64,000 bases of DNA from Dethiosulfovibrio peptidovorans DSM 11002 (GTDB taxonomy: Bacteria; Synergistota; Synergistia; Synergistales; Dethiosulfovibrionaceae): contig NZ_ABTR02000001.1 in NCBI RefSeq assembly GCF_000172975.1, positions 2,022,501 through 2,086,500 of the forward strand, written 5' to 3'. The position numbers were made by a program, and so were the translations under genes. Below the pieces are notes generated by a model. The model was not told the DNA's origin. It made no database searches and worked only from the letters and a program-made list of their open reading frames with translations. This document shows positions 1-64,000 of the stretch, in pieces (the stretch's first letter is position 1; every line of letters starts with the position of its first letter).

Positions 1-703
1 GAAAAACCTTTGGCCCGGGCCTCTCACACTGGTATTGCCCGCCTTGCCCATCGTGCCTCCAGAGGTTACCGCCGGTTTGGACACGGTGGGAGTCCGAATG
101 CCCTCTCATCCTGTGGCATTGGCTCTTCTCCAGGCCTGCCCATTTCCCGTTGCCGCTCCCAGCGCCAACACCAGCGGGAGGCCCAGTCCTACGGACGCGG
201 TGACGGTGGCTCGAGACCTTGACGATAGGGTAGATCTGATCATAGACGGGGGGGCTACCGAGGTTGGACTGGAGTCAACCGTATTGGACGTAACTGGAGA
301 AGTTCCCGTTTTGCTTAGGCCCGGGGGGCTTTCGGTGGAGGTCCTGGCGGATCTTTTGGGCGAGATAGCTCTGCCGGTCGGGGAGCTGGAACTTAAGAGA
401 TCTCCCGGTACCAGGTATCGTCATTACGCTCCGTCGGTTCCGCTTATACTATGGATACCTGAGGAGAGCGGCCACCCTGATTTCGGTGAAAGTTGTCGTT
501 ATATAGGCATGGTCGAGCCGGTTTTTCCGGTGGATAAGTCGATAATCTTCGATTCCGTCGAGAGCTATGGAAGAGGTCTTTTTTCCGCACTGAGAGAGTT
601 GGAACGAGAATGGGATGGAACTATAGTGGCTCAGTGGCCCGATTCTGACGGAATAGGACTGGCCCTAAGGGACAGACTTCGCAGAGCTTCCGGCGGTCGT
701 TGA
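1..703 (+). CDS. L-threonylcarbamoyladenylate synthase, Sua5 type (5' truncated by window)
   Basis: Makes threonylcarbamoyl-AMP from threonine, bicarbonate and ATP, the first step of t6A37 modification in ANN-reading tRNAs; cytosolic. The reading frame is open from base 2 (KNLWPGPLTLVL...), so the N-terminus lies outside the window. The visible part holds the end of the YrdC catalytic fold (LWPGPLT, then PSANTSGRPSPT and LESTVLDVTG) and the SPGTRYRHYAP linker typical of Sua5 proteins. The linker is followed by a degenerate C-terminal Sua5 domain of roughly 85 residues. The linker separates it from short TsaC/YrdC proteins. It ends 80 bp before a tRNA gene with its own promoter; no terminator is visible between them. 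Family call is firm; the start is not visible. Confidence 0.93.
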   Translation, partial: KNLWPGPLTLVLPALPIVPPEVTAGLDTVGVRMPSHPVALALLQACPFPVAAPSANTSGRPSPTDAVTVARDLDDRVDLIIDGGATEVGLESTVLDVTGEVPVLLRPGGLSVEVLADLLGEIALPVGELELKRSPGTRYRHYAPSVPLILWIPEESGHPDFGESCRYIGMVEPVFPVDKSIIFDSVESYGRGLFSALRELEREWDGTIVAQWPDSDGIGLALRDRLRRASGGR

Positions 704-734
704 GATCCCTGACCTCGAAAAAACGATAAAGTGC

Positions 735-763
735 TTGCAAATCGGAGGATCGGCTGATAAAAT
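735..763 (+). promoter_or_regulatory. sigma-70 type promoter for tRNA-Leu
   Basis: TTGCAA (735-740) and TAAAAT (758-763) are separated by exactly 17 bp. Predicted transcription start is near 770, about 14 bp before the mature tRNA. The boxes match the TTGACA/TATAAT consensus at 4 of 6 and 5 of 6 positions. Assignment is by eye from position and spacing. Confidence 0.6.
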
Positions 764-783
764 ACATCTCGTTTCGAAGATAC

Positions 784-870
784 GCCCGGGTGGCGGAATT
801 GGTAGACGCGCTAGATTCAGGTTCTAGTGGGCATTTGCCTGTAGGAGTTCGAGTCTCCTCCCGGGCACCA
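784..870 (+). tRNA. tRNA-Leu (anticodon CAG)
   Basis: An 87-nt class II tRNA with a genomically encoded CCA end. The acceptor arms GCCCGGG (784-790) and CCCGGGC pair perfectly. The D arm is GCG/CGC. The anticodon stem CTAGA/TCTAG encloses loop TTCAGGT, giving anticodon CAG (818-820), which reads CUG leucine codons. A long variable arm and a T arm with GTTCGAGTC are present. It stands alone between a tRNA-modification gene and rpoB, with a hairpin terminator 45 bp downstream. Confidence 0.97.
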
Positions 871-914
871 TCCAATAGGGGTGCTATGCACGATTGGATC
901 GCCAAGTGTGTATC

Positions 915-951
915 AGGTCGTATTGTGTCGTTGACATAATGCGACCTTTTT
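915..951 (+). terminator. intrinsic terminator hairpin between tRNA-Leu and rpoB
   Basis: Arms 915-929 (AGGTCGTATTGTGTC) and 933-947 (GACATAATGCGACCT) form a 15-bp stem with two G-U pairs and a 3-nt loop, followed by a T run (948-951 and more Ts after one G). It should end the tRNA-Leu transcript. The 3' arm also contains most of the -35 box of the rpoB promoter candidate, so terminator and promoter overlap. Confidence 0.8.
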
Positions 952-959
952 GTTATTTT
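931..959 (+). promoter_or_regulatory. candidate sigma-70 promoter for rpoBC, embedded in hairpin
   Basis: A perfect TTGACA (931-936) is followed after 17 bp by TATTTT (954-959; 4 of 6 consensus). Predicted start is near 966, leaving a leader of about 57 nt before rpoB. The -35 box lies in the loop and 3' arm of the 915-947 hairpin. The same layout occurs after rpoC. Confidence 0.55.
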
Positions 960-1022
960 TATTGTTCGTCAGCATGGAGAGTTTACCCTCACTTTTAGAG
1001 ACACAGGGAGGTCGTCAGCCTA

Positions 1023-4000
1023 ATGGCCGAATTCGTACCCGTGGGCAAAAAGCGCAGCCGCCTCACCTTTGGGCGTGTTCGAGATCTAGTAGAGATCCCG
1101 GACATGGTCGAGGTGCAGCGAGATTCCTACCGAAGCTTCTTTCAGGAGGATGTCGATCCCGACAAAAGGGACAGCGTAGGACTTCAGGAACTTCTCGACG
1201 AGATTTTTCCGATTGAAAGTTACGACGGCTCCTTTGCCCTGGAGTTCGTCCGATACTATCTGGACAGGCCAGCCACTACACAGGAGGAGTCCCAGCAGAA
1301 GGACTGTACCTGGCATCGTCCCGTACGAGCCACCATAAGACTCGTAAACAGAAAGAACCTGGAGATCAAGGAAGAGGAGATCTTTCTGGGCGACTTTCCG
1401 ATGATGACAGAGAGGGGAACCTTCATCATCAACGGAACCGAAAGAGTCGTCGTCAACCAGCTTACCCGCTCCGCGGGAATCTACTTCAAGGTAGACTATT
1501 CAGCCCCCGTGGCCGAGACCTTCACCGCCAAGATAATCCCCGACAGAGGAGCCTGGCTGGAGTTCGCCATGGGAAGCGGAGATGCCCTCTACGTCAACAT
1601 AGACAACCGCAAGAAACTTCCTGGAACCCTTCTTCTCAAGGCCTTCGGAGTCTCATCCAACGAGGAGATGCTTCGTCTTTTCGGAGGGGAGATAGAGGAG
1701 GTCGATATATCGGAGGAACTTCTGATAGGCAGGCTTCTCGGTGAGACTGTCCTGGACGAGGGCGGGAACGTCGTGGTCCGCAAGGAGGAACGTATAGGGA
1801 AGGAAGAGCTCGAACGACTTTGGGACATCGGCCGAACGAGGGTGAAGGTCTGGAACGTCAACCCCGTTTTCGCCGCTACGTTGGAGAAGGATTTCACCAA
1901 CAACAGAGACGAGGCTATGTTGGAGATATTCCGCAGGCTTCGTCCTAACGACCCGGCCAGAATAGAGAACGCCAGAGAGTACATAGACAGCCTGTTCTTC
2001 GATTCCCGTCGTTATACGCTGGGTCGTGTCGGTCGTTACAAGCTCAACAGAAGGTTGAAGCTGGATCTGCCCGACAGAGAGTACCTGCTCACGATAGACG
2101 ACCTGGTCAGAATCGTCAAGGGAATAATTGTCTTAAGAGACACGGAAGAGCAGAGGGATGTAGTTTCTTTCCCCGACGTCACCGAGGAGTTTCCTGACGA
2201 TATCGACCATCTCGGCAACAGAAGAGTCCGTTCCGTAGGCGAGCTTCTTCAGAATCAGGTCAGAATAGGCCTTCTACGAATGGAGAGAATAGCCAAAGAG
2301 CGTATGACCACCGTGGCGGATCTCACCAAGGCAATGGCCAGGGACCTTATAAACGTCAGGCCCATATCGGCGGCACTCAGGGAGTTTTTCGGTTCGGGAC
2401 AGCTGTCTCAGTACATGGACCAGAACAATCCTTTGTCCGAACTGACCCACAGGCGGAGACTTTCCGCACTGGGTCCGGGTGGTCTTAGCAGAGAAAGAGC
2501 CGGCTTCGAGGCGAGAGACGTCCATTACACCCACTATGGTCGTATCTGCCCCATCGAAACTCCCGAGGGCCCCAATATCGGGTTGGTGACGTCTCTTTCG
2601 ACCTACTCCAAGGTTAACCAATACGGTTTCTTAGTAACCCCCCGTCGCCCCGTGGTAGAGGGTGTCGTTTCGTTGAATCCCGAGGATGTCGTCTACCTTG
2701 CGGCGGATGAGGAGGACAACTCCTACGTAGGAAGGGCTAATACCCCTTACGACGAGAGTACCGGCCGTCTTTCCGAGGAGTACTGCTACGCCCGTTACAG
2801 AGGGCGTATAGTCGAGGTGCCTCAGGATAAGATCGATTATCTGGACATATCTCCTAAGCAGATCGTCTCGGCCTCTACTGCTCTGATCCCTTTCCTGGAG
2901 CATGACGACGCCAATAGAGCCTTGATGGGGTCTAACATGCAGCGTCAGGCCGTCCCGCTTCTCCTTCCGGAGGCCCCGAGAGTCGGTACCGGCATGGAGG
3001 GTAGGATAGCAAAGGATTCAGGCTCCTGCGTGGTGGCTCCCGAGGACGGTGTGGTCACCTACGTAGACGCCGACAGAATAGAGATAAGAAGCGACCTGGG
3101 GGTATATCGTTCCATGTCCCTCCAGAAGTTCAAGAGATCCAACCAGGGCACCATCATCCATCAGAGGCCTATAGTCTCGAAGGGCGATGTCGTCTCCAAA
3201 GGCGAGATAATGGCCGATGGGCAGTCGGTGGATCAGGCGGAGCTGGCCCTTGGGCGTAATGTCCTTATAGCCTTTATCCCCTGGGAGGGGTATAACTACG
3301 AGGATGCCATCCTCCTCAGCGAGAGATTGGTAAAGGAGGATTTCTTCACCTCCATACACATAGAGGAATATGAGATGGACGCCAGGGATACCAAGCTCGG
3401 TCCGGAGGAGATAACCAGGGATATTCCGAACGTCGGAGAGGACGCACTTAAAGACCTCGACGAGTTCGGGGTAGTACGTGTCGGAGCCGAGGTCAATGCG
3501 GGGGATATTTTGGTAGGAAAGGTAACCCCCAAAGGAGAATCTGATCAGTCTCCGGAGGAAAAATTGCTCAGGGCTATCTTCGGCGAAAAAGCCAGAGAGG
3601 TCAGAGACACCTCCCTTCACGTTCCCCATGGAGCAAGAGGAAAGGTCGTAGCGGTCAAGAAGCTGAACAAGGACGAGAACAGCGACTCCTTGAGTCCCGG
3701 GGTCAACGAGGTCGTCAAGGTCTACGTGGCTCAGCTAAGAAAGATCACCGTCGGAGACAAAATGTCCGGACGTCACGGCAACAAGGGTGTCGTCTCCAGG
3801 ATCCTTCCCGTAGAGGATATGCCCTATCTTCCGGACGGTACCCCTGTGGATGTCTGCCTCAACCCCCTCGGGGTTCCGAGTCGAATGAATCTCGGACAGG
3901 TTCTCGAAACCATACTTGCCACCGTGGCAGTTGCCAACGATTGGCACGTAGCTACTCCGGTTTTCGAAGGAGCACAGGAAGAGGAGATCTACGATTTGCT

Positions 4001-4841
4001 CGATAAGCTCAGTCAGGAGAACCCCGACTATTCCACCCTGACCAGAGGCGGCACCATGCAGCTCATAGACGGCAGAACCGGAGAACCAATGGAATACAAG
4101 ACCACCGTTGGGCATATGTACATGCTCAAACTTAACCACTTGGTGGACGATAAACTGCACGCTCGATCTATAGGACCTTACAGTCTCATAACCCAGCAGC
4201 CTCTGGGCGGTAAGGCTCAGTTCGGAGGGCAGCGCTTCGGAGAGATGGAGGTCTGGGCTCTTCAGGGATACGGAGCTGCTCACGTTCTTCAGGAAATGCT
4301 GACGGTAAAATCCGACGATATCCACGGCCGACTCAAGACCTACGAGAAAATCGTAAAAGGTCAGAATCTGACCAGGCCGGGAGTTCCCGAGAGTTTCAAG
4401 GTTCTTGTAAAAGAGCTGGAAGGGTTGGGCTTAGGAGTCGATATAGAATACAACGACGGCACCATCGGTCCTCTCCTTCCCGACGAGGACGATGAACAGA
4501 GCAACTCTGCTCCTGTCCCCCAAAAGGCGGAGGCCGTTCCGGCCGTAGCTCCGGATGAGGCATCTGCTCCTACGCCAAAGGAGATGGAGGAGATGATCTT
4601 CGGCAACGAGGAAGCTAGCGTTAAAGAGAGTAAAATCTCTTATGCGGAGTCTACGGAAGCTCTCTCGGATAGTCCCACGTCCGAAAAGAAGAGTGGGACC
4701 TCCGACGAAGGGTCTAAGGAAGCTCTCTCGGATAGTTCCAAACCCGAGGAGGAGAGAAAGACCTCTAACGAAGAGTCTAACGAAGCTCTCTCGGATAGTT
4801 CCACAGTCGAGAACGATGATGTGAAAGGAGCTGACCGCTAA
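1023..4841 (+). CDS. rpoB: DNA-directed RNA polymerase subunit beta
   Basis: Catalytic beta subunit of RNA polymerase, 1272 aa. The rifampicin-pocket segment [17 protein letters not shown] lies near residue 460, with the usual D, H and S residues that go with drug sensitivity. [15 protein letters not shown] follows. [12 protein letters not shown] (near residue 910) and the C-terminal clamp segment [18 protein letters not shown] are intact. After the normal end of the fold come about 90 acidic, low-complexity residues, including three copies of a 21-residue repeat; most beta subunits lack this tail. The ATG at 1023 follows GGGAGG at a distance of about 11 nt. rpoC begins 2 bp after the stop. 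The rplKAJL genes often found upstream are not in this window. Confidence 0.98.
4620..4808 (+). repeat. 3 x 63-bp in-frame tandem repeat at the 3' end of rpoB
   Basis: Three diverged 63-bp units (4620-4682, 4683-4745, 4746-4808) encode 21-residue units at RpoB residues about 1200-1262. Each carries the core GAAGCTCTCTCGGATAGT (starting at 4656, 4719 and 4782), encoding EALSDS. The period is exact, so frame is kept. Confidence 0.85.
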
Positions 4842-4843
4842 CG

Positions 4844-7800
4844 ATGACCCGCCGCGAGATCGTCGGAGTCAGGGTACGTCTTGCCAGTCCTGGAGAGATA
4901 AGGGGACTTTCCACCGGAGAGGTCAAGAAACCCGAGACCATCAACTACCGGACCTTGAGGCCCGAGAAAGACGGCCTTTTCTGCGAGCGTATCTTCGGGC
5001 CCACTAAAAGCTTTGAATGCGCCTGCGGCAAGTATAAGAAAAGCGGTCCGAAATTCAAGGGCGTGATATGCGATCGATGCGGCGTGGAGGTAACGGATAA
5101 CCGCGTTCGTAGAGAGAGAATGGGGCACATCGAGCTGGCCGCCCCTGTCGTTCACATATGGTATCTCCGGGGTATCCCCAGTAGACTCAGTCTATTGCTT
5201 GGGACCGCCACGAAGATGCTGGAAAAGGTGGTCTACTTCGCTCCCATAAGAAAGAGGGAACCGGCCTTCAAGGTAGTCATAGAGGGCAAGAGGTCCGATC
5301 TCGCTAAGAGAGGAGACATCGTCTCCGAAAGCGAGGTCAGGCTTCATTGCCATTACGACCCGAAGTTCAAGGCAGAGGAAGCCTACAGGGTCGTCTCTGT
5401 TGACGATGTCCCGATCTCGGATGGCGACATAGTGTCGTCCGCTCAGATAAGTCGCTACAAGGCTGACTATGGCGACGAATCCTTTTCCGCCGAGCCTGCC
5501 TTTGTAGTGAAAGACCGCGGAGAGGGAGTCGAGATTGAGCTTGACTCGATCCTATCCGGAGATGAATATCGGTCGTTAAAAGAAGAAGGTCTGGATGTAA
5601 CGGTAGAGAGGGCCATGTCGGGCAACCAGGAGGGTTTTGTCGTCACGTCGGTTGCTAAGCTCCCATTTGCCAAGGGAGACGTTATATCCACCAGCGAGTT
5701 CAACCTCTTCCAGGAGCGCTATCCGGAACGTTTTACCGCGCAGCTTGAGACTGTTGTTGTTGAGGATCCCTGCTTTCTGGTGATAAACGGCAGCGAATCT
5801 CCCTTTGACGATGGCGACGTTATATTGGATAGAGAACAGTATCTCTGTAGTCACTACGACAAGAAATTTCGTGCCGGAATAGGCGCGGAAGGCGTAAGGG
5901 AGATGCTCGACACCCTGGACATGGATCATCTGGCCCAGCAACTCAGGGAAGAACTGTCCGAGACTTCCGGCCAGAAACGTAGGAAGCTGGTCAAGAGACT
6001 CCAGGTCGTAGAGGATTTTCGCAAGGGAGACTGCAACCCTCAGTCCATGGTGCTTGAGGTCTTGCCGGTCATTCCTCCGGACCTTCGTCCTATGGTGCAG
6101 CTCGATGGAGGTCGCTTTGCTACCTCAGACCTTAACGACCTGTACCGAAGGGTTATAAACAGAAACAACCGACTGAGAAAGCTTCAGGAGCTCAGGGCTC
6201 CGGAGATAATAGTCAGGAACGAAAAGAGGATGCTCCAGGAGTCGGTCGACGCACTTATCGACAACGGTCGCATGGGCAAGGCGGTGCTGGGGGCGGGCAA
6301 TCGTCCCCTGAAGAGTCTCTCCGACCTGCTGAGAGGCAAGAAGGGACGTTTCCGTCAGAATCTGCTCGGTAAGCGAGTGGATTACTCCGGTCGTTCTGTC
6401 ATAACGATAGGGCCCAATTTAAAGATATACCAGTGCGGTCTTCCCAAGCAGATGGCTCTGGAGCTGTTCAAGCCCTTCGTAATACAGAAACTGGTGGACC
6501 TAGGCATAGCTCCGAACGTCAAGAGCGGCAAAAGGATGATCGAAAGAGGCAAGGAGGAAATCTGGGCCATTCTGGAGGAGATCATAAAGGATCACCCTGT
6601 GATGTTGAACAGAGCTCCCACGCTTCACAGACTGGGCATCCAGGCTTTCGAGCCTGTTTTGATGGAGGGTAAGGCCATACGGCTTCACCCCCTGGTCTGT
6701 ACCGCTTTCAACGCCGACTTCGACGGAGACCAGATGGCAGTACACGTGCCTCTCTCCGTGGAGGCTCAGGCGGAGGCCAGGATGCTCATGCTCTCCGCAA
6801 ACAACATACTTTCCCCCGCCAGTGGAAAGCCTATAGTGGCTCCCTCGCAGGACATAATATTGGGGATATACTATCTGACCAATCTCAGAGAAGGTATGAC
6901 CGGAGAGGGCAAATACTTTGACAGCTTTGACGACGTCTTAACCGCTCTGGATCACGGAATTGTGCACGTGAACGCCAGAATTCGCATGAGATGGAACCAC
7001 GAATGGGGAAACTGGAAAGATAAGGTCGATCAATGGGGAGTCTCCTTCCTGGACGAAAGCGGAAAATGGTTCGAGACCTCGCCGGGAAGGGTTCTTTTCA
7101 ACAGCTATCTTCCTAAAAAACTTCGATTCCTTGACGGTCAGCTGGGAAAGAAGGACCTCAGCAGGTTGCTTGACCTCGGCTACAACGAGGTCTCCCGTCA
7201 GGAAATGGTCGAGATGTTGGACTCCATAAAGGGGCTCGGCTATCACTGGGCTACCTTGAGCGGTATAAGCTTCTGTGTCACCGACGTCGTAATACCCAAG
7301 GAAAAAGAGGACGTGGTCTCCACTTCTCTGGTAGAGGACGACGAGATAAGAAACCAGTACGATATGGGGGTCCTCTCGGAGGACGAATACCTCCTTCAAA
7401 AGGAGACCCTGTGGTCCAAGGCGGCCGCCGATGTCGGAAATGCAATTCTTAACCACATGGGGCACGATAATCCAGTCAGAATGATGGTCGACTCCGGAGC
7501 CAGAGGAAGTAGAGGACAGCTTGCTCAGATGGCGGGGATCCGAGGCCTTATGGCCGACCCCACCGGGCGAATAATAGACTATCCCATCACAACCAACTTC
7601 CGTGAGGGGATGAACATGTTGGAGTATTTCATCTCCACTCACGGAGCCAGAAAAGGTCTGGCCGATACCGCCCTTCGTACGGCCAAGTCGGGGTATCTGA
7701 CCCGTCGTCTCGTCGATGTCTCTCAGGACGTCATAATAACAGAGGATGACTGCGGAACGGAGAAGGGTGTCAAGATAGAGCCTTTGGAAAGCGACGGCAA

Positions 7801-9826
7801 GACGGTCATCCCTATCAGCGAGAGGATAGCCGGTAGAACGTCCCTGAACGATGTCAACGATCCGGAGACCGGTGACCTGATAGTCGGGGCTGGCGAGATC
7901 ATAACCCCGGATCTGGCTTCCCGAATAGATTCCTGCGGATTCAAGGAGATCTGGGTAAGAAGCCCCATGACCTGCACAACCAGACACGGTATATGCCAGA
8001 AGTGCTACGGTGTTGACCTAGCTACCCGTTCCGTCGTCGACATCGGAGAGGCTGTCGGGGTCGTGGCAGCCCAGTCTATCGGTGAGCCTGGAACCCAGCT
8101 TACCATGAGGACTTTCCATACCGGAGGAGTTAGGATTACCGGTGAGGACATCACCCAGGGACTTCCAAGGATAGAGCAGCTCTTCGAGGCCCGTCGTCCC
8201 AAAAAAGTCTCCGTCCTTGCCGGTGTGGACGGCAAGGTGATCGAAATTCGGGAGATGGAGGGCAAACGCAAGGTAATAATAACCTCCGAGGAGCCCGGGA
8301 ACGAACAGAAGATCACCCACACCATCCCTTCGTCGCAGAACCTTCTGGTCGAAGAGGGCGAGCCTGTCTACCGTTCGACCAAGCTGACCGAGGGCTATAT
8401 CGATCCTCAGCAGCTTCTCGAGGTGTTGGGGCAGGAAGAGGTTCAGAAATACCTGGTGGACAGCATTCAGGAGGTCTACCGCTCTCAGGGCGTCTCCATC
8501 AACAATAAACATATAGAGGTAATCCTCAGAAAGGTCGCTCCTGTTAACAGACTGAGAGTCGTCGATGAAGGAGACACTGCATTCGTGGCAGGAGATCTGG
8601 TATGGGCCGGTGACGTGGAGGCCGAGGAAAAGGTTATACTGGAGGAAAACGAGAACAACATACACGAGGCGGTCAAGATCTTCTCCGGTAAGATATTCCA
8701 GGGAATTGCCGGAGCCGTTAAGACGGATCTGAGCAAGAAAAAAAGCCAGCCCATGGACGAAGAGCTCATAAGATCCATCCTGACCCCTGGAGCACCTGTT
8801 ACGGAGATAGACGTGACAGATGAGGTTGGCCCCCTTAAAATCATTGCGGGAGAGGCCTCTTTTAGAAAAGAACTCAAGGGATTCGAGCTTATAGATCCCT
8901 TCGAGGCCAGAGACGGAAAGGTCGTCGAGTCTGGGCAGCCTCTTACCCTTGGCCAGCTGTCGGTGATAACCTCTCAGGAACCTCGGCCCTTGAGGGTCAG
9001 GGACGTGGAGGTAATAGAGAAACTGGTGGATTCGGCCTATCTTGCTGAGGACGTCTTGGTGGACGGTCAAGCCGTCGCCCTCAAGGACCACATGGTCACG
9101 GAGGAAGTCGCTGCGTTGTTGAGGATAAACGACGTGTCCTCCGTCAAGGTATGGAAGGGAATCGAGAGAATCAGCGTCTCCGACGCAATGCAGGAAAGGC
9201 TCTTGGCCAGGATATGGGGTAAACCTCTTAAGCAGGCCATAGATTCCCAGGGCAATGCGCTATCCTCAAAGCCTCAGCTTGTAGATGGTAGCGTGGTTCG
9301 AGGAATAATAGACGGAGAGCTGGCCGCCATCTCCATAGGTGAGGATATAATAACGAGGGATAACATCCTCAAAGACGTCATAGCCGATACCTGTTATGGA
9401 AAGGTTCTGCTGGACAGGGTAGAGGTTGACGGCAGGGTTGCGGCCGACTCCGGTCAGGAGATAAATAAATCGCTTCTGGACGAGCTGGTCGCAGCTGATC
9501 CTGAGGAATTGGTCATAAGACCTATTCACTGTAACAGTGAGACCAGAAACATAGTCTCCAGGGTTACCTTTGTTCGTAAGCTAAGGCAGAACCCTGAATG
9601 TCGAAAGTTTATCCATGGAATAACTAAGGCCGCTCTGGCCACGGACAGCTTCCTGAGTGCCGCTTCCTTCCAGCAGACCGCTCAGGTGCTTGCGGGGGCT
9701 GCAGTCCGTTGTCAGGTCGATAACCTCGTAGGCTTGAAGGAGAACGTGATAATCGGTCACCTCATCCCGGCTGGAACGGGAGTGGAGGATTTCCGTAAGA
9801 TCGCGGTCAAGGAAAAAGAGTCCTAA
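4844..9826 (+). CDS. rpoC: DNA-directed RNA polymerase subunit beta'
   Basis: Catalytic beta' subunit, 1660 aa, long compared with about 1200 in Bacillus and 1400 in E. coli. The N-terminal zinc site (CACGKYK...CDRC) lies near residues 60-80. The active-site loop [12 protein letters not shown] is near residue 625. The second cysteine set (DDCG, then [11 protein letters not shown]) is near 970-1055. Residues about 150-345 form an insertion in the clamp region, as in Thermus and Thermotoga enzymes. It holds at least four copies of a pattern beginning G-D-[IV]-[VI] and ending with Y-x(3-4)-F-x-A. The gene follows rpoB by 2 bp and ends 27 bp before a long hairpin. Confidence 0.98.
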
Positions 9827-9853
9827 AAACGAGTAATCTTTCCAAATAAAGCT

Positions 9854-9891
9854 CGACCTGGTGCTATGTTTCTTGACATAGCACCAGGTCG
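9854..9891 (+). terminator. perfect 16-bp hairpin after rpoC
   Basis: CGACCTGGTGCTATGT (9854-9869) and ACATAGCACCAGGTCG (9876-9891) are perfect inverted repeats with a 6-nt loop. The following TTGTTATCATT is only a weak U tract, so termination of rpoBC may be partial. The hairpin overlaps the -35 box of the next promoter, as at the rpoB 5' side. Confidence 0.65.
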
Positions 9892-9901
9892 TTGTTATCA
9901 T
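9873..9901 (+). promoter_or_regulatory. strong sigma-70 promoter for the str/S10 cluster, embedded in hairpin
   Basis: TTGACA (9873-9878, 6 of 6) and TATCAT (9896-9901, 5 of 6) are 17 bp apart. Predicted start is near 9908, about 22 nt before the L7Ae-like gene. The -35 box sits in the loop and 3' arm of the hairpin at 9854-9891. Confidence 0.7.
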
Positions 9902-9929
9902 TACTCGGTGCCTATGCTCAGGAGGTTTT

Positions 9930-10190
9930 ATGATGAACGTAGCGGAGTTGACCGAGGGCAGACGATTTGTGGGTTTCAAGCAGGTCCGTCGCGAACTTTT
10001 GAGGGGCAATGTCCGTAAAGTCTTCATCGCTGCCGATGCCGACGTTTTGATGATTCAGGAGATAACCCATATATGTTCCGAACGGGGTGTCCCGGTGGAA
10101 ACGGTCGACTCCATGGCATCTCTGGGTAGGGCTTGCGTCATAGATAGAGGCGCAGCTACGGCGGCTTTGCAGCGGGACGACCGCTGTTAA
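9930..10190 (+). CDS. L7Ae-family RNA-binding protein (YbxF/RplGB-like)
   Basis: Small (86 aa) L7Ae/L30e/S12e-fold protein; the family binds kink-turn RNA, and Bacillus YbxF associates with ribosomes. Visible family features are a basic N-terminal helix (GFKQVRRELLRGNVRKVFIAADAD read in sections) and the C-terminal segment VPVETVDSMASLGRACVIDRGAA, with Leu-Gly-Arg-Ala before the last strand. The position between rpoC and rpsL matches Bacillus. Two ATGs (9930 and 9933) follow AGGAGG; the second has slightly better spacing. It is the first gene of the str cluster. The exact RNA target cannot be read from sequence. Confidence 0.88.
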   Translation: MMNVAELTEGRRFVGFKQVRRELLRGNVRKVFIAADADVLMIQEITHICSERGVPVETVDSMASLGRACVIDRGAATAALQRDDRC

Positions 10191-10226
10191 GAAAGCATAT
10201 AAGAATATCTGGAAGGAGGTAACGTA

Positions 10227-10601
10227 GTGCCAACAATCAATCAGTTAGTCCGGAAAGGTCGGAGCGAGAAGGTCAAGAAATCCGATTCCCCGGCGTTGCA
10301 GAATTGTCCGGCGCGGAGAGGGGTCTGTACGCGAGTCTATACGATCACTCCGAAGAAGCCCAACTCGGCTTTGAGGAAAGTTGCCCGTGTGCGTCTGACC
10401 AACGGTATCGAGGTGACCTCATATATACCGGGAGTCGGTCATAATCTGCAGGAGCACTCTGTCGTCCTGGTCAGGGGTGGTCGAGTCAAGGACCTTCCCG
10501 GTGTGCGCTATCACATCGTACGCGGTACCCTTGATTGCGGCGGTGTCGAAGGTCGTCGTCGGAGCCGTTCCAAATACGGTGCCCGTCGTCCTAAGTCCTA
10601 A
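10227..10601 (+). CDS. rpsL: 30S ribosomal protein S12
   Basis: Decoding-centre protein of the small subunit, 124 aa. It starts with GTG (10227), six bases after a strong GGAAGGAGGT site. [11 protein letters not shown] and [14 protein letters not shown] are intact, including the two lysines that are commonly changed in streptomycin-resistant mutants, so a sensitive-type sequence is expected. The position between the L7Ae-like gene and rpsG is standard. Confidence 0.98.
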
Positions 10602-10622
10602 AGGTTATAAGGAGGTAGTGCC

Positions 10623-11093
10623 ATGCCGCGTAAAGGGCATGTGAGAAAGAGAGATTCGTTGCTGGATACCAGGTTCGGAAATCTCGCTGTCACTAAGTTC
10701 ATCAATAAGGTCATGCTCGACGGTAAGAAAAGTACCGCCGAGAAGATAGTCTACGAAGCTCTCGATAAAGCCGCCGAAAAACTGGGCGTGGAGCCTATCG
10801 AGGTCTTCAACAAGGCCATGGAGAACGTCAAGCCTCTCGTCGAGGTCCGTTCCCGCAGGGTCGGTGGTGCGACCTATCAGGTCCCAGTGGAGGTTGCGCC
10901 CGCAAGGGCTCAGGCTCTCGCTATCCGTTGGATAATCTCCTACTCTAGGGGCAAGAAAGGCATGCCCATGAACGAGAGGCTCTCCAGGGAGTTTATCGAT
11001 GCCTACAAGGGCGAGGGTAGCTCCATCAAGAAGAGGGAAGATACCCATAAGATGGCAGAGGCCAACAGGGCCTTCGCTCACTACCGTTGGTAG
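10623..11093 (+). CDS. rpsG: 30S ribosomal protein S7
   Basis: Primary 16S rRNA-binding protein that nucleates the small-subunit head, 156 aa, the normal length. The start [11 protein letters not shown], internal [25 protein letters not shown] (read in sections) and C-terminal [20 protein letters not shown] are typical. A GGAGG site precedes the ATG. The 50-bp gap to fusA contains a small inverted repeat (TGACGA...TCGTCA) but no clear terminator or promoter. Confidence 0.98.
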
Positions 11094-11143
11094 CACTTGA
11101 CGATATGTTCGTCAGTCGACGTTACGCGTCCTAGGTGATAATT

Positions 11144-13210
11144 ATGGCTGGAATGGATCTACATAAAATAAGAAACATAGGAATAGCTGCGCATATAGAC
11201 GCAGGTAAGACGACCACCACCGAGCGTATCCTGTTCTACACCGGGCGCAACTACAAGATCGGTGAGGTTCACGAGGGCGCGGCCACCATGGACTGGATGG
11301 AGCAGGAACGTGAGAGAGGAATAACCATCACTTCCGCTGCTACCACATGTCAGTGGAAGGGCCATAATATCAATATAATTGATACACCCGGGCACGTGGA
11401 CTTTACTGTCGAGGTCGAGCGTTCCATGAGGGTCCTCGACGGAGCCATATCGGTCTTCTGTGCCGTAGGCGGGGTCGAGCCCCAGTCCGAGACCGTGTGG
11501 CGTCAGGCCGATAAATATCATGTTCCTCGCATAGCCTTCGTCAACAAGATGGACCGGGTTGGAGCCAATTTTCTCACCGTGGTCGATCAGCTGAAGGAAA
11601 GGCTGGGTGCTACCGCAGTCCCCCTTCAGCTTCCGATAGGGTCCGAGGAGGACTTTCAAGGAGTCGTCGATCTCATAGAGATGAAGGCGATACTCTTTTC
11701 CGACGTGATGGGTGCCGAGCCCACCATAGAGGAGATTCCGGCGGACATGATGGAAGAGGCAAAACTCTACAGAGAGTCCATGATAGAGTGCCTGTCCGAT
11801 TTTGACGAGGAGATAATGGCCCTCTTCCTCGAGGGAGAGGAAGTCTCCAACGACATGATCAGGTCTGCTATCAGAAAGAGCACCATCTCTCTAGATATCG
11901 TCCCGGCAATGTGCGGAACGGCTTTCAAAAATAAAGGGGTTCAGCCCCTTCTGGACGCCGTCGTAGCATATCTTCCAAGCCCCATGGATCTTCCCGCTAT
12001 AGTGGGGGTTGATCCTGACGATGGATCGGAGCTGGAGAGGCACGCCAACGAAGACGAACCCGTATCCGCGCTGGCTTTTAAAATAGCGGTGGACCCCTTC
12101 GTAGGTAAACTGACATTCTGCAGGATATACTCGGGAGTTCTTAAGTCGGGGACATCTATTTACAATCCGACCAGTCGCAAGAGGGAGCGTATCGGCAGGA
12201 TTCTGCAGATGCACGCCAACAAAAGAACCGACATAGACGAAGCCGGAGCTGGTATGATAGTGGCTCTTCCGAGCCTCAAGAACACCAGGACTGGCGATAC
12301 CCTCTGTGACGAAAAGAACCCGATCGTTCTCGAGAATCTCGAGTTCCCCGAGCCAGTCATTTCTCTGGCGGTCGAGCCCATAACCCAAAGCGACAAAGAC
12401 AAGCTCTCCAAGGGGCTTATCGCTCTGGCCGAAGAGGATCCCACATTCGTGGTCCGCAACGACGAGGAGACCGGTCAGACCGTTATCTCTGGAATGGGCG
12501 AGCTTCACCTCGACATCATCGTCGATCGTCTCAAGAGGGAATTCAAGGTCGGGGTCAACGTCGGTCGTCCTCAGGTCGCCTACAGAGAGGCCATTACTAA
12601 AGCGGTCTCCCAGGTCCAGGGTAAGTTCGTTCGTCAGAGCGGTGGTCGCGGGCAGTATGGAGACGTGGTTATCGACATGGAGCCGCTTGAGGAATGCAAG
12701 GGTTTTGTCTTCGAGGACAAGATCGTCGGAGGAGTCATCCCAAGAGATTACATACCTGCGGTACAGAAGGGTATAGAGGAAGCCATCACCAACGGTATAC
12801 TCGGAGGCTTTCCTGTAATAGGCGTGAAGGTCTCGCTGGTTTACGGAAGCTACCACGATGTCGACAGTTCCGAGATGGCGTTCAAGATCGCCGCATCTAT
12901 GGCGTTCAAGGAAGCCATGAGAAAAGCCGGGCCGACTCTTATGGAGCCGGTGATGTTCGTGGAGGTCGTGACTCCCGAGGAATACGTCGGAGATGTCATG
13001 GGAGATCTTTCCTCCCGTCGTGGAAGGGTCGAGGGCATGGAGATCCGTGGTAACGCCAGGGCTATAAAAGCATACGTCCCCCTTGGTGAGATGTTCGGAT
13101 ACGCCACTGACGTAAGGAGCAAAACCTCTGGTCGAGCCACCTACACCATGCAATTTGATCACTATGAGGCCGTCCCGGCAAGCGTTGCCGAGGAAATCCT
13201 CAAGAAATAG
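11144..13210 (+). CDS. fusA: elongation factor G
   Basis: Translocation GTPase, 688 aa from the ATG at 11144. G1 is [15 protein letters not shown]3 is DTPGHVDFT and G4 is NKMDR, followed by domains II-V with [12 protein letters not shown] in domain IV. A GTG at 11135 would add three residues. I prefer 11144 because AGGTG at 11133-11137 is then correctly spaced. It lies between rpsG and tuf as in the classical str operon. Confidence 0.97.
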
Positions 13211-13234
13211 GACTTCTTATTAGGAGGGAGTACC

Positions 13235-14434
<1,200 letters not shown>

Positions 14435-14449
14435 CCTGGAGGTTTCGCC

Positions 14450-14755
14450 GTGTCCAAGAAGATCCGCATTCGTCTGAAGGCCTTCGATCACAAGGTCCTC
14501 GACACGTCCGCCGCTCAGATAGCCGAGACTGCGGATAGAAGCGGGGCAAGGGTCTCTGGTCCGATCCCCCTTCCTACGGAAGTCAATAAATTCTGTATCC
14601 TCAAGTCCCCCCACGTGGATAAGGATGCGAGAGAGCAGTTTGAGATGAGAACCCATAAGAGGCTAATCGACATCATCGATCCCAATCAGAAGACGATGGA
14701 CGCCCTTATGCAGCTGAATCTTCCCTCTGGAGTAGATATTCAGATCAAGCTTTAG
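14450..14755 (+). CDS. rpsJ: 30S ribosomal protein S10
   Basis: Small-subunit head protein, also NusE in antitermination complexes, 101 aa. GTG start at 14450 after CTGGAGG. Motifs are [15 protein letters not shown] near the N-terminus and [19 protein letters not shown] in the middle. It opens the S10 cluster but sits close behind tuf, so it probably shares that transcript. Confidence 0.97.
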
Positions 14756-14786
14756 TGGGAAGCTCTGAGCAAAGGAGTGAAATAAT

Positions 14787-15413
14787 ATGAGTCTTGGTAT
14801 CCTGGGGCAGAAACTGGGCATGACCCAGATCTATAACGAAAATGGCCAGGCCGTTCCCGTAACGGTAGTCGAGGCCGGACCCTGTCCGGTTTTGGCGGTT
14901 AGGACCGAAGAGAAGAACGGCTACGACGCCATCCTTCTAGGGTTCGGTAAGGTCAAGCCCCGAAAAGTCACGAAACCTCTTAAGGGTTTCTTCGACAAAG
15001 CGCAGAGTGAGGCCAAGCGCTGGCTCAAGGAGTTCCGGATCTCCAACGCTTCGGATTACGAAGTCGGAAATGCCGTGGACGTAACCATCTTTGAGGCCGG
15101 CGAGAAAGTTGACGCTACCGGGGTCAGTAAAGGTAAGGGGTTTGCCGGAGTAATAAAGAGATACAACTTCGGCGGAGCTCCTGCGAGCCACGGCGTGTCT
15201 AAAACCCATAGAAAGCCGAACTCCAGCGGCGCCAGCAGCTATCCCAGCCACGTATTCAAGGGCAAAACGATGCCCGGACAGCTCGGCAACGAGCAGGTCA
15301 CCGTGAAGAACCTAACCGTGGTGGCCGTGGATGTGGAGAATAACCTCGTCCTCGTCAAGGGGGCCATCCCCGGTGCCAAAAACGGCCTGGTCCTGCTCCA
15401 CAAAAAGGGCTAG
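14787..15413 (+). CDS. rplC: 50S ribosomal protein L3
   Basis: Early-assembly 23S rRNA-binding protein near the peptidyl-transferase centre, 208 aa. The start (SLGILGQKLGMTQIY) and the C-terminal KTMPGQLGNEQVTVKNL are diagnostic. The glycine-rich loop with SHGVSKTHRKPNSSG is intact. AAGGAG precedes the ATG. Confidence 0.98.
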   Translation: MSLGILGQKLGMTQIYNENGQAVPVTVVEAGPCPVLAVRTEEKNGYDAILLGFGKVKPRKVTKPLKGFFDKAQSEAKRWLKEFRISNASDYEVGNAVDVTIFEAGEKVDATGVSKGKGFAGVIKRYNFGGAPASHGVSKTHRKPNSSGASSYPSHVFKGKTMPGQLGNEQVTVKNLTVVAVDVENNLVLVKGAIPGAKNGLVLLHKKG

Positions 15414-15440
15414 TCGGCACGGTTAAGGAGGTCAAGAAAA

Positions 15441-16061
15441 ATGCCGAGCATCAAGCTTGTCACTATAACCGGCGAGTCGACCGGGGAACTGTCTCTGTCC
15501 GGTAACGTCTTCGACGTACCGCTTCACGTTCCCGCTATGCACCAGGTGGTGGTCGCTCAGCTCGCCAACAGGCGTCAAGGTACCCACTGTACCAAGGGCA
15601 GAGGCGACGTCCGCGGAGGCGGAAAGAAGCCTTGGAGGCAAAAGCACACCGGTCGTGCCCGTCACGGCAGCAGCCGTTCGCCCATCTGGGTCGGAGGCGG
15701 AGTTACTCACGGTCCCAAGCCGAGAAACTACCGTCAGAAGGTCAACAAGAAGGTTAGGAGACTCGCCATCTGCAGTGCGCTGTCTCAGAAGATCCGGGAC
15801 GCCCAGTTGATGGGATTCGAGGCTTTCTCCATGGAGAAGCCCTCGACCAAGATCATGAAGGGCCTGTTTCAGTCCCTCGGGGTGGAAAAACCCCTCGTGA
15901 TAGTGGATCACAGGGACGAAAACATCTCTATGTCCACGAGAAACATACCCGGAGCAGACGTCCTTCACGTGGACAGCATCAACGTCTACGACCTGTTGAA
16001 GCACGGACACGTTTTTATCAGCGCCGGTGCCGTTAAGAAGCTGGAGGAGGTGTACGCCTAA
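15441..16061 (+). CDS. rplD: 50S ribosomal protein L4
   Basis: Exit-tunnel protein, 206 aa. The tunnel loop with [21 protein letters not shown] and [13 protein letters not shown] is intact; macrolide-resistance changes often map to this loop. In some bacteria L4 autoregulates the S10 operon, but I see no leader structure here that would show it. The stop codon overlaps the rplW start (TAATG). Confidence 0.97.
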
Positions 16062-16357
16062 TGAAACTTATGGCTCACGATATCATCGTTCGGCCTATCA
16101 TCACCGAGAAAAGCAGCCGTATGATGGAGGATAACAAGTACACCTTCGAGGTTCATCCCCAGGCAAACAAGACCGAGGTCCGTAAGGCCGTTGAGACGGT
16201 TTTCAAGGTCAAGGTCGAGAAGGTCCATACCCTGAAGGTCCGTTCCAAGCCCAAGAGGATGGGAGTGTTCCTGGGGAAGAGCCGGGCCTGGAAAAAGGCC
16301 ATCGTTACTCTGGCTGAAGGGGAACGCATAGAGTTCTTCGAAGGCGCCAGCGTTTAG
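16061..16357 (+). CDS. rplW: 50S ribosomal protein L23
   Basis: Protein at the tunnel exit that docks SRP and trigger factor, 98 aa. [23 protein letters not shown] is recognisable near the N-terminus (in sections), with [17 protein letters not shown] following. The first ATG overlaps the rplD stop. A second in-frame ATG at 16070 gives the more usual start MAHDIIVRP. Confidence 0.96.
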
Positions 16358-16378
16358 CTCTGACGGGAGGACGGAACA

Positions 16379-17206
16379 ATGGGAATCAAGAAATATAATC
16401 CCACGACGCCGGGTCGGCGTTTCATGAGCATCCAGACCTACGAAGAGGTTACCAAGAGCGAGCCGGAGCGTTCGCTTTTGGCCCCTATCGCTAAAAAAGG
16501 CGGTAGAAATAACAACGGTAGGATCACGATGCGCCATCGTGGGGGCGGAAACGCCAAAAGGTACCGTATCATAGATTTTAAGAGAAACAAGATCGGGGTT
16601 CCCGGCAAGGTTGCCACCGTGGAATATGACCCCAACCGTTCGGCTAGGATCGCTCTGATCCACTATGCCGACGGAGAGAAACGTTACATCCTTTGCCCTG
16701 TAGGACTTCAGGTTGGGATGACCATCATGGCAGGGCCCGAGGCGGACATAACTCCAGGCAACGCTCTTAAGTTGTCCGACATCCCTGTAGGTACCATGAT
16801 CCACAACATCGAGCTGGAGCCCGGTAGAGGCGGAGTAATGGTCCGTTCCGCCGGAACCACCGCTCAGTTGATGGCAAAGGAAGGCAAATACGCCTTCGTC
16901 CGTATGCCCAGCGGAGAGCTTCGTCTCGTGCTGTTGGAGTGTATGGCTACAGTGGGACAGGTCGGCAATACGGAGCATGAAAACGCCAGCATAGGTAAGG
17001 CCGGTAAAACCCGTTGGCTTGGCCGGAAACCCCACGTTCGCGCCATGGTCATGAACCCAGTTGACCATCCCATGGGCGGCGGTGAGGGACGAAGCAAGTC
17101 CCATAAACACCCTGTATCTCCTTGGGGAACGCCCGCAAAGGGATATAGAACCCGCCGGAAGAAGCCTTCGGATAAGTTCATCGTCCGTCGCCGGTTTGCC
17201 AAGTAG
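16379..17206 (+). CDS. rplB: 50S ribosomal protein L2
   Basis: Large-subunit core protein needed for subunit joining and peptidyl-transferase activity, 275 aa. Motifs are [17 protein letters not shown] at the start, [15 protein letters not shown], and the C-terminal [18 protein letters not shown] with the conserved histidine region. A GGGAGG site precedes the ATG. Confidence 0.98.
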
Positions 17207-17224
17207 AGATAAGGGGGTAAATCA

Positions 17225-17506
17225 ATGGCTCGTTCTGCCAAGAAGGGACCCTTCGTCGAACAGAAACTTCTCAGCCGCGTAGAAACTCTCAACGAGAGCG
17301 GGGAGAAGAAGGTCGTCAAGACCTGGTCCCGTGCCAGCATGATAGTTCCGGCGATGATCGGACACACCATCGCCATACACAACGGCCGTATTCACATACC
17401 TATTTACATCAGTGAAAACATGGTCGGTCACAAGCTCGGGGAGTTCGCTCCCACCAGGAAGTTCGGCGGTCACGCCGGACAGGAGCGCCGCTCCGGCGTA
17501 AGATAG
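17225..17506 (+). CDS. rpsS: 30S ribosomal protein S19
   Basis: Head protein that contacts S13 and the A-site tRNA, 93 aa. [16 protein letters not shown] and the C-terminal [17 protein letters not shown] are typical. It lies between rplB and rplV with short gaps. Confidence 0.98.
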
Positions 17507-17520
17507 GGAGGAATAGGATT

Positions 17521-17853
17521 ATGGAGGCAAGAGCACGTGCCAAACAGGTCCGCGTCTCTCCTTTTAAGGTGCGCCAGGTGCTGCCTCTGATCAGGGGCAA
17601 GAAGGTAGGCGACGCTTTGGTCGTCCTCAGATACACCCCGAAGAAGGCTGCCAAGGTCATCGAAAAGGTGCTCAAGAGTGCCGTGGCCAACGCCGAGCAC
17701 AACTACGGACTTGACATCGATAAGCTCGTGGTAGTCGAGGCCTTTGCCGATCAGGGGCCCAGCATGAAGCGTTTCCGTCCGGTGTCGATGGGTCGGGCCC
17801 ATCCCTACCGCCATCGCACGAGCCACATCACCGTGTCGGTAGCCGAACGTTAA
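17521..17853 (+). CDS. rplV: 50S ribosomal protein L22
   Basis: Tunnel-lining protein, 110 aa. [20 protein letters not shown] near the N-terminus and the beta-hairpin segment [19 protein letters not shown] are intact. GGGAGG precedes the ATG. Confidence 0.97.
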
Positions 17854-17865
17854 GGAGGGCTAAAG

Positions 17866-18549
17866 ATGGGTCAGAAAGTACACCCCGTAGGATATAGAGT
17901 CGGTGTCATCCGGGACTGGGAGTCCCGTTGGTTCGCCGACGGCAAGAACTACGCCAAGAACCTTCACGAGGATCTCAAGCTTCGTGATTGGATCAAGGCT
18001 CGCTGGGATGGCGCAAGCATCTCCAAGGTCGAGATCGAGAGAGTGGGTAAGGTAATACGCTTTTCGATTTGGACCGCCCGGCCTGGTGTAGTTATAGGAA
18101 AAGGCGGCTCGGAGATCCAGAAGGTCAAGGAAGAGCTTCAGGCCATGACTGGCTCTAAGGTAATGATCAACGTTCAGGAGATCAAGAACCCCGAGGTCGA
18201 GGCCCAGCTTGTGGCTGAAAACGTGGCCGCTGCGTTGGAGCACAGGGTAAGCTTCCGTCGCGCCATGAAACAGTCCATCTTCAGGACCATGAAGGCTGGC
18301 GGCAAGGGCATCAAGATCCAGTGTGCCGGACGTCTCGGTGGAGCCGAGATAGCCAGAACCGAGTGGTACAACGAAGGACAGCTTCCTCTCTCCACGCTCA
18401 GGGCCGACATCGACTATGGTCTGGCCGAGGCTAAGACCATGTATGGCGTCATAGGCGTCAAGGTCTGGATCTACAGGGACGAGAAGGCCATCAACACTCC
18501 TGCGCCGAGACAGCCCAGGAGGGGTCGTAGAGATGGGGGGCGTAGCTGA
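17866..18549 (+). CDS. rpsC: 30S ribosomal protein S3
   Basis: mRNA entry-channel protein with helicase role, 227 aa. The N-terminus is [17 protein letters not shown]. The KH-domain GxxG appears as [17 protein letters not shown], and the C-terminal domain carries [16 protein letters not shown]. The basic tail ends [10 protein letters not shown]. Its TGA overlaps the rplP ATG. Confidence 0.98.
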
Positions 18550-18971
18550 TGTTGATGCCCAAGCGCACCAAATGGCGCAGACCTCATCGAGAGAAGCTTA
18601 AGGGAGACACCAAGGGCGGTGCCTACGTAGCCTTCGGAGAATACGGTCTTCAGGCCCTTGAGTGCGGCTATATAACCGCTCGTCAGATAGAGGCCACCCG
18701 TATCGCGATCACCAGGAAGCTTCGTAAGGGCGGTAAGGTTTGGATAAGGATATTCCCCGACGTGGCCTACACGAAGAAGCCCCTGGAGACCCGAATGGGT
18801 AAAGGTAAGGGGTCGCCGGAATTCTGGGTGGCTCCGGTCAAGAGGGGACGTATCATGTTCGAGGTTGCGGGGGTGTCCCGCGAGATCGTCGAGAGGGCCT
18901 TCAGAACGGCCTCCTACAAGCTTCCGATCAAGGTGAGGCTTGTGGCTCGGGAAGGTTTGGGTGGTGAGTAA
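18549..18971 (+). CDS. rplP: 50S ribosomal protein L16
   Basis: Organises the A-site region of the large subunit, 140 aa. [14 protein letters not shown] at the start and [18 protein letters not shown] in the middle are family signatures. The ATG overlaps the rpsC stop, indicating translational coupling. Confidence 0.98.
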
Positions 18972-18974
18972 GCC

Positions 18975-19187
18975 ATGGATGCCAAGAGTCTGCGTGATTT
19001 GACAATAGAAGAGCTGCAGGAAAAGCATCGTCAGTACAAAGAAGAGCTCTTTAACCTGCGCTTCCAGAACGCCATCGGTCAGCTCAAGAACACGAGCAGG
19101 ATCAAAGACGTCAAGAAAACCATCGCCAGAGTCCTTACCGTCGTTCACGAGAAAGAACAAGGTCTGGGAATCGGTGGAAGGAGGTAA
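18975..19187 (+). CDS. rpmC: 50S ribosomal protein L29
   Basis: Two-helix protein at the tunnel exit, 70 aa. MDAKSLRDLTIEELQEKH and LFNLRFQNAIGQLKNTSRI identify the family. The start lies 3 bp after the rplP stop. Confidence 0.96.
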   Translation: MDAKSLRDLTIEELQEKHRQYKEELFNLRFQNAIGQLKNTSRIKDVKKTIARVLTVVHEKEQGLGIGGRR

Positions 19188-19193
19188 GGACAG

Positions 19194-19493
19194 ATGGAGA
19201 CCCGTACACCCCATCGTAAAACTCGTGTCGGAACCGTAGTCAGCGACAAGATGGAAAAGTCCATCTCGGTCCAGGTTATCCGTCACGCCATGCATCCTCT
19301 CTATGGAAAGAGGATCATAAAGTCAAAGAAGTTTATCGTCCATGACGAGGAGAACTCCTGTCGCATAGGTGACAGAGTCCTGATCGGCGAGGAGCGCCCC
19401 TTGAGCAAGACGAAGCGCTGGTCCGTCGTCAGGATAATCGAGAGAGCTCCCGTACTCGGAGATAGTACTACCGAGTCTAAAGAGGAGGCGTAG
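19194..19493 (+). CDS. rpsQ: 30S ribosomal protein S17
   Basis: Primary 16S-binding OB-fold protein, 99 aa. RKTRVGTVVSDKMEKSISV and SCRIGDRVLIGEERPLSKTKRW are characteristic. A short acidic tail (STTESKEEA) extends the usual C-terminus. GGAAGGAGG precedes it. Confidence 0.97.
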   Translation: METRTPHRKTRVGTVVSDKMEKSISVQVIRHAMHPLYGKRIIKSKKFIVHDEENSCRIGDRVLIGEERPLSKTKRWSVVRIIERAPVLGDSTTESKEEA

Positions 19494-19496
19494 GTC

Positions 19497-19865
19497 ATGA
19501 TCCAGCTTCGTACCGTCCTTAACGTGGCGGACAACTCTGGAGCCAAGAAGATCATGTGCATCCAGGTCGTGGGCGGAAGCCGTCGCCGTTGGGGCAATGT
19601 CGGCGACGTCATAGTGGCCTCCGTAAAGGAAGCCATTCCCAACAGCAACATCCCCAAGGGGAAAGTGGTCAAGGCGGTCATAGTCAGAACCAAGAAGGAA
19701 CATCGCCGTGTCGACGGATCCTACGTTCGCTTCGACGACAACGCCGCAGTGATCATCGACAACAACGGGGACCCCAGGGGAACCCGTATCTTTGGCCCTG
19801 TGGCCAGGGAACTTCGGGCCAGGAAATACATGAGAATTCTCTCTCTGGCTCCCGAGGTAGTGTAA
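19497..19865 (+). CDS. rplN: 50S ribosomal protein L14
   Basis: Intersubunit-bridge protein, 122 aa, exactly the common length. [18 protein letters not shown] opens the protein and [20 protein letters not shown] lies in the middle. It begins 3 bp after rpsQ. Confidence 0.98.
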
Positions 19866-19878
19866 GGGGGCACATGGT

Positions 19879-20205
19879 ATGAACAGATTAAAAAAAGGCG
19901 ATCGCGTCCGTGTGATCTCCGGTAAAGACAAGGGAAAAGAGGGCAAGGTCCTCAAGGTCCTCAAAAGCAAGGACAGGGACATGGTCGTGGTCGAGGGGGT
20001 CAACATGGCCTCCAAGCACGCCAAGCCCTCCCAGAAGAGCCCTCAAGGCGGCATCGTCAAGCAGGAGAACCCCATATATGCCTGTAAGGTGATGCTGGTC
20101 TGTCCGACCACCGGGAAACCCACCAGGGTCGGACATGCCTTCCTTGAGGACGGTCGCAAGGTCAGAGTCGCCAAGGTTAGCGGCGAGATCGTGGACCAGA
20201 TCTAG
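19879..20205 (+). CDS. rplX: 50S ribosomal protein L24
   Basis: Assembly-initiator KOW-domain protein, 108 aa. [20 protein letters not shown] is the KOW motif; [17 protein letters not shown] and [12 protein letters not shown] follow. Standard position between rplN and rplE. Confidence 0.97.
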
Positions 20206-20221
20206 CGGAGGAGGTACGGAA

Positions 20222-20764
20222 ATGAAACCTCGTATGCTCGAGAAATATCAAGGCGAGGCTGCTCCGGCCCTTCATAAGGAGTTCGGCTACAGCAACCCAA
20301 TGGAGATCCCTCGTCTCGTCAAGATAGTGATCAACATCGGAGTCGGTGAAGGCAAACAGGACGCCAAATACGTCAACGCCGCCATGTCCGAGCTGGCTAC
20401 CATAGCGGGACAGCGACCCATGATGAAGAGGGCTAAGAAGTCCATAGCCGGTTTCAAGCTCAGAGAGGGCGTTCCCGTCGGTTGTTCCGTGACCCTTAGG
20501 GGCAGTCGTATGTGGGAGTTCCTGGATAGGCTGGTCAGCGTCGTTCTCCCTCGTATTAAGGACTTCCGGGGCATATCCGGCAAGGCCTTTGACGGAAGGG
20601 GTAACTATAACCTCGGTCTCAAGGAACAGATAATCTTTCCCGAGATCGACTACGACAAGATCATGGTGTCCAAGGGGATGAACATAACGTTCGTCTCGAC
20701 CGCGAATACCGATGAAGAGGGACTGGCCCTGCTTTCCAAGCTGGGCATGCCCTTCGCAAGGTAG
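20222..20764 (+). CDS. rplE: 50S ribosomal protein L5
   Basis: 5S rRNA-binding protein in the central protuberance, 180 aa. I chose the ATG at 20222, which follows GGAGGAGG and gives [17 protein letters not shown]. The open frame extends upstream into rplX, but that extension has no family character. [34 protein letters not shown] and [18 protein letters not shown] support the call. Confidence 0.97.
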
Positions 20765-20782
20765 AGGAAGGGGTAACGGAGT

Positions 20783-20968
20783 ATGGCCAGAAAAGCCATG
20801 GAGCACAAGGCGACTTTGACGCCCAAGTTCAAGGTACGTCAGCATAACAGGTGCCCTATCTGCGGCCGTGTTCACGGATATATGCGGAAGTTCAACATGT
20901 GCCGCTGCTGCTTCCGCAAGCTGGCGAGGGAAGGCAAGATTCCCGGCATCGTCAAGTCCAGCTGGTAG
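20783..20968 (+). CDS. rpsN: 30S ribosomal protein S14, zinc-binding type Z
   Basis: Short (61 aa) zinc-ribbon form of S14. The cysteine pairs are CPIC and CRCC, in [20 protein letters not shown]. It is the zinc-containing (C+) version; no C- paralogue is in the window. The [19 protein letters not shown] start is normal. Confidence 0.97.
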
Positions 20969-20992
20969 TCACTGAAAGGGGGCACACACGGG

Positions 20993-21397
20993 ATGTACGT
21001 TAACGATCCTATAGCGGATATGCTCACTCGGATCAGAAATGCCAACATGGTGTATCATGATTCGCTGGACATTCCCATCAGTAAGACGAAGCTCTCCATA
21101 GCCAAGATACTTAAGGGCGAGGGCTATATAAAGAACTACAAGGTTATCAACGATCCTAAGAAACCCTACGGGATCCTGAGGGTATTCCTCAGTTACGGTC
21201 CCAACAGGGAGAGGGTCATACAGGGACTGCGTCGCATAAGCAAGCCCGGACGCAGAATGTATGTAGGCAAGGACAAGCTGCCCAAGGTAATGGGCGGCCT
21301 CGGCATCGCCATCATCTCCACCTCCAGCGGTCTAAAGACTGACGCTGAAGCCAGAACCTCTGGCAGTGGTGGAGAGGTCGTCTGCTACATCTGGTAG
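20993..21397 (+). CDS. rpsH: 30S ribosomal protein S8
   Basis: Central-domain 16S-binding protein, 134 aa. [20 protein letters not shown] opens it, and the C-terminal half has [10 protein letters not shown] before a final GGEVVCYIW. In E. coli S8 regulates the spc operon; I cannot see a matching operator here. Confidence 0.97.
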
Positions 21398-21412
21398 GGG
21401 GGAGAGGCATAC

Positions 21413-21952
21413 ATGTCTAGAATCGGACTTAAACCCGTAACCCTTCCAAGCGGAACCACGGTCTCCGTAGCGAACGACAAGATCGTCGTCAAAGGGGCTA
21501 AGGGAGAGCTTTCCATGCCCACGATCCAGGATATCTCCGTCGAGGTCTCCGATGGTATCGTCAAGGTAGCGAGGGCTAACGAACTAAAGAAGACCAAGTC
21601 GGCCCACGGGATGGTCCGTGCCATGATTCAGAACATGGTGACCGGAGTAACCGATGGCTACGAGATAAAGCTCGAGATCGTCGGAGTAGGGTACAGGGCT
21701 CAGATGCAGGGAAGCAACCTTCAGTTGAGCCTTGGATTCTCCCATCCGGTGATCCACGAGGCGCCAGAGGGCATAGAGTTCGCCACAGACGGTCCTACGA
21801 AGTTAAGCGTAAAGGGAATCGACAAGCAGCTAGTCGGTCAGACCGCCGCTATCATCAGGGGATACCGTCCGCCCGAGCCCTATAAGGGCAAGGGCATCCG
21901 TTACGAGGGCGAGCACATAATTCGTAAGGCCGGCAAAGCCGGAGCCAAGTAG
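21413..21952 (+). CDS. rplF: 50S ribosomal protein L6
   Basis: GTPase-centre protein, 179 aa. [16 protein letters not shown] at the N-terminus and [19 protein letters not shown] at the C-terminus are diagnostic. Confidence 0.98.
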
Positions 21953-21965
21953 GGGTGATCGCATC

Positions 21966-22334
21966 ATGATCAAGATAAAAGGCAGAAACAGGATGAGGGT
22001 CGTCCGTCATCTTCGGCTTCGTCGCAAGCTCAAAGGAACCTCCGAGCGTCCCAGAATGTCGGTGTTCCGGAGCCTGAACGAGATCTACGTCCAGATTATA
22101 GACGATACTGTGGGACGTACCCTGGCATCGGCTTCCACCCTCGACAAGGCCCTCAAGGCAGAGCTCCAGGTCCACGGCACCGTGGACGCCGCTAAGGCGG
22201 TCGGCGAGCTAGTGGCCCGCAGAGCTCTGGACAAAGGGATCTCCGAGGTCGTCTTCGATAGGGGCGGTCATATGTATCACGGTCGCGTCAAGGCGCTGGC
22301 CGAGGCCGCTCGCGAGGCGGGCCTGAAGCTGTAA
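21966..22334 (+). CDS. rplR: 50S ribosomal protein L18
   Basis: 5S rRNA-binding protein, 122 aa. [39 protein letters not shown] and [17 protein letters not shown] are all present. Standard position between rplF and rpsE. Confidence 0.97.
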
Positions 22335-22346
22335 GGAGGATGGAGC

Positions 22347-22847
22347 ATGAACGGTAGACAGGCAAACTCCGATATGCTGGAGCGCGTCGTCGCGATCAAC
22401 CGGGTCAGCAAGGTCGTCAAGGGCGGAAAACGCTTCCGTTTCAGCGTCCTGGTTGTCGTTGGAGACGGCGAGAGCAAAGTAGGCGTAGGCATGGGCAAGG
22501 CTCGTGAGATCTCCGAGGCCGTCCGCAAGGGCATAGAGGCCGCCAAGAAGGATCTCAGGGTGGTCAAGAAGGTCGGAAAAACCCTTCCCCATCCCATCAT
22601 CGGGAAGTTCGGATCCGCCGAAGTTCTTCTCAAGCCGGCAGCCCCCGGTACGGGAGTAATCGCTGGCGGAGTGGTCCGAGCCATCATGGAGCTCGGTGGG
22701 GTCAAAGACGTTCTCACCAAGATCGTCGGACGTACCAACAACCCCATCAACGTGGCTCGTGCTACCTTGTCCGCGGTAGGTGCCCTAAGAACTCCGGACG
22801 AGATCCTGGCGCTTCGCGGCAAGAAGCGCACTCAGGAAACCGCTTAG
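22347..22847 (+). CDS. rpsE: 30S ribosomal protein S5
   Basis: Accuracy protein near the mRNA entry site, 166 aa. The N-terminal domain has [19 protein letters not shown] and the C-terminal domain has [20 protein letters not shown]. An AAGGAGG site precedes the ATG. Confidence 0.98.
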
Positions 22848-22861
22848 GACAGGTGATCGAT

Positions 22862-23047
22862 ATGGCTAAACTTATCATCACCTGGAAGAGAAGCACCATA
22901 GGTCGTCCTCCCAAGCAGGAGAGGACCGTCAAGGCTTTGGGCCTCAAGAAGCTAAACTCTACGGTGATCCATGAGGATACTCCTCAGATCAGGGGCATGG
23001 TGGCCAAGGTTGCTCACCTTGTCGAATGTTCGACCGTAGAGGAATAG
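22862..23047 (+). CDS. rpmD: 50S ribosomal protein L30
   Basis: 61-aa protein from the ATG at 22862, [19 protein letters not shown]. An in-frame GTG at 22853 would add three residues and is less likely because AGGTG there is the probable ribosome-binding site. [20 protein letters not shown] is typical. Confidence 0.95.
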
Positions 23048-23060
23048 GGAGGGAAGTCCA

Positions 23061-23507
23061 GTGAAACTCAACGATCTCCATCCCGCACCGGGAACGAAGA
23101 GAAAACCCAAAAGGGTTGGATGCGGCGCAGGATGCGGCAGCGGAAAGACCTCCGGTCGGGGACATAAGGGACAGAAGTCCAGAAGCGGAGGCGGAGTTCG
23201 CCCCGGTTTCGAAGGCGGACAGATGCCTTTGGTTCGCAGAACTCCTAAGAGGGGATTCAACAACGCTCGTTTCGGGACCTCCTACCAGGTCGTCAACCTG
23301 GATCTTCTCGAGTCCCGTTTCGAATCAGGTTCGGTCATCACCGCCACCGAACTGGCCGCCAAGCGGCTTATAAGCGACGAAAAGGGCCTGGTGAAAGTCT
23401 TGGCGAAGGGGGACATTTCCAAGGCCTTGACCGTCAAGGTCAACGCTTTCAGCGCCGAGGCCATCAAGAAAATAGAGGCGGCCGGCGGGAAAGCCGAGGT
23501 GATCTGA
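23061..23507 (+). CDS. rplO: 50S ribosomal protein L15
   Basis: Late-assembly large-subunit protein, 148 aa. The N-terminal basic, glycine-rich part contains KRVGCGAGCGSGKTSGRGHK and GGVRPGFEGGQMPLVRR. The C-terminal fold ends AIKKIEAAGGKAEVI. secY starts 1 bp after the stop. Confidence 0.97.
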   Translation: MKLNDLHPAPGTKRKPKRVGCGAGCGSGKTSGRGHKGQKSRSGGGVRPGFEGGQMPLVRRTPKRGFNNARFGTSYQVVNLDLLESRFESGSVITATELAAKRLISDEKGLVKVLAKGDISKALTVKVNAFSAEAIKKIEAAGGKAEVI

Positions 23508-23508
23508 G

Positions 23509-24804
23509 GTGCTGGATTCCTTCCGAGATGCATTCAGGCTTCCGGATCTTAAAAGGCGGATTCTCTTTACTATGGGGATGCTTTTCGTTTTCCGCCTCGG
23601 GGCTCATATTCCCACTCCGGGAATTGACTCCGCCGCCATGGCGCACCTCTTCGAGGGAGGCGGCGTGCTCGGGTTTCTGGATATGTTCGCCGGAGGCGCG
23701 TTGAGACGATTCAGTATATTCGCTCTCGGTGTCGCGCCTTACATCAACGCCAGCATCGTCATGCAGCTTTTGGTGGTCGTGTTCCCGGCTCTTGAAAAAA
23801 TGCAGAAGGAAGGACCGGAAGGACAGAAGAAAATCATTCAGATCACCAGGTTGAGCACACTTGGTTTCGCCGCTATCCAGGCCGTCGGAATGGTCTTCTG
23901 GCTTCAGAGGGTAGGTGTCTTCTCCGGTGGTGCACTAGGCATGGTGACCGCCATTTTGACCATAATCGCAGGAGCCATAGCGGTTATGTGGTTGGGCGAG
24001 GAAATATCCGATCACGGAATAGGAAACGGAATCTCTCTGTTGATATTCGCCGGAATTGTAGCCAGAATTCCCGAAGCCACTATAAGAACCTGGAACATGC
24101 TCCATCTCGGAGAGCTTCACGCACTGATCGTCCTATTGGCTCTGATGGTCATGATAGTCGTGGTGGCCGGTTGTATAGTCTTACAGGAAGGTCAGAGACG
24201 TCTTCCGGTTCAGTACGCCAAAAAAGTCGTCGGCAACAAGGTCTACGGAGGTCAGAGTACCTTTATTCCTTTGAAGGTCAACCAGGGAGGGGTCATGCCG
24301 ATAATATTTGCTTCCTCCATATTGATCTTTCCTTATACGGTGCTCAAGTTTTTCTCCGGAGATATAGCGATCAAGATGCAGAATATGCTGGCTCCCGGTA
24401 GCTGGCTCTATTCGGTTCTCTACGTAACCTTGATATTGTTTTTCGCCTATTTTTACACCGCTATGGTCTTCAATCCCAGCGATGTGGCGAACAATATGAA
24501 GAAATACGGTGGCTTTATCCTCGGTATACGCCCCGGAAAACCCACCTCTGATTACATCGAAAAGGTAATGTCCAGGATCACCCTGGGCGGTGCTCTTTTC
24601 CTCGCCGTCATAGCCCTGATACCTACGGTGATGACCAATCTCATGGGGATAACCAGCTTCTACTTCGGTGGGACCGCCGTCCTCATCGTGGTCGGTGTTG
24701 CCTTGGATCTCGTACATCAGGTCGAGGGTCAGCTGTTGATGAGACACTACGAGGGCATCCTGAAACGTCGTAATGGCGCCGGTGCCGGTATCCTGAGGTT
24801 CTAG
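23509..24804 (+). CDS. secY: protein translocase subunit SecY
   Basis: Pore subunit of the SecYEG channel in the inner membrane, 431 aa with about ten hydrophobic segments. GTG start at 23509. Visible landmarks are FRLGAHIPTPGID after TM1, the plug region with FAGGALRRFSIFALG, PYINASIVMQLL, and the last cytosolic part GQLLMRHYEGILKRRNG. adk follows by 11 bp, as in many bacteria. Confidence 0.98.
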   Translation: MLDSFRDAFRLPDLKRRILFTMGMLFVFRLGAHIPTPGIDSAAMAHLFEGGGVLGFLDMFAGGALRRFSIFALGVAPYINASIVMQLLVVVFPALEKMQKEGPEGQKKIIQITRLSTLGFAAIQAVGMVFWLQRVGVFSGGALGMVTAILTIIAGAIAVMWLGEEISDHGIGNGISLLIFAGIVARIPEATIRTWNMLHLGELHALIVLLALMVMIVVVAGCIVLQEGQRRLPVQYAKKVVGNKVYGGQSTFIPLKVNQGGVMPIIFASSILIFPYTVLKFFSGDIAIKMQNMLAPGSWLYSVLYVTLILFFAYFYTAMVFNPSDVANNMKKYGGFILGIRPGKPTSDYIEKVMSRITLGGALFLAVIALIPTVMTNLMGITSFYFGGTAVLIVVGVALDLVHQVEGQLLMRHYEGILKRRNGAGAGILRF

Positions 24805-24815
24805 GCGGTGTCGAT

Positions 24816-25460
24816 ATGAGAATCATTCTCCTTGGACCTCCCGGAGCAGGGAAGGGAACCCAGGCGGAAAAGATAATGGAGCGCCATGCGGTGGCTCACA
24901 TATCGACCGGAGACATACTCAGGGCCAACGTCAAAGCTGAGACAGATCTGGGACGTAAAGCCAAAAGCTACATGGACGCGGGAAAACTCGTTCCCGACGA
25001 GGTTATAGTCGAGATGATGGAGGAGCGTCTTCAGGAAAGCGATTGTTCCGAAGGCTTTCTTCTCGACGGTTTTCCCAGGACAGTGGCTCAGGCAGAGGCT
25101 CTGGACGTTATGTTGAAAAAGCTCGGACTCGTCCTGGACGGGGTGGTGCTTCTGGACGTCGACGACGAGACCGTCGTCAAACGTCTCTCCGGACGCAGAA
25201 TGTGCAGGGGATGCGGAAAGATCTTCAACGTGACATTCAAGCCCTCTGCCAAGGGAGACCTCTGTGATCAGTGTGGAGGAGAGCTCTACCAGAGGGATGA
25301 CGACCGAGAGGAAGTCATCCGAAATAGGTTAGCTGTCTATCATAATCAGACGGCTCCCCTTATCTCCTATTATGAGGAGAGGGGACAGCTTCACAGAATA
25401 GATGCGGCGGACGGCGACGACGTCCCCGATAAGATCGATTCAATCGTCGGACGGGTCTAA
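24816..25460 (+). CDS. adk: adenylate kinase
   Basis: Converts AMP and ATP to two ADP, 214 aa. The P-loop is LGPPGAGKGTQAEK (residues about 6-19). STGDILRAN and DGFPRTVAQA are the AMP-binding parts. The LID is the long, zinc-type version, with CRGCGKIFN and CDQCGGELYQRDDD. Its TAA overlaps the map ATG. Confidence 0.98.
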   Translation: MRIILLGPPGAGKGTQAEKIMERHAVAHISTGDILRANVKAETDLGRKAKSYMDAGKLVPDEVIVEMMEERLQESDCSEGFLLDGFPRTVAQAEALDVMLKKLGLVLDGVVLLDVDDETVVKRLSGRRMCRGCGKIFNVTFKPSAKGDLCDQCGGELYQRDDDREEVIRNRLAVYHNQTAPLISYYEERGQLHRIDAADGDDVPDKIDSIVGRV

Positions 25461-26233
25461 TGATCTCGATCAAAAAAACCCGCGAGATAGAAAAGATGCG
25501 CCGGGCCGGCCGTATAGTGGCCGACGTGATCATGCTCCTCAAGGACATGATCCGGCCCGGCATAACGACCGCCGATATAGACAGAGCGGCGGAGGATTAT
25601 ATCCGGAAGGCCGGGGCCTATCCCTCTGAAAAGGGATATAAGGTCCCGGGAATACCGGATCCCTACCCTGCATCAGTGTGTACCTCGGTAAACGACGAGG
25701 TGGTGCACGGGATCCCGAGCGAGGATCGATACCTTGAAAACGGTGACATCGTCAGCGTCGATATAATGGCCTGCTACGACGGTTATCACGGAGATGCCTG
25801 TTACACCTACCCGGTGGGAGAGATCTCCGATAGCCGCCAAGACCTCCTGAATATAACCAAACGGAGTCTGGATCTTGCCTTAGAGGCAGCCAGGGCCGGA
25901 AATACCCTGGGCGATATCGGGAACGCCGTTGAATCTCTGGTCATACCTGCGGGCTACGGCCTGGTAAGGGAGTACTCGGGACACGGCATAGGAAAGAGAC
26001 CTCACGAGGCGCCTATGGTCCCCAACTACGGACGACCGGGACGGGGAATAACCCTGAAGGCCGGCATGACCTTGGCTATAGAGCCCATGGTCATGGCTGG
26101 ACGGGAGGAACTTGTCCAAGGTTCGGATGGTTGGCTTGTCTCCACCGCCGACGGATCCGATGCGGCCCATTTTGAGAGAACAGTCCTCATAACCGAGGGA
26201 ACCCCCGAGATCCTAACTCCCTGGGAAGACTAA
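25460..26233 (+). CDS. map: methionine aminopeptidase, type I
   Basis: Removes N-terminal methionine from nascent proteins, 257 aa. The metal ligands are visible: VSVDIMACYDGYHGDACYTY supplies two aspartates, SGHGIGKRPHEAP the histidine, LAIEPMV and HFERTVLIT the glutamates. There is no N-terminal zinc-finger extension. It lies between adk and infA. Confidence 0.97.
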   Translation: MISIKKTREIEKMRRAGRIVADVIMLLKDMIRPGITTADIDRAAEDYIRKAGAYPSEKGYKVPGIPDPYPASVCTSVNDEVVHGIPSEDRYLENGDIVSVDIMACYDGYHGDACYTYPVGEISDSRQDLLNITKRSLDLALEAARAGNTLGDIGNAVESLVIPAGYGLVREYSGHGIGKRPHEAPMVPNYGRPGRGITLKAGMTLAIEPMVMAGREELVQGSDGWLVSTADGSDAAHFERTVLITEGTPEILTPWED

Positions 26234-26245
26234 GGAGGGAAATCC

Positions 26246-26467
26246 ATGGCCAACAAAGACGATGTTATCCAAGTACGCGGAGTAGTCGTAGAGCCTCTGC
26301 CCAACGCTATGTTCAAGGTTAAGCTCGAGAACGACCACAAGATACTGGCCCACGTGTCCGGTAAGATGAGAATGCATTTTATAAGAATATTGCCAGGAGA
26401 CAAGGTCTTGGTGGAGCTTTCGCCCTACGACTTGACAAGGGGACGAATCACCTATAGATATAAATAG
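26246..26467 (+). CDS. infA: translation initiation factor IF-1
   Basis: OB-fold initiation factor that binds the A site, 73 aa. [39 protein letters not shown] and [15 protein letters not shown] are characteristic. The last 40 bp contain TTGACA and an A+T-rich stretch that could be a weak internal promoter. Confidence 0.98.
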
Positions 26468-26528
26468 TTTTTTCGTCCGTTCTAAGACTCCGTTTCCTAG
26501 AGGAAGACGAGCAGGAGGAGCGTATATC

Positions 26529-26654
26529 ATGAAAGTCAGATCTTCGGTAAAACCGATATGTGAATATTGTCGTGTGATAAAGCGGAGAGGTGTGGTCAGA
26601 GTCATCTGCAGCCGCAACCCCCGTCATAAGCAGCGTCAGGGAGCGAGGAGGTAA
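26529..26654 (+). CDS. rpmJ: 50S ribosomal protein L36
   Basis: A 41-residue zinc-ribbon protein: [20 protein letters not shown], then a second half with C27 and H33, ending RQGARR. The Cys-x2-Cys...Cys...His set means it is the zinc-containing form. AGGAGG lies upstream. rpsM starts 4 bp after the stop. Confidence 0.95.
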
Positions 26655-26658
26655 GGCG

Positions 26659-27027
26659 ATGGCCCGCATTTCAGGAGTCGATCTGCCCCGCGAGAAGAGG
26701 GTTGAAATAGGTCTCACCTATATATTTGGAATAGGTCTGACCACGTCTAAGAAGATCTTGGCCACCACCGGTGTGAACCCCGATACCAGGGTCAAGGATC
26801 TGACCGAGGAGGAGACCCAGAAGCTTCGGTCCGAGATCCAGAACGGCTACACCGTTGAGGGAGATCTTCGTCGAGAGGTGACCATGAACATAAAGAGGCT
26901 CATGGACATCGGTTGCTACCGGGGTATCCGTCACAGACAGGGTCTTCCCCTTCGAGGCCAGCGGACCAAGACCAATGCCAGAACCAGAAAAGGTCCGAAA
27001 CGAACCGTTGCCGGCAAGAAGAAATAG
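26659..27027 (+). CDS. rpsM: 30S ribosomal protein S13
   Basis: Head protein that contacts the P-site tRNA, 122 aa. I chose the ATG at 26659, following the GAGGAGG that overlaps the rpmJ end; the longer open frame runs back through rpm[21 protein letters not shown] and [19 protein letters not shown] are signature stretches (the latter begins R-Q-G-L-P). Confidence 0.97.
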
Positions 27028-27053
27028 CCGGGAGTCAAAGGAGGTAGACCTTC

Positions 27054-27446
27054 GTGGCCAAGCGTACTCAGCGTAGAGGCAAGAGAAAAGAGAAAAAGAA
27101 TATATCCTACGGAGTTGCTCACGTATTTTCCACTTTCAACAACACTATCGTGAGCATAACCGATAAGGGCGGAGCCGTTATTTCATGGGCTTCCGGTGGT
27201 AACGTAGGATTCAAGGGAACCAGAAAGTCCACTCCCTTTGCGGCTCAGATCGCCTCGCAGCAGGCGGCCAAAGCCGCACAGGATCACGGACTTAAAGAGG
27301 TAGACGTCATAGTCAAGGGCCCCGGTCCTGGCCGAGAGTCCGCCATAAGAGCTCTCCAGGGGGCGGGACTTCAGGTCAACAGCATCAGAGACGACACACC
27401 GATCCCCCACAACGGATGCCGTCCTCCCAAGAGACGTCGCGTATAG
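27054..27446 (+). CDS. rpsK: 30S ribosomal protein S11
   Basis: Platform protein, 130 aa, with GTG start at 27054 after [45 protein letters not shown] and [18 protein letters not shown] are typical. In most alpha operons rpsD comes next; here rpoA follows after 48 bp. Confidence 0.97.
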
Positions 27447-27536
27447 CCGTGTCTTGCGGTCACGGAATCCACATGTGGCCGGCGGTCATAAGGAATGGGA
27501 GAAAAGACGATTTATCAGCGAAAGGTGTTGGGATCA

Positions 27537-28559
27537 TTGGAGTTTATGAGGCCTGAAATCCGAGTTGAGGAATGTTCGGCGACCAGTGCCAGGATCGTCG
27601 TCGGTCCCCTGGAGCGGGGGTTCGGCGTAACCATAGGTAACGCCCTCCGCAGGGTATTGTTGTCCTCCATCAAGGGGGCTGCCATCACCTCGGTGCGTAT
27701 CGACGGCGTCGTCCATGAGTTCAGCACCATCCCTGGGGTCGGGGAGGACGTCATCGAGTTGCTGTTGAACCTTAAACACGTACCGATACGGTCCTACAGT
27801 CCTGAAGTCAGGGTGCTGAGGCTCGAGGCCGAGGGAGAGCGGAGGGTAACAGCCGCCGATTTTCAACCCGACAGCGAGATAGAGTTTGTCGATCCCGAAG
27901 CCTACATCTGTACCTTGGCTGAGGGAGCTCGTCTCTCACTGGAAGTCTATATCGAACAGGGAGTCGGTTATGCGCCAGCAGATAGACCTAAACCGGCCTA
28001 TCTGCCTATGGATTCGTTGTTGATAGACGCCATATTCACCCCGATACAGAGGGTCAAGTACGAGGTCCAGGCGGAGAGAGTCGGCCAGAGGACTGACTAC
28101 GAGAGGATCGTCATGGACGTCGACACCAACGGAGTGGTAAAGCCCGATCTGGCGGTAGCCGAGGCGGCTAGGCTCCTGAGGAAATATTTCACCATAGTCG
28201 TAGAGGAAATCCAGAAGTTACACCCATCGGAGCATACTGATCCCGAGATCGTGGAGTCTCAGGAGATCTCTGTGGCAGAAGAAGAGACTGAAACCGAGCA
28301 GGAAAGCGAGGAGAACACCCTCCTTTCCAGAGGCGTTCGAGATCTCGAACTCTCCATCAGAAGCGAAAACTGCCTCCTGCGAGGGGGTATCCACACCATC
28401 GGCGACCTGGTGAGTCGCGGGAGGGACGATCTCCTTAAAATCCGGAATCTCGGAAAGATCTCCCTCAGGGAAATCGAGGAAAAGTTGGAGAACCTTGGTT
28501 TCTCGCTCCAGGACGAAAAAACTGGAGACACAACGGACAAGGAGGACGAGTCTGAATGA
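27537..28559 (+). CDS. rpoA: DNA-directed RNA polymerase subunit alpha
   Basis: Assembly subunit of RNA polymerase. I favour the TTG at 27537 (giving EFMRPEIRVEE, 340 aa), which has AAAGGTG 9 bp upstream. The ATG at 27495 (354 aa) has AGGA directly against it. The N-terminal dimerisation domain shows ERGFGVTIGNALRRVLLSS and VRIDGVVHEFSTIPGVGEDV. An acidic linker (EEETETEQESEEN) leads to the C-terminal domain with [20 protein letters not shown] and LREIEEKLENLGFSL. rplQ overlaps the stop. Confidence 0.97.
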   Translation: MEFMRPEIRVEECSATSARIVVGPLERGFGVTIGNALRRVLLSSIKGAAITSVRIDGVVHEFSTIPGVGEDVIELLLNLKHVPIRSYSPEVRVLRLEAEGERRVTAADFQPDSEIEFVDPEAYICTLAEGARLSLEVYIEQGVGYAPADRPKPAYLPMDSLLIDAIFTPIQRVKYEVQAERVGQRTDYERIVMDVDTNGVVKPDLAVAEAARLLRKYFTIVVEEIQKLHPSEHTDPEIVESQEISVAEEETETEQESEENTLLSRGVRDLELSIRSENCLLRGGIHTIGDLVSRGRDDLLKIRNLGKISLREIEEKLENLGFSLQDEKTGDTTDKEDESE

Positions 28560-28906
28560 GACATCGAGTCGATAGAAGAAAGCTCGGTCGCCACGGCAGC
28601 CATCGTAAGGCCATGTTGGCCAACATGGTAGCCAGCCTTATCATCGAGGAAAGCATCGAGACCACGGTGGCGAAGGCCAAAGAGGTGCGCCGAGTGGCGG
28701 AAAAGATCATCACGAGAGCCAGGGGAGGGTCCCTTCACGATAGAAGGATCGTCATCTCCAAGATGAACCACAAAATCGCAGTCAACAAGCTTTTCGACGA
28801 CGTGGCCAAACGCTATTCCGAGCGTCCCGGCGGTTACACCCGTATCGTCCGTACGGGGTATCGTAACGGCGACGCCGCTCCCATGGCGGTCATCTCCCTG
28901 GTCTAG
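28556..28906 (+). CDS. rplQ: 50S ribosomal protein L17
   Basis: Large-subunit protein, 116 aa. MRHRVDRRKLGRHGSHRKAM and YTRIVRTGYRNGDAAPMAVI are diagnostic. The ATG overlaps the rpoA TGA (ATGA). The ecfA1 gene starts 3 bp after the stop. Confidence 0.98.
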   Translation: MRHRVDRRKLGRHGSHRKAMLANMVASLIIEESIETTVAKAKEVRRVAEKIITRARGGSLHDRRIVISKMNHKIAVNKLFDDVAKRYSERPGGYTRIVRTGYRNGDAAPMAVISLV

Positions 28907-28909
28907 AGG

Positions 28910-29734
28910 ATGGACGAACTTTCCATTGCCTCCCTCGATAGAATAGGTTATTCCTACGTTGAGGAAGGCAATCCCGCCCTCAGGGACATATCCCTGGAGG
29001 TGCGGCGGGGCGAATGGCTCGCTCTTTTGGGCGGCAATGGCTCCGGCAAGTCCACGCTGGCAAAACACCTTAACGCCCTGCTCGCTCCGATGCAGGGCGC
29101 TTGTTTTATATCCGGGATGGACAGCAGAGACGAGAGGAATCTCTGGGAGATAAGAAAGACCATCTCGATGGTATTTCAAAACCCGGAAAACCAGATCGTC
29201 TCCACGGTGGTGGAGGACGACACCGCCTTCGGACCGGAAAACCTGGGTCTTCCTCCCGACGAAATTGAGAACAGAGTCAAAAAAGCTCTCGATATTGCGG
29301 GATTGAGCGACAAAGCTAAATCGGCATCCTACACCCTGTCGGGAGGTCAGAAGCAACGTCTGGCTATCGCAGGGGCCATAGCCATGGAACCTCCCTGTAT
29401 AGTTCTAGATGAACCTACCGCTATGCTCGACCCTCAGGGACGAGGTGAGGTGATGGCCCTATTGGAAGAACTTCACGGTCACGGAATAACGATAATCCAC
29501 ATAACCCACAGGCTTGAGGAAATACGAAAGGCGACCAGAGCGGTCGTTTTACAGGCAGGTCGGTTGATCTGGGACGGACTTCCCGAGGACCTGTTCAAAG
29601 AACCTGAACTGACTTCATGGGGGCTAGAGCTTCCTCCGATAGTCTCTTTCTGGCGTCGTCTCAGGGAACGGGGTCTATGTGAAGATGACGTCATCCTCAC
29701 CGTCGAAGGGTTGGTGAACCGGCTATGTCGATAG
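28910..29734 (+). CDS. ecfA1: ECF transporter ATPase EcfA1
   Basis: ATP-binding subunit of an energy-coupling factor module for vitamin or metal uptake, 274 aa. The Walker A motif is LGGNGSGKSTLAKH (near residue 40). The signature is LSGGQKQRLAIAGA and Walker B is CIVLDEPTAML. The Q-loop is FQNPENQIV. The substrate is set by an S-component that is not in this window, so it cannot be named. It overlaps ecfA2 by 10 bp. Confidence 0.95.
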   Translation: MDELSIASLDRIGYSYVEEGNPALRDISLEVRRGEWLALLGGNGSGKSTLAKHLNALLAPMQGACFISGMDSRDERNLWEIRKTISMVFQNPENQIVSTVVEDDTAFGPENLGLPPDEIENRVKKALDIAGLSDKAKSASYTLSGGQKQRLAIAGAIAMEPPCIVLDEPTAMLDPQGRGEVMALLEELHGHGITIIHITHRLEEIRKATRAVVLQAGRLIWDGLPEDLFKEPELTSWGLELPPIVSFWRRLRERGLCEDDVILTVEGLVNRLCR

Positions 29735-30555
29735 AAGTGAATAACTTGACCCATATCTACCATAGAGGAACCCCGCTTGAGACGGTAGCTCTGAGAGACA
29801 TCTCTATGGAGGTACCCGATGGTGGATGGGTCTCCATAGTCGGCCATACCGGAAGCGGCAAATCCACATTAGCGCAGCATCTGGATGCTCTCCTGCTTCC
29901 CGACGAAGGCAGCGTCCTGGTGGACGGCCTATCCACGGACGTAAAGAAAGACCTCAGAAAGATCAGACGCAAAGTCGGCCTAGTATTCCAGTATCCGGAA
30001 CAACAGCTTTTTGCCGAAACCGTCAGGGAAGAACTCTCCTTCGGACCTAAGAACTGGGGTGAAATCGACGATATCGATCGAACCCTGGCTGAGGTCATGG
30101 AGCAGGTCGGACTGGACGAATCCTATCTGGAAAGATCCCCATTCAAGTTGTCCGGTGGCGAAAAAAGAAGGGTCGCCATTGCCTCTGTATTGGCGGTTAG
30201 GCCTTCCTATCTGGTCTTGGACGAACCTACAGCAGGACTGGACGCCTCGGGCCGTCATCGTCTGGTAGAACTGCTTTCCAGAATACACTCAGATGGAACG
30301 GCGGTCATAATGGTGACTCACGATCTAGAGATAGCTCTGGACCTGAGCGATAGGATCATCGCTCTCGAAAAAGGTACGATAGCCTGTCAGGGTAGTCCGG
30401 AGGAAATAGTCCTCTCCTTGGAAAGTCGACCGGTCTCCGGATTGGTTCTGCCCGATATATGCAAAATTTGGCTGGGCGTTAAAAACAGAGGCATGGAGAT
30501 CCCCTTCAGCTGCGATCCCATCTACCTTGCGGACTTCATCGCTGATAGGAGCTGA
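29725..30555 (+). CDS. ecfA2: ECF transporter ATPase EcfA2
   Basis: Second ATPase of the ECF module, 276 aa. Walker A is VGHTGSGKSTLAQH, the Q-loop is FQYPEQQLFAETV, the signature is LSGGEKRRVAIAS and Walker B is YLVLDEPTAGLD. It forms a heterodimer with EcfA1 in characterised systems. The ecfA1-ecfA2-ecfT-truA order downstream of rplQ is the usual one in Firmicutes. Confidence 0.95.
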   Translation: MSIEVNNLTHIYHRGTPLETVALRDISMEVPDGGWVSIVGHTGSGKSTLAQHLDALLLPDEGSVLVDGLSTDVKKDLRKIRRKVGLVFQYPEQQLFAETVREELSFGPKNWGEIDDIDRTLAEVMEQVGLDESYLERSPFKLSGGEKRRVAIASVLAVRPSYLVLDEPTAGLDASGRHRLVELLSRIHSDGTAVIMVTHDLEIALDLSDRIIALEKGTIACQGSPEEIVLSLESRPVSGLVLPDICKIWLGVKNRGMEIPFSCDPIYLADFIADRS

Positions 30556-30560
30556 TCGGT

Positions 30561-31373
30561 TTGAAATTCCTAGATAACCTGAGTTTCGGACAGTACATAC
30601 CGGCGGATTCCCCCGTTCACAGATGTGATCCCAGATGTAAAATTATGTCGGTCCTGATCCTTCTGACCGGTGTATTTCTGGTGGATTCCCCTGTAGGCTT
30701 TATCTTTTGGGGAGGTCTGTTGTGGCTGTTGAGCCTTATCTCGAAAATAGGCATCCCCGTCCTTCTCAGGACGGTAAGGCCGATAATGTTTCTTATAATA
30801 TTCACTGCTATAATAAATCTCTTCTTCACATCGGGGACTCCTCTGTTTGAAATAGGTCCCATATCGATTACGAAAGAAGGAGTTCGATTGGGCGCCTATA
30901 TGGCCCTTCGGCTCCTGTTTCTGATCCTCTTCGCCAACCTCTTGACCTTGACCACTAGTCCTATGGCATTGGCTGATGGTATAGAATCTTTGTTGTCTCC
31001 CTTTAAAAGACTGGGGCTTCCCGCGCATGAAATGGCAATGATGATGACCATCGCCTTAAGATTCATTCCGACCTTGATGAACGAGACCGACAGGATAATG
31101 AAAGCTCAGCTCGCAAGGGGGGCTGATCTCGATAGGGGAGGATTGATCAAGAGACTAAAGGCCTTTATACCCGTACTTATTCCTCTGTTCGTGATAGTAT
31201 TTCAGAGGGCCGACGATCTTGCCGTAGCCATGGAAGCCAGATGCTACAGAGGTGGAGGAGGACGAACCAGAATGCGTCCTTTTGCCTGGGGGACCGGAGA
31301 AACCCTATCCTTGGGCTTCGTACTGACCGTGGTGGTAGCTCTGACCGTCCTCGAAAGGAACATCGGCCTATGA
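30561..31373 (+). CDS. ecfT: ECF transporter membrane subunit EcfT
   Basis: Scaffold membrane protein linking the ATPases to S-components, 270 aa with about five to six hydrophobic segments. TTG start at 30561, with AGGAG 9 bp upstream. SPVHRCDPRCKIMSVLILL is the typical start, and two Ala-Arg-Gly-like coupling motifs appear as QLARGADLDRG and AMEARCYRGGGGRT. The stop overlaps the truA ATG. Confidence 0.93.
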   Translation: MKFLDNLSFGQYIPADSPVHRCDPRCKIMSVLILLTGVFLVDSPVGFIFWGGLLWLLSLISKIGIPVLLRTVRPIMFLIIFTAIINLFFTSGTPLFEIGPISITKEGVRLGAYMALRLLFLILFANLLTLTTSPMALADGIESLLSPFKRLGLPAHEMAMMMTIALRFIPTLMNETDRIMKAQLARGADLDRGGLIKRLKAFIPVLIPLFVIVFQRADDLAVAMEARCYRGGGGRTRMRPFAWGTGETLSLGFVLTVVVALTVLERNIGL

Positions 31374-32113
31374 AGTACGCATTGGAGTTATCCTATGAAG
31401 GCAATCACTTTTCCGGTTGGCAGCTGCAACCGGATTCGATAACGGTGCAGGAAGTTCTCGAAGAAGCTCTTACCGTTCTTGAAGGGGCTCCCGTCAAAGT
31501 TTCCGGTGCTGGAAGAACCGACAGCGGAGTCCACGCCAGAGGTCAGGTGGCATCCTTCGAATTGTCGAAAACATGGGATCCCTACAGGCTCACTCTTGCG
31601 GTAAACGCCAATCTTCCCGAACACGTCTCGGTTATGAGGGCCTCGGCGGTCCCGGACGATTTTGACGCTAGACGGAGCGCTCTATGGAGGGAATACGCCT
31701 ACTTTGTATGGCACGGGCCTTCCTGTTTTCCCCATGTCCGTGACATGGTCTGGTGGAGAAAGAGAGACGATTGGGACATGGACGCGGTCGACGGATGTTG
31801 CAGGGCTTTGGTCGGGGAACACGATTTCGGCGCCTTCTGTAGACTCTCCGAATGTCCTGAAAACGCCGTGAGAACACTGTTCAGTGTAAGGCATATAAGG
31901 AGAGGAAGGCTGTCCATCTTCAGGATAAGGGGTAAAGGGTTTCTCACTAACATGGTGAGAATAATCCTCGGGAACATCGATGCCGTAGCGACCGGAAAGA
32001 AAAGACTAGAATGGTTCGAAAGGCTGCTTCTCGGAGGAACGAGAGTAGACTCGGCTACGACGGCTCCCGCTTCGGGATTATTCTTTTGGCGGGTTGGCTA
32101 CGACGATTTTTAA
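31370..32113 (+). CDS. truA: tRNA pseudouridine synthase A
   Basis: Makes pseudouridine 38-40 in the tRNA anticodon arm, 247 aa. The start is the ATG at 31370, overlapping the ecfT TGA; the open frame continues upstream without family character. SYEGNHFSGWQLQPDSITVQ is the N-terminal motif, and the catalytic aspartate is in GAGRTDSGVHARGQVASF. GFLTNMVRIILGNI lies in the C-terminal half. No clear terminator follows. Confidence 0.97.
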   Translation: MKYALELSYEGNHFSGWQLQPDSITVQEVLEEALTVLEGAPVKVSGAGRTDSGVHARGQVASFELSKTWDPYRLTLAVNANLPEHVSVMRASAVPDDFDARRSALWREYAYFVWHGPSCFPHVRDMVWWRKRDDWDMDAVDGCCRALVGEHDFGAFCRLSECPENAVRTLFSVRHIRRGRLSIFRIRGKGFLTNMVRIILGNIDAVATGKKRLEWFERLLLGGTRVDSATTAPASGLFFWRVGYDDF

Positions 32114-32177
32114 CGGTAGAATCGTAGACGTTATCGAGTTCGAGGATCTAAGTCGTAATTGAGGAGGAGACTGCCAC

Positions 32178-33230
32178 GTGTTTGGTTTGGGAAACGATAT
32201 AGGCATAGATTTGGGGACGGCGACGGTCCTGATCTACGTCAAGGGTAAAGGTGTCGTCCTTCGGGAGCCCTCGGTCGTGGCGGTGGATCAGGAATCGGGA
32301 AAAATCCTGGCCGTAGGGTACGAGGCTAAAAACATGGTGGGACGGACACCGGGAAATGTCATATCGGTCCGCCCCCTTAGAGACGGAGTTATAGCGGACT
32401 ACACGATGACCGAGACCATGCTCAGATATTTCATGAGACGGGTCAACACCGGCATTCGCAGGTTTTTCAGGAACAGGGTCATGATATGCGTTCCATCCGG
32501 GGCCACAGACGTAGAGAGGCGAGCCGTCCTGGAGGCAGCCGTAGAGGTGGGAGCCAGAGAGGCCTATCTCATAGAGGAACCCATGGCCGCGGCCATAGGA
32601 GCTCAGCTGAACGTCGAGGAGCCCAGAGGAAAAATGGTGGTCGACATAGGCGGTGGCACCACCGACATAGCGGTGATATCCTTGGGCGGTATCGTGATAT
32701 CCAAATCGCTGCGAATCGGAGGAGACAAGTTCGACGAGTGCATAATGCGCTACCTTCGTAGGCAGTACAACCTAGCCATAGGCGAGCAGATGGCCGAAAA
32801 TCTTAAGATAATGATAGGAACATGCTTGGCCGACGGAGAGGAAACGGAGATGACCTTGAAGGGCAGGGACCTGGTCCAGGGACTGCCCAGACAGATAGAG
32901 GTCAGCAGTAGAAGCGTCTGTTCCGCCATAGGAGAGAGGGTCCAATCCATCGTCGACGGTGTTAGAAACGTTTTGGAGCTCACGCCGCCGGAGCTTTCCG
33001 CCGATATTATAGACGGAGGGATCGTTCTTACCGGAGGAGGGTCCCTCTTAAGAGGTCTGCCGGAGCTCATATCCAGACAGACCGGAATCAGATGTTTTGC
33101 GGCGGATCAGCCTACCGAGTGCGTCGCTCTGGGAACCGGAATAGCCCTGGCGAACATAAACAGGCTGCTGGATTCTGGAAAAGGAGGTATCCTTTTCTCG
33201 GCCAGAAGAGGACGTCGCCGTCGCTGGTGA
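32178..33230 (+). CDS. mreB: rod shape-determining protein, MreB/Mbl family
   Basis: Actin-like protein that guides lateral cell-wall synthesis at the inner membrane, 350 aa, GTG start at 32178 after GAGGAGG. Phosphate loop 1 is GIDLGTATVLIYVKGKG, phosphate loop 2 is VVDIGGGTTDIAVISLGG, and the adenosine motif is LTGGGSLLRGLPELI. It lies 15 bp before flgF, an arrangement like the Bacillus mbl-flhO-flhP locus, so it may be the Mbl-like paralogue. No mreC or mreD is adjacent. Confidence 0.94.
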   Translation: MFGLGNDIGIDLGTATVLIYVKGKGVVLREPSVVAVDQESGKILAVGYEAKNMVGRTPGNVISVRPLRDGVIADYTMTETMLRYFMRRVNTGIRRFFRNRVMICVPSGATDVERRAVLEAAVEVGAREAYLIEEPMAAAIGAQLNVEEPRGKMVVDIGGGTTDIAVISLGGIVISKSLRIGGDKFDECIMRYLRRQYNLAIGEQMAENLKIMIGTCLADGEETEMTLKGRDLVQGLPRQIEVSSRSVCSAIGERVQSIVDGVRNVLELTPPELSADIIDGGIVLTGGGSLLRGLPELISRQTGIRCFAADQPTECVALGTGIALANINRLLDSGKGGILFSARRGRRRRW

Positions 33231-33245
33231 GGAGGGACGCTAAAA

Positions 33246-34034
33246 GTGCATAAAGGCATTTACGCCGGAGTATCGGCCATGATGGTGCAGCAGGGAGTCA
33301 CCGACTGTGCCGCCAACAACCTGGCGAACGTAGACACGGCTGGGTTCAGGGCTAGAAAACCTATAGCCAAGTCATTTCCAGAGGTTCTAATGGAAAGGGT
33401 CGATCCCGCCAAAGGGCAGGGGGAGATCCCTCCTTGGCCTTGGAGGAGTCACCCTATCGGAAACGCCTCCATGAACCAGGTGCTTTCCGAGACGTATATG
33501 TCCACCGACGAGGGGAACCTGCAGGTTACCGATTCCCCTATGGACGTTGCTTTGACGGACGAAGAAGGTTTTTTCGTACTTCAGGACGGAGAGGGCAACC
33601 AATTCTACTCCCGATCCGGTCATTTCCTAGTCAACGAGGGGGGGCAGCTGGTCAATCCAGACGGATATCTTCTCGTGGGAGACGGAGGACCTATCGACGT
33701 AGGGGAAGCCGCTGCCGTATCTTTTACCGACGACGGACAGGTGATCGCAGATGGGATCGCTGTGGCTCAGATAGACATAGTGGGATTCGAGTCGCCTACC
33801 GCCCTCAGGCAGATGGGCAAAAACCTTTTGGCAGAGACGGAGGACTCCGGGGCTCCTGCTCCCGTCGAAGTTCCTCAGGTGGCGGTGGGGGTACTGGAGC
33901 GTTCAAACGTCAACGTCGTCGAGGAGATGGTCCGCCTGATAGAGGCACAGAGAGCCTACGAAGCCGCGTCTAAGGGAATCCAGACTTCCGACGATATGAC
34001 CGGACAGCTCATAACGTCCTTGGCTAAGCCTTAA
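33246..34034 (+). CDS. flgF: flagellar rod protein FlgF (FlhO-like)
   Basis: Proximal rod / hook-basal-body family protein, 262 aa, GTG start. The N-terminal rod motif appears as ANNLANVDTAGFRARKP, and the C-terminal one as ERSNVNVVEEMVRLIEAQRAYEAASK. It lacks a signal peptide, as expected for export by the flagellar type III apparatus. The flgF versus flgG choice rests on gene order: it precedes a more canonical FlgG. Confidence 0.9.
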   Translation: MHKGIYAGVSAMMVQQGVTDCAANNLANVDTAGFRARKPIAKSFPEVLMERVDPAKGQGEIPPWPWRSHPIGNASMNQVLSETYMSTDEGNLQVTDSPMDVALTDEEGFFVLQDGEGNQFYSRSGHFLVNEGGQLVNPDGYLLVGDGGPIDVGEAAAVSFTDDGQVIADGIAVAQIDIVGFESPTALRQMGKNLLAETEDSGAPAPVEVPQVAVGVLERSNVNVVEEMVRLIEAQRAYEAASKGIQTSDDMTGQLITSLAKP

Positions 34035-34046
34035 GGAGGATAAACA

Positions 34047-34835
34047 ATGATAAGATCTCTTTGGACCGGCGCTACAGGAATGGTAGCCCAACAGACCAAT
34101 CTAGACGTTACCTCCAACAATCTAGCCAACGTCAACACCGTGGGCTATAAGAAGGTAAGGACCAACTTCGCCGACCTTCTATACCAGATAAACCGCGAAC
34201 CGGGTTCTCCCGTAGAGGGGGGGACTACGGTACCCACTGGAATACAGGTCGGACTGGGAGCCAGGGTCAACGGAACCTCCAGGATAACCACCCCCGGCAG
34301 CTACGAGGTTACCGATGCACCTTTAAACGTCGCCATAGAGGGCAACGCTTACTTTCAGGTCGTCCTCCCCAACGGGGATATAGCCTATTCGGCTAACGGA
34401 GAATGGCAGAGAGACGGCGACGGACAGATAGTCACCTCCGACGGTTATCTTTTGGAGCCCGCCATAGTCATACCGGAGGACGGAACGGACATAACCATAA
34501 GCTCTACCGGACAGGTCTACGTAAGCCAGCCCGGCGACGACGAGGCTCAGGAAATAGGTCAGATAGAGCTGGTTCGTTTCGTGAACCCTGCGGGCCTTAG
34601 GGCCATAGGGCGCAACCTTTTCAGGGAAACCGCAGCCAGCGGAGATCCTCAGATAGGCAATCCGGGAGACGACGGTTTTCCCACCCTTCAGCAGGGCATA
34701 CTCGAGAGGTCGAACGTACAGGTAGTGGAGGAAATGGTCAACCTGATAGTCGCTCAGAGAGCTTACGAGGCAAACTCCAAGACCATTCAGACCGCCGATA
34801 GACTTCTGGAAGTTGCAAACGGCCTCAAACGCTAA
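34047..34835 (+). CDS. flgG: flagellar distal rod protein FlgG
   Basis: Distal rod protein, 262 aa, the standard FlgG length. MIRSLWTGATGMVAQQTNLD, SNNLANVNTVGYKKVRTNFADL (in part) and the C-terminal ERSNVQVVEEMVNLIVAQRA are characteristic. AAGGAGG precedes the ATG. It shares length and both terminal motifs with the preceding flgF, a family duplication. Confidence 0.96.
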   Translation: MIRSLWTGATGMVAQQTNLDVTSNNLANVNTVGYKKVRTNFADLLYQINREPGSPVEGGTTVPTGIQVGLGARVNGTSRITTPGSYEVTDAPLNVAIEGNAYFQVVLPNGDIAYSANGEWQRDGDGQIVTSDGYLLEPAIVIPEDGTDITISSTGQVYVSQPGDDEAQEIGQIELVRFVNPAGLRAIGRNLFRETAASGDPQIGNPGDDGFPTLQQGILERSNVQVVEEMVNLIVAQRAYEANSKTIQTADRLLEVANGLKR

Positions 34836-34852
34836 CAATAGGAGGATTCTGG

Positions 34853-35767
34853 ATGGTATCCTCAAACGCCGGGCGGCGGGTCCTCCTGAGGGCCCGCCTC
34901 TGTCGTATAATAGTGTCGATGATAGCGGTTTCGGTGTTGTCCTTTTCTGCCGAGGCATTGGAGCTTTCTGTGGAGATCAAATCGGGAGCGGTCGTCCCGT
35001 CCGGACCGATCAGGCTGAAGGACGTTGCCTACGTCGCCTGCGACTCTCCAGAGATATTGACAGGGAGCTCCTCCGCTATATTGAGACCCTCCGGAAATAC
35101 AATAACCCCGGAGGACGTCGTAACCGCCCTTACCCAGGCTGGAATAGGCGGGGTATCTCTCAGGCTTGTCATGGCGGACAATGTGCCCTTTCGACGTGAA
35201 AACGACATAGAGCGATGGCTTAGAAACTACTCCGGGTGGACAGGAGCCCTCGAGGTAGAATCCGACGGATTTCCCCAAGGGGGCAGGCTGGTACCTCCCG
35301 ATTCCCTCTATCCCGGGGCTAAGGCGATAAACCTCAGATTCGATGTGGCCGGGGCAGAACAGATATATCCCGCCAGGCTGCGATGGCTTCTTCCTGCGGT
35401 AGTCGCCGACAGCTATCTTAGAAAAGGCGTATATATAAAAAACACCGACCTGGCGATCGCAGCCATAGAGGTTAGAAGAAACAGAAAATATTACGACGAT
35501 CCCAAAGACCTGGTGGGAATGACTGTCGAGAGGGACATGGCCAAAGGCGATCCCTTCACCGTAAGGATCACTGAGGAGCCCGAGCTGATTCGAACTGGCG
35601 ATCTGATTCGGTTGTTATACCGTAGCGGCTCCCTGTTGGTCTCTACGTCGGGAAGAGCCATGGACAGAGGTGCTTTGGGGGACAGGATAAAGGTCCGTAA
35701 CGACAGAACGAGAAAAATAGTGTTCGGAATAGTGACCGGGCCTGGAACCGTGGAGGTGAGTGAATGA
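34853..35767 (+). CDS. flgA: flagellar P-ring assembly chaperone FlgA
   Basis: Periplasmic chaperone for P-ring formation, 304 aa. A signal peptide is visible (basic start, hydrophobic core SMIAVSVLSFSAEA). The C-terminal SAF domain has VYIKNTDLAIAAIEVRR, then LVGMTVERDMAKGDPFTVR, and ends in the KVRNDRTRKIVFGIVTGPG motif. Presence of flgA with flgI and flgH implies a diderm envelope. It overlaps flgH by 4 bp. Confidence 0.92.
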   Translation: MVSSNAGRRVLLRARLCRIIVSMIAVSVLSFSAEALELSVEIKSGAVVPSGPIRLKDVAYVACDSPEILTGSSSAILRPSGNTITPEDVVTALTQAGIGGVSLRLVMADNVPFRRENDIERWLRNYSGWTGALEVESDGFPQGGRLVPPDSLYPGAKAINLRFDVAGAEQIYPARLRWLLPAVVADSYLRKGVYIKNTDLAIAAIEVRRNRKYYDDPKDLVGMTVERDMAKGDPFTVRITEEPELIRTGDLIRLLYRSGSLLVSTSGRAMDRGALGDRIKVRNDRTRKIVFGIVTGPGTVEVSE

Positions 35768-36339
35768 AATCCTTAACTATCGTGATGCTGGCCGTCTGTC
35801 TGGCGTCTACTCCGATCTCCTGCGCGTCTGGACAATCCCTATGGCAGGACGGCACGAACTACATAGGAGACGACAGACCTTCCAGAGTAGGGGATATCGT
35901 CATGGTCGAGGTCGACGAGAGAACGGATACCGAGGACGAGGCCAAGACTGAGACCACCAAAGAGGGTGGGGCTAACGTAAGCGAGGGAACCGGTATATTG
36001 GACTTCATCAAGGGGCTGAGCCTTACGTCCAGCACGACCAGCACAGGAGACGGATCCTCTGAGAGAAGCTACAGGACCAGGGCCAAGGTCACCTGCGTCG
36101 TGACGGAAGTGCTCCCGAACGGCAACCTGGTCATAGAGGGCACCAGAGATCTCCAGACCCACGGCGAAACCCTGAAAATGAGGTTCAGAGGGGCCATCAG
36201 GCCTCAGGACGTCGACGGAGATAACACTATCTCCAGCGAGAGAGTCGCTAACGTGGATCTTATAGTCGACGGCAAGGGCACCCTTACCAGGCTGCAAAAG
36301 CCCGGCATATTGACCCAGATCCTGCAGGCAATTTTCTAG
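35764..36339 (+). CDS. flgH: flagellar L-ring protein FlgH
   Basis: Outer-membrane ring protein, 191 aa. The signal peptide ends near Cys20 (TPISCASG); the residues before this cysteine fit a lipobox only loosely, so lipidation is likely but not certain. SLWQDGTNYIGDDRPSRVGD, GNLVIEGTRDLQTHGE and GAIRPQDVDGDNTISSERVA are typical FlgH segments. Confidence 0.93.
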   Translation: MKSLTIVMLAVCLASTPISCASGQSLWQDGTNYIGDDRPSRVGDIVMVEVDERTDTEDEAKTETTKEGGANVSEGTGILDFIKGLSLTSSTTSTGDGSSERSYRTRAKVTCVVTEVLPNGNLVIEGTRDLQTHGETLKMRFRGAIRPQDVDGDNTISSERVANVDLIVDGKGTLTRLQKPGILTQILQAIF

Positions 36340-36354
36340 GAGGTCCCGGTGTAG

Positions 36355-37464
36355 ATGAAGATAATAAAAGCGATCCTTTTGTCCGTTGCTGTTTCTCTTT
36401 CCGTGGCCGGACTGAGTCTCGGTGCCCCTATAAGTCCGGAGGTACGAATAAAAGACCTGGCCGATATCGAAGGGGTCAGAAGCAACCAGCTTTCCGGGGT
36501 CGGTGTTGTTATGGGACTTCAGGGGACGGGGGACAAGTCGGACATGTCCATACAGGTTCTTCGTAACCTCATGCGTCGCTTCGGAGTTACCTTGTCGGAT
36601 AAAGACGTCAAGAGTAAAAACGTAGCCATGGTGGCGGTAACGGCGGAACTGCCTCCTTTCGTTCGTCCCGGACAGACTGTCGACGTTACCGTGAGCACCC
36701 TCGGAGACGCCAAGAGCCTCCAGGGAGGCGTCCTTCTACAGACCCCCCTTAAGGCAGCGAACGGCAACGTCTATGCCGCCGCCCAGGGTCCGGTTCTGGT
36801 CGGTGGATTCTCCGCCGGTAGAGGAGGCTCCAGCGTGACCAAAAATGTCGTCACAGTAGGACGCGTCAACGGAGGGGCCATAGTGGAGAGAGATGTTTCA
36901 ACCGAATTTTCCTACGGAGGCAGGCTCTCTCTTCTGCTCAGGAACCCCGACTTCACCACCTCCAGAAGGATAGCCGACGCCATAAACAGGAAATTCGGAT
37001 CGATAGCCTCTGCCTTGGACGCCGGACGGGTTCAGATACAGCTTCCCGGAGCCTATATGGCCTCGCCTTCCGCCTTCATAGCCGACATGGAAAGCATGAG
37101 GGTTACGCCGGATATGCAGGCCAAGGTAGTTGTCAACGAGAGAACCGGAACGGTCGTTATGGGTGGTAACGTCCAGATCAGCTCGGTTGCAGTGGCTCAC
37201 GGAGACCTGACGGTCAGGATAGACCAGGAAAACCAGGTATCCCAGCCTGAGCCTTTCTCGGGTGGAGTCACCACGCCCTACGCCAACGATACGGTCCAGG
37301 CGGAGGAGAAGAGAGGTTCCTTCATAAAGATGGATGCCACCACCACGGTAGATCAGCTGGTAGACGCGATCAACGCGGTTGGAGCCTCTCCCAGAGACGT
37401 AATAGGAATATTGCAGGCGATAGATAGAGCCGGTGCGCTTCACGGCGAACTGGACGTAATGTAA
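36355..37464 (+). CDS. flgI: flagellar P-ring protein FlgI
   Basis: Peptidoglycan-level bushing for the rod, 369 aa with signal peptide (VAVSLSVAGLSLGA). RIKDLADIEGVRSNQLSGVG, GLVVGLQGTGD-like VVMGLQGTGDKSD, GQTVDVTVSTLGDAKSLQGG and the C-terminal QLVDAINAVGASPRDVIGIL are diagnostic. AGGAGGT lies upstream. Confidence 0.97.
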   Translation: MKIIKAILLSVAVSLSVAGLSLGAPISPEVRIKDLADIEGVRSNQLSGVGVVMGLQGTGDKSDMSIQVLRNLMRRFGVTLSDKDVKSKNVAMVAVTAELPPFVRPGQTVDVTVSTLGDAKSLQGGVLLQTPLKAANGNVYAAAQGPVLVGGFSAGRGGSSVTKNVVTVGRVNGGAIVERDVSTEFSYGGRLSLLLRNPDFTTSRRIADAINRKFGSIASALDAGRVQIQLPGAYMASPSAFIADMESMRVTPDMQAKVVVNERTGTVVMGGNVQISSVAVAHGDLTVRIDQENQVSQPEPFSGGVTTPYANDTVQAEEKRGSFIKMDATTTVDQLVDAINAVGASPRDVIGILQAIDRAGALHGELDVM

Positions 37465-37477
37465 GGAGGTATCCGAG

Positions 37478-37789
37478 GTGAAGATTGACAACTCCGAACT
37501 ATCGGCCCTCAGCTTAAGCGGAGGACGAAAAGACCCTCACGAAACCTTAAAGAAAGCCTGTCAGGATTTCGAGAGCGTCTTTATGGCCCAGACCTGGAAA
37601 GAGATGATGAAACAGGCCCGGGAGATCGGCGGCAAGGACGAGGACGATCGCCCCTTCGGGATATTGGAAGATCTCTCCGTGGAGATGGCCTCGGAGGCCC
37701 TGGCGGGGCAGAACGACAACGGTCTTTGGAAGGTCCTTTACGACTCTCTGGCGTCCTCCCTGCCCGACGAAGATATCGAGAAGTCATGA
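37478..37789 (+). CDS. flgJ: flagellar rod-binding protein, FlgJ N-terminal domain only
   Basis: Rod-capping/assembly protein, 103 aa, GTG start after AAGGAGGT. LKKACQDFESVFMAQTWKEM and the later LEDLSVEMASEALAGQ match the rod-binding domain. The peptidoglycan hydrolase domain fused to it in many Proteobacteria is absent, so a separate hydrolase would be needed to open the wall. Its stop overlaps the next gene. Confidence 0.88.
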   Translation: MKIDNSELSALSLSGGRKDPHETLKKACQDFESVFMAQTWKEMMKQAREIGGKDEDDRPFGILEDLSVEMASEALAGQNDNGLWKVLYDSLASSLPDEDIEKS

Positions 37790-38226
37790 AAGCATCCTCT
37801 CCCTGGTGGTTCGAAGGGCTTAGATTCTCCTGTGTAGGATGCGGAAGATGCTGTAGAGGAGAACCTGGCGCCATCTTCTTTTCCAGATACGAGGAGATGA
37901 GAATAGCTTACTGCCTGGGGCTATCCTTAGGGGAGTTTCGTAGAGGATATGTAACCGGTAGATGGGGATTGCCCAGCATCGACGAGAGATGGAACGGCGA
38001 ATGTCTCTTCTACGATCCTGCGACCGCCAGATGTCGCATATACCCGACACGTCCACTTCAATGCAGGACGTGGCCCTTCTGGCCGGAGATACTGGATACC
38101 CCGGAATCCTGGCGGAAGGCCTCTAAAATGTGTCCCGGAATGGACCAGGGAGTCATGCACGACGGTCCTGAAATAAAGGGGATACTGGATTCCTACGTCA
38201 AATACCTCGGGGAGATGGTAAATTGA
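37786..38226 (+). CDS. CxxCxxCC-domain (YkgJ-type) metal-binding protein
   Basis: 146-aa cysteine-rich protein. The family motif is FSCVGCGRCCRG near residues 14-25, with more cysteines at EMRIAYC, ECLFYD, RCRIY, LQCRTWPFWPE and KMC. This family is described as binding zinc or an iron-sulfur cluster; its function is unknown. The ATG at 37786 overlaps the flgJ stop (ATGA), and its own stop overlaps the next start, so it is translated within the flagellar unit though it has no known flagellar role. Confidence 0.85.
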   Translation: MKASSPWWFEGLRFSCVGCGRCCRGEPGAIFFSRYEEMRIAYCLGLSLGEFRRGYVTGRWGLPSIDERWNGECLFYDPATARCRIYPTRPLQCRTWPFWPEILDTPESWRKASKMCPGMDQGVMHDGPEIKGILDSYVKYLGEMVN

Positions 38227-39377
38227 CATCCTTAGCCGATGCCTTGCCGGAGATGAATTGGCAGTTGATATTTTTTACCGTCCTTCTCAGTGCGCTGGTG
38301 GCCTTCTTAGGCGACCTGTTAGGCATGAGAATCGCAAAAAAAAGGATCACCCTTTTTGGCTTAAGGCCCAGACATACCAGCACCCTTATAACAGCCATAA
38401 CCGGCATGGTTATAGCCATGGGAATAATGACCGCTCTGGCTGTGACTTCCGACACCGTCAGGACCGCCCTCTTCAGCTTGAAATACGTTCAGAGACAGGT
38501 CCTGGACCTAACATCCCAGCTTCAGGAAGCTAGAGACGAATCGGATCTAATGGGCATTCGCTACGTCGAAAGCCTCCAGAAGCTGGAAAACAGTGAAAAG
38601 GAACTGGCTCATGTGAACGAGAAGCTGAACTCTCTCACCCCGGAGCTAGAGGCCACCAGAAAGGAGATATCCGAGCTGCGCTCTCAGAGGGCGAAGCTTC
38701 AGGAACAGATAGAGGCCCTTCGTTCCGAGGCGGTAAACCTTCGTAGAGGTCTGGAGGCGGTCAGAGAAGGACGTGTAGTGGCCTTTGCGGACGAACTTTT
38801 GTCTCAGGAGACCGTTCAGGAGGGAGCGTCCAGGGAAGACTTGCTCTCGATAATGTCCAATCTGAGGAATAAAGTGAGATTTATAGTGGCCAGAAGAGCC
38901 TCTATATCCCCGGAGGACATCTCTATCGGGAAGGACGAACAGGAAGAGGAGCGGGTGATCTCGCGATGTCTCGTCATAAACAGCAGAAAGGTAATCCGGG
39001 CGAGAGCTTTGTCCAACGTGGTCGCCGGAGAGCCAGTCACCCTCAGCTACAGGGTATACGAGAGCGTTAGAGTGTATAGAAAAGGCGAGCTCGTATTCAG
39101 AAAAGCGGTTCCCCCCGTAAACGATGTAGCAGAGGCGGAGGGAGTCCTCCACGAGGTTCTCAAGGAGGTAAACCCCATAGCGGTCAGGGACGGTATCCTT
39201 AGGGATCCCTTCACCAGGACGGTGGGGCAGATAGACGCAACCGATTTTTACGAGGCGGTAGACAGGCTTAAGGACACCGAAAGCTCCCAGATAATCGTGT
39301 CGGTGCTGGCTGCCGAGGACATATACACCGAGGGACCGGTCAGGGTGACCTTGTCGATCGGTCTAGACGAGGGGTAG
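38223..39377 (+). CDS. DUF3084-family membrane coiled-coil protein
   Basis: 384-aa protein with two N-terminal membrane segments (about residues 13-37 and 55-80), the second followed by TSDTVRTALFSLKY. A long coiled coil covers about residues 90-180 (ELEATRKEISELRSQRAKLQ). A mixed C-terminal domain carries VSVLAAEDIYTEGPVRVTL. This matches the DUF3084 family as I know it; the function is not established. TTG start at 38223 overlaps the previous stop. Confidence 0.8.
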   Translation: MTSLADALPEMNWQLIFFTVLLSALVAFLGDLLGMRIAKKRITLFGLRPRHTSTLITAITGMVIAMGIMTALAVTSDTVRTALFSLKYVQRQVLDLTSQLQEARDESDLMGIRYVESLQKLENSEKELAHVNEKLNSLTPELEATRKEISELRSQRAKLQEQIEALRSEAVNLRRGLEAVREGRVVAFADELLSQETVQEGASREDLLSIMSNLRNKVRFIVARRASISPEDISIGKDEQEEERVISRCLVINSRKVIRARALSNVVAGEPVTLSYRVYESVRVYRKGELVFRKAVPPVNDVAEAEGVLHEVLKEVNPIAVRDGILRDPFTRTVGQIDATDFYEAVDRLKDTESSQIIVSVLAAEDIYTEGPVRVTLSIGLDEG

Positions 39378-39382
39378 ACCAG

Positions 39383-39802
39383 ATGGATCGGGAATACCTG
39401 TATTACGACAGCAAGATAGGACTCTCTTCCGAGGAACTTCAAGGGTTGTATCGATTTACCCGATGGGGAAGAAGCCGTTCCGTATCGCAGATAGAGAGAA
39501 TGCTCAAGGGCACGGACCTCTGTTTTTCCGTCCGTTATGAATGTGAGTTGGTCGCCTTTTGTCGAATAATCACCGATTTCGTCTTCAGGGCCTCTTTATG
39601 GGACGTGGTGGTACATCCGGACCATCAGGGGCAAGGGCTCGGTTCCAGCCTGATGGGGTATGCCCTGGAACACCCTGCCATAAGGAATATCCCGATGATA
39701 ACCACCTACAGCAGCGAGCTGGGCCCTTTTCTGGCCAACATGGGGTTCGAGCCCAAGGAAGGCATGATGATGTTGCTTCGGTGTCCTATAGAATACTCAT
39801 GA
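39383..39802 (+). CDS. GNAT-family N-acetyltransferase
   Basis: 139-aa GCN5-type acyltransferase. Motif A is LWDVVVHPDHQGQGLGSSLM with the acetyl-CoA phosphate loop Q-G-Q-G-L-G. The later segment TYSSELGPFLANMGFEPKEG is the usual motif B region. Substrate unknown. Its TGA overlaps the comF ATG, suggesting coupling. Confidence 0.88.
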   Translation: MDREYLYYDSKIGLSSEELQGLYRFTRWGRSRSVSQIERMLKGTDLCFSVRYECELVAFCRIITDFVFRASLWDVVVHPDHQGQGLGSSLMGYALEHPAIRNIPMITTYSSELGPFLANMGFEPKEGMMMLLRCPIEYS

Positions 39803-40476
39803 CCTCGATAGACCTTTTCTTGCATTTTCTGTGGCCGGTAAGCTGTCCCGTTTGCGGTAAATTGGCCAGCGTCCTCTGTCGTTCCTGTTCGGACGAACTG
39901 GTTAGGGATAATCCCTTGCGATGTCTGGTATGCGGAGAGGATATTCCCTGTCATCTTCACGGCCATAGCTATCCTTCCGTATCGGGAGCAGTCCACTCCG
40001 GCATGGCCAGAGAGTTAGTGTTATCCATGAAATATCACGGTGTGTCGGGAATGGGAAGAATAATGGGACGATCTCTGGGATCCGCCATAGCCATGCCCTT
40101 TCCCCAAAATCGCATAGTGCCCATTCCTCTCCATCGTGGAAGTACCAGAAGATACAACCAGTCCCGATGGTTGGCTATGGGGATATCGGACGTTTGGGGT
40201 GTAGTTCTATCGGATCATCTGAAATGGAGGACATCGGAAAAACAGTCGGAACTTGGGGCCGAGGCCAGGAGGAGTATGCCAAAAAACTCCATCCTTTGGA
40301 GAGGTCCCGATCTTAAGGGGCAGAGCTGTACCCTCGTCGACGACGTAAGGACGACCGGAACCACCCTTCTAAGAGGAGCGGAGGCTCTTTACGAAGCCGG
40401 CGCCGAGAACGTTCTGTCCATCACGTGGAGTCGGTCGATAAACGCTAACGAGAGAGGAGATCTATCATGGAGCTGA
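39799..40476 (+). CDS. comF: ComF-family phosphoribosyltransferase-like protein
   Basis: 225-aa ComFC-type protein. The N-terminal zinc ribbon has CPVCGKLASVLCRSC and CLVCGED. The PRPP-binding motif is CTLVDDVRTTGTTLLRGA near the C-terminus. The family is linked to DNA uptake and is often next to flagellar genes, as in Bacillus comFC-yvyF-flgM. The start overlaps the GNAT stop; the open frame runs further upstream but without family sequence. No other competence genes are in the window. Confidence 0.9.
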   Translation: MTSIDLFLHFLWPVSCPVCGKLASVLCRSCSDELVRDNPLRCLVCGEDIPCHLHGHSYPSVSGAVHSGMARELVLSMKYHGVSGMGRIMGRSLGSAIAMPFPQNRIVPIPLHRGSTRRYNQSRWLAMGISDVWGVVLSDHLKWRTSEKQSELGAEARRSMPKNSILWRGPDLKGQSCTLVDDVRTTGTTLLRGAEALYEAGAENVLSITWSRSINANERGDLSWS

Positions 40477-40853
40477 AACACTGTAAGATCTGCGACAAAG
40501 TCTTCGCAACCGTCACGGCGGATATATGTCCTTCCTGTTGGGAAGATCTGGAGGAAGTCTACATGAACGCCAGAAAAGCCATAAGGGATCATCACGGCTC
40601 CCGGTTGGACGCCTACTCTTTGTCCGAGATGCTGAATGTAGACTCTATATACATAGAGGTACTGGTGGACCAAGGGCGTTTAAGCCTCTCCGGAGAAGAC
40701 GACGGTAGGCCTCGTTGTAAGTCCTGCGGCGTAGAGGTCCACTCCGGGCAGGAGTACTGCGATACCTGTAGAGAAAAGCTGATAAAAGGTTTTTCCTCCG
40801 ACGGGGAACACAAGAAAAAGACCATGTTTAGACAGGAACGCAGGAGTAGATGA
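40467..40853 (+). CDS. YvyF-like flagellar operon zinc-ribbon protein
   Basis: 128-aa protein with two cysteine clusters: CKICDKVFATVTADICPSCW at the N-terminus and CKSCGVEVHSGQEYCDTCRE at the C-terminus. The middle (SLSEMLNVDSIYIEVLVDQG) resembles a small DNA-binding or helix-turn-helix segment. The length and its place between comF and flgM match the Bacillus YvyF/TIGR03826 family, whose role is unclear. It overlaps comF by 10 bp. Confidence 0.82.
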   Translation: MELKHCKICDKVFATVTADICPSCWEDLEEVYMNARKAIRDHHGSRLDAYSLSEMLNVDSIYIEVLVDQGRLSLSGEDDGRPRCKSCGVEVHSGQEYCDTCREKLIKGFSSDGEHKKKTMFRQERRSR

Positions 40854-40880
40854 GGTTAAAGTTCGCGATCTTCTACCTGT

Positions 40881-40907
40881 TAAGGAGTCGGCCCCGAAAT
40901 CCGATAC
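40881..40907 (+). promoter_or_regulatory. candidate sigma-28 (FliA/SigD) promoter for flgM
   Basis: TAAG (40881-40884), a 15-bp spacer and TCCGATAC (40900-40907) resemble the flagellar sigma-28 consensus TAAA-N15-GCCGATAA. It lies 31 bp before flgM, a gene classically under sigma-28 control. The match is good but not perfect. Confidence 0.55.
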
Positions 40908-40938
40908 ATAACCAGATGCTCCTGGGGGGGATGTCACG

Positions 40939-41229
40939 ATGATAGATAAAATAGTTGGATCCTACTTATACAACGGCGGTTCTCCCGTAAAGAACCGTAA
41001 AAAAATCGACTCCAACGTCGGCACGGATAAAAAAATCGACGGAGTAGAGGTAAGCGATTTCGCCCAGACTCTGGGCAAGGCCATGATGGAATCCAGGAAA
41101 GTATCGGACGTCAGGCAGGACAAGGTCCAGGCTATGTCCGATAGCATAGATTCCGGTTCCTACGATCCCGACATGGGAATATTGGCGGCCAAGCTGATAG
41201 CGGCCGGGCTGACCAGGTCTTCCGATTGA
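40939..41229 (+). CDS. flgM: anti-sigma-28 factor FlgM
   Basis: 96-aa protein that holds sigma-28 inactive until the hook is complete, then is exported. The C-terminal sigma-binding part shows SRKVSDVRQDKVQAMSDSID and YDPDMGILAAKLIAAGL. The N-terminal half (residues 1-45) is lysine-rich and appears disordered. It is preceded by a sigma-28-like promoter and followed by flgN. Confidence 0.9.
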   Translation: MIDKIVGSYLYNGGSPVKNRKKIDSNVGTDKKIDGVEVSDFAQTLGKAMMESRKVSDVRQDKVQAMSDSIDSGSYDPDMGILAAKLIAAGLTRSSD

Positions 41230-41230
41230 T

Positions 41231-41674
41231 ATGTGGTCGTCTGAGATCGTAGGGGTGATCGAACGGCAGACGGAGGCGATCCATCGCGTCCTGTCCGTGG
41301 TCGTGAAACAGCGAGAGGCGCTCAAAGAGGGGCGCCTCGAACTTTTGAAAGACCTCCTCAAGGACATGGATCAGGCCCATCAGGAGGCCATTACCGCCGA
41401 GTCCATGAGGATCCAGGTCGTCAATAAGATAGCCGAGAGCAGAAAATGCTCCCCGACCTTGAATGAACTGGCCGCCTCAGGTACGCTCGAGGAGTCCGAG
41501 GCGATGCTGAAGGCGGGAAAAGCCCTGAGAGCCGCGGTCGAATCTGCTCGGTCCGAGATGGCGTTGCTGAACTCCCTTGTCGAGGAAAACAAGGCCCTTA
41601 ACGATATGCTTATAGACGAATGGCGGCGTTTAGGCGGAAATCAATCACTATCGTCTCTTGACTTGAAAGGTTAG
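41231..41674 (+). CDS. flgN: FlgN-family export chaperone
   Basis: 147-aa all-helical protein. In known systems FlgN binds the C-termini of FlgK and FlgL before export. The sequence is heptad-like (VVKQREALKEGRLELLKDLL), with late ALNDMLIDEWRRLGGN. The family has weak sequence signatures, so the call leans on position between flgM and flgK. Confidence 0.85.
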   Translation: MWSSEIVGVIERQTEAIHRVLSVVVKQREALKEGRLELLKDLLKDMDQAHQEAITAESMRIQVVNKIAESRKCSPTLNELAASGTLEESEAMLKAGKALRAAVESARSEMALLNSLVEENKALNDMLIDEWRRLGGNQSLSSLDLKG

Positions 41675-41685
41675 GTGAATGCCTC

Positions 41686-44256
41686 ATGATCAACAGTTTT
41701 TTCGGGTTCGAGATGGGAAGAAGGGCCCTCAGCTATTTCCGTCAGGGATTCGAGACATCCGGTCATAACATCTCCAACGCGGACGTGGAGGGGTATTCCC
41801 GCCAGAGAGTTGAAGCTTCTTCTACCGATCCTTTTACCGAACCGGGCCTGAATCGTCCCGCTCTTCCAGGGCAGATCGGCACGGGAGTAAAGGTGGATGC
41901 CATAGTCCGTCTCAGAGACCAATTTCTCGATCTCCAATACAGGGAGGAGAGCACGGTAAAGGGGTATTGGGACATAATGACTCAAGGTCTGGACACCCTA
42001 GAGACCTTCGTCAACGAGCCCAACGGAGAGAGCGTAAGGGTCGGTTTAGACGATTTCTGGGCCGCTCTTCAGGAAGCTTCCAAAAATGCGGACAGTTCCT
42101 CCGCCAGGGAAAACCTGATATCCAAGGCAGGAACCTTGGGAACCTATCTGGACAGTCTCTCTAGAAATTACGAAGAGTACAGGACCGGATTGAACGAACA
42201 AGTTTCCCTGGCTGTGAACGAGGCCAACACCTATATAGACCAGATCTCCGCCCTGAACCTTACGATAAGGGAGGTCGAGGGAACCGGCGGTAACCCTAAC
42301 GACCTTTACGATCGGAGGGACCTGTTGGCCGAAAAGCTCTGCTCTCTTATAGATTGTGAAGTAAGCGCCCCTTCCGATATGGAGGACGGCGAGTACAAGA
42401 TATATCTCGGCGGAAGGATATTGGTTCAGGGAGATAAGGCCAGACATCTCGAATTGAAGTCCGTTCCAGGTAACTCCGGTTTCTATGACGTCCAGGTCGA
42501 GGACAATACCTTCGATCACGTCTCAGATACCGACGTTTTGACCGCTTCGATAGGCCAAAAGGCCTCCGAGGCGATCCATTCCGTGGCGGTAGAAAGGCTT
42601 GCCAGCGAGACGACCTGGAAAGTCGGAGGGGGAACCATAAACGGAGCCGTCGGTCGACTGCCGGTGAGCGATCCGGACGAGGCCATGAACATAGAGGGAA
42701 CCATCAGACTGCAGGTTGGATCCTCCGGAGTCAGAGCCACCGGCAACCAGATGAACAACGAAATGGGAAGCCCTGTGCTTCTCAAGTTTCCCGGAGGAAC
42801 CGATCGTACCGAGTATACCTTCAGAATAGCCTCTCAAGACCTGAACTCCATGCCGGGCAATCCCGAGGAAATGTACGTAACGGTTTCCTGGAACTCTGCG
42901 ACGTCGGAATGGGAGATGTCCAGCCGCTGCGGCAACAGCTCTTCCGGCACGGTGTCCGCAGGTGGAGAGCTTTCCCTCGATGAGCTTCAGTCCTTTCTTC
43001 AGAACGACACCGGTGTGGGAGGCCGGTTGGAGGTATACGTAGAGAGCTCCGGATCGGTAGACCGTCTGGTGATAAAGTCCGGCGACGACCATCTTCTCTC
43101 CTTCAACGACATGAAGGGAGACCTACTTTCCGGAACGCTGGGACTCGAGAACGACGCTCCGGTGGTAACGGTCGAGATAGACAACGACGACACCCTTAGA
43201 TCAATAGCGAACAAGATAAACGGTGCTTATAACAACGGCGATGGAATGCCCGACGATCCGTCGGAATGGCTCCACGCATCGGTGAAAAGCGACGGAGGCG
43301 GAGACTACTACCTAGTCTTGGAAAGCGACGTGGTAGGCGAGTCCAGCAGAATAAACGTTATGGGATCCGATGCAGGAGATTCCTATGCCGCCAGACGTCT
43401 CGGGCTTATGGGGGGAACCGCCGCGGAATACTCCACCGAAACCCTCTCCACCTCTACGGATGCATTGGTGATGGTGGACGACGATCGCTATCTGTCCTCT
43501 TTCAACGAGTTTCGGCAAGCTCGAAAAATATCCGCTTCCGACGGATATAAGGCTTCTTCCATGGAGGATGTCGCTTCGGGCATAGTTCTCAGCCTGAAGG
43601 ACACAGGCAGCTCCGCCATAAGGGTGGAACATCACGTCTCCGGAGGAGAGATAAACGCCCTTATGGAGGTCAGGGACGACGTAATATTGCAGCACCTGGA
43701 ATCCTTCGACGCCATAGCCTACAACCTGATAAACGAGATGAACGCAGTACACTATGCCGGTCACGGAAGCGGGGACTATTCGGACATAACAGGAACGGCC
43801 TTCTTCTCTCCGACCTCCGTTATGTCGGGAGCTTCCAGGAATCTCTCCGTGAACGATCAGTTGGTGCAGGCCTCCGGGCTCTTCGCCGCTTCCGCCGACG
43901 ACGGAAACGGCCAGTCCAAAGGCGAGGGCAACGGGGACAACGCCATCGCCATGGCCCAGCTGAAACAGGCCAAGGTAATGGCCGGCGACAGCGCCACCTT
44001 CAACGAATATTACGAGGATTTCATCGCAAGGCTTGGGGTGGAAAGCCAGAGATCTCAGGCCATGCTGTCCAACCAGACCACCTTAGTGGACCAGATAAGC
44101 TCTCAGAGACAGTCGGTCATGGGGGTCAACATAGACGAGGAGATGATGCAGATAATGCAGTTTCAGCAGTCCTTCAACGCCATCTCCCGTTACGTAACGA
44201 CCCTGGACGAGATGCTCGACAGGGTGATAAACGGCATGGGCCGCGTCGGCCTGTAA
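41686..44256 (+). CDS. flgK: flagellar hook-associated protein FlgK (HAP1)
   Basis: Hook-filament junction protein, 856 aa, longer than the common 450-650. The N-terminal D0/D1 part has FETSGHNISNADVEGYSRQR and the C-terminal part has VNIDEEMMQIMQFQQSFNAI. The central expansion (about residues 200-740) includes a hook-IN-like stretch, IDNDDTLRSIANKINGAYNN. It is exported by the flagellar type III apparatus and has no signal peptide. flgL follows by 12 bp. Confidence 0.95.
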   Translation: MINSFFGFEMGRRALSYFRQGFETSGHNISNADVEGYSRQRVEASSTDPFTEPGLNRPALPGQIGTGVKVDAIVRLRDQFLDLQYREESTVKGYWDIMTQGLDTLETFVNEPNGESVRVGLDDFWAALQEASKNADSSSARENLISKAGTLGTYLDSLSRNYEEYRTGLNEQVSLAVNEANTYIDQISALNLTIREVEGTGGNPNDLYDRRDLLAEKLCSLIDCEVSAPSDMEDGEYKIYLGGRILVQGDKARHLELKSVPGNSGFYDVQVEDNTFDHVSDTDVLTASIGQKASEAIHSVAVERLASETTWKVGGGTINGAVGRLPVSDPDEAMNIEGTIRLQVGSSGVRATGNQMNNEMGSPVLLKFPGGTDRTEYTFRIASQDLNSMPGNPEEMYVTVSWNSATSEWEMSSRCGNSSSGTVSAGGELSLDELQSFLQNDTGVGGRLEVYVESSGSVDRLVIKSGDDHLLSFNDMKGDLLSGTLGLENDAPVVTVEIDNDDTLRSIANKINGAYNNGDGMPDDPSEWLHASVKSDGGGDYYLVLESDVVGESSRINVMGSDAGDSYAARRLGLMGGTAAEYSTETLSTSTDALVMVDDDRYLSSFNEFRQARKISASDGYKASSMEDVASGIVLSLKDTGSSAIRVEHHVSGGEINALMEVRDDVILQHLESFDAIAYNLINEMNAVHYAGHGSGDYSDITGTAFFSPTSVMSGASRNLSVNDQLVQASGLFAASADDGNGQSKGEGNGDNAIAMAQLKQAKVMAGDSATFNEYYEDFIARLGVESQRSQAMLSNQTTLVDQISSQRQSVMGVNIDEEMMQIMQFQQSFNAISRYVTTLDEMLDRVINGMGRVGL

Positions 44257-44268
44257 GGAGGGTAACCC

Positions 44269-47200
44269 ATGAGAAGGGTCAGTAACTCCATGATGTACGG
44301 TGGCATGATGACGGACATGCACAACAACTTGGCCCGTCTTCTTAAGATGAACAAACAGGGCTCGACGGGAAAGCTCCACCATAAACCCTCGGACTCGCCT
44401 ATAGACGTGACCAGGGAGCTCTCCCTCAGCACCACCATATACGAAAACGAGCAATATATAAGAAATATGAACGACGGTCTTACCTGGTTGAAGAACACCG
44501 ATTCGGCTCTCAATCAGATAGGTGAGATGATAGATCGGGTTAGATCCCTCTCCGTTCGTGCCGGAAGCGGTGCCTTGAACGACGAGGAGATGGATGCAAT
44601 CGCTCAGGAGATGATAGAGCTTCAGGAGGGAATAAGGGAGGCCGCCAACTACAGCGTTGAGGGTCGATATCTCCTCTCCGGCGCAGCGACCTCCGTGCCC
44701 GCCTTCCAGAGGGACGAGGAAGGGCACGTGATATATGCCGGAAATGACTACAGGGTTCAGTTCGAGATGGAGCGTGGCATAGTCAGCGACGTATCCGTGA
44801 CGGGCAAAGAGGTCTTCCCCGATGACTACACCCAATATACCCTGAGGAGTGCCGACGTTCCCGCCGATTTCGAGTGGACCGGCAGAAACGAGATAATACA
44901 GATCCAGGTCGGAGATCGTTCAGTTAAGATCAGGATACCCGAGGAAGACTGGGAGGACGATAACTACGACAGCTCTACCCTTACCGACTACAACAGATTC
45001 AGAGATCCCGGAGAGCTTCACCCTATGTCCTTGGACGATATAGCCGAGACCATAGAGAGCTCGGTCAATATGGGAGACGCCGGGAAGCTCGTGTCGGTTC
45101 AGGTAATAAAAGACGAGGACGCAGGCACTCAAAAGCTGGAGATTCGCAGCCATACAGGAGAACCTATCTCCATGACATCCTGGCCCGAAACGGACGATAT
45201 ACCGATGAACCAGGCAGTAGAATCACTTGCAGTGGATGACTCCGTTCCTGGCGGCTACGTTCTTCCATCGGACGGCTCGATCGAAATAGCTATAGACGAT
45301 AGCCAGAATATCACTACACTGAACTTCACCGCCGGAATGACCTTGGATCAGATGGCCGACCAGATCTCCGGACAGGAAGGTTTGGTCGGTAAGGTAATAA
45401 ATTCCGGAACGTCTTCCGCCAAACTCATCGTAGTCTCCAGCGATGAGAACGTAAAACTCAACGTAACTCCCGAGGGTGGAGCGACAAACCTTTTCGGTCC
45501 CGACCCGGTCGCCTCCGAAGCAGTTTCCAAGCCTCACGATCACAGTCATATAGGCCTTATGGGTTTACTGGGAATGGAGACATCCCTTCAGGGAACCGAA
45601 TATTCTGAAGGGGCTACCATCGCTTCCGGACTTTCGGACACGAACAAGGTGAACTTCTACATACAGTCTGGAAAGAACAAAGCGGAAATTCTGGTCAACT
45701 CCGGACCGGACATGACATTGGAGGACCTGGCCCAGGAGATAAGGGCCGTAGCGGGAGATTGGCTCGAAGTGGTCGTGCAGACCGATCCGGGAGACGGAGT
45801 GGCTGGTCCGAACGTATCCGGAAGTAACCTCGAAAACGGAACCCAGCGCCTGGTCATCAGGGCCAAAGACGCAGGAGCTCCTGTAAGCATGATGGACCTA
45901 GCCACCGATGGAACAAATGCGAACACCTCGCTAATTCAGTCTATGGGACTGTCCACCGCCGTCTACGCTCAGGGAGCGGCGGAATTTCCCACCGGAGGAG
46001 ATCTAGATCCCAACATGCCTGCTCGTATGACCGTGTCGGTAGGAGAGAGGGACTATGATCTTAAACTTTACTCCGATGACGTAGCGACAGGCGGAGTGGT
46101 GGACAACGTCAAGATGGCTCGGGAAATTCAGCGTCAGGTAGGTAAGGGCCCCGACGGCGAGGACCTCATCGGCTACAAGGAGCTTTCCTCGGGAGGAGTG
46201 GCACTATTCGCCACCTCCGGAGAGCCGCTTCAATTCGTCGATCGTTCCTTCGGAGATCCTTCAGTGGACGAATACAGCGCCGGTCTTGCCCTCCAAAGCG
46301 GCATTGCTTCGGGGATACAGGGAGAATCCGTTGCGGAAAATCTGGCCGTAGATACCGGCTCCGGAGGGGTTATGCGCATAGAGGCCCTGGGGCGGTCCGT
46401 GGATATATCCGTGGCTCCGGGAGATACCATGAAGGATTTTTCCGAAAAACTTCGCAAATATGCCGGGAACTGGCTTAACGTATCCTACGTCGATACCGAT
46501 CTGGACGACGGCACCAACGACGTTAGGCTCTCTATATCGGCAAAAGACGGCTCCGCCGTCAACGTCTACGACCTGGAACCGGCCGCCATGACGGCAGGTG
46601 GTCCCGGTGCGGCGGCAGCTTTCGGCATAGACACTGCGATCAGGGGGGCCGCTCTGCCTGCCGGTCCGGTCGTCGTCGACGACAGCACGAACACTCTCTC
46701 CATTTCGGTGGACGGATACGAGCACACGATGGACCTCAGAGAGCTCGATGCCGACGGAAGCGGAGTTCTGAGCCACGACGAGATGACCTCGGTGGTGGAC
46801 CTCATAAACTCCCGTTTTCAGGGACAGGACGTAGAGGCTCAGCTATACACCGACCAGGCCGGAGACGATCATGTCATACTGACATCTCCCAAGGGGTACG
46901 AGATAACCGTATCGGGAGATCTGGCTAACGACTTTTTCGGGGCCGCTACCATCACCAGCCCTGACCACGGAGGAACGGGCCCCTACGGTCAGGTTGTAAC
47001 GAGACGAACCGGGGCCGACTATCGCCAGACCGATTTTTTCGGAATGATGGAGGATCTCATAGACGCGGTCAAGGGGCAGGACAGCGAGGCAATAACCACG
47101 CTCCTAGGCGACATAGATAACGAGATAGACTCCCTTCTCAAGTGCCGTACAGAGGAGGGGGCCTTGGTCAAACGATATGAGGGCAGCTCCAGCAGGCTGA

Positions 47201-47361
47201 CCCAGAACAACGGCAACTACACCGAGCTGTACAGCTCCATAAGCGACACCGATCTGGCCAAGATGGCCATGGAATACATGTCGGCCCAGTCGGTCTATCA
47301 GGCCGGACTTGCCACCATAGCCAGGATAATCCAGCCTACGTTGGTGGACTTTCTGTCATGA
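44269..47361 (+). CDS. flgL: flagellar hook-associated protein FlgL (HAP3), strongly enlarged
   Basis: Second junction protein, 1030 aa, about three times the common length of about 300. The flagellin-like ends are clear: RRVSNSMMYGGMMTDMHNNL and MIDRVRSLSVRAGSGALNDE at the N-terminus, SSSRLTQNNGNYTELYSSIS and ARIIQPTLVDFLS at the C-terminus. Residues about 200-930 are an insertion built from several related modules, for example AGDWLEVVVQTDPGDG and AGNWLNVSYVDTDLDDG. Residues 827-838 (DADGSGVLSHDE) match the EF-hand calcium-loop pattern. The stop overlaps the fliW start. Confidence 0.92.
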   Translation: MRRVSNSMMYGGMMTDMHNNLARLLKMNKQGSTGKLHHKPSDSPIDVTRELSLSTTIYENEQYIRNMNDGLTWLKNTDSALNQIGEMIDRVRSLSVRAGSGALNDEEMDAIAQEMIELQEGIREAANYSVEGRYLLSGAATSVPAFQRDEEGHVIYAGNDYRVQFEMERGIVSDVSVTGKEVFPDDYTQYTLRSADVPADFEWTGRNEIIQIQVGDRSVKIRIPEEDWEDDNYDSSTLTDYNRFRDPGELHPMSLDDIAETIESSVNMGDAGKLVSVQVIKDEDAGTQKLEIRSHTGEPISMTSWPETDDIPMNQAVESLAVDDSVPGGYVLPSDGSIEIAIDDSQNITTLNFTAGMTLDQMADQISGQEGLVGKVINSGTSSAKLIVVSSDENVKLNVTPEGGATNLFGPDPVASEAVSKPHDHSHIGLMGLLGMETSLQGTEYSEGATIASGLSDTNKVNFYIQSGKNKAEILVNSGPDMTLEDLAQEIRAVAGDWLEVVVQTDPGDGVAGPNVSGSNLENGTQRLVIRAKDAGAPVSMMDLATDGTNANTSLIQSMGLSTAVYAQGAAEFPTGGDLDPNMPARMTVSVGERDYDLKLYSDDVATGGVVDNVKMAREIQRQVGKGPDGEDLIGYKELSSGGVALFATSGEPLQFVDRSFGDPSVDEYSAGLALQSGIASGIQGESVAENLAVDTGSGGVMRIEALGRSVDISVAPGDTMKDFSEKLRKYAGNWLNVSYVDTDLDDGTNDVRLSISAKDGSAVNVYDLEPAAMTAGGPGAAAAFGIDTAIRGAALPAGPVVVDDSTNTLSISVDGYEHTMDLRELDADGSGVLSHDEMTSVVDLINSRFQGQDVEAQLYTDQAGDDHVILTSPKGYEITVSGDLANDFFGAATITSPDHGGTGPYGQVVTRRTGADYRQTDFFGMMEDLIDAVKGQDSEAITTLLGDIDNEIDSLLKCRTEEGALVKRYEGSSSRLTQNNGNYTELYSSISDTDLAKMAMEYMSAQSVYQAGLATIARIIQPTLVDFLS
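46747..46782 (+). other. EF-hand-like calcium-binding loop coded within flgL
   Basis: The 12 residues DADGSGVLSHDE (FlgL 827-838) fit D-x-[DN]-x-[DNS]-G-x-[ILV]-x-x-x-E at every liganding position. Flanking residues (DLREL before, MTSVVDLINSRF after) could form the two helices. Calcium binding is an inference. Confidence 0.6.
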
Positions 47362-47861
47362 CGAAAAAAATGTCTAAAACGTTGACGATCTCGACGAGCC
47401 GTTTCGGTGACGTGAAATACGAGGAAAGCATGATTTTTCTATCGCCTAAGGGGATCCCGGGATTCGAGGATATGCGCAGATGGTTACTGGTAGGCGAGGA
47501 TGACTCAACCGTAAAACATCTTCAGAATTTAGAGGACGGAGGTCTTGCTCTGCCGGTAGCCGTTCCTCAGCAGCTTTTTTCCGATTACTCGGTGAAAATC
47601 CCTCGAGAATTTCTAGATGAAGTGAAAGCCGAGGACGAAAGAGACCTAGGGATCCTTTTAATTCTTACTGTTCCTTCCGGAGCGATATGGGATATGACCG
47701 TCAACATGAGAGCCCCCATATTGATAGGGCTTTCCTCTCGGTTGATGCTTCAGGCCATATTGCCGGATGAATCCCTGACTCTTCGTCGCCCTTTGTGGAA
47801 TCAGGCTCAAAGAGACGAGATGAAAAGTAAAATTCAGCAGTCGTCTCTAAACGGGGAATAA
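47358..47861 (+). CDS. fliW: flagellar assembly factor FliW
   Basis: 167-aa protein which, in Bacillus, binds flagellin and, when free, binds CsrA and relieves repression of hag translation. FLSPKGIPGFEDMRRWLLVG is the typical N-terminal motif and VNMRAPILIGLSSRLMLQAI the later one. The ATG overlaps the flgL stop, and csrA starts 3 bp after it. Confidence 0.93.
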   Translation: MTKKMSKTLTISTSRFGDVKYEESMIFLSPKGIPGFEDMRRWLLVGEDDSTVKHLQNLEDGGLALPVAVPQQLFSDYSVKIPREFLDEVKAEDERDLGILLILTVPSGAIWDMTVNMRAPILIGLSSRLMLQAILPDESLTLRRPLWNQAQRDEMKSKIQQSSLNGE

Positions 47862-47864
47862 CCT

Positions 47865-48113
47865 ATGTTGGTTTTATCCCGCAAAGTCGGAGAGGGAATG
47901 AAAATAGGAGAGGATATAACTCTCAGGATACTCGAGGTAAAAGGAGACACCGTTAAGTTGGGATTCGTGGCTCCTAAAAACGTCCCTATATGGAGATCAG
48001 AACTCTTCGATGAAATAGCCGATGCCAACCGTCAGGCCGCCTCGATAGAACTAGGAGGCGATATAAACCTAGATAACATTTTAAGGTCTACGAAGAGGGG
48101 TGATGCCTCGTGA
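47865..48113 (+). CDS. csrA: carbon storage/translational regulator CsrA
   Basis: 82-aa RNA-binding homodimer that blocks translation by binding GGA motifs near ribosome-binding sites. MLVLSRKVGEGMKIGEDITL opens it; the conserved RNA-contact region is VAPKNVPIWRSELFDEI with the key arginine. A C-terminal extension of about 20 residues is present. Its likely target, the flagellin leader with two GGA motifs, lies 2.7 kb downstream. Confidence 0.96.
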   Translation: MLVLSRKVGEGMKIGEDITLRILEVKGDTVKLGFVAPKNVPIWRSELFDEIADANRQAASIELGGDINLDNILRSTKRGDAS

Positions 48114-50797
48114 TGGATAGAGCTCTACTAGAAAAAAATTTGGAAAAACTGGAGGGGCATCAGCCTTTACTGGTAAAACGATTGAGGGCAAGGCTAGAGG
48201 AACTCGGAGATTCTCCTATGAAACCGATTTTCCGTGAAACACCTAACGGCAAATGGGTCTCGGGCATTACGGAATCACCTTTTTTCGAGAAGGAACCGGC
48301 GTTCAACTTCAAACACGTAAAGGTGCCGGTCTACGCTCTGTTCGGGATAGGAACGCCTCCCTATCTCTTCAAGATGCTCAAGGCCCTGCCTCAGGAGGCC
48401 CTGGCGGTAATCGTTGTCGAGCCCTCTTTAGATCTGATACTCCATACCCTCTCCCTTACCTCGGCTTTTATGGCATTGCCTCGAGGATGCCGCCTTTGTT
48501 TCCTGGTGTCCGACGACCGTCCTTTAATGGACGAGCTAATGGACTGGACCTTGGTACCCATGGGGATATTCCCGGCCGCCAACATGCACTCCGAATATCA
48601 TGGGGGAGAGGTGGAGACGGTTCCTGAACTAAAAAACCTTGGTGAGTTCTTCCGTACCGAGGTGGTTTACAGACTCACCCTGCTGGGGAACTCGCCGGAG
48701 GACACCCTTCTAGGATTTCGACATGCGGTTCTCAACACCCCGAGGATTCTAAAGGGAATTTCTATGAAGTCTCTCAAGGATGCCTTCGGAGGAAGGCCAT
48801 TCATCTGCGTAGCCGCCGGGCCGTCGCTGGAGAAGAACGTGGATTTGATCAAGGGCATGGAAAATAAATGCGTCATCGTCGCATGCGACACGGTGCTTCT
48901 GCCCCTTCTCAGGCGGGGTATCGTTCCCCACGTCGTAACGACTATAGAGAGGCCCTATCTCAGCTACAAAATCTGGTGTCAGAGGGTTCTGGACGAATAT
49001 CCCGATGAGTGCCACAATATAGTGCTTTTGTCCCAGTCGGTCAGCTACCCTATGACGGCGGGACGATGGCCTGGCCCTGTCGTGGTGATAGGCAAAAAAG
49101 GCGTTCCCGTCGACGAATGGTATGTAGGAGCGTTGCTTCACAGGGATCGACTCTATTCGGGCCTGTCTGTTGCTCATATGGCCCTGACTCTGGCTATCTA
49201 TTCGGAAGCTTCTTCTGTGGCCTTGATAGGTCAGGATCTGGCTTATGCTCCGTCCGGCGAGACCCACGTCGGAGGAGCGGTTGGTCAGGCTATAGAATCC
49301 ATCGAAAAGAGTAAGGCAAGGCTAACGGTTCCCGCCTCCATGGGTGGTACGGTGGAGACCCACGACCTTTGGTTGACCTTTATCCAGATATTCGAGAGGA
49401 TAATAGCCGCCACGCAGAAAAAAGTTTATGACTGCACCGAAGGAGGAGCCTTGATAAAGGGCACCGAGGTGATATCCCTGGTCGAATATCTGGAGGAACA
49501 CGTATCCTCCAAGTCTTTCGAACCGGTAGACCTTTCTTACCTTTTAAAGACGGACCGACGGGGTTGGTCCGAGGAGCGGGAATCTATACTGGCTCGTATA
49601 GACTCGGCCAGAGGGGATCTCGAATGGTGCGTCCGGATGTTGGACGAAATGGACGATTTGATCGAAGGCGCAACGGCCCCTGCCTTGCCCCCCTCCAGGA
49701 GGAGGGACAAGGGGTTCAAAGTTGCGGAGTTATTGGACAAAATACATGCGGCCAATCCTGTTCTCTCCTTTATAGGTCAGAGCTACACCTACTTGGCTGG
49801 AACTGCCATGGCGGAGACCAGAATGATGGACAACGTGGAGTCGGTCTCCCGTTGGGAAAGGGTCCATCGCGAAATAGTCCGATCTCACAGGGCTAACGTC
49901 GCATTTTTGGACCAGTGGCTAAACTACGCACGGTCGGTGGTACCGTTCGACACTGATACGACCGCCGACAGGGATTCTGCGATGGATCTTCTCGAAAAAA
50001 TCGACGGAACCACGGATAAATCCGACCTCATGGTGGCGCTCTCTGAGTTGCTCTGTCGCATGGATCCCGTCGTGGAGGGCGATTTCGGGCCGGAGGACCT
50101 GTGGTCACTGGCCCGTTTTTTGTCTTCCAGGGGGAGATCGGAGGAGGCATGCCTCTTCATGGCGAAAGGGGCCTCCCTGATGGAGGATACCTCCGTTCCC
50201 GTGGATTTTGCCGGTAGATTCCTCCGGGACTGGGCAGTTATGAGCGCCTCCCACGACCTGTGTAGGGTTCCCAACCTTGAGGAGGCTATGGAATTGGCAT
50301 CCAACGCTATGCGTTATCTGCCGGACGACGAGGATCTTAAGGCCATAATGGAGGAGATCTCCTCCAGAAACGTCGATCAGCTCAGGGAACTCTCGCGCTT
50401 TTTCTCCGACATGGGAGAGACGGTACGATCTCTGAAGTTTAGTGTCGCCAGGGGAAGAAATAAGGCGGAGCTGGCCATTAGACATGACGATCTTGTAGGA
50501 GCTATGGATGTCGTCAGGGATATGATATTGGACCTGCAAGCCGACGAATCCCATGAAAATTTCGTAGTTGCGGTCTCTCCCTTCGTGGAATGGCTCGCCA
50601 CCACCTCGGCCCGTTGTTTGGAGGCCTCTGACGGTCTCATTGTCGAAGGGTCGAAAAAGCACCTGGATTGGCTGGCCCATTGGATTCCTACGGCAGGATT
50701 AGAGGGATTGATATTTCCTACGGTTACGGTACAAGCTCTTGAAAAATTCGGTCTCAAGGTGTGGATCGATACGGCCGAAACTGAAACAAGTCAATAG
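48110..50797 (+). CDS. motility-associated (Maf/MptE-like, DUF115) glycosyltransferase
   Basis: 895-aa cytosolic protein of the family that attaches nonulosonic acids such as pseudaminic acid to flagellin. The core DUF115 motif is FICVAAGPSLEKNVDLI (near residue 225), followed by KCVIVACDTVLLPLLRRGI and VALIGQDLAYAPSGETHVGG. The C-terminal third is helical and variable. Position directly before flagellin and close to a full pse pathway supports the role. GTG (48110) or ATG (48113) may be the start; both overlap the csrA stop. Confidence 0.88.
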   Translation: MMDRALLEKNLEKLEGHQPLLVKRLRARLEELGDSPMKPIFRETPNGKWVSGITESPFFEKEPAFNFKHVKVPVYALFGIGTPPYLFKMLKALPQEALAVIVVEPSLDLILHTLSLTSAFMALPRGCRLCFLVSDDRPLMDELMDWTLVPMGIFPAANMHSEYHGGEVETVPELKNLGEFFRTEVVYRLTLLGNSPEDTLLGFRHAVLNTPRILKGISMKSLKDAFGGRPFICVAAGPSLEKNVDLIKGMENKCVIVACDTVLLPLLRRGIVPHVVTTIERPYLSYKIWCQRVLDEYPDECHNIVLLSQSVSYPMTAGRWPGPVVVIGKKGVPVDEWYVGALLHRDRLYSGLSVAHMALTLAIYSEASSVALIGQDLAYAPSGETHVGGAVGQAIESIEKSKARLTVPASMGGTVETHDLWLTFIQIFERIIAATQKKVYDCTEGGALIKGTEVISLVEYLEEHVSSKSFEPVDLSYLLKTDRRGWSEERESILARIDSARGDLEWCVRMLDEMDDLIEGATAPALPPSRRRDKGFKVAELLDKIHAANPVLSFIGQSYTYLAGTAMAETRMMDNVESVSRWERVHREIVRSHRANVAFLDQWLNYARSVVPFDTDTTADRDSAMDLLEKIDGTTDKSDLMVALSELLCRMDPVVEGDFGPEDLWSLARFLSSRGRSEEACLFMAKGASLMEDTSVPVDFAGRFLRDWAVMSASHDLCRVPNLEEAMELASNAMRYLPDDEDLKAIMEEISSRNVDQLRELSRFFSDMGETVRSLKFSVARGRNKAELAIRHDDLVGAMDVVRDMILDLQADESHENFVVAVSPFVEWLATTSARCLEASDGLIVEGSKKHLDWLAHWIPTAGLEGLIFPTVTVQALEKFGLKVWIDTAETETSQ

Positions 50798-50830
50798 ATA
50801 AAGGGGGGACGAATTAGTAATCCGAAACAT

Positions 50831-50862
50831 GGGCATGGAAGCCCAAAATCATACAAGGAGGT
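50831..50862 (+). promoter_or_regulatory. putative CsrA-binding leader of flagellin mRNA
   Basis: GGGC (50831-50834) and GCCC (50841-50844) form a 4-bp stem presenting the hexaloop ATGGAA, which contains the ANGGA motif preferred by CsrA. A second GGA lies in the Shine-Dalgarno sequence AAGGAGG (50855-50861), 20 nt downstream. Two GGA sites, one covering the ribosome-binding site, is the pattern known from Bacillus hag. Confidence 0.6.
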
Positions 50863-50870
50863 AACAAATA

Positions 50871-53198
50871 ATGCGTGTATATCATAACGTACCTGCACTC
50901 TTCGCCTACAACTCGCTGAGTGCAACCAACAACAACCTTCAGAAGTCCATCAATAAGCTGTCCACCGGTCTCAGGATCAACTCCGCTGCCGACGATGCCG
51001 CTGGTCTCGCCATCAGCGAGAAGATGCGTGCCCAGATCAACGGTCTGGATCAGGCAACCAGCAATGCCCAGGACGGCATCTCCATGATCCAGACTGCAGA
51101 GGGCGCCCTTAACGAGACCCACTCCATCCTCCAGAGGATGAGAGAGCTCTCCGTTCAGGCTGCCAACGACACCCTCACCAGCCAGGACAGGGATTACATC
51201 CAGATAGAGGTCGACCAGCTGAAGGAAGAGATAGACCGCATCTCCACCACGACCCAGTTCAACAAGAAGAAACTGCTCGACGGTTCCGCCTCTGTCCTTT
51301 GGTCTTCCGATAACCTGGAGACCAAGGCCTTCGTAAGAGGAAGCCTCCGTACCGTAGACCAGTTCGGTCAGAAGTCGGCTGCAGAGGGCAACTACAAGAT
51401 CAGCATCACGGCAGACCCCGGTCAGGCCGAGGTTCAGAAGACCGACATCTTCAAGATCAAGCACGAAAACGTCATAATGAACGTAACCAAGAATGAAGCG
51501 GATGGGCTTCAATCCATAAGAGTCGATAGCCTTCCCGCCGGTACCTATAATGTTATTGCTTCAGCCGGAGTTACCGCAGCCGCTGTGTCCGAGCTTCAAC
51601 AGTATGGTACAACCGCTGTTTTAAATTTGGTTGCAGGAACTGTAGATGTTGCTGGTGCTTCCATTTATCTTGAAGTTGCGTCGATAAATACGGCGCTTAA
51701 TCAGGTTACATTTAAGGCAACAAGCAATGTTCTTGGTTCCGATGGTTCTCTTACGACTAAAAACAACACCAACCTTGTTGTTGGATCAGCGGCGGGGACG
51801 GCTGCAGTTCAGCTAGATAGTCTTGGCCTTGGTTCAGCTACCGTTGCGATAGGAAATACTACTGCTGAAAATGCTGCTATGTACTCCATAGGTGATAAGA
51901 TCGTAATTGGATATGTTGGTTCTGCTGGAGATGTTAGCGTAACTATCTCCGGTACCACCAACCCCGAATGGGACGGACACTGGGGAGGTACCGCTGGTAC
52001 TGATCTTGACGACCGTAAATTTTCCTTAGTCGCAGCAGATGTTCGGGGCAAAGATATACACTTCAAGAACTTCTACTTGAACACCGCCAACGGGACCCTG
52101 TACCAGTCGGACACGGTTCTGGAGTTCAATACGGCCTTTGCTGCCGCAGATGCAACACTTGCCGGATTCGACGCCGCCTACGTCGGTCAGGTTGCCAAGG
52201 GCGATGTTCAGCTTAGAGATCTGGACAAGTTCTGGGACGCCAACGGCCGTTTCATGTTGGAGGATGCCCAGCCTATAACCGTAACTCAGGGTGACGGAAC
52301 CCAGACCAGCATAACCCTGAACTCCACCGATACCCTTAGAGATGTCGAGATAAAACTCAACGATGCCATCGCTTTCGGGCTAGGTCAGGCCAAGTACCTT
52401 GATGGCAATACCGACCGTTTCGTCGACTTCATAGAGGGCGAGACCGACAACACATCCGAGTCCGTCGAGGGTACGTTTGTAATACGTTCCGTCGTGGCCG
52501 GTTCTGACGGAGAGATCAACTTCGCCGGAGATGAGGACGTAATAAAGGCTCTCAGCCTCAACGTGATACAGGAATCAACTGAGAGTCAGTACGATGTCAC
52601 CGTCAACGACGCCCATAGCGGCAACACCATCGCCTCCAACGTCAAGGTAACCGGTAACATGCTTTACGGTGTGGTACACAAGAACGTAGACGTTCAGTTC
52701 GATGCCATGGCCGATACCAACGTCGAGTGGTCCGAGGATGCAAAGTCTTTCCGCCTAACCACCGACAGCGATGATACCTACGAGACAGTCATCCACCTTG
52801 CCGATAACAGCACCGTCTTCCAGATCGGAGCAAACGAGAAGGAAGACATGGGAATCAGCATAGGAGACATGGGATCCGAGGCTCTTGGTATCGATGGGCT
52901 TCTTGTAACGGACAGAGAGTCCGCCGCTCGTTCGATCACGGTTATCGACAGTGCGATAGACACTGTATCGAAGCAGCGAGCTAACCTCGGTGCCTATCAG
53001 AACAGGTTAGATCACACCATCAACAACCTTACCATTGCCAGCCAGAACCTGACCTCCGCAGAGAGCCGCATCCGCGATCTCGATATGGCCAAGGAAATGA
53101 TGAACTTCACCAAGCTCAACATCCTTTCCCAGGCTGGAACCAACATGTTGGCTCAGGCCAACCAGCTGCCGCAGAACGTCCTGTCGCTGCTCCGTTAA
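50871..53198 (+). CDS. hag: flagellin
   Basis: Filament subunit, 775 aa, with a large central region. The N-terminal D0/D1 domain shows [40 protein letters not shown] and the TLR5-recognition-like [14 protein letters not shown]. The C-terminal D1/D0 domain ends [20 protein letters not shown] and [15 protein letters not shown]. Residues about 205-385, especially 51590-51925, use T-ending codons (GCT, GTT, CTT) and are AT-richer than the rest, pointing to recombination of the surface-exposed part. No signal peptide. A strong terminator follows. Confidence 0.97.
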
Positions 53199-53218
53199 TT
53201 GAACTAGACGACTCGGCC

Positions 53219-53255
53219 AAAGAGGCGGGAGGGAGCTCCCTCCCGCCTCTTTTTT
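53219..53255 (+). terminator. strong intrinsic terminator after flagellin
   Basis: AAAGAGGCGGGAGGGAG (53219-53235) and CTCCCTCCCGCCTCTTT (53236-53252) are a perfect 17-bp inverted repeat, ending in a run of T to 53255. The innermost bases must open to form a loop. It is typical for a very highly expressed gene. Confidence 0.93.
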
Positions 53256-53279
53256 AAAACCCGAAAGGGGGCATGACAA

Positions 53280-53648
53280 GTGACGGTAGAAAAACTTGTT
53301 CCGTCATCTTCTCCCTCATCGAGGTATGTCGTGTCCGATGGAAGTTTAGTAGGGCGTCAGGTAGATGTAAAAGATAGGGCCGCCTCCGTACAGAGGTCGA
53401 ATGAGTTTCTCCGTCCTCGGAAAGAAGAGATAAAGCGTTCTTTGGCGAAAGCTGAAGAGGTGGCCCAGGCTTTCGACAGGCAGATCCGTTTCCGTTTCAG
53501 GGAAGAGGCCGATGAATTTCAGGTCGAGGTACTTGAAAAGGACGGATCGGAGGAAAAAGTCATAAGGAAAATACCACCTGACAGCGTTATCAACTTCATA
53601 GAGCACGTACAGGAGATGTTCGGAGCTTTGATCGACGTGGAAGCGTGA
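53280..53648 (+). CDS. flaG: FlaG-family flagellar protein
   Basis: 122-aa protein, GTG start at 53280 after AAAGGGGG. The C-terminal two-thirds has the family pattern VAQAFDRQIRFRFREEADEF, VEVLEKDGSEEKVIRKIPPD and INFIEHVQEMFGALIDVEA. FlaG proteins affect filament length in some bacteria. It lies just after the flagellin terminator and has its own terminator downstream. Confidence 0.88.
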   Translation: MTVEKLVPSSSPSSRYVVSDGSLVGRQVDVKDRAASVQRSNEFLRPRKEEIKRSLAKAEEVAQAFDRQIRFRFREEADEFQVEVLEKDGSEEKVIRKIPPDSVINFIEHVQEMFGALIDVEA

Positions 53649-53672
53649 CGATTGGAGAAATCGACGGTATTG

Positions 53673-53706
53673 AGAGGCTTCCGCCAGAGATGCGGCGGCC
53701 TCTTTT
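53673..53706 (+). terminator. intrinsic terminator after flaG
   Basis: AGAGGC (53673-53678) and CCGC (53681-53684) pair with GCGG (53692-53695) and GCCTCT (53698-53703), with a 2-by-2 internal mismatch and a 7-nt loop, followed by Ts and TTTT a few bases on. It separates the flagellar genes from the pse cluster. Confidence 0.6.
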
Positions 53707-53747
53707 GACTTTTATCCGGACCGGTGTCCGATGAAGGGTGTGTCTTT

Positions 53748-54749
53748 ATGTTCGACGATAGATCGATACTTATAACCGGAGGAACCGGTTCTTTCGGAAA
53801 GGCCTTTATCGGCAGATTGCAGAAGGAATGGAGCCCCAAGCGAATAGTCGTATATTCCAGAGACGAATTCAAACAGTACGAAATGCAGCAGGTTTATAAT
53901 GCCCCGTGCATGAGATATTTCATAGGAGATATCCGCGACGGCGACCGTCTCTCCATGGCGATGAAAGGGATCGATTTCGTCGTTCACGCCGCCGCCTTGA
54001 AGCAGGTCCCAGCCGCCGAATACAACCCCATGGAATGCATAAAGACGAACGTGGACGGAGCATACAACGTTATACAGGCGGCCATAGCCAACGACGTGGA
54101 CAGAGTGGTAGCCCTATCGACGGACAAAGCGGCCAACCCCATAAACCTCTACGGAGCGACAAAACTCTGCTCGGATAAACTCTTCACCGCCGCCAATAAC
54201 CTAGTAGGAGAAGGAAGAACCCGATTTTCCGTCGTTCGTTACGGCAACGTAATGGGATCCAGAGGATCGGTAATACCTTTTTTCAAGAAGCTGGTCGAGG
54301 AAAATGCTCCCGAAATTCCGATAACCCACGACGGCATGACCCGTTTTTGGATAACTCTCCCTCAGGGAGTGGATTTCGTGGTGAAAGCCTTTCTGCGTAT
54401 GCAGGGAGGGGAGCTCTTCGTGCCTAAAATTCCATCAGCCAGGGTGGTGGACATCGCCACAGCCATAGCTCCGAAAACACATCAGAAAACAGTCGGAATT
54501 AGGCCGGGTGAAAAACTCCACGAAATCATGTGTCCTCTGGACGATGCTAGAAACGTCCTCGAGTTCGAAGACCACTTCGTCATAACGCCGTCGCTTACCT
54601 TCCAGTCTCAAAGGGATTTTCAAAGAAACGAACTGGGAGAGACCGGCAAATCAGTAACTGAGGATTTCGTGTATAGCTCTGGAGAAAACGAATGGTTCCT
54701 TACGGTCGAAGAAATAGCGCAAATGATAGAGCGTAACTGCGAAAGATAG
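53748..54749 (+). CDS. pseB: UDP-N-acetylglucosamine 4,6-dehydratase (inverting), PseB
   Basis: First enzyme of CMP-pseudaminic acid synthesis, 333 aa. The Rossmann motif is SILITGGTGSFGKAFIGRL. The catalytic segment is STDKAANPINLYGATKLCSD, with the YxxxK-type lysine. RYGNVMGSRGSVIPFFKKL and GIRPGEKLHEIMCPLDDAR are PseB-like. The ATG at 53748 has AAGGGTG 7 bp upstream; an in-frame GTG at 53724 is less likely. Confidence 0.94.
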   Translation: MFDDRSILITGGTGSFGKAFIGRLQKEWSPKRIVVYSRDEFKQYEMQQVYNAPCMRYFIGDIRDGDRLSMAMKGIDFVVHAAALKQVPAAEYNPMECIKTNVDGAYNVIQAAIANDVDRVVALSTDKAANPINLYGATKLCSDKLFTAANNLVGEGRTRFSVVRYGNVMGSRGSVIPFFKKLVEENAPEIPITHDGMTRFWITLPQGVDFVVKAFLRMQGGELFVPKIPSARVVDIATAIAPKTHQKTVGIRPGEKLHEIMCPLDDARNVLEFEDHFVITPSLTFQSQRDFQRNELGETGKSVTEDFVYSSGENEWFLTVEEIAQMIERNCER

Positions 54750-54757
54750 AGTATAAA

Positions 54758-55459
54758 ATGATAACAGCCCTGATCCCCGCCAGAGGGGGAAGCAAGAGAA
54801 TACCGGGTAAAAATATACGACCATTTTTAGGCAAACCGATAATGGCTTACTCCATAGAGGCTGCAGTGAAAACAGGTCTTTTCGACAAGGTGATAGTCTC
54901 GACGGACGACGAAAAAATAGCCGACGTAGCTCGTTCCTACGGTGCCGAAGTTCCCTTTATCCGTCCGGAAAGACTATCGGACGATCATACAGGAACCGAT
55001 GCGGTTGTCCGTCATTGCCTGGAATGGCATGAAAAACGAGGAGACATCGTCACCCATATATGCTGTATATACGCCACGGCCCCGTTCGTACAGTCAGAGG
55101 ATATAATAAAGGGGTATGAAAAAGTCTGTGAAGAGGGAACGGCATCCTCTTTCTCCGTAACCCCTTTCGAATATCCCATATACCGTGGATTGAAGCTCTC
55201 CGAGGACTGCCATGTGGAGATGATCTGGCCGGAATACCAATCCTCGAGATCGCAGGATCTGCCGGAGGCCTACCACGATGCGGGGCAGTTCTACTGGCTG
55301 AACGTATCGGAGATGTCCGAAGAGGGCCCCCTCTTCTTCAGCCGAAACGCTAGGCCTGTCATATTGCCGTCCTGGAGAGTTCAAGACATAGACACGTTGG
55401 ACGACTGGAAAAGGGCCGAGCAGATATTCCGTATGATAGAGGAAAAAAAAGAAGAGTAA
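54758..55459 (+). CDS. pseF: pseudaminic acid cytidylyltransferase, PseF
   Basis: Activates pseudaminic acid with CTP, 233 aa. ALIPARGGSKRIPGKNIRPF is the nucleotide-binding loop. DHTGTDAVVRHCLEW, SFSVTPFEYPIYRGLKLSED and RSQDLPEAYHDAGQFYWLNV fit PseF better than NeuA. It lies 8 bp after pseB. Confidence 0.93.
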   Translation: MITALIPARGGSKRIPGKNIRPFLGKPIMAYSIEAAVKTGLFDKVIVSTDDEKIADVARSYGAEVPFIRPERLSDDHTGTDAVVRHCLEWHEKRGDIVTHICCIYATAPFVQSEDIIKGYEKVCEEGTASSFSVTPFEYPIYRGLKLSEDCHVEMIWPEYQSSRSQDLPEAYHDAGQFYWLNVSEMSEEGPLFFSRNARPVILPSWRVQDIDTLDDWKRAEQIFRMIEEKKEE

Positions 55460-55484
55460 GTTTATAAAAAAAGGAGGTTCTTCC

Positions 55485-56516
55485 ATGACGGACTCTATTT
55501 TCATGGCAGGAAGGCCTGTAGGCGAAAAACACCCCTGCTTCATAATAGCGGAGGTAGGGGCCAACCATAATAGGTCCTACGACCTGGCCTTACGACATAT
55601 AGACGCCGCTGTCGAGGCTGGGGCTGATGCGGTCAAATTTCAGATATACTCGGCAGACAGACTCTACTCAAAAAAAACGCCTAAGCACTCCGGATACGAC
55701 AAGGACCTCCACACCCTCATATCGGAGATAGAGACTCCCAGGGAATGGCTTCCCAAGCTTGCCGATTATTGCAAGAAAAAAAACATACTCTTTTTCGCCA
55801 CTCCCTTCGATCACGAGGCGGTGGACGAACTGAACAAAGTCAGCGAATTCTTCAAAATAGCATCCTTTGAACTGGTAGATCTGGACCTAGTAAGATACTG
55901 TGCCTCCAAGGGCAAGCCGATGATAATCTCTACCGGTCTGGCCGACATGGAGGAGATAGAGGACGCCTATAGAGCCTGTGTGGAGGCCGGCAACGAGAAT
56001 ATAGTCTTTCTTCAGTGCGCCTCCGTCTATCCCGCTCCGCCTCATATAATGAACCTGAAAAGCATGGAGACCATACGCAGGGCTTTCGGAACCCTGGTGG
56101 GGTTATCGGACCACACGCCGGGCGTACATATATCCGTTGCCGCCGTAGCCATGGGAGCTTATGTGGTAGAGAAGCACTTCACCTTGGACAGATCCATGGA
56201 GGGACCGGACCATCCCTTCGCCATAGAGCCCGACGAACTCAGGGAATTGGTCAGGCAGATAAGGGAGGTCGAATCGGCCATGGGAGATGGCAGGAAGCTA
56301 GGTCCTTCCGAAGAGGAGATGGAGTTCTATCAAAAGGCCAGGAGAAGCCTCCATGCATCTAGGGATATAAAAGCGGGAGAGACCATAACGGAGGGTATGC
56401 TGACCTGTAAAAGGCCTGGACTTGGTATCGCTCCCAAACACTCAGATATAGTGGTGGGAAGAACCGCCAAGATCGATATAGAACGAGACCAGTGGCTCAC
56501 CTGGGAGATGATTTGA
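55485..56516 (+). CDS. pseI: pseudaminic acid synthase, PseI
   Basis: Condenses phosphoenolpyruvate with the 2,4-diacetamido-trideoxy-altrose sugar, 343 aa. The NeuB-like TIM barrel has IIAEVGANHNRSYDLALRHI, GADAVKFQIYSADRLYSKKT and EKHFTLDRSMEGPDHPFAIE. A C-terminal SAF/antifreeze-like domain (KRPGLGIAPKHSDIVVGRTA) completes it. PseI rather than NeuB is assigned from the neighbours. Confidence 0.92.
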   Translation: MTDSIFMAGRPVGEKHPCFIIAEVGANHNRSYDLALRHIDAAVEAGADAVKFQIYSADRLYSKKTPKHSGYDKDLHTLISEIETPREWLPKLADYCKKKNILFFATPFDHEAVDELNKVSEFFKIASFELVDLDLVRYCASKGKPMIISTGLADMEEIEDAYRACVEAGNENIVFLQCASVYPAPPHIMNLKSMETIRRAFGTLVGLSDHTPGVHISVAAVAMGAYVVEKHFTLDRSMEGPDHPFAIEPDELRELVRQIREVESAMGDGRKLGPSEEEMEFYQKARRSLHASRDIKAGETITEGMLTCKRPGLGIAPKHSDIVVGRTAKIDIERDQWLTWEMI

Positions 56517-56532
56517 AATAGATAAGTCATTG

Positions 56533-57048
56533 ATGTTTAAAAACTTGAAGGATGTTTCGGAAGAGACGAGGCTTAAGCTTTTGAGATGGAGAAACTCACC
56601 ATCCGTTGCCTCTAAGATGCTTAATTCTAAAGAAATAACCTTAGAGGAGCATCTTTTCTGGGTTCGACGTGTTGTGCAAGATGTGACTAAAAATATTTTA
56701 GTTGCTTTTTATGACGATATCCCGGTGGGAATAATATCCTTCAGAGGTATAGATATTGAAAATCAGCATGCTGAGTGGGGATTTTATATTGGAGAGGACA
56801 AATATAGAGGTCGTGGTTTGGGTTCTTTCATGTTACGAGAAATTATCCGTATCGGTTTTTGCGAGTTTAAACTGAGGCGACTTTATACCTCCGTTTTGTC
56901 TACTAACGAGAAAGCTATCGCTATGTACGTCCGTTACGGATTCCGCATAGAGGGATGCTGGAGGGAGCATCTTTTTCGTGACGGGAAACCGGTCGATATC
57001 TACTGGATGGGAATGTTGAATACGGAGAAAAGGGCCGACTTATCGTGA
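56533..57048 (+). CDS. pseH: PseH-type GNAT acetyltransferase
   Basis: Acetylates the C4 amino group of the altrose precursor, 171 aa. The acetyl-CoA loop is IGEDKYRGRGLGSFMLREI, followed by TSVLSTNEKAIAMYVRYGFR and DGKPVDIYWMGML. The gene is visibly AT-richer than the rest of the cluster and no good Shine-Dalgarno sequence precedes the ATG at 56533 (a TTG sits just before it). pseG overlaps its stop. Assignment combines fold and position. Confidence 0.87.
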   Translation: MFKNLKDVSEETRLKLLRWRNSPSVASKMLNSKEITLEEHLFWVRRVVQDVTKNILVAFYDDIPVGIISFRGIDIENQHAEWGFYIGEDKYRGRGLGSFMLREIIRIGFCEFKLRRLYTSVLSTNEKAIAMYVRYGFRIEGCWREHLFRDGKPVDIYWMGMLNTEKRADLS

Positions 57049-57998
57049 TTATCCTGGCCGACGGCGGTCCTTCCGTCGGAGGAGGACACATAAGCCGTTG
57101 TCGGTCCATCGCTTATGAGATAGACAGAATGGGTCAGCCGGTTCGTTGGATAGTTCCGGTTGAGGCGTCTCCCTTCATGAGGAAAGAAGAGGATTTTTCA
57201 GGCATCGTGGATTTTACCGTGGATGCAATCTCCACGGTGTTGAACGCCGACAATCCCATTCAAAAGAGCGATATTCTTCTGGTTGATGGCTATCGCTTTT
57301 CGGAGGAACTTTTAAGGTTCCTGGGCGATAACTGCATCCTGGTCGTTTTGGATGACTATCGTAACATTCCTGTGGATCGATGGGCTTCTATCGTGATCAA
57401 CTATAACCTTGGGGTGACGGATATTCCCTATGGTAGAGAGGCCGTCAAGCTTCTTGGCCCTTCATACTGTCCTCTTCGTCCTTCTTTTGCGAAACTGACT
57501 CCCAGCGATGAAGGATTCGTACTTTTTCTGGCCGGTGCCTCGGATATGGCCGGTGTCACGGCGGATGTCGTGACATGGTACGATATCTCGTGGCCTCCTA
57601 TGGTAGCTGTGTTGGGTCCTATGGTGCCGGACGACTATTTTGATAAGGTGTCTCGGATGGCTGACAAGAAGGACGGATTGACCTTGATGAGGGCTCCCTC
57701 CGATTTCGATAGGCTGATGGCTAGGGCCTCCTCGGTGGTCTGTACCTCCAGCGTGACCTGTTACGAGGCGATGGCACTCGACAAGCCTGTGGTGGTGTTT
57801 CAGGTGGCTGAAAACCAGAGAGGGATAGGACGGGCCCTGTCCGAACTTGGCTGGGGTATCGATCTGGGGTGGTGGAAAGACATATCCCCCGAAATCCTGC
57901 ACAGTGCCATAGAAAAGGCCTTCCCCCCTCCTGCCGGTTGCGTGACCACCGACGGAGCAAAGAGGGTGGCCAGTGCCATACTCTCCATGGTTCGATAA
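57045..57998 (+). CDS. pseG: UDP-2,4-diacetamido-2,4,6-trideoxy-altropyranose hydrolase, PseG
   Basis: Releases UDP from the sugar intermediate, 317 aa, GTG start overlapping the pseH stop. LADGGPSVGGGHISRCRSIA is the glycine- and histidine-rich active-site loop. LFLAGASDMAGVTADV and SSVVCTSSVTCYEAMALDKP are GT-B-like segments that bind UDP. Its first part shares the AT-richer look of pseH. Confidence 0.9.
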   Translation: MIILADGGPSVGGGHISRCRSIAYEIDRMGQPVRWIVPVEASPFMRKEEDFSGIVDFTVDAISTVLNADNPIQKSDILLVDGYRFSEELLRFLGDNCILVVLDDYRNIPVDRWASIVINYNLGVTDIPYGREAVKLLGPSYCPLRPSFAKLTPSDEGFVLFLAGASDMAGVTADVVTWYDISWPPMVAVLGPMVPDDYFDKVSRMADKKDGLTLMRAPSDFDRLMARASSVVCTSSVTCYEAMALDKPVVVFQVAENQRGIGRALSELGWGIDLGWWKDISPEILHSAIEKAFPPPAGCVTTDGAKRVASAILSMVR

Positions 57999-58027
57999 AA
58001 ACTTGAGAAGAAAGCGGCGGTGTTTTC

Positions 58028-59152
58028 ATGATCCCCTATGGGCATCAATATATAGACGAAAAGGATATAGAGGCTGTCTGCGCGGTTCTCAGAGGAGACT
58101 GGCTGACCCAGGGCCCCACTGTGGAGTCCTTCGAAAAGGCCCTGGCGGCCAAGGTCGGGTGTAGATACGCCGTTACCTTCAGCAACGGCACCTCCGCATT
58201 GCACGGAGCAATGTTCGCCGCCGGAGTGGAGAAGGGAGACGAGGTTATTACGTCTCCCATGACCTTTGCCGCCACCTCCAACTCGGCTCTTTATCAGGGA
58301 GGGGTTCCAGTTTTCGCCGATATAGACGAGAGAACCGGATGTCTCGATCCCGAAAAGGCCATGGAAAAGCTGTCTCACAGGACGAAGGTTATAGCCCCGA
58401 TAAGCTATAGCGGCTATCCGGTGAAGTTGAGTCCCTTTCTGGAGATGGCCCGTTCCGTAGGGGCTCTCGTCGTGGAGGACGGCTGCCATGCCTTGGGCGC
58501 TAGTAGAGATGGCTTTATGGTGGGGCAGGAAGCGGATATGACGGTTTTCAGCTTTCATCCCGTAAAGCACATAACCACAGGAGAGGGGGGAGCGGTCGTC
58601 ACAAACGACGAAGAGCTGGCCCGAAAGCTCAGGCTTTTCCGCTCCCACGGAATAACCAAGGATCCCGACGAGATGGAGAACGCCGATGGACCGTGGTCCA
58701 ACGAGATGATCGATCTGGGCTACAACTACAGGCTTACCGATCTTCAGTGCGCTCTGGGGTTGAGCCAGCTTGAGAAACTGGACGACTTCGTCTCCTATCG
58801 CAGGGCGGTGGCCGGACGATACGACGAGGTACTCGCCGAGCTTCCAGGGGCGGTGATACCGGCCGGGCATCCCGGTCATGGATACCATCTCTACGCCTTC
58901 AGGGTTCCAGCGGATATCAGGAAAAAGCTCTTTTTGGATCTAAGGGATGAGGGCATATGGGTCCAGGTGCACTATCCTCCGGTTCACCTTCACCCTTATT
59001 ATAGAAAGAGTTTCGGCTATAAAATCGGGGATTTTCCCGTGGCCGAGAGATTTTATTCCATGGAGGTATCCCTTCCAATATATGTGGGCCTTTCCGAGTC
59101 GGATCAGGGTTTGGTCATGAGGAAAATCGAGGATATGTTGAAAAATCCGTAG
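58028..59152 (+). CDS. pseC: UDP-4-amino-4,6-dideoxy-altrosamine aminotransferase, PseC
   Basis: PLP-dependent aminotransferase acting after PseB, 374 aa. The PLP lysine is in SFHPVKHITTGEGGAVVT and the aspartate region is LVVEDGCHALGAS. IPYGHQYIDEKDIEAVCAVL and NYRLTDLQCALGLSQLEKLD are typical for PseC/DegT. It closes the six-gene pathway; in many genomes it instead sits next to pseB. Confidence 0.93.
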   Translation: MIPYGHQYIDEKDIEAVCAVLRGDWLTQGPTVESFEKALAAKVGCRYAVTFSNGTSALHGAMFAAGVEKGDEVITSPMTFAATSNSALYQGGVPVFADIDERTGCLDPEKAMEKLSHRTKVIAPISYSGYPVKLSPFLEMARSVGALVVEDGCHALGASRDGFMVGQEADMTVFSFHPVKHITTGEGGAVVTNDEELARKLRLFRSHGITKDPDEMENADGPWSNEMIDLGYNYRLTDLQCALGLSQLEKLDDFVSYRRAVAGRYDEVLAELPGAVIPAGHPGHGYHLYAFRVPADIRKKLFLDLRDEGIWVQVHYPPVHLHPYYRKSFGYKIGDFPVAERFYSMEVSLPIYVGLSESDQGLVMRKIEDMLKNP

Positions 59153-59167
59153 CAACGGTTCGACTAC

Positions 59168-59176
59168 TGGTATAAT
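59168..59176 (+). promoter_or_regulatory. extended -10 promoter candidate
   Basis: TGGTATAAT is a perfect TATAAT (59171-59176) with a TGn extension. No good -35 box is present at the right distance, as is common for extended -10 promoters. It should drive the gene at 59234 with a leader of about 50 nt. Confidence 0.5.
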
Positions 59177-59233
59177 GATAAAGTGGTTTTCTTAAGGCTT
59201 GCGGGCCTTTTCAAAGATCGAAAGAGGTGTCTC

Positions 59234-59830
59234 ATGGAGAAGATCGTGCTCGACGGGGTCCCCTTGACCCTAGATGAAGATGGCAACGTTCAGGTTTACG
59301 AGAGAATATCGTCTATTTTAACCGATCAAAACCGGGTGATAGCCTCCGTGGCCGTGGACGGCGTGGAGATGTCTCCCGAGGCCTTCGTCTCTCTTGAGGG
59401 GGGAACCTCGGTGGAGTTCGTCTCCATGGACGTGAGAGAGCTGGTCGTCCAGACGTTGGGAACCGCCGGAGAATACGTCGTCAACGTTCGAAAAGGCGCT
59501 CTCTCCGTGGCGGATATGCTGGAATCGGAGAAGGTCGAACAGGCCATGAATCTGTCGGTTCAGGTCATGGAGGGGATGGATTGGCTTCTTACCGCCGTCG
59601 GCAGGTGTACGTCTCTTCTCGGCTGCACCCCCGACGAGGGTATCTTCGGAGATTTTCAGGATGCCCGTCAGAAGGTGGCTGAAAAGATGGAGTCGGTGGT
59701 CGATTCCTTCGAGGCCGGGAAGTTTTTTGCTCCTGCCTTTGTGTTCAGAGAGGAAATACCTCCTCTAATCGACGTAGTACAAAACACTATCGCCGCGTTG
59801 GAGGGACAGGTTACGGGACGCAGACAGTGA
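59234..59830 (+). CDS. protein of unknown function (198 aa)
   Basis: I do not recognise this protein. It starts MEKIVLDGVPLTLDEDGNVQ; the ATG at 59234 has GAAAGAGGTG upstream, whereas the longer open frame (from 59183) begins inside the likely leader. There is no signal peptide or membrane segment. The N-terminal 80 residues look like a beta-grasp or ubiquitin-like fold (short strands, VAVDGVEM, SLEGGTSVEFVSMDVRE). The rest is helical and acidic, with MNLSVQVMEGMDWLLTAVGR. It has its own promoter candidate and is followed by another promoter, so it is probably monocistronic. A flagellar link through its neighbours is possible but unproven. Confidence 0.7.
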   Translation: MEKIVLDGVPLTLDEDGNVQVYERISSILTDQNRVIASVAVDGVEMSPEAFVSLEGGTSVEFVSMDVRELVVQTLGTAGEYVVNVRKGALSVADMLESEKVEQAMNLSVQVMEGMDWLLTAVGRCTSLLGCTPDEGIFGDFQDARQKVAEKMESVVDSFEAGKFFAPAFVFREEIPPLIDVVQNTIAALEGQVTGRRQ

Positions 59831-59847
59831 TATAGGCGTTTTTACCG

Positions 59848-59876
59848 TGGACTTGTCCTGAAGGACGGGGTAGAAT
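59848..59876 (+). promoter_or_regulatory. candidate sigma-70 promoter for the OmpH-like gene
   Basis: TGGACT (59848-59853) and TAGAAT (59871-59876) are separated by 17 bp, with matches of 4 of 6 and 5 of 6. The spacer holds a small palindrome, GTCCTGAAGGAC. The start would be near 59883. Confidence 0.5.
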
Positions 59877-59922
59877 TCTTACGCAACGAGAGAGATGTAA
59901 TAGCTTTGAGGAGGTTTTTTTT

Positions 59923-60363
59923 ATGGGTATGGTTAAGTCTGTCAGGTTGGTAGCTCTTGGGGTTCTTTTCGCTTTGGTCTTTTCGTCCGTCGCGGTAGCG
60001 GCAGAGAAGATCGGGGTGATCGAGCCTCAGAAAATTCTTTTTCAGCATCCCAAGTTCGAGCAGGTAACTAAGAGAGTTCAGGCCGTTCTGGATTCCAAGC
60101 AGAACGAGGCCAAGTCCGCTATAGAGAAGGCCTCGGACAACAAGAAGAAGGCCGAGATCTACGCTACCAAGAAGCAGGAGGCCGCCATCGAGGAGCAGAA
60201 GCTCATGGCTCCTCTCTTCAAGGAGATCAACCTCGCCATAAGGACTGTGGCCAAGGCCAAGGGCATAACCGTCGTTTTGGACAAGGCGCAGGTTTTCTAC
60301 GGCGGTGTGGACCTCACCGAGGACGTCATCCAGCAGCTCAAGAAGATGAACCTTTCCCAGTGA
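59923..60363 (+). CDS. OmpH/Skp-family periplasmic chaperone
   Basis: 146-aa secreted protein. A signal peptide of about 26 residues (LVALGVLFALVFSSVAVAA) is followed by KIGVIEPQKILFQHPKFEQV, a long coiled-coil helix pair (residues about 45-100) and the final AKGITVVLDKAQVFYGGVDL. This is the Skp layout, an outer-membrane-protein chaperone. Here it is not next to bamA, lpxD or fabZ. GAGGAGG lies 8 bp before the ATG. A GC-rich hairpin with four Ts follows the stop. Confidence 0.87.
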   Translation: MGMVKSVRLVALGVLFALVFSSVAVAAEKIGVIEPQKILFQHPKFEQVTKRVQAVLDSKQNEAKSAIEKASDNKKKAEIYATKKQEAAIEEQKLMAPLFKEINLAIRTVAKAKGITVVLDKAQVFYGGVDLTEDVIQQLKKMNLSQ

Positions 60364-60371
60364 TAGAGGGG

Positions 60372-61226
60372 ATGGATTTTTCGGGGCCCCGCCGTTCGGC
60401 GGGGCCTTTTCGTCGTCTGTTGGTAACGGATCTGGACGGAACGCTACTGGACGGCAAGGGCAGTATGTCTTCCACCACCGTTTTGGCCTTGGAAAGGCTG
60501 AGGTCCGACGGTTGGGATATCTCCGTGGCCAGCGGAAGGATTCTCGGTTCCGCCTTGCCACATATCCTGGCGGTCGGGGCGGAGCTTCCGTCGATTCTAT
60601 ACGATGGGGCCAGGATAATTGATAGACGAGGCCAGGTGTACTGGGAGGCCCAGATGGATCGTGATCTTGTGACGGAGGTCCTTCGTCTCGGCTGGGAGCA
60701 GGGGGTCGAGGTTCAGGCTATGGGGGACGAGTTGGTCTTCTGTAGGCCTCAGGACCTCGGAACCATAGAGTTTTTCGAGTCCGTCGGCGTTCCTTACTCT
60801 CCGTCTCTTGCCGGTCCCGAGGCCGATCTCGGTAGGGTCTTCCGGGTTATGTTTCACGATCGTTCCCGGTCGGAAGGCAGGGGCATCTCCGAGATGCTCA
60901 AATCGGCTCTCGGCGGAAGGGCCGAGGTCGTCTTGGCGGGAAACGGATTCGTCGACGTTTTGCCTTTCGGGGTGAACAAGGGAAGCGCTCTGAAAAGGTT
61001 GCTGGACATGGTGGATGTGGAGTACGATATAGTCGTCGCCGTAGGGGATAACGAAAACGACATGGAGTTGTTGCGCAGGGCAGATGTCCCTGTGGCGATT
61101 TCCTCCGCTCCCGGGGATCTTCTGGCTCTCGCTTCCTGGACAGTTCCATGTCCAGAGATGGGCGGCGCAGATGTCCTTGTGGATCGGCTTTTAAAGATCG
61201 AGAAGGAGGAGTACGTAAATGGCTGA
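60372..61226 (+). CDS. Cof-type HAD-superfamily phosphatase
   Basis: Cytosolic haloacid-dehalogenase hydrolase of the Cof/SupH type, 284 aa from the ATG at 60372. Motif I is [16 protein letters not shown]. Motif III/IV is [14 protein letters not shown] and [20 protein letters not shown]. Substrates of this group are usually sugar phosphates or FMN/PLP and cannot be told here. The start is uncertain: GTG 60360, ATG 60372 and TTG 60420 are in frame. A terminator hairpin (60385-60410) lies between the early starts and the first conserved residues, so TTG 60420 may be the true start. Confidence 0.85.
60385..60410 (+). terminator. GC-rich intrinsic terminator overlapping the HAD gene 5' end
   Basis: GGCCCCGCC (60385-60393), loop GTTC, and GGCGGGGCC (60398-60406) form a perfect 9-bp stem followed by TTTT. 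It is 21 bp after the OmpH-like stop and should end that transcript at least in part. Confidence 0.75.
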
Positions 61227-61716
61227 GATTTCGAGATGGTGCGTCGAGGATATGGTCATTCCGGAGAACTGCAACATAGTGTTGGGGCAGAGCCATTTCA
61301 TAAAGACCGTAGAGGACCTTTACGAGGCTCTTGTGACCTCGTCGCCTTCGCTGGAATTCGGCGTAGCCTTCTGCGAGGCCTCGGGAGATTGTCTAATTCG
61401 AAAGGATGGCAACGCTCCCGACCTGGTCGAGACGGCGGTTGAGAACGCCGGAAAGATCGCTGCTGGTCATAGTTTCGTCGTCCTTTTGAGAAACGGCTAT
61501 CCCATAAACGTGTTGGACCGTATAAAAGGGTGTCAGGAGGTTTGCCGGATTTTCGCCGCCACGGCGAATCCGATTCAGGTTTTGGTCGCGGAGACGGAGC
61601 AGGGCAGAGGGGTTGTAGGCGTGGTGGACGGCTTCGTTCCCAAGGGAGTCGAGTCCGAGGAGGATGTAGCGGCCAGAAAAAGCCTCCTCAAAGATATCAT
61701 AGGATACAAAAGGTGA
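61219..61716 (+). CDS. adenosine-specific kinase family protein
   Basis: 165-aa protein of the small family named after an archaeal adenosine-binding protein (PF04008). Characteristic segments are [59 protein letters not shown] and [20 protein letters not shown]. The biochemical role in bacteria is unclear to me. It overlaps the HAD gene end by 8 bp, so the two are probably co-translated; a link to nucleotide salvage is possible. Confidence 0.85.
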
Positions 61717-62909
61717 GCTTCCGAAGCTTTGGAGTGGCTCTTTTTCTCCTTTTGCTGACGGCCCTGTCCTCGGCGGAGGCCGAGGTTCCCCGCTCGGTGG
61801 AGGAGGGGTGGGCCTGGCCGATCGCGGTGATACCGCCTTCCGACGGTTGGGACAGCCCTTCCGGCCGGTCTGTGGCTCCCGTGGTGGAGTACGCTCAAGG
61901 GCTTGTCAACGACAGTATCGAGGGGATAAAGGAACACGACGTCTTTTTGCGCCTGGAGTCGGGCGACGTGTTCGATTCTTCCGACATGGCCCGTTGGAGA
62001 AAAGAGGGTTTTCTGGCGGTGATCTCCTTCGCCGACGAGAGGGTCAACCGTGTGCTGGCCGATTCGTGGCGACAGGGAGATCCGGTGTTGCTCTTGGCGG
62101 ACGATTCCTCCACAGTTTTGAGGGACGAAAAGGAGGTCGTAAAGGCAGGACTTTTTTCACTTGACCTTCACGATTCCTACGTTACAAGGGCCGCCGTCGA
62201 GACCGCCGTATCGATCCTTCCTCCCGCGAGCGAGGTGGGGCTTTTATCCGATCGTCTGGCCCAGTCTCTTTCCAGAGGAGCCAGAGCCGTCTCGAGAGGC
62301 CTGAGAGAGGGAGGGCTCAATTCTCAGGTTTTCTGGGTTGCCGGAGGGGGCACCGATTCGTTTTCCATGATGGCTCAGGAGATGCTGGGCTTCGGATCCG
62401 ATATGGTAGTGGTCTGGATGACCGACATGGCAGCCAGGGAATTTTACCGGCAGTTGAGGGTGCTGGATGGATCCGTTCCGGTATGGTCCGGTGGGGCTTC
62501 TCTGGACGGTATCGTCGGTTTAGAGGGAATAATGACTGTCGATCAGGATCTGCCCCTTAGGCTCGACAAAGCTATCAAGACCCTCAAGACCGACGTCTGG
62601 GATGCCACCAGGGTTCGGGTTCCGGACAGCCCTCTGGCTGCCAAGGCCTACGCCTGCTGTCAGTGGGTATTTCAGGGGCTGAAAGACGTACAGAAGGCCG
62701 ATCCCGAGCACTTGGCCAAGGTAATGGCGTCCACCAAGGGAATTCCTCTAGGATCGGAGAACTTGGAGATAAACCCCGTTACCCATCGTCCTTCTGTGAA
62801 GAAGGTGGCGGTCATAAGGGCAAAAAAAGGAAAATGGATTCAGGACGAGATATTCTCCCTTTCCGAGTCCGGAGCCGGCTATTACTTCGGAACTCCTAAA
62901 AATGAATAA
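61713..62909 (+). CDS. secreted type-1 periplasmic-binding-fold protein
   Basis: 398 aa from the GTG at 61713, which overlaps the preceding stop. A signal peptide is clear ([20 protein letters not shown]) and has no lipobox cysteine. The mature part resembles LivJ-type branched-chain amino acid receptors: an N-lobe starting [13 protein letters not shown], then [40 protein letters not shown] and [20 protein letters not shown]. No permease or ATPase gene is nearby, so a sensor role or an unlinked transporter is possible. Ligand unknown. Confidence 0.75.
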
Positions 62910-62925
62910 TTATTTGTTATTTTTA

Positions 62926-62954
62926 TTGATAAGACAGTCTGTTTGTGATAAAAT
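62926..62954 (+). promoter_or_regulatory. sigma-70 type promoter for the VapD-like gene
   Basis: TTGATA (62926-62931, 5 of 6) and TAAAAT (62949-62954, 5 of 6) are 17 bp apart in an AT-rich gap. The start would be near 62961, 30 nt before the GTG start codon. Confidence 0.65.
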
Positions 62955-62990
62955 CTTCCTAGAAGATGACCTGCTGAGGAGGGGTGTTAA

Positions 62991-63284
62991 GTGAGATATG
63001 CTATAGCATTTGATTTAGATCAAGATACTCTCTCTAAGAGTTATCCCAATCCAAGTTATACTAACGCATATAATGATATAAAGAAAATCTTAGAGGATCA
63101 CGGTTTTAGCAGACGTCAAGGTAGTGTGTATTTTGGCAATGAAACCGTTGATGCTGTCAAATGTGTCCTGGCGGCCCAAAAGCTAGCTAAAGAATTTTCT
63201 TGGTTCCCCTCTAGCGTAAAGGACATCAGGATGCTAAGGGTTGAGGATGATAACGATTTAAGAGAGGCTATCGAGAGTATTTAA
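62991..63284 (+). CDS. vapD: VapD-like endoribonuclease
   Basis: 97-aa protein of the virulence-associated protein D family, a Cas2-like ferredoxin-fold ribonuclease in characterised members. YAIAFDLDQDTLSKSYPNPS, YNDIKKILEDHGFSRRQGS, VYFGNETVDAVKCVLAAQKL and DIRMLRVEDDNDL are typical. GTG start at 62991 after GAGGAGGGG. No VapX-like or other antitoxin gene is adjacent. The gene is AT-richer than its surroundings, with its own promoter and terminator, which suggests acquisition as a single-gene cassette. Confidence 0.9.
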   Translation: MRYAIAFDLDQDTLSKSYPNPSYTNAYNDIKKILEDHGFSRRQGSVYFGNETVDAVKCVLAAQKLAKEFSWFPSSVKDIRMLRVEDDNDLREAIESI

Positions 63285-63335
63285 AAAAGAGCAGAGTTCC
63301 ATGTTTTTCCTTAACAGTGGAGCTCTGCTCTTTTT
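63284..63335. terminator. bidirectional terminator between vapD and hisIE
   Basis: AAAAAGAGCAGAGTTCCA (63284-63301) pairs with TGGAGCTCTGCTCTTTTT (63318-63335) over 18 bp with one G-U pair and a 16-nt loop. A run on both ends allows termination in both directions, for vapD (+) and hisIE (-). The 5' arm starts at the last base of the vapD stop codon. Confidence 0.88.
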
Positions 63336-63339
63336 GTCG

Positions 63340-63957
63340 TTATTTATGTCTTTTTTTCAGCTCTCTCCAGATCTCTCCCGGAGACAGGTCCGAGGCCAAT
63401 AGTCCCACCAGCAGATGGTAGACCAGGTCCGCTGCTTCGTAGATAGTCTGTTTCCTGTCCTCGGTGGCTATCGCCAGGGCCGTCTCCACCCCTTCCTCCC
63501 CGATCTTCTGGGCGACCCGGCTCTTGGGCCCGGCGATCAGTCTGGCCGTGTAGCTTTCCTCCGGCGAGTCCTGGGATCTCTTCTTCAGGTAAGCCCACAG
63601 ACGGCCCAGAAATACGGGAGAATCGTCGTCGTTTCCATGGATGAAGCGGTAGAAGCAGCTGATCTTCCCTGTGTGGCACGCCGGTCCCATGGGATGCACT
63701 CTGGCAAGGACGGCGTCGCAGTCGCAGTCTATCTGCAACGACGCCAGAGGCAGCCTGTTGCCGCTTGTCATTCCTTTGTGCCATATCTCTTTTCTGGATC
63801 GACTGTAGAAGACCATCTCGCCTCTCTCCAGGGTCAGCCTCATGGATTCCTCGTTCCCGTAGGCCAGCATGAGGACCTCTCCGCTGTCGGCGTCCTGTAC
63901 CACCACCGGTACCAGGCCGTCGGGACCGTATTTTATGTCTTCCGGTTTCATCTGCAT
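63340..63957 (-). CDS. hisIE: bifunctional phosphoribosyl-AMP cyclohydrolase / phosphoribosyl-ATP pyrophosphatase
   Basis: Second and third steps of histidine synthesis in one cytosolic protein, up to 205 aa. The HisI half has EIWHKGMTSGNRLPLASLQI and the metal-binding CDCDAVLARVHPMGPACHTG. The HisE half has VAQKIGEEGVETALAIATED and AADLVYHLLVGLLASDLSP. Two ATGs are possible: 63957 and, two codons in, 63951, which is better spaced from GAGAGG. hisF ends 7 bp before the first ATG, so this is the end of a minus-strand his operon. Confidence 0.96.
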   Translation of the reverse strand: MQMKPEDIKYGPDGLVPVVVQDADSGEVLMLAYGNEESMRLTLERGEMVFYSRSRKEIWHKGMTSGNRLPLASLQIDCDCDAVLARVHPMGPACHTGKISCFYRFIHGNDDDSPVFLGRLWAYLKKRSQDSPEESYTARLIAGPKSRVAQKIGEEGVETALAIATEDRKQTIYEAADLVYHLLVGLLASDLSPGEIWRELKKRHK

Positions 63958-63964
63958 CGTCCTC

Positions 63965-64000
63965 TCATATCCTGACCGGGATTTTCGCCCCGACGAGGTA
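63965..64000 (-). CDS. hisF: imidazole glycerol phosphate synthase cyclase subunit, C-terminal fragment
   Basis: Only the last 11 codons and the TGA are in the window, reading YLVGAKIPVRI. This tail is the usual end of HisF, and the gene directly precedes hisIE, the normal order. The rest of the gene lies beyond the window. Confidence 0.7.
   Translation of the reverse strand, partial: YLVGAKIPVRI

Follow-up and report, generated by a model that had tools for sequence, protein, structure and literature searches.

Why does a long inverted repeat lie across the -35 box of a promoter, and why at both ends of rpoBC? These questions arise from a window of 64,000 nucleotides, the whole stretch of Dethiosulfovibrio peptidovorans DNA that was analysed, in which the genes run in the order tRNA-Leu, rpoB, rpoC, an L7Ae-like gene, rpsL, rpsG and fusA. 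An earlier, sequence-only reading had suggested that the two repeats around rpoBC form a deliberate regulatory unit; our comparisons agree with this view and find the unit conserved. A search of the window with Rfam matched tRNA and nothing else. The parts of the locus are as follows.

735 to 763, plus strand: promoter-like site TTGCAA-17-TAAAAT, 5′ of tRNA-Leu (consensus scan).
784 to 870, plus strand: tRNA-Leu, anticodon cag (ARAGORN; Rfam).
915 to 947, plus strand: probable terminator hairpin of the element between tRNA-Leu and rpoB, arms 915-929 and 933-947 (fold, covariation, top genome match of the covariance model).
931 to 936, plus strand: predicted -35 of the rpoB promoter, TTGACA, in the loop and 3′ arm (TTGAC is invariant in the rpoB-element alignment).
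948 to 959, plus strand: T-rich putative terminator tail overlapping an extended -10 (TGT 951-953, TATTTT 954-959).
1023 to 4841, plus strand: rpoB.
4844 to 9826, plus strand: rpoC.
9854 to 9891, plus strand: hairpin of the element between rpoC and the str operon, 16 perfect pairs (17 with a G-U); probable rpoBC terminator.
9873 to 9878, plus strand: predicted -35 of the str promoter, TTGACA, in the loop and 3′ arm (kept in relatives).
9892 to 9901, plus strand: weak T-rich tail (5 T in 8) overlapping an extended -10 (TGT 9893-9895, TATCAT 9896-9901).
9906 to 9911, plus strand: CGGTGC motif at the expected transcription start, putative +1 at about 9908 (motif recurs in relatives).
9930 to 10190, plus strand: L7Ae-like (ybxF-type) gene, first of the str operon (Pfam PF01248; NCBIfam L7ae-like below cut-off).
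10227 to 10601, plus strand: rpsL (S12).
10623 to 11093: rpsG, after rpsL.
11135 to 13210: fusA, after rpsG.

The arms of the rpoC-str copy, at 9854-9869 and 9876-9891, match in 16 of 16 pairs, exactly as first described; counting one G-U, the stem has 17 pairs and a loop of 4. TTGACA (9873-9878), the 17-nt spacer and TATCAT (9896-9901) likewise proved exact, the spacing falling within the 16-18 nt of sigma-70-type promoters. A TG one base 5′ of the -10, absent from the sequence-only reading, makes this an extended -10 (TGT-TATCAT), and the predicted str promoter has 11 of 12 consensus matches plus the TG. The RNA hairpin is stable, as in an intrinsic terminator, with -31.6 kcal/mol (z about -9). 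The fold of the region 9820-9935 reached z = -6.2 against dinucleotide shuffles, none of 200 being as good. The U tract had been called poor; it is weak, though present (TTGTTATC, with 5 T in 8), and its terminator tail score is 3.9 versus 5.5 for the rpoB copy. An outer inverted repeat, CGAGTAAT at 9830-9837 and ATTACTCG at 9900-9907, was rejected. It is lost in a sister species, G001 (CGAATAAT / ATTACCCG), and is therefore probably due to chance.

The companion element before rpoB is real, with its hairpin at 915-947, TTGACA at 931-936 and TATTTT at 954-959. Two G-U pairs occur in the stem, a good T tract (7 of 8 T) comes after it, and the RNA hairpin is again stable (-24.5 kcal/mol, z about -5.8). 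Its neighbour is tRNA-Leu (784-870), not the ribosomal protein gene that had been supposed. CGACC and GGTCG had been described as common to both copies at the outer part of the arms. Both are indeed present, but exchanged: in the rpoB copy GGTCG belongs to the 5′ arm and CGACC to the 3′ arm, and in the rpoC copy the two trade places. Because the arms are swapped and relatives lack the motif, the resemblance looks like coincidence, and we discarded it. What the two copies truly have in common is the position of TTGACA relative to the stem, along with the extended -10.

We consider it probable (roughly 0.8) that the element is an intrinsic terminator fused to a promoter, joining two operons. Polymerase coming from rpoBC would transcribe 9854-9891, the hairpin would form in the RNA, and the U-rich stretch that follows would release some or most of the rpoBC transcript. 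The same DNA would serve as the str promoter, with the -35 in the loop and the first part of the 3′ arm, the spacer in the remainder of that arm and the extended -10 in the tail. Because str transcription is expected to start near 9908, 3′ of the hairpin, the hairpin would not be carried on the str mRNA. The copy at 915-959, with its better tail, would act likewise between tRNA-Leu and rpoBC, stopping transcription from the promoter-like site at 735-763. As an outcome, the tRNA, rpoBC and str units would be controlled separately, and the amount of read-through would depend on the terminator, which is expected to be strong ahead of rpoB and weaker ahead of str. A direct coupling of the upstream stop to the downstream start is possible. 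The support is sequence-based: anatomy, covariation, strand asymmetry at the rpoB copy, conservation of place and a link to upstream transcription. Sequence and covariation indicate that the terminator of the upstream unit and the promoter of the downstream unit share bases; actual termination and initiation, their efficiencies and any coupling are what we infer from this.

Within the genome, a long hairpin covers the -35 at two of 84 TTGACA/-10 sites, both at rpoBC (scores 17 and 15), in a count that takes in exact TTGACA promoters and covariance-model matches only. Three other sites score 12, and none of 1680 shuffled promoter contexts reached 16 pairs. It had been proposed to look for enrichment of such hairpins at strong promoters throughout the genome; as only 2 of 84 consensus promoters show the design, this expectation failed and a general promoter architecture was rejected. 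A covariance model built from rpoB elements only, the rpoC element playing no part, returned the rpoC element as the second-best match in the 2.58 Mb genome. Weaker matches (713631, 1591848, 1398712 and others) were hairpins or ordinary terminators without TTGACA and were set aside.

Two other palindromes were noted. At locus L217 (G000:C1, about 1926126), the palindrome GTGTCAAG-8-CTTGACAC includes the -35 of a promoter that precedes a gene whose translation reads as YlxM-like. Since the gene on the other side is divergent, the palindrome does not separate co-directional genes as a terminator would; an operator or a pair of divergent -35s is possible. Within the window, 53219-53252 is a perfect 34-bp palindrome (AAAGAGGCGGGAGGGAGCTCCCTCCCGCCTCTTT), probably a bidirectional terminator.

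On the rpoB side, 43 of 55 distinct promoter contexts (35 of 44 genera) folded below the 1% null level. In a MAFFT alignment of 27 rpoB elements, 94% of cells were paired and 12 of 14 pairs had changed on both sides; the alignment includes related sequences, and its cell counts are not independent events. Covariation was 0.707; shuffles gave 0.284, and no slid control exceeded 0.23. Little or no change was seen in TTGAC, the T tract or the extended -10, the stem varying by paired substitutions. With a scoring neutral between the two mismatches, G:U outnumbered A:C by 80:4, or 67:3 with one stem per genus. That these stems tolerate G:U and almost never A:C points to the plus-strand transcript, not a DNA palindrome, as the selected molecule. 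In 103 of 108 genomes from Synergistota, the covariance model's best genome-wide match lay just 5′ of rpoB. The tails at rpoB had a median of 6 T in 8. The hairpin was present in 35 of 39 contexts with an upstream tRNA-Leu versus 8 of 16 without (Fisher p = 0.003); in most of these 8, another promoter-like sequence feeds the hairpin from upstream. Genus g11 keeps the tRNA and the promoter, and the hairpin is absent.

Several further features of the rpoB region were seen. At five loci of family f4 (L301, L303, L311, L313 and L314), tRNA-Leu was not found before rpoB. A strong promoter-like TTGACA with a -10 nearby (e.g. CATAAT) lies upstream of the fused element at the f4 loci; its product would be no more than a short leader RNA that stops at the hairpin. 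The rpoB promoters share TTCGTCA 3′ of the -10. The rpoB ribosome binding site of many relatives (e.g. L071 and L084, just before the ATG) forms a short hairpin, AGGGAGG-TCGTNNCTCCCATG, in which the Shine-Dalgarno sequence could be covered; this hairpin is not kept in the window (GGGAGGTCGTCAGCCTAATG).

Where str follows rpoC, a promoter TTGAC(A)-17/18-TGnTAnnAT with a CGGTGC-like start region is almost always there. Hairpins recur over or against its -35: by pairing score a stem was found in 30 contexts from 19 genera, and the strict energy cut-off was passed by 25 of 52 contexts (16 genera). These stems are unrelated between genera (GGGGCGTGCTAA in g3, AACCGGGGAGGCCCC in g9, GGGAGATGTCAAG in g10, GCGGAAGACGCGTGT in g56), many are short or bulged, and the tails have a median of 5 T in 8. 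The ratio of G:U to A:C was 22:9, and 11:7 by genus, which is not significant. The promoter is kept and the hairpin absent or weak in g4, g12, g14, g15 and most of f10; G006, of the same genus as D. peptidovorans, also keeps the str promoter and not the stem. Thus, the stem of the rpoC copy is recurrent but dispensable. The sequence-only reading had named as its refutation that relatives keep the boxes and not the stems. This outcome did not occur at the rpoB copy. At the rpoC copy the result was mixed: the promoter is near-universal if str follows, and several genera as well as G006 have no hairpin or a very weak one. When no str promoter follows rpoC, most genomes show a separate hairpin terminator there, usually with a T tract; in a few genomes (g29, g32 and g35), the sequence read after rpoC showed no clear terminator.

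Together, the tRNA-Leu association, the separate terminators where str is absent and the T-rich tails favour termination. The hairpins look like intrinsic terminators, and the fused arrangement is kept across much of Synergistota while the hairpin letters keep changing. Among the options originally offered, a terminator or partial-termination device fits best.

Two observations concern the str start region. After rpoC in L038 (G017, genus g7), an inverted repeat is centred on the -10 (CACCCGGTCATTGCTATGATGACCGGGTG), not the -35. The CGGTGC-like motif (CTCGGTGC, CTTGGTGC, CCCGGTGC) is conserved at the expected str start across the order; it and TTCGTCA are possibly start-site or growth-control signals.

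The coincidence of tail and -10 means that release would fall within a few bases of the promoter. This speaks for termination-coupled re-initiation, in which polymerase released at the tail would stay on the DNA over the -10 and restart from the fused promoter, str output rising with rpoBC transcription. Retention of polymerase after intrinsic termination and nearby restart have been shown in vitro, on templates other than these natural elements (PMC6978322, PMC6978380). Such recycling would offer a way for a terminator to feed a promoter beside it; single-molecule work suggests this to be possible, and the authors propose a coupling of neighbouring genes (PMC6978322). The register is also fixed, the 3′ arm beginning two bases into TTGACA in 32 of 43 rpoB stems. 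However, the same would follow from lock-in, because few changes are tolerated in a base that belongs to both signals, and several genera keep the promoter without the hairpin. We regard re-initiation as unlikely.

With its perfect duplex of 16-17 bp and its weak tail, the rpoC copy might also be a hairpin recognised by RNase III or stabilising a 3′ end. The rpoBC RNA would then read into str and be cut or protected at the duplex, not terminated. E. coli rplL-rpoB, where an RNA processing site occurs together with an attenuator, provides a precedent. The proper T tails of the rpoB copies and the short or bulged rpoC stems of many relatives argue against this explanation, which we find rather improbable.

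A DNA-level role, with the repeat as the site of a regulator or as a cruciform that extrudes in supercoiled DNA and hides the -35, would account for a palindrome that is perfect over the -35 in D. peptidovorans and for the small G:U excess per genus at the rpoC copy (11:7). However, the stems being unrelated between genera, no conserved half-site of a protein operator was found. The strong preference for G:U over A:C at the rpoB copy and the association of the hairpin with upstream transcription also make a DNA-level role very unlikely. The same differences between stems and the ratio of 80:4 count against the protein or sigma-competition site suggested in the sequence-only reading; a dedicated binding protein is not indicated. 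An ordinary promoter with a chance palindrome might explain why some relatives keep the promoter and miss the hairpin, but it is hardly credible given 2 of 84 genome promoters, both at rpoBC, covariation across the order and 103 of 108 best model matches at rpoB, and for the rpoB copy it is already contradicted.

The fused terminator-promoter resembles an inter-operon overlap (operon concatenation) in Salmonella, in which the terminator of one operon overlaps the next promoter at junctions within this same cluster of RNA polymerase and ribosomal genes. At tufB-secE, such an overlap is reported to be important for expression and fitness. The junctions of Synergistota are different ones (tRNA-Leu to rpoB and rpoC to str) and belong to another phylum. 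Here the loop and 3′ arm would hold the -35, the 3′ arm would also form the spacer, and the tail would be the -10, with the hairpin wholly upstream of the start. At E. coli nusG-rplK, as read from the sequence, terminator and promoter overlap in a different register: a -10-like TACAAT coincides with the loop, and the T tract comes after it. Given this difference, the Synergistota form would be a new variant of the operon-joining overlap. At E. coli rplL-rpoB, too, a hairpin just before rpoB is generally known to tune rpoBC against neighbouring genes. However, our scan found no strong consensus promoter fused to it, and tRNA-Leu precedes rpoB in Synergistota, not rplKAJL as in E. coli. For the E. 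coli junction, PMC5371410 cites Barry et al. 1980. Published promoter or terminator maps of Synergistota were not among the matches listed in our literature search.

In conclusion, the two elements would carry the overlap of terminator and promoter, known from enterobacteria, into a distant phylum. The hairpin itself, as compensatory changes in dozens of genera show, is under selection, the promoter boxes staying fixed. The many natural variants with and without the hairpin offer material for testing whether termination of one operon promotes initiation of its neighbour, and they bear on how RNA polymerase and ribosomal genes may be balanced without a shared transcript. If re-initiation were true, rpoBC and str would be linked by a hand-over of polymerase, not by read-through, in an arrangement kept across a bacterial order.
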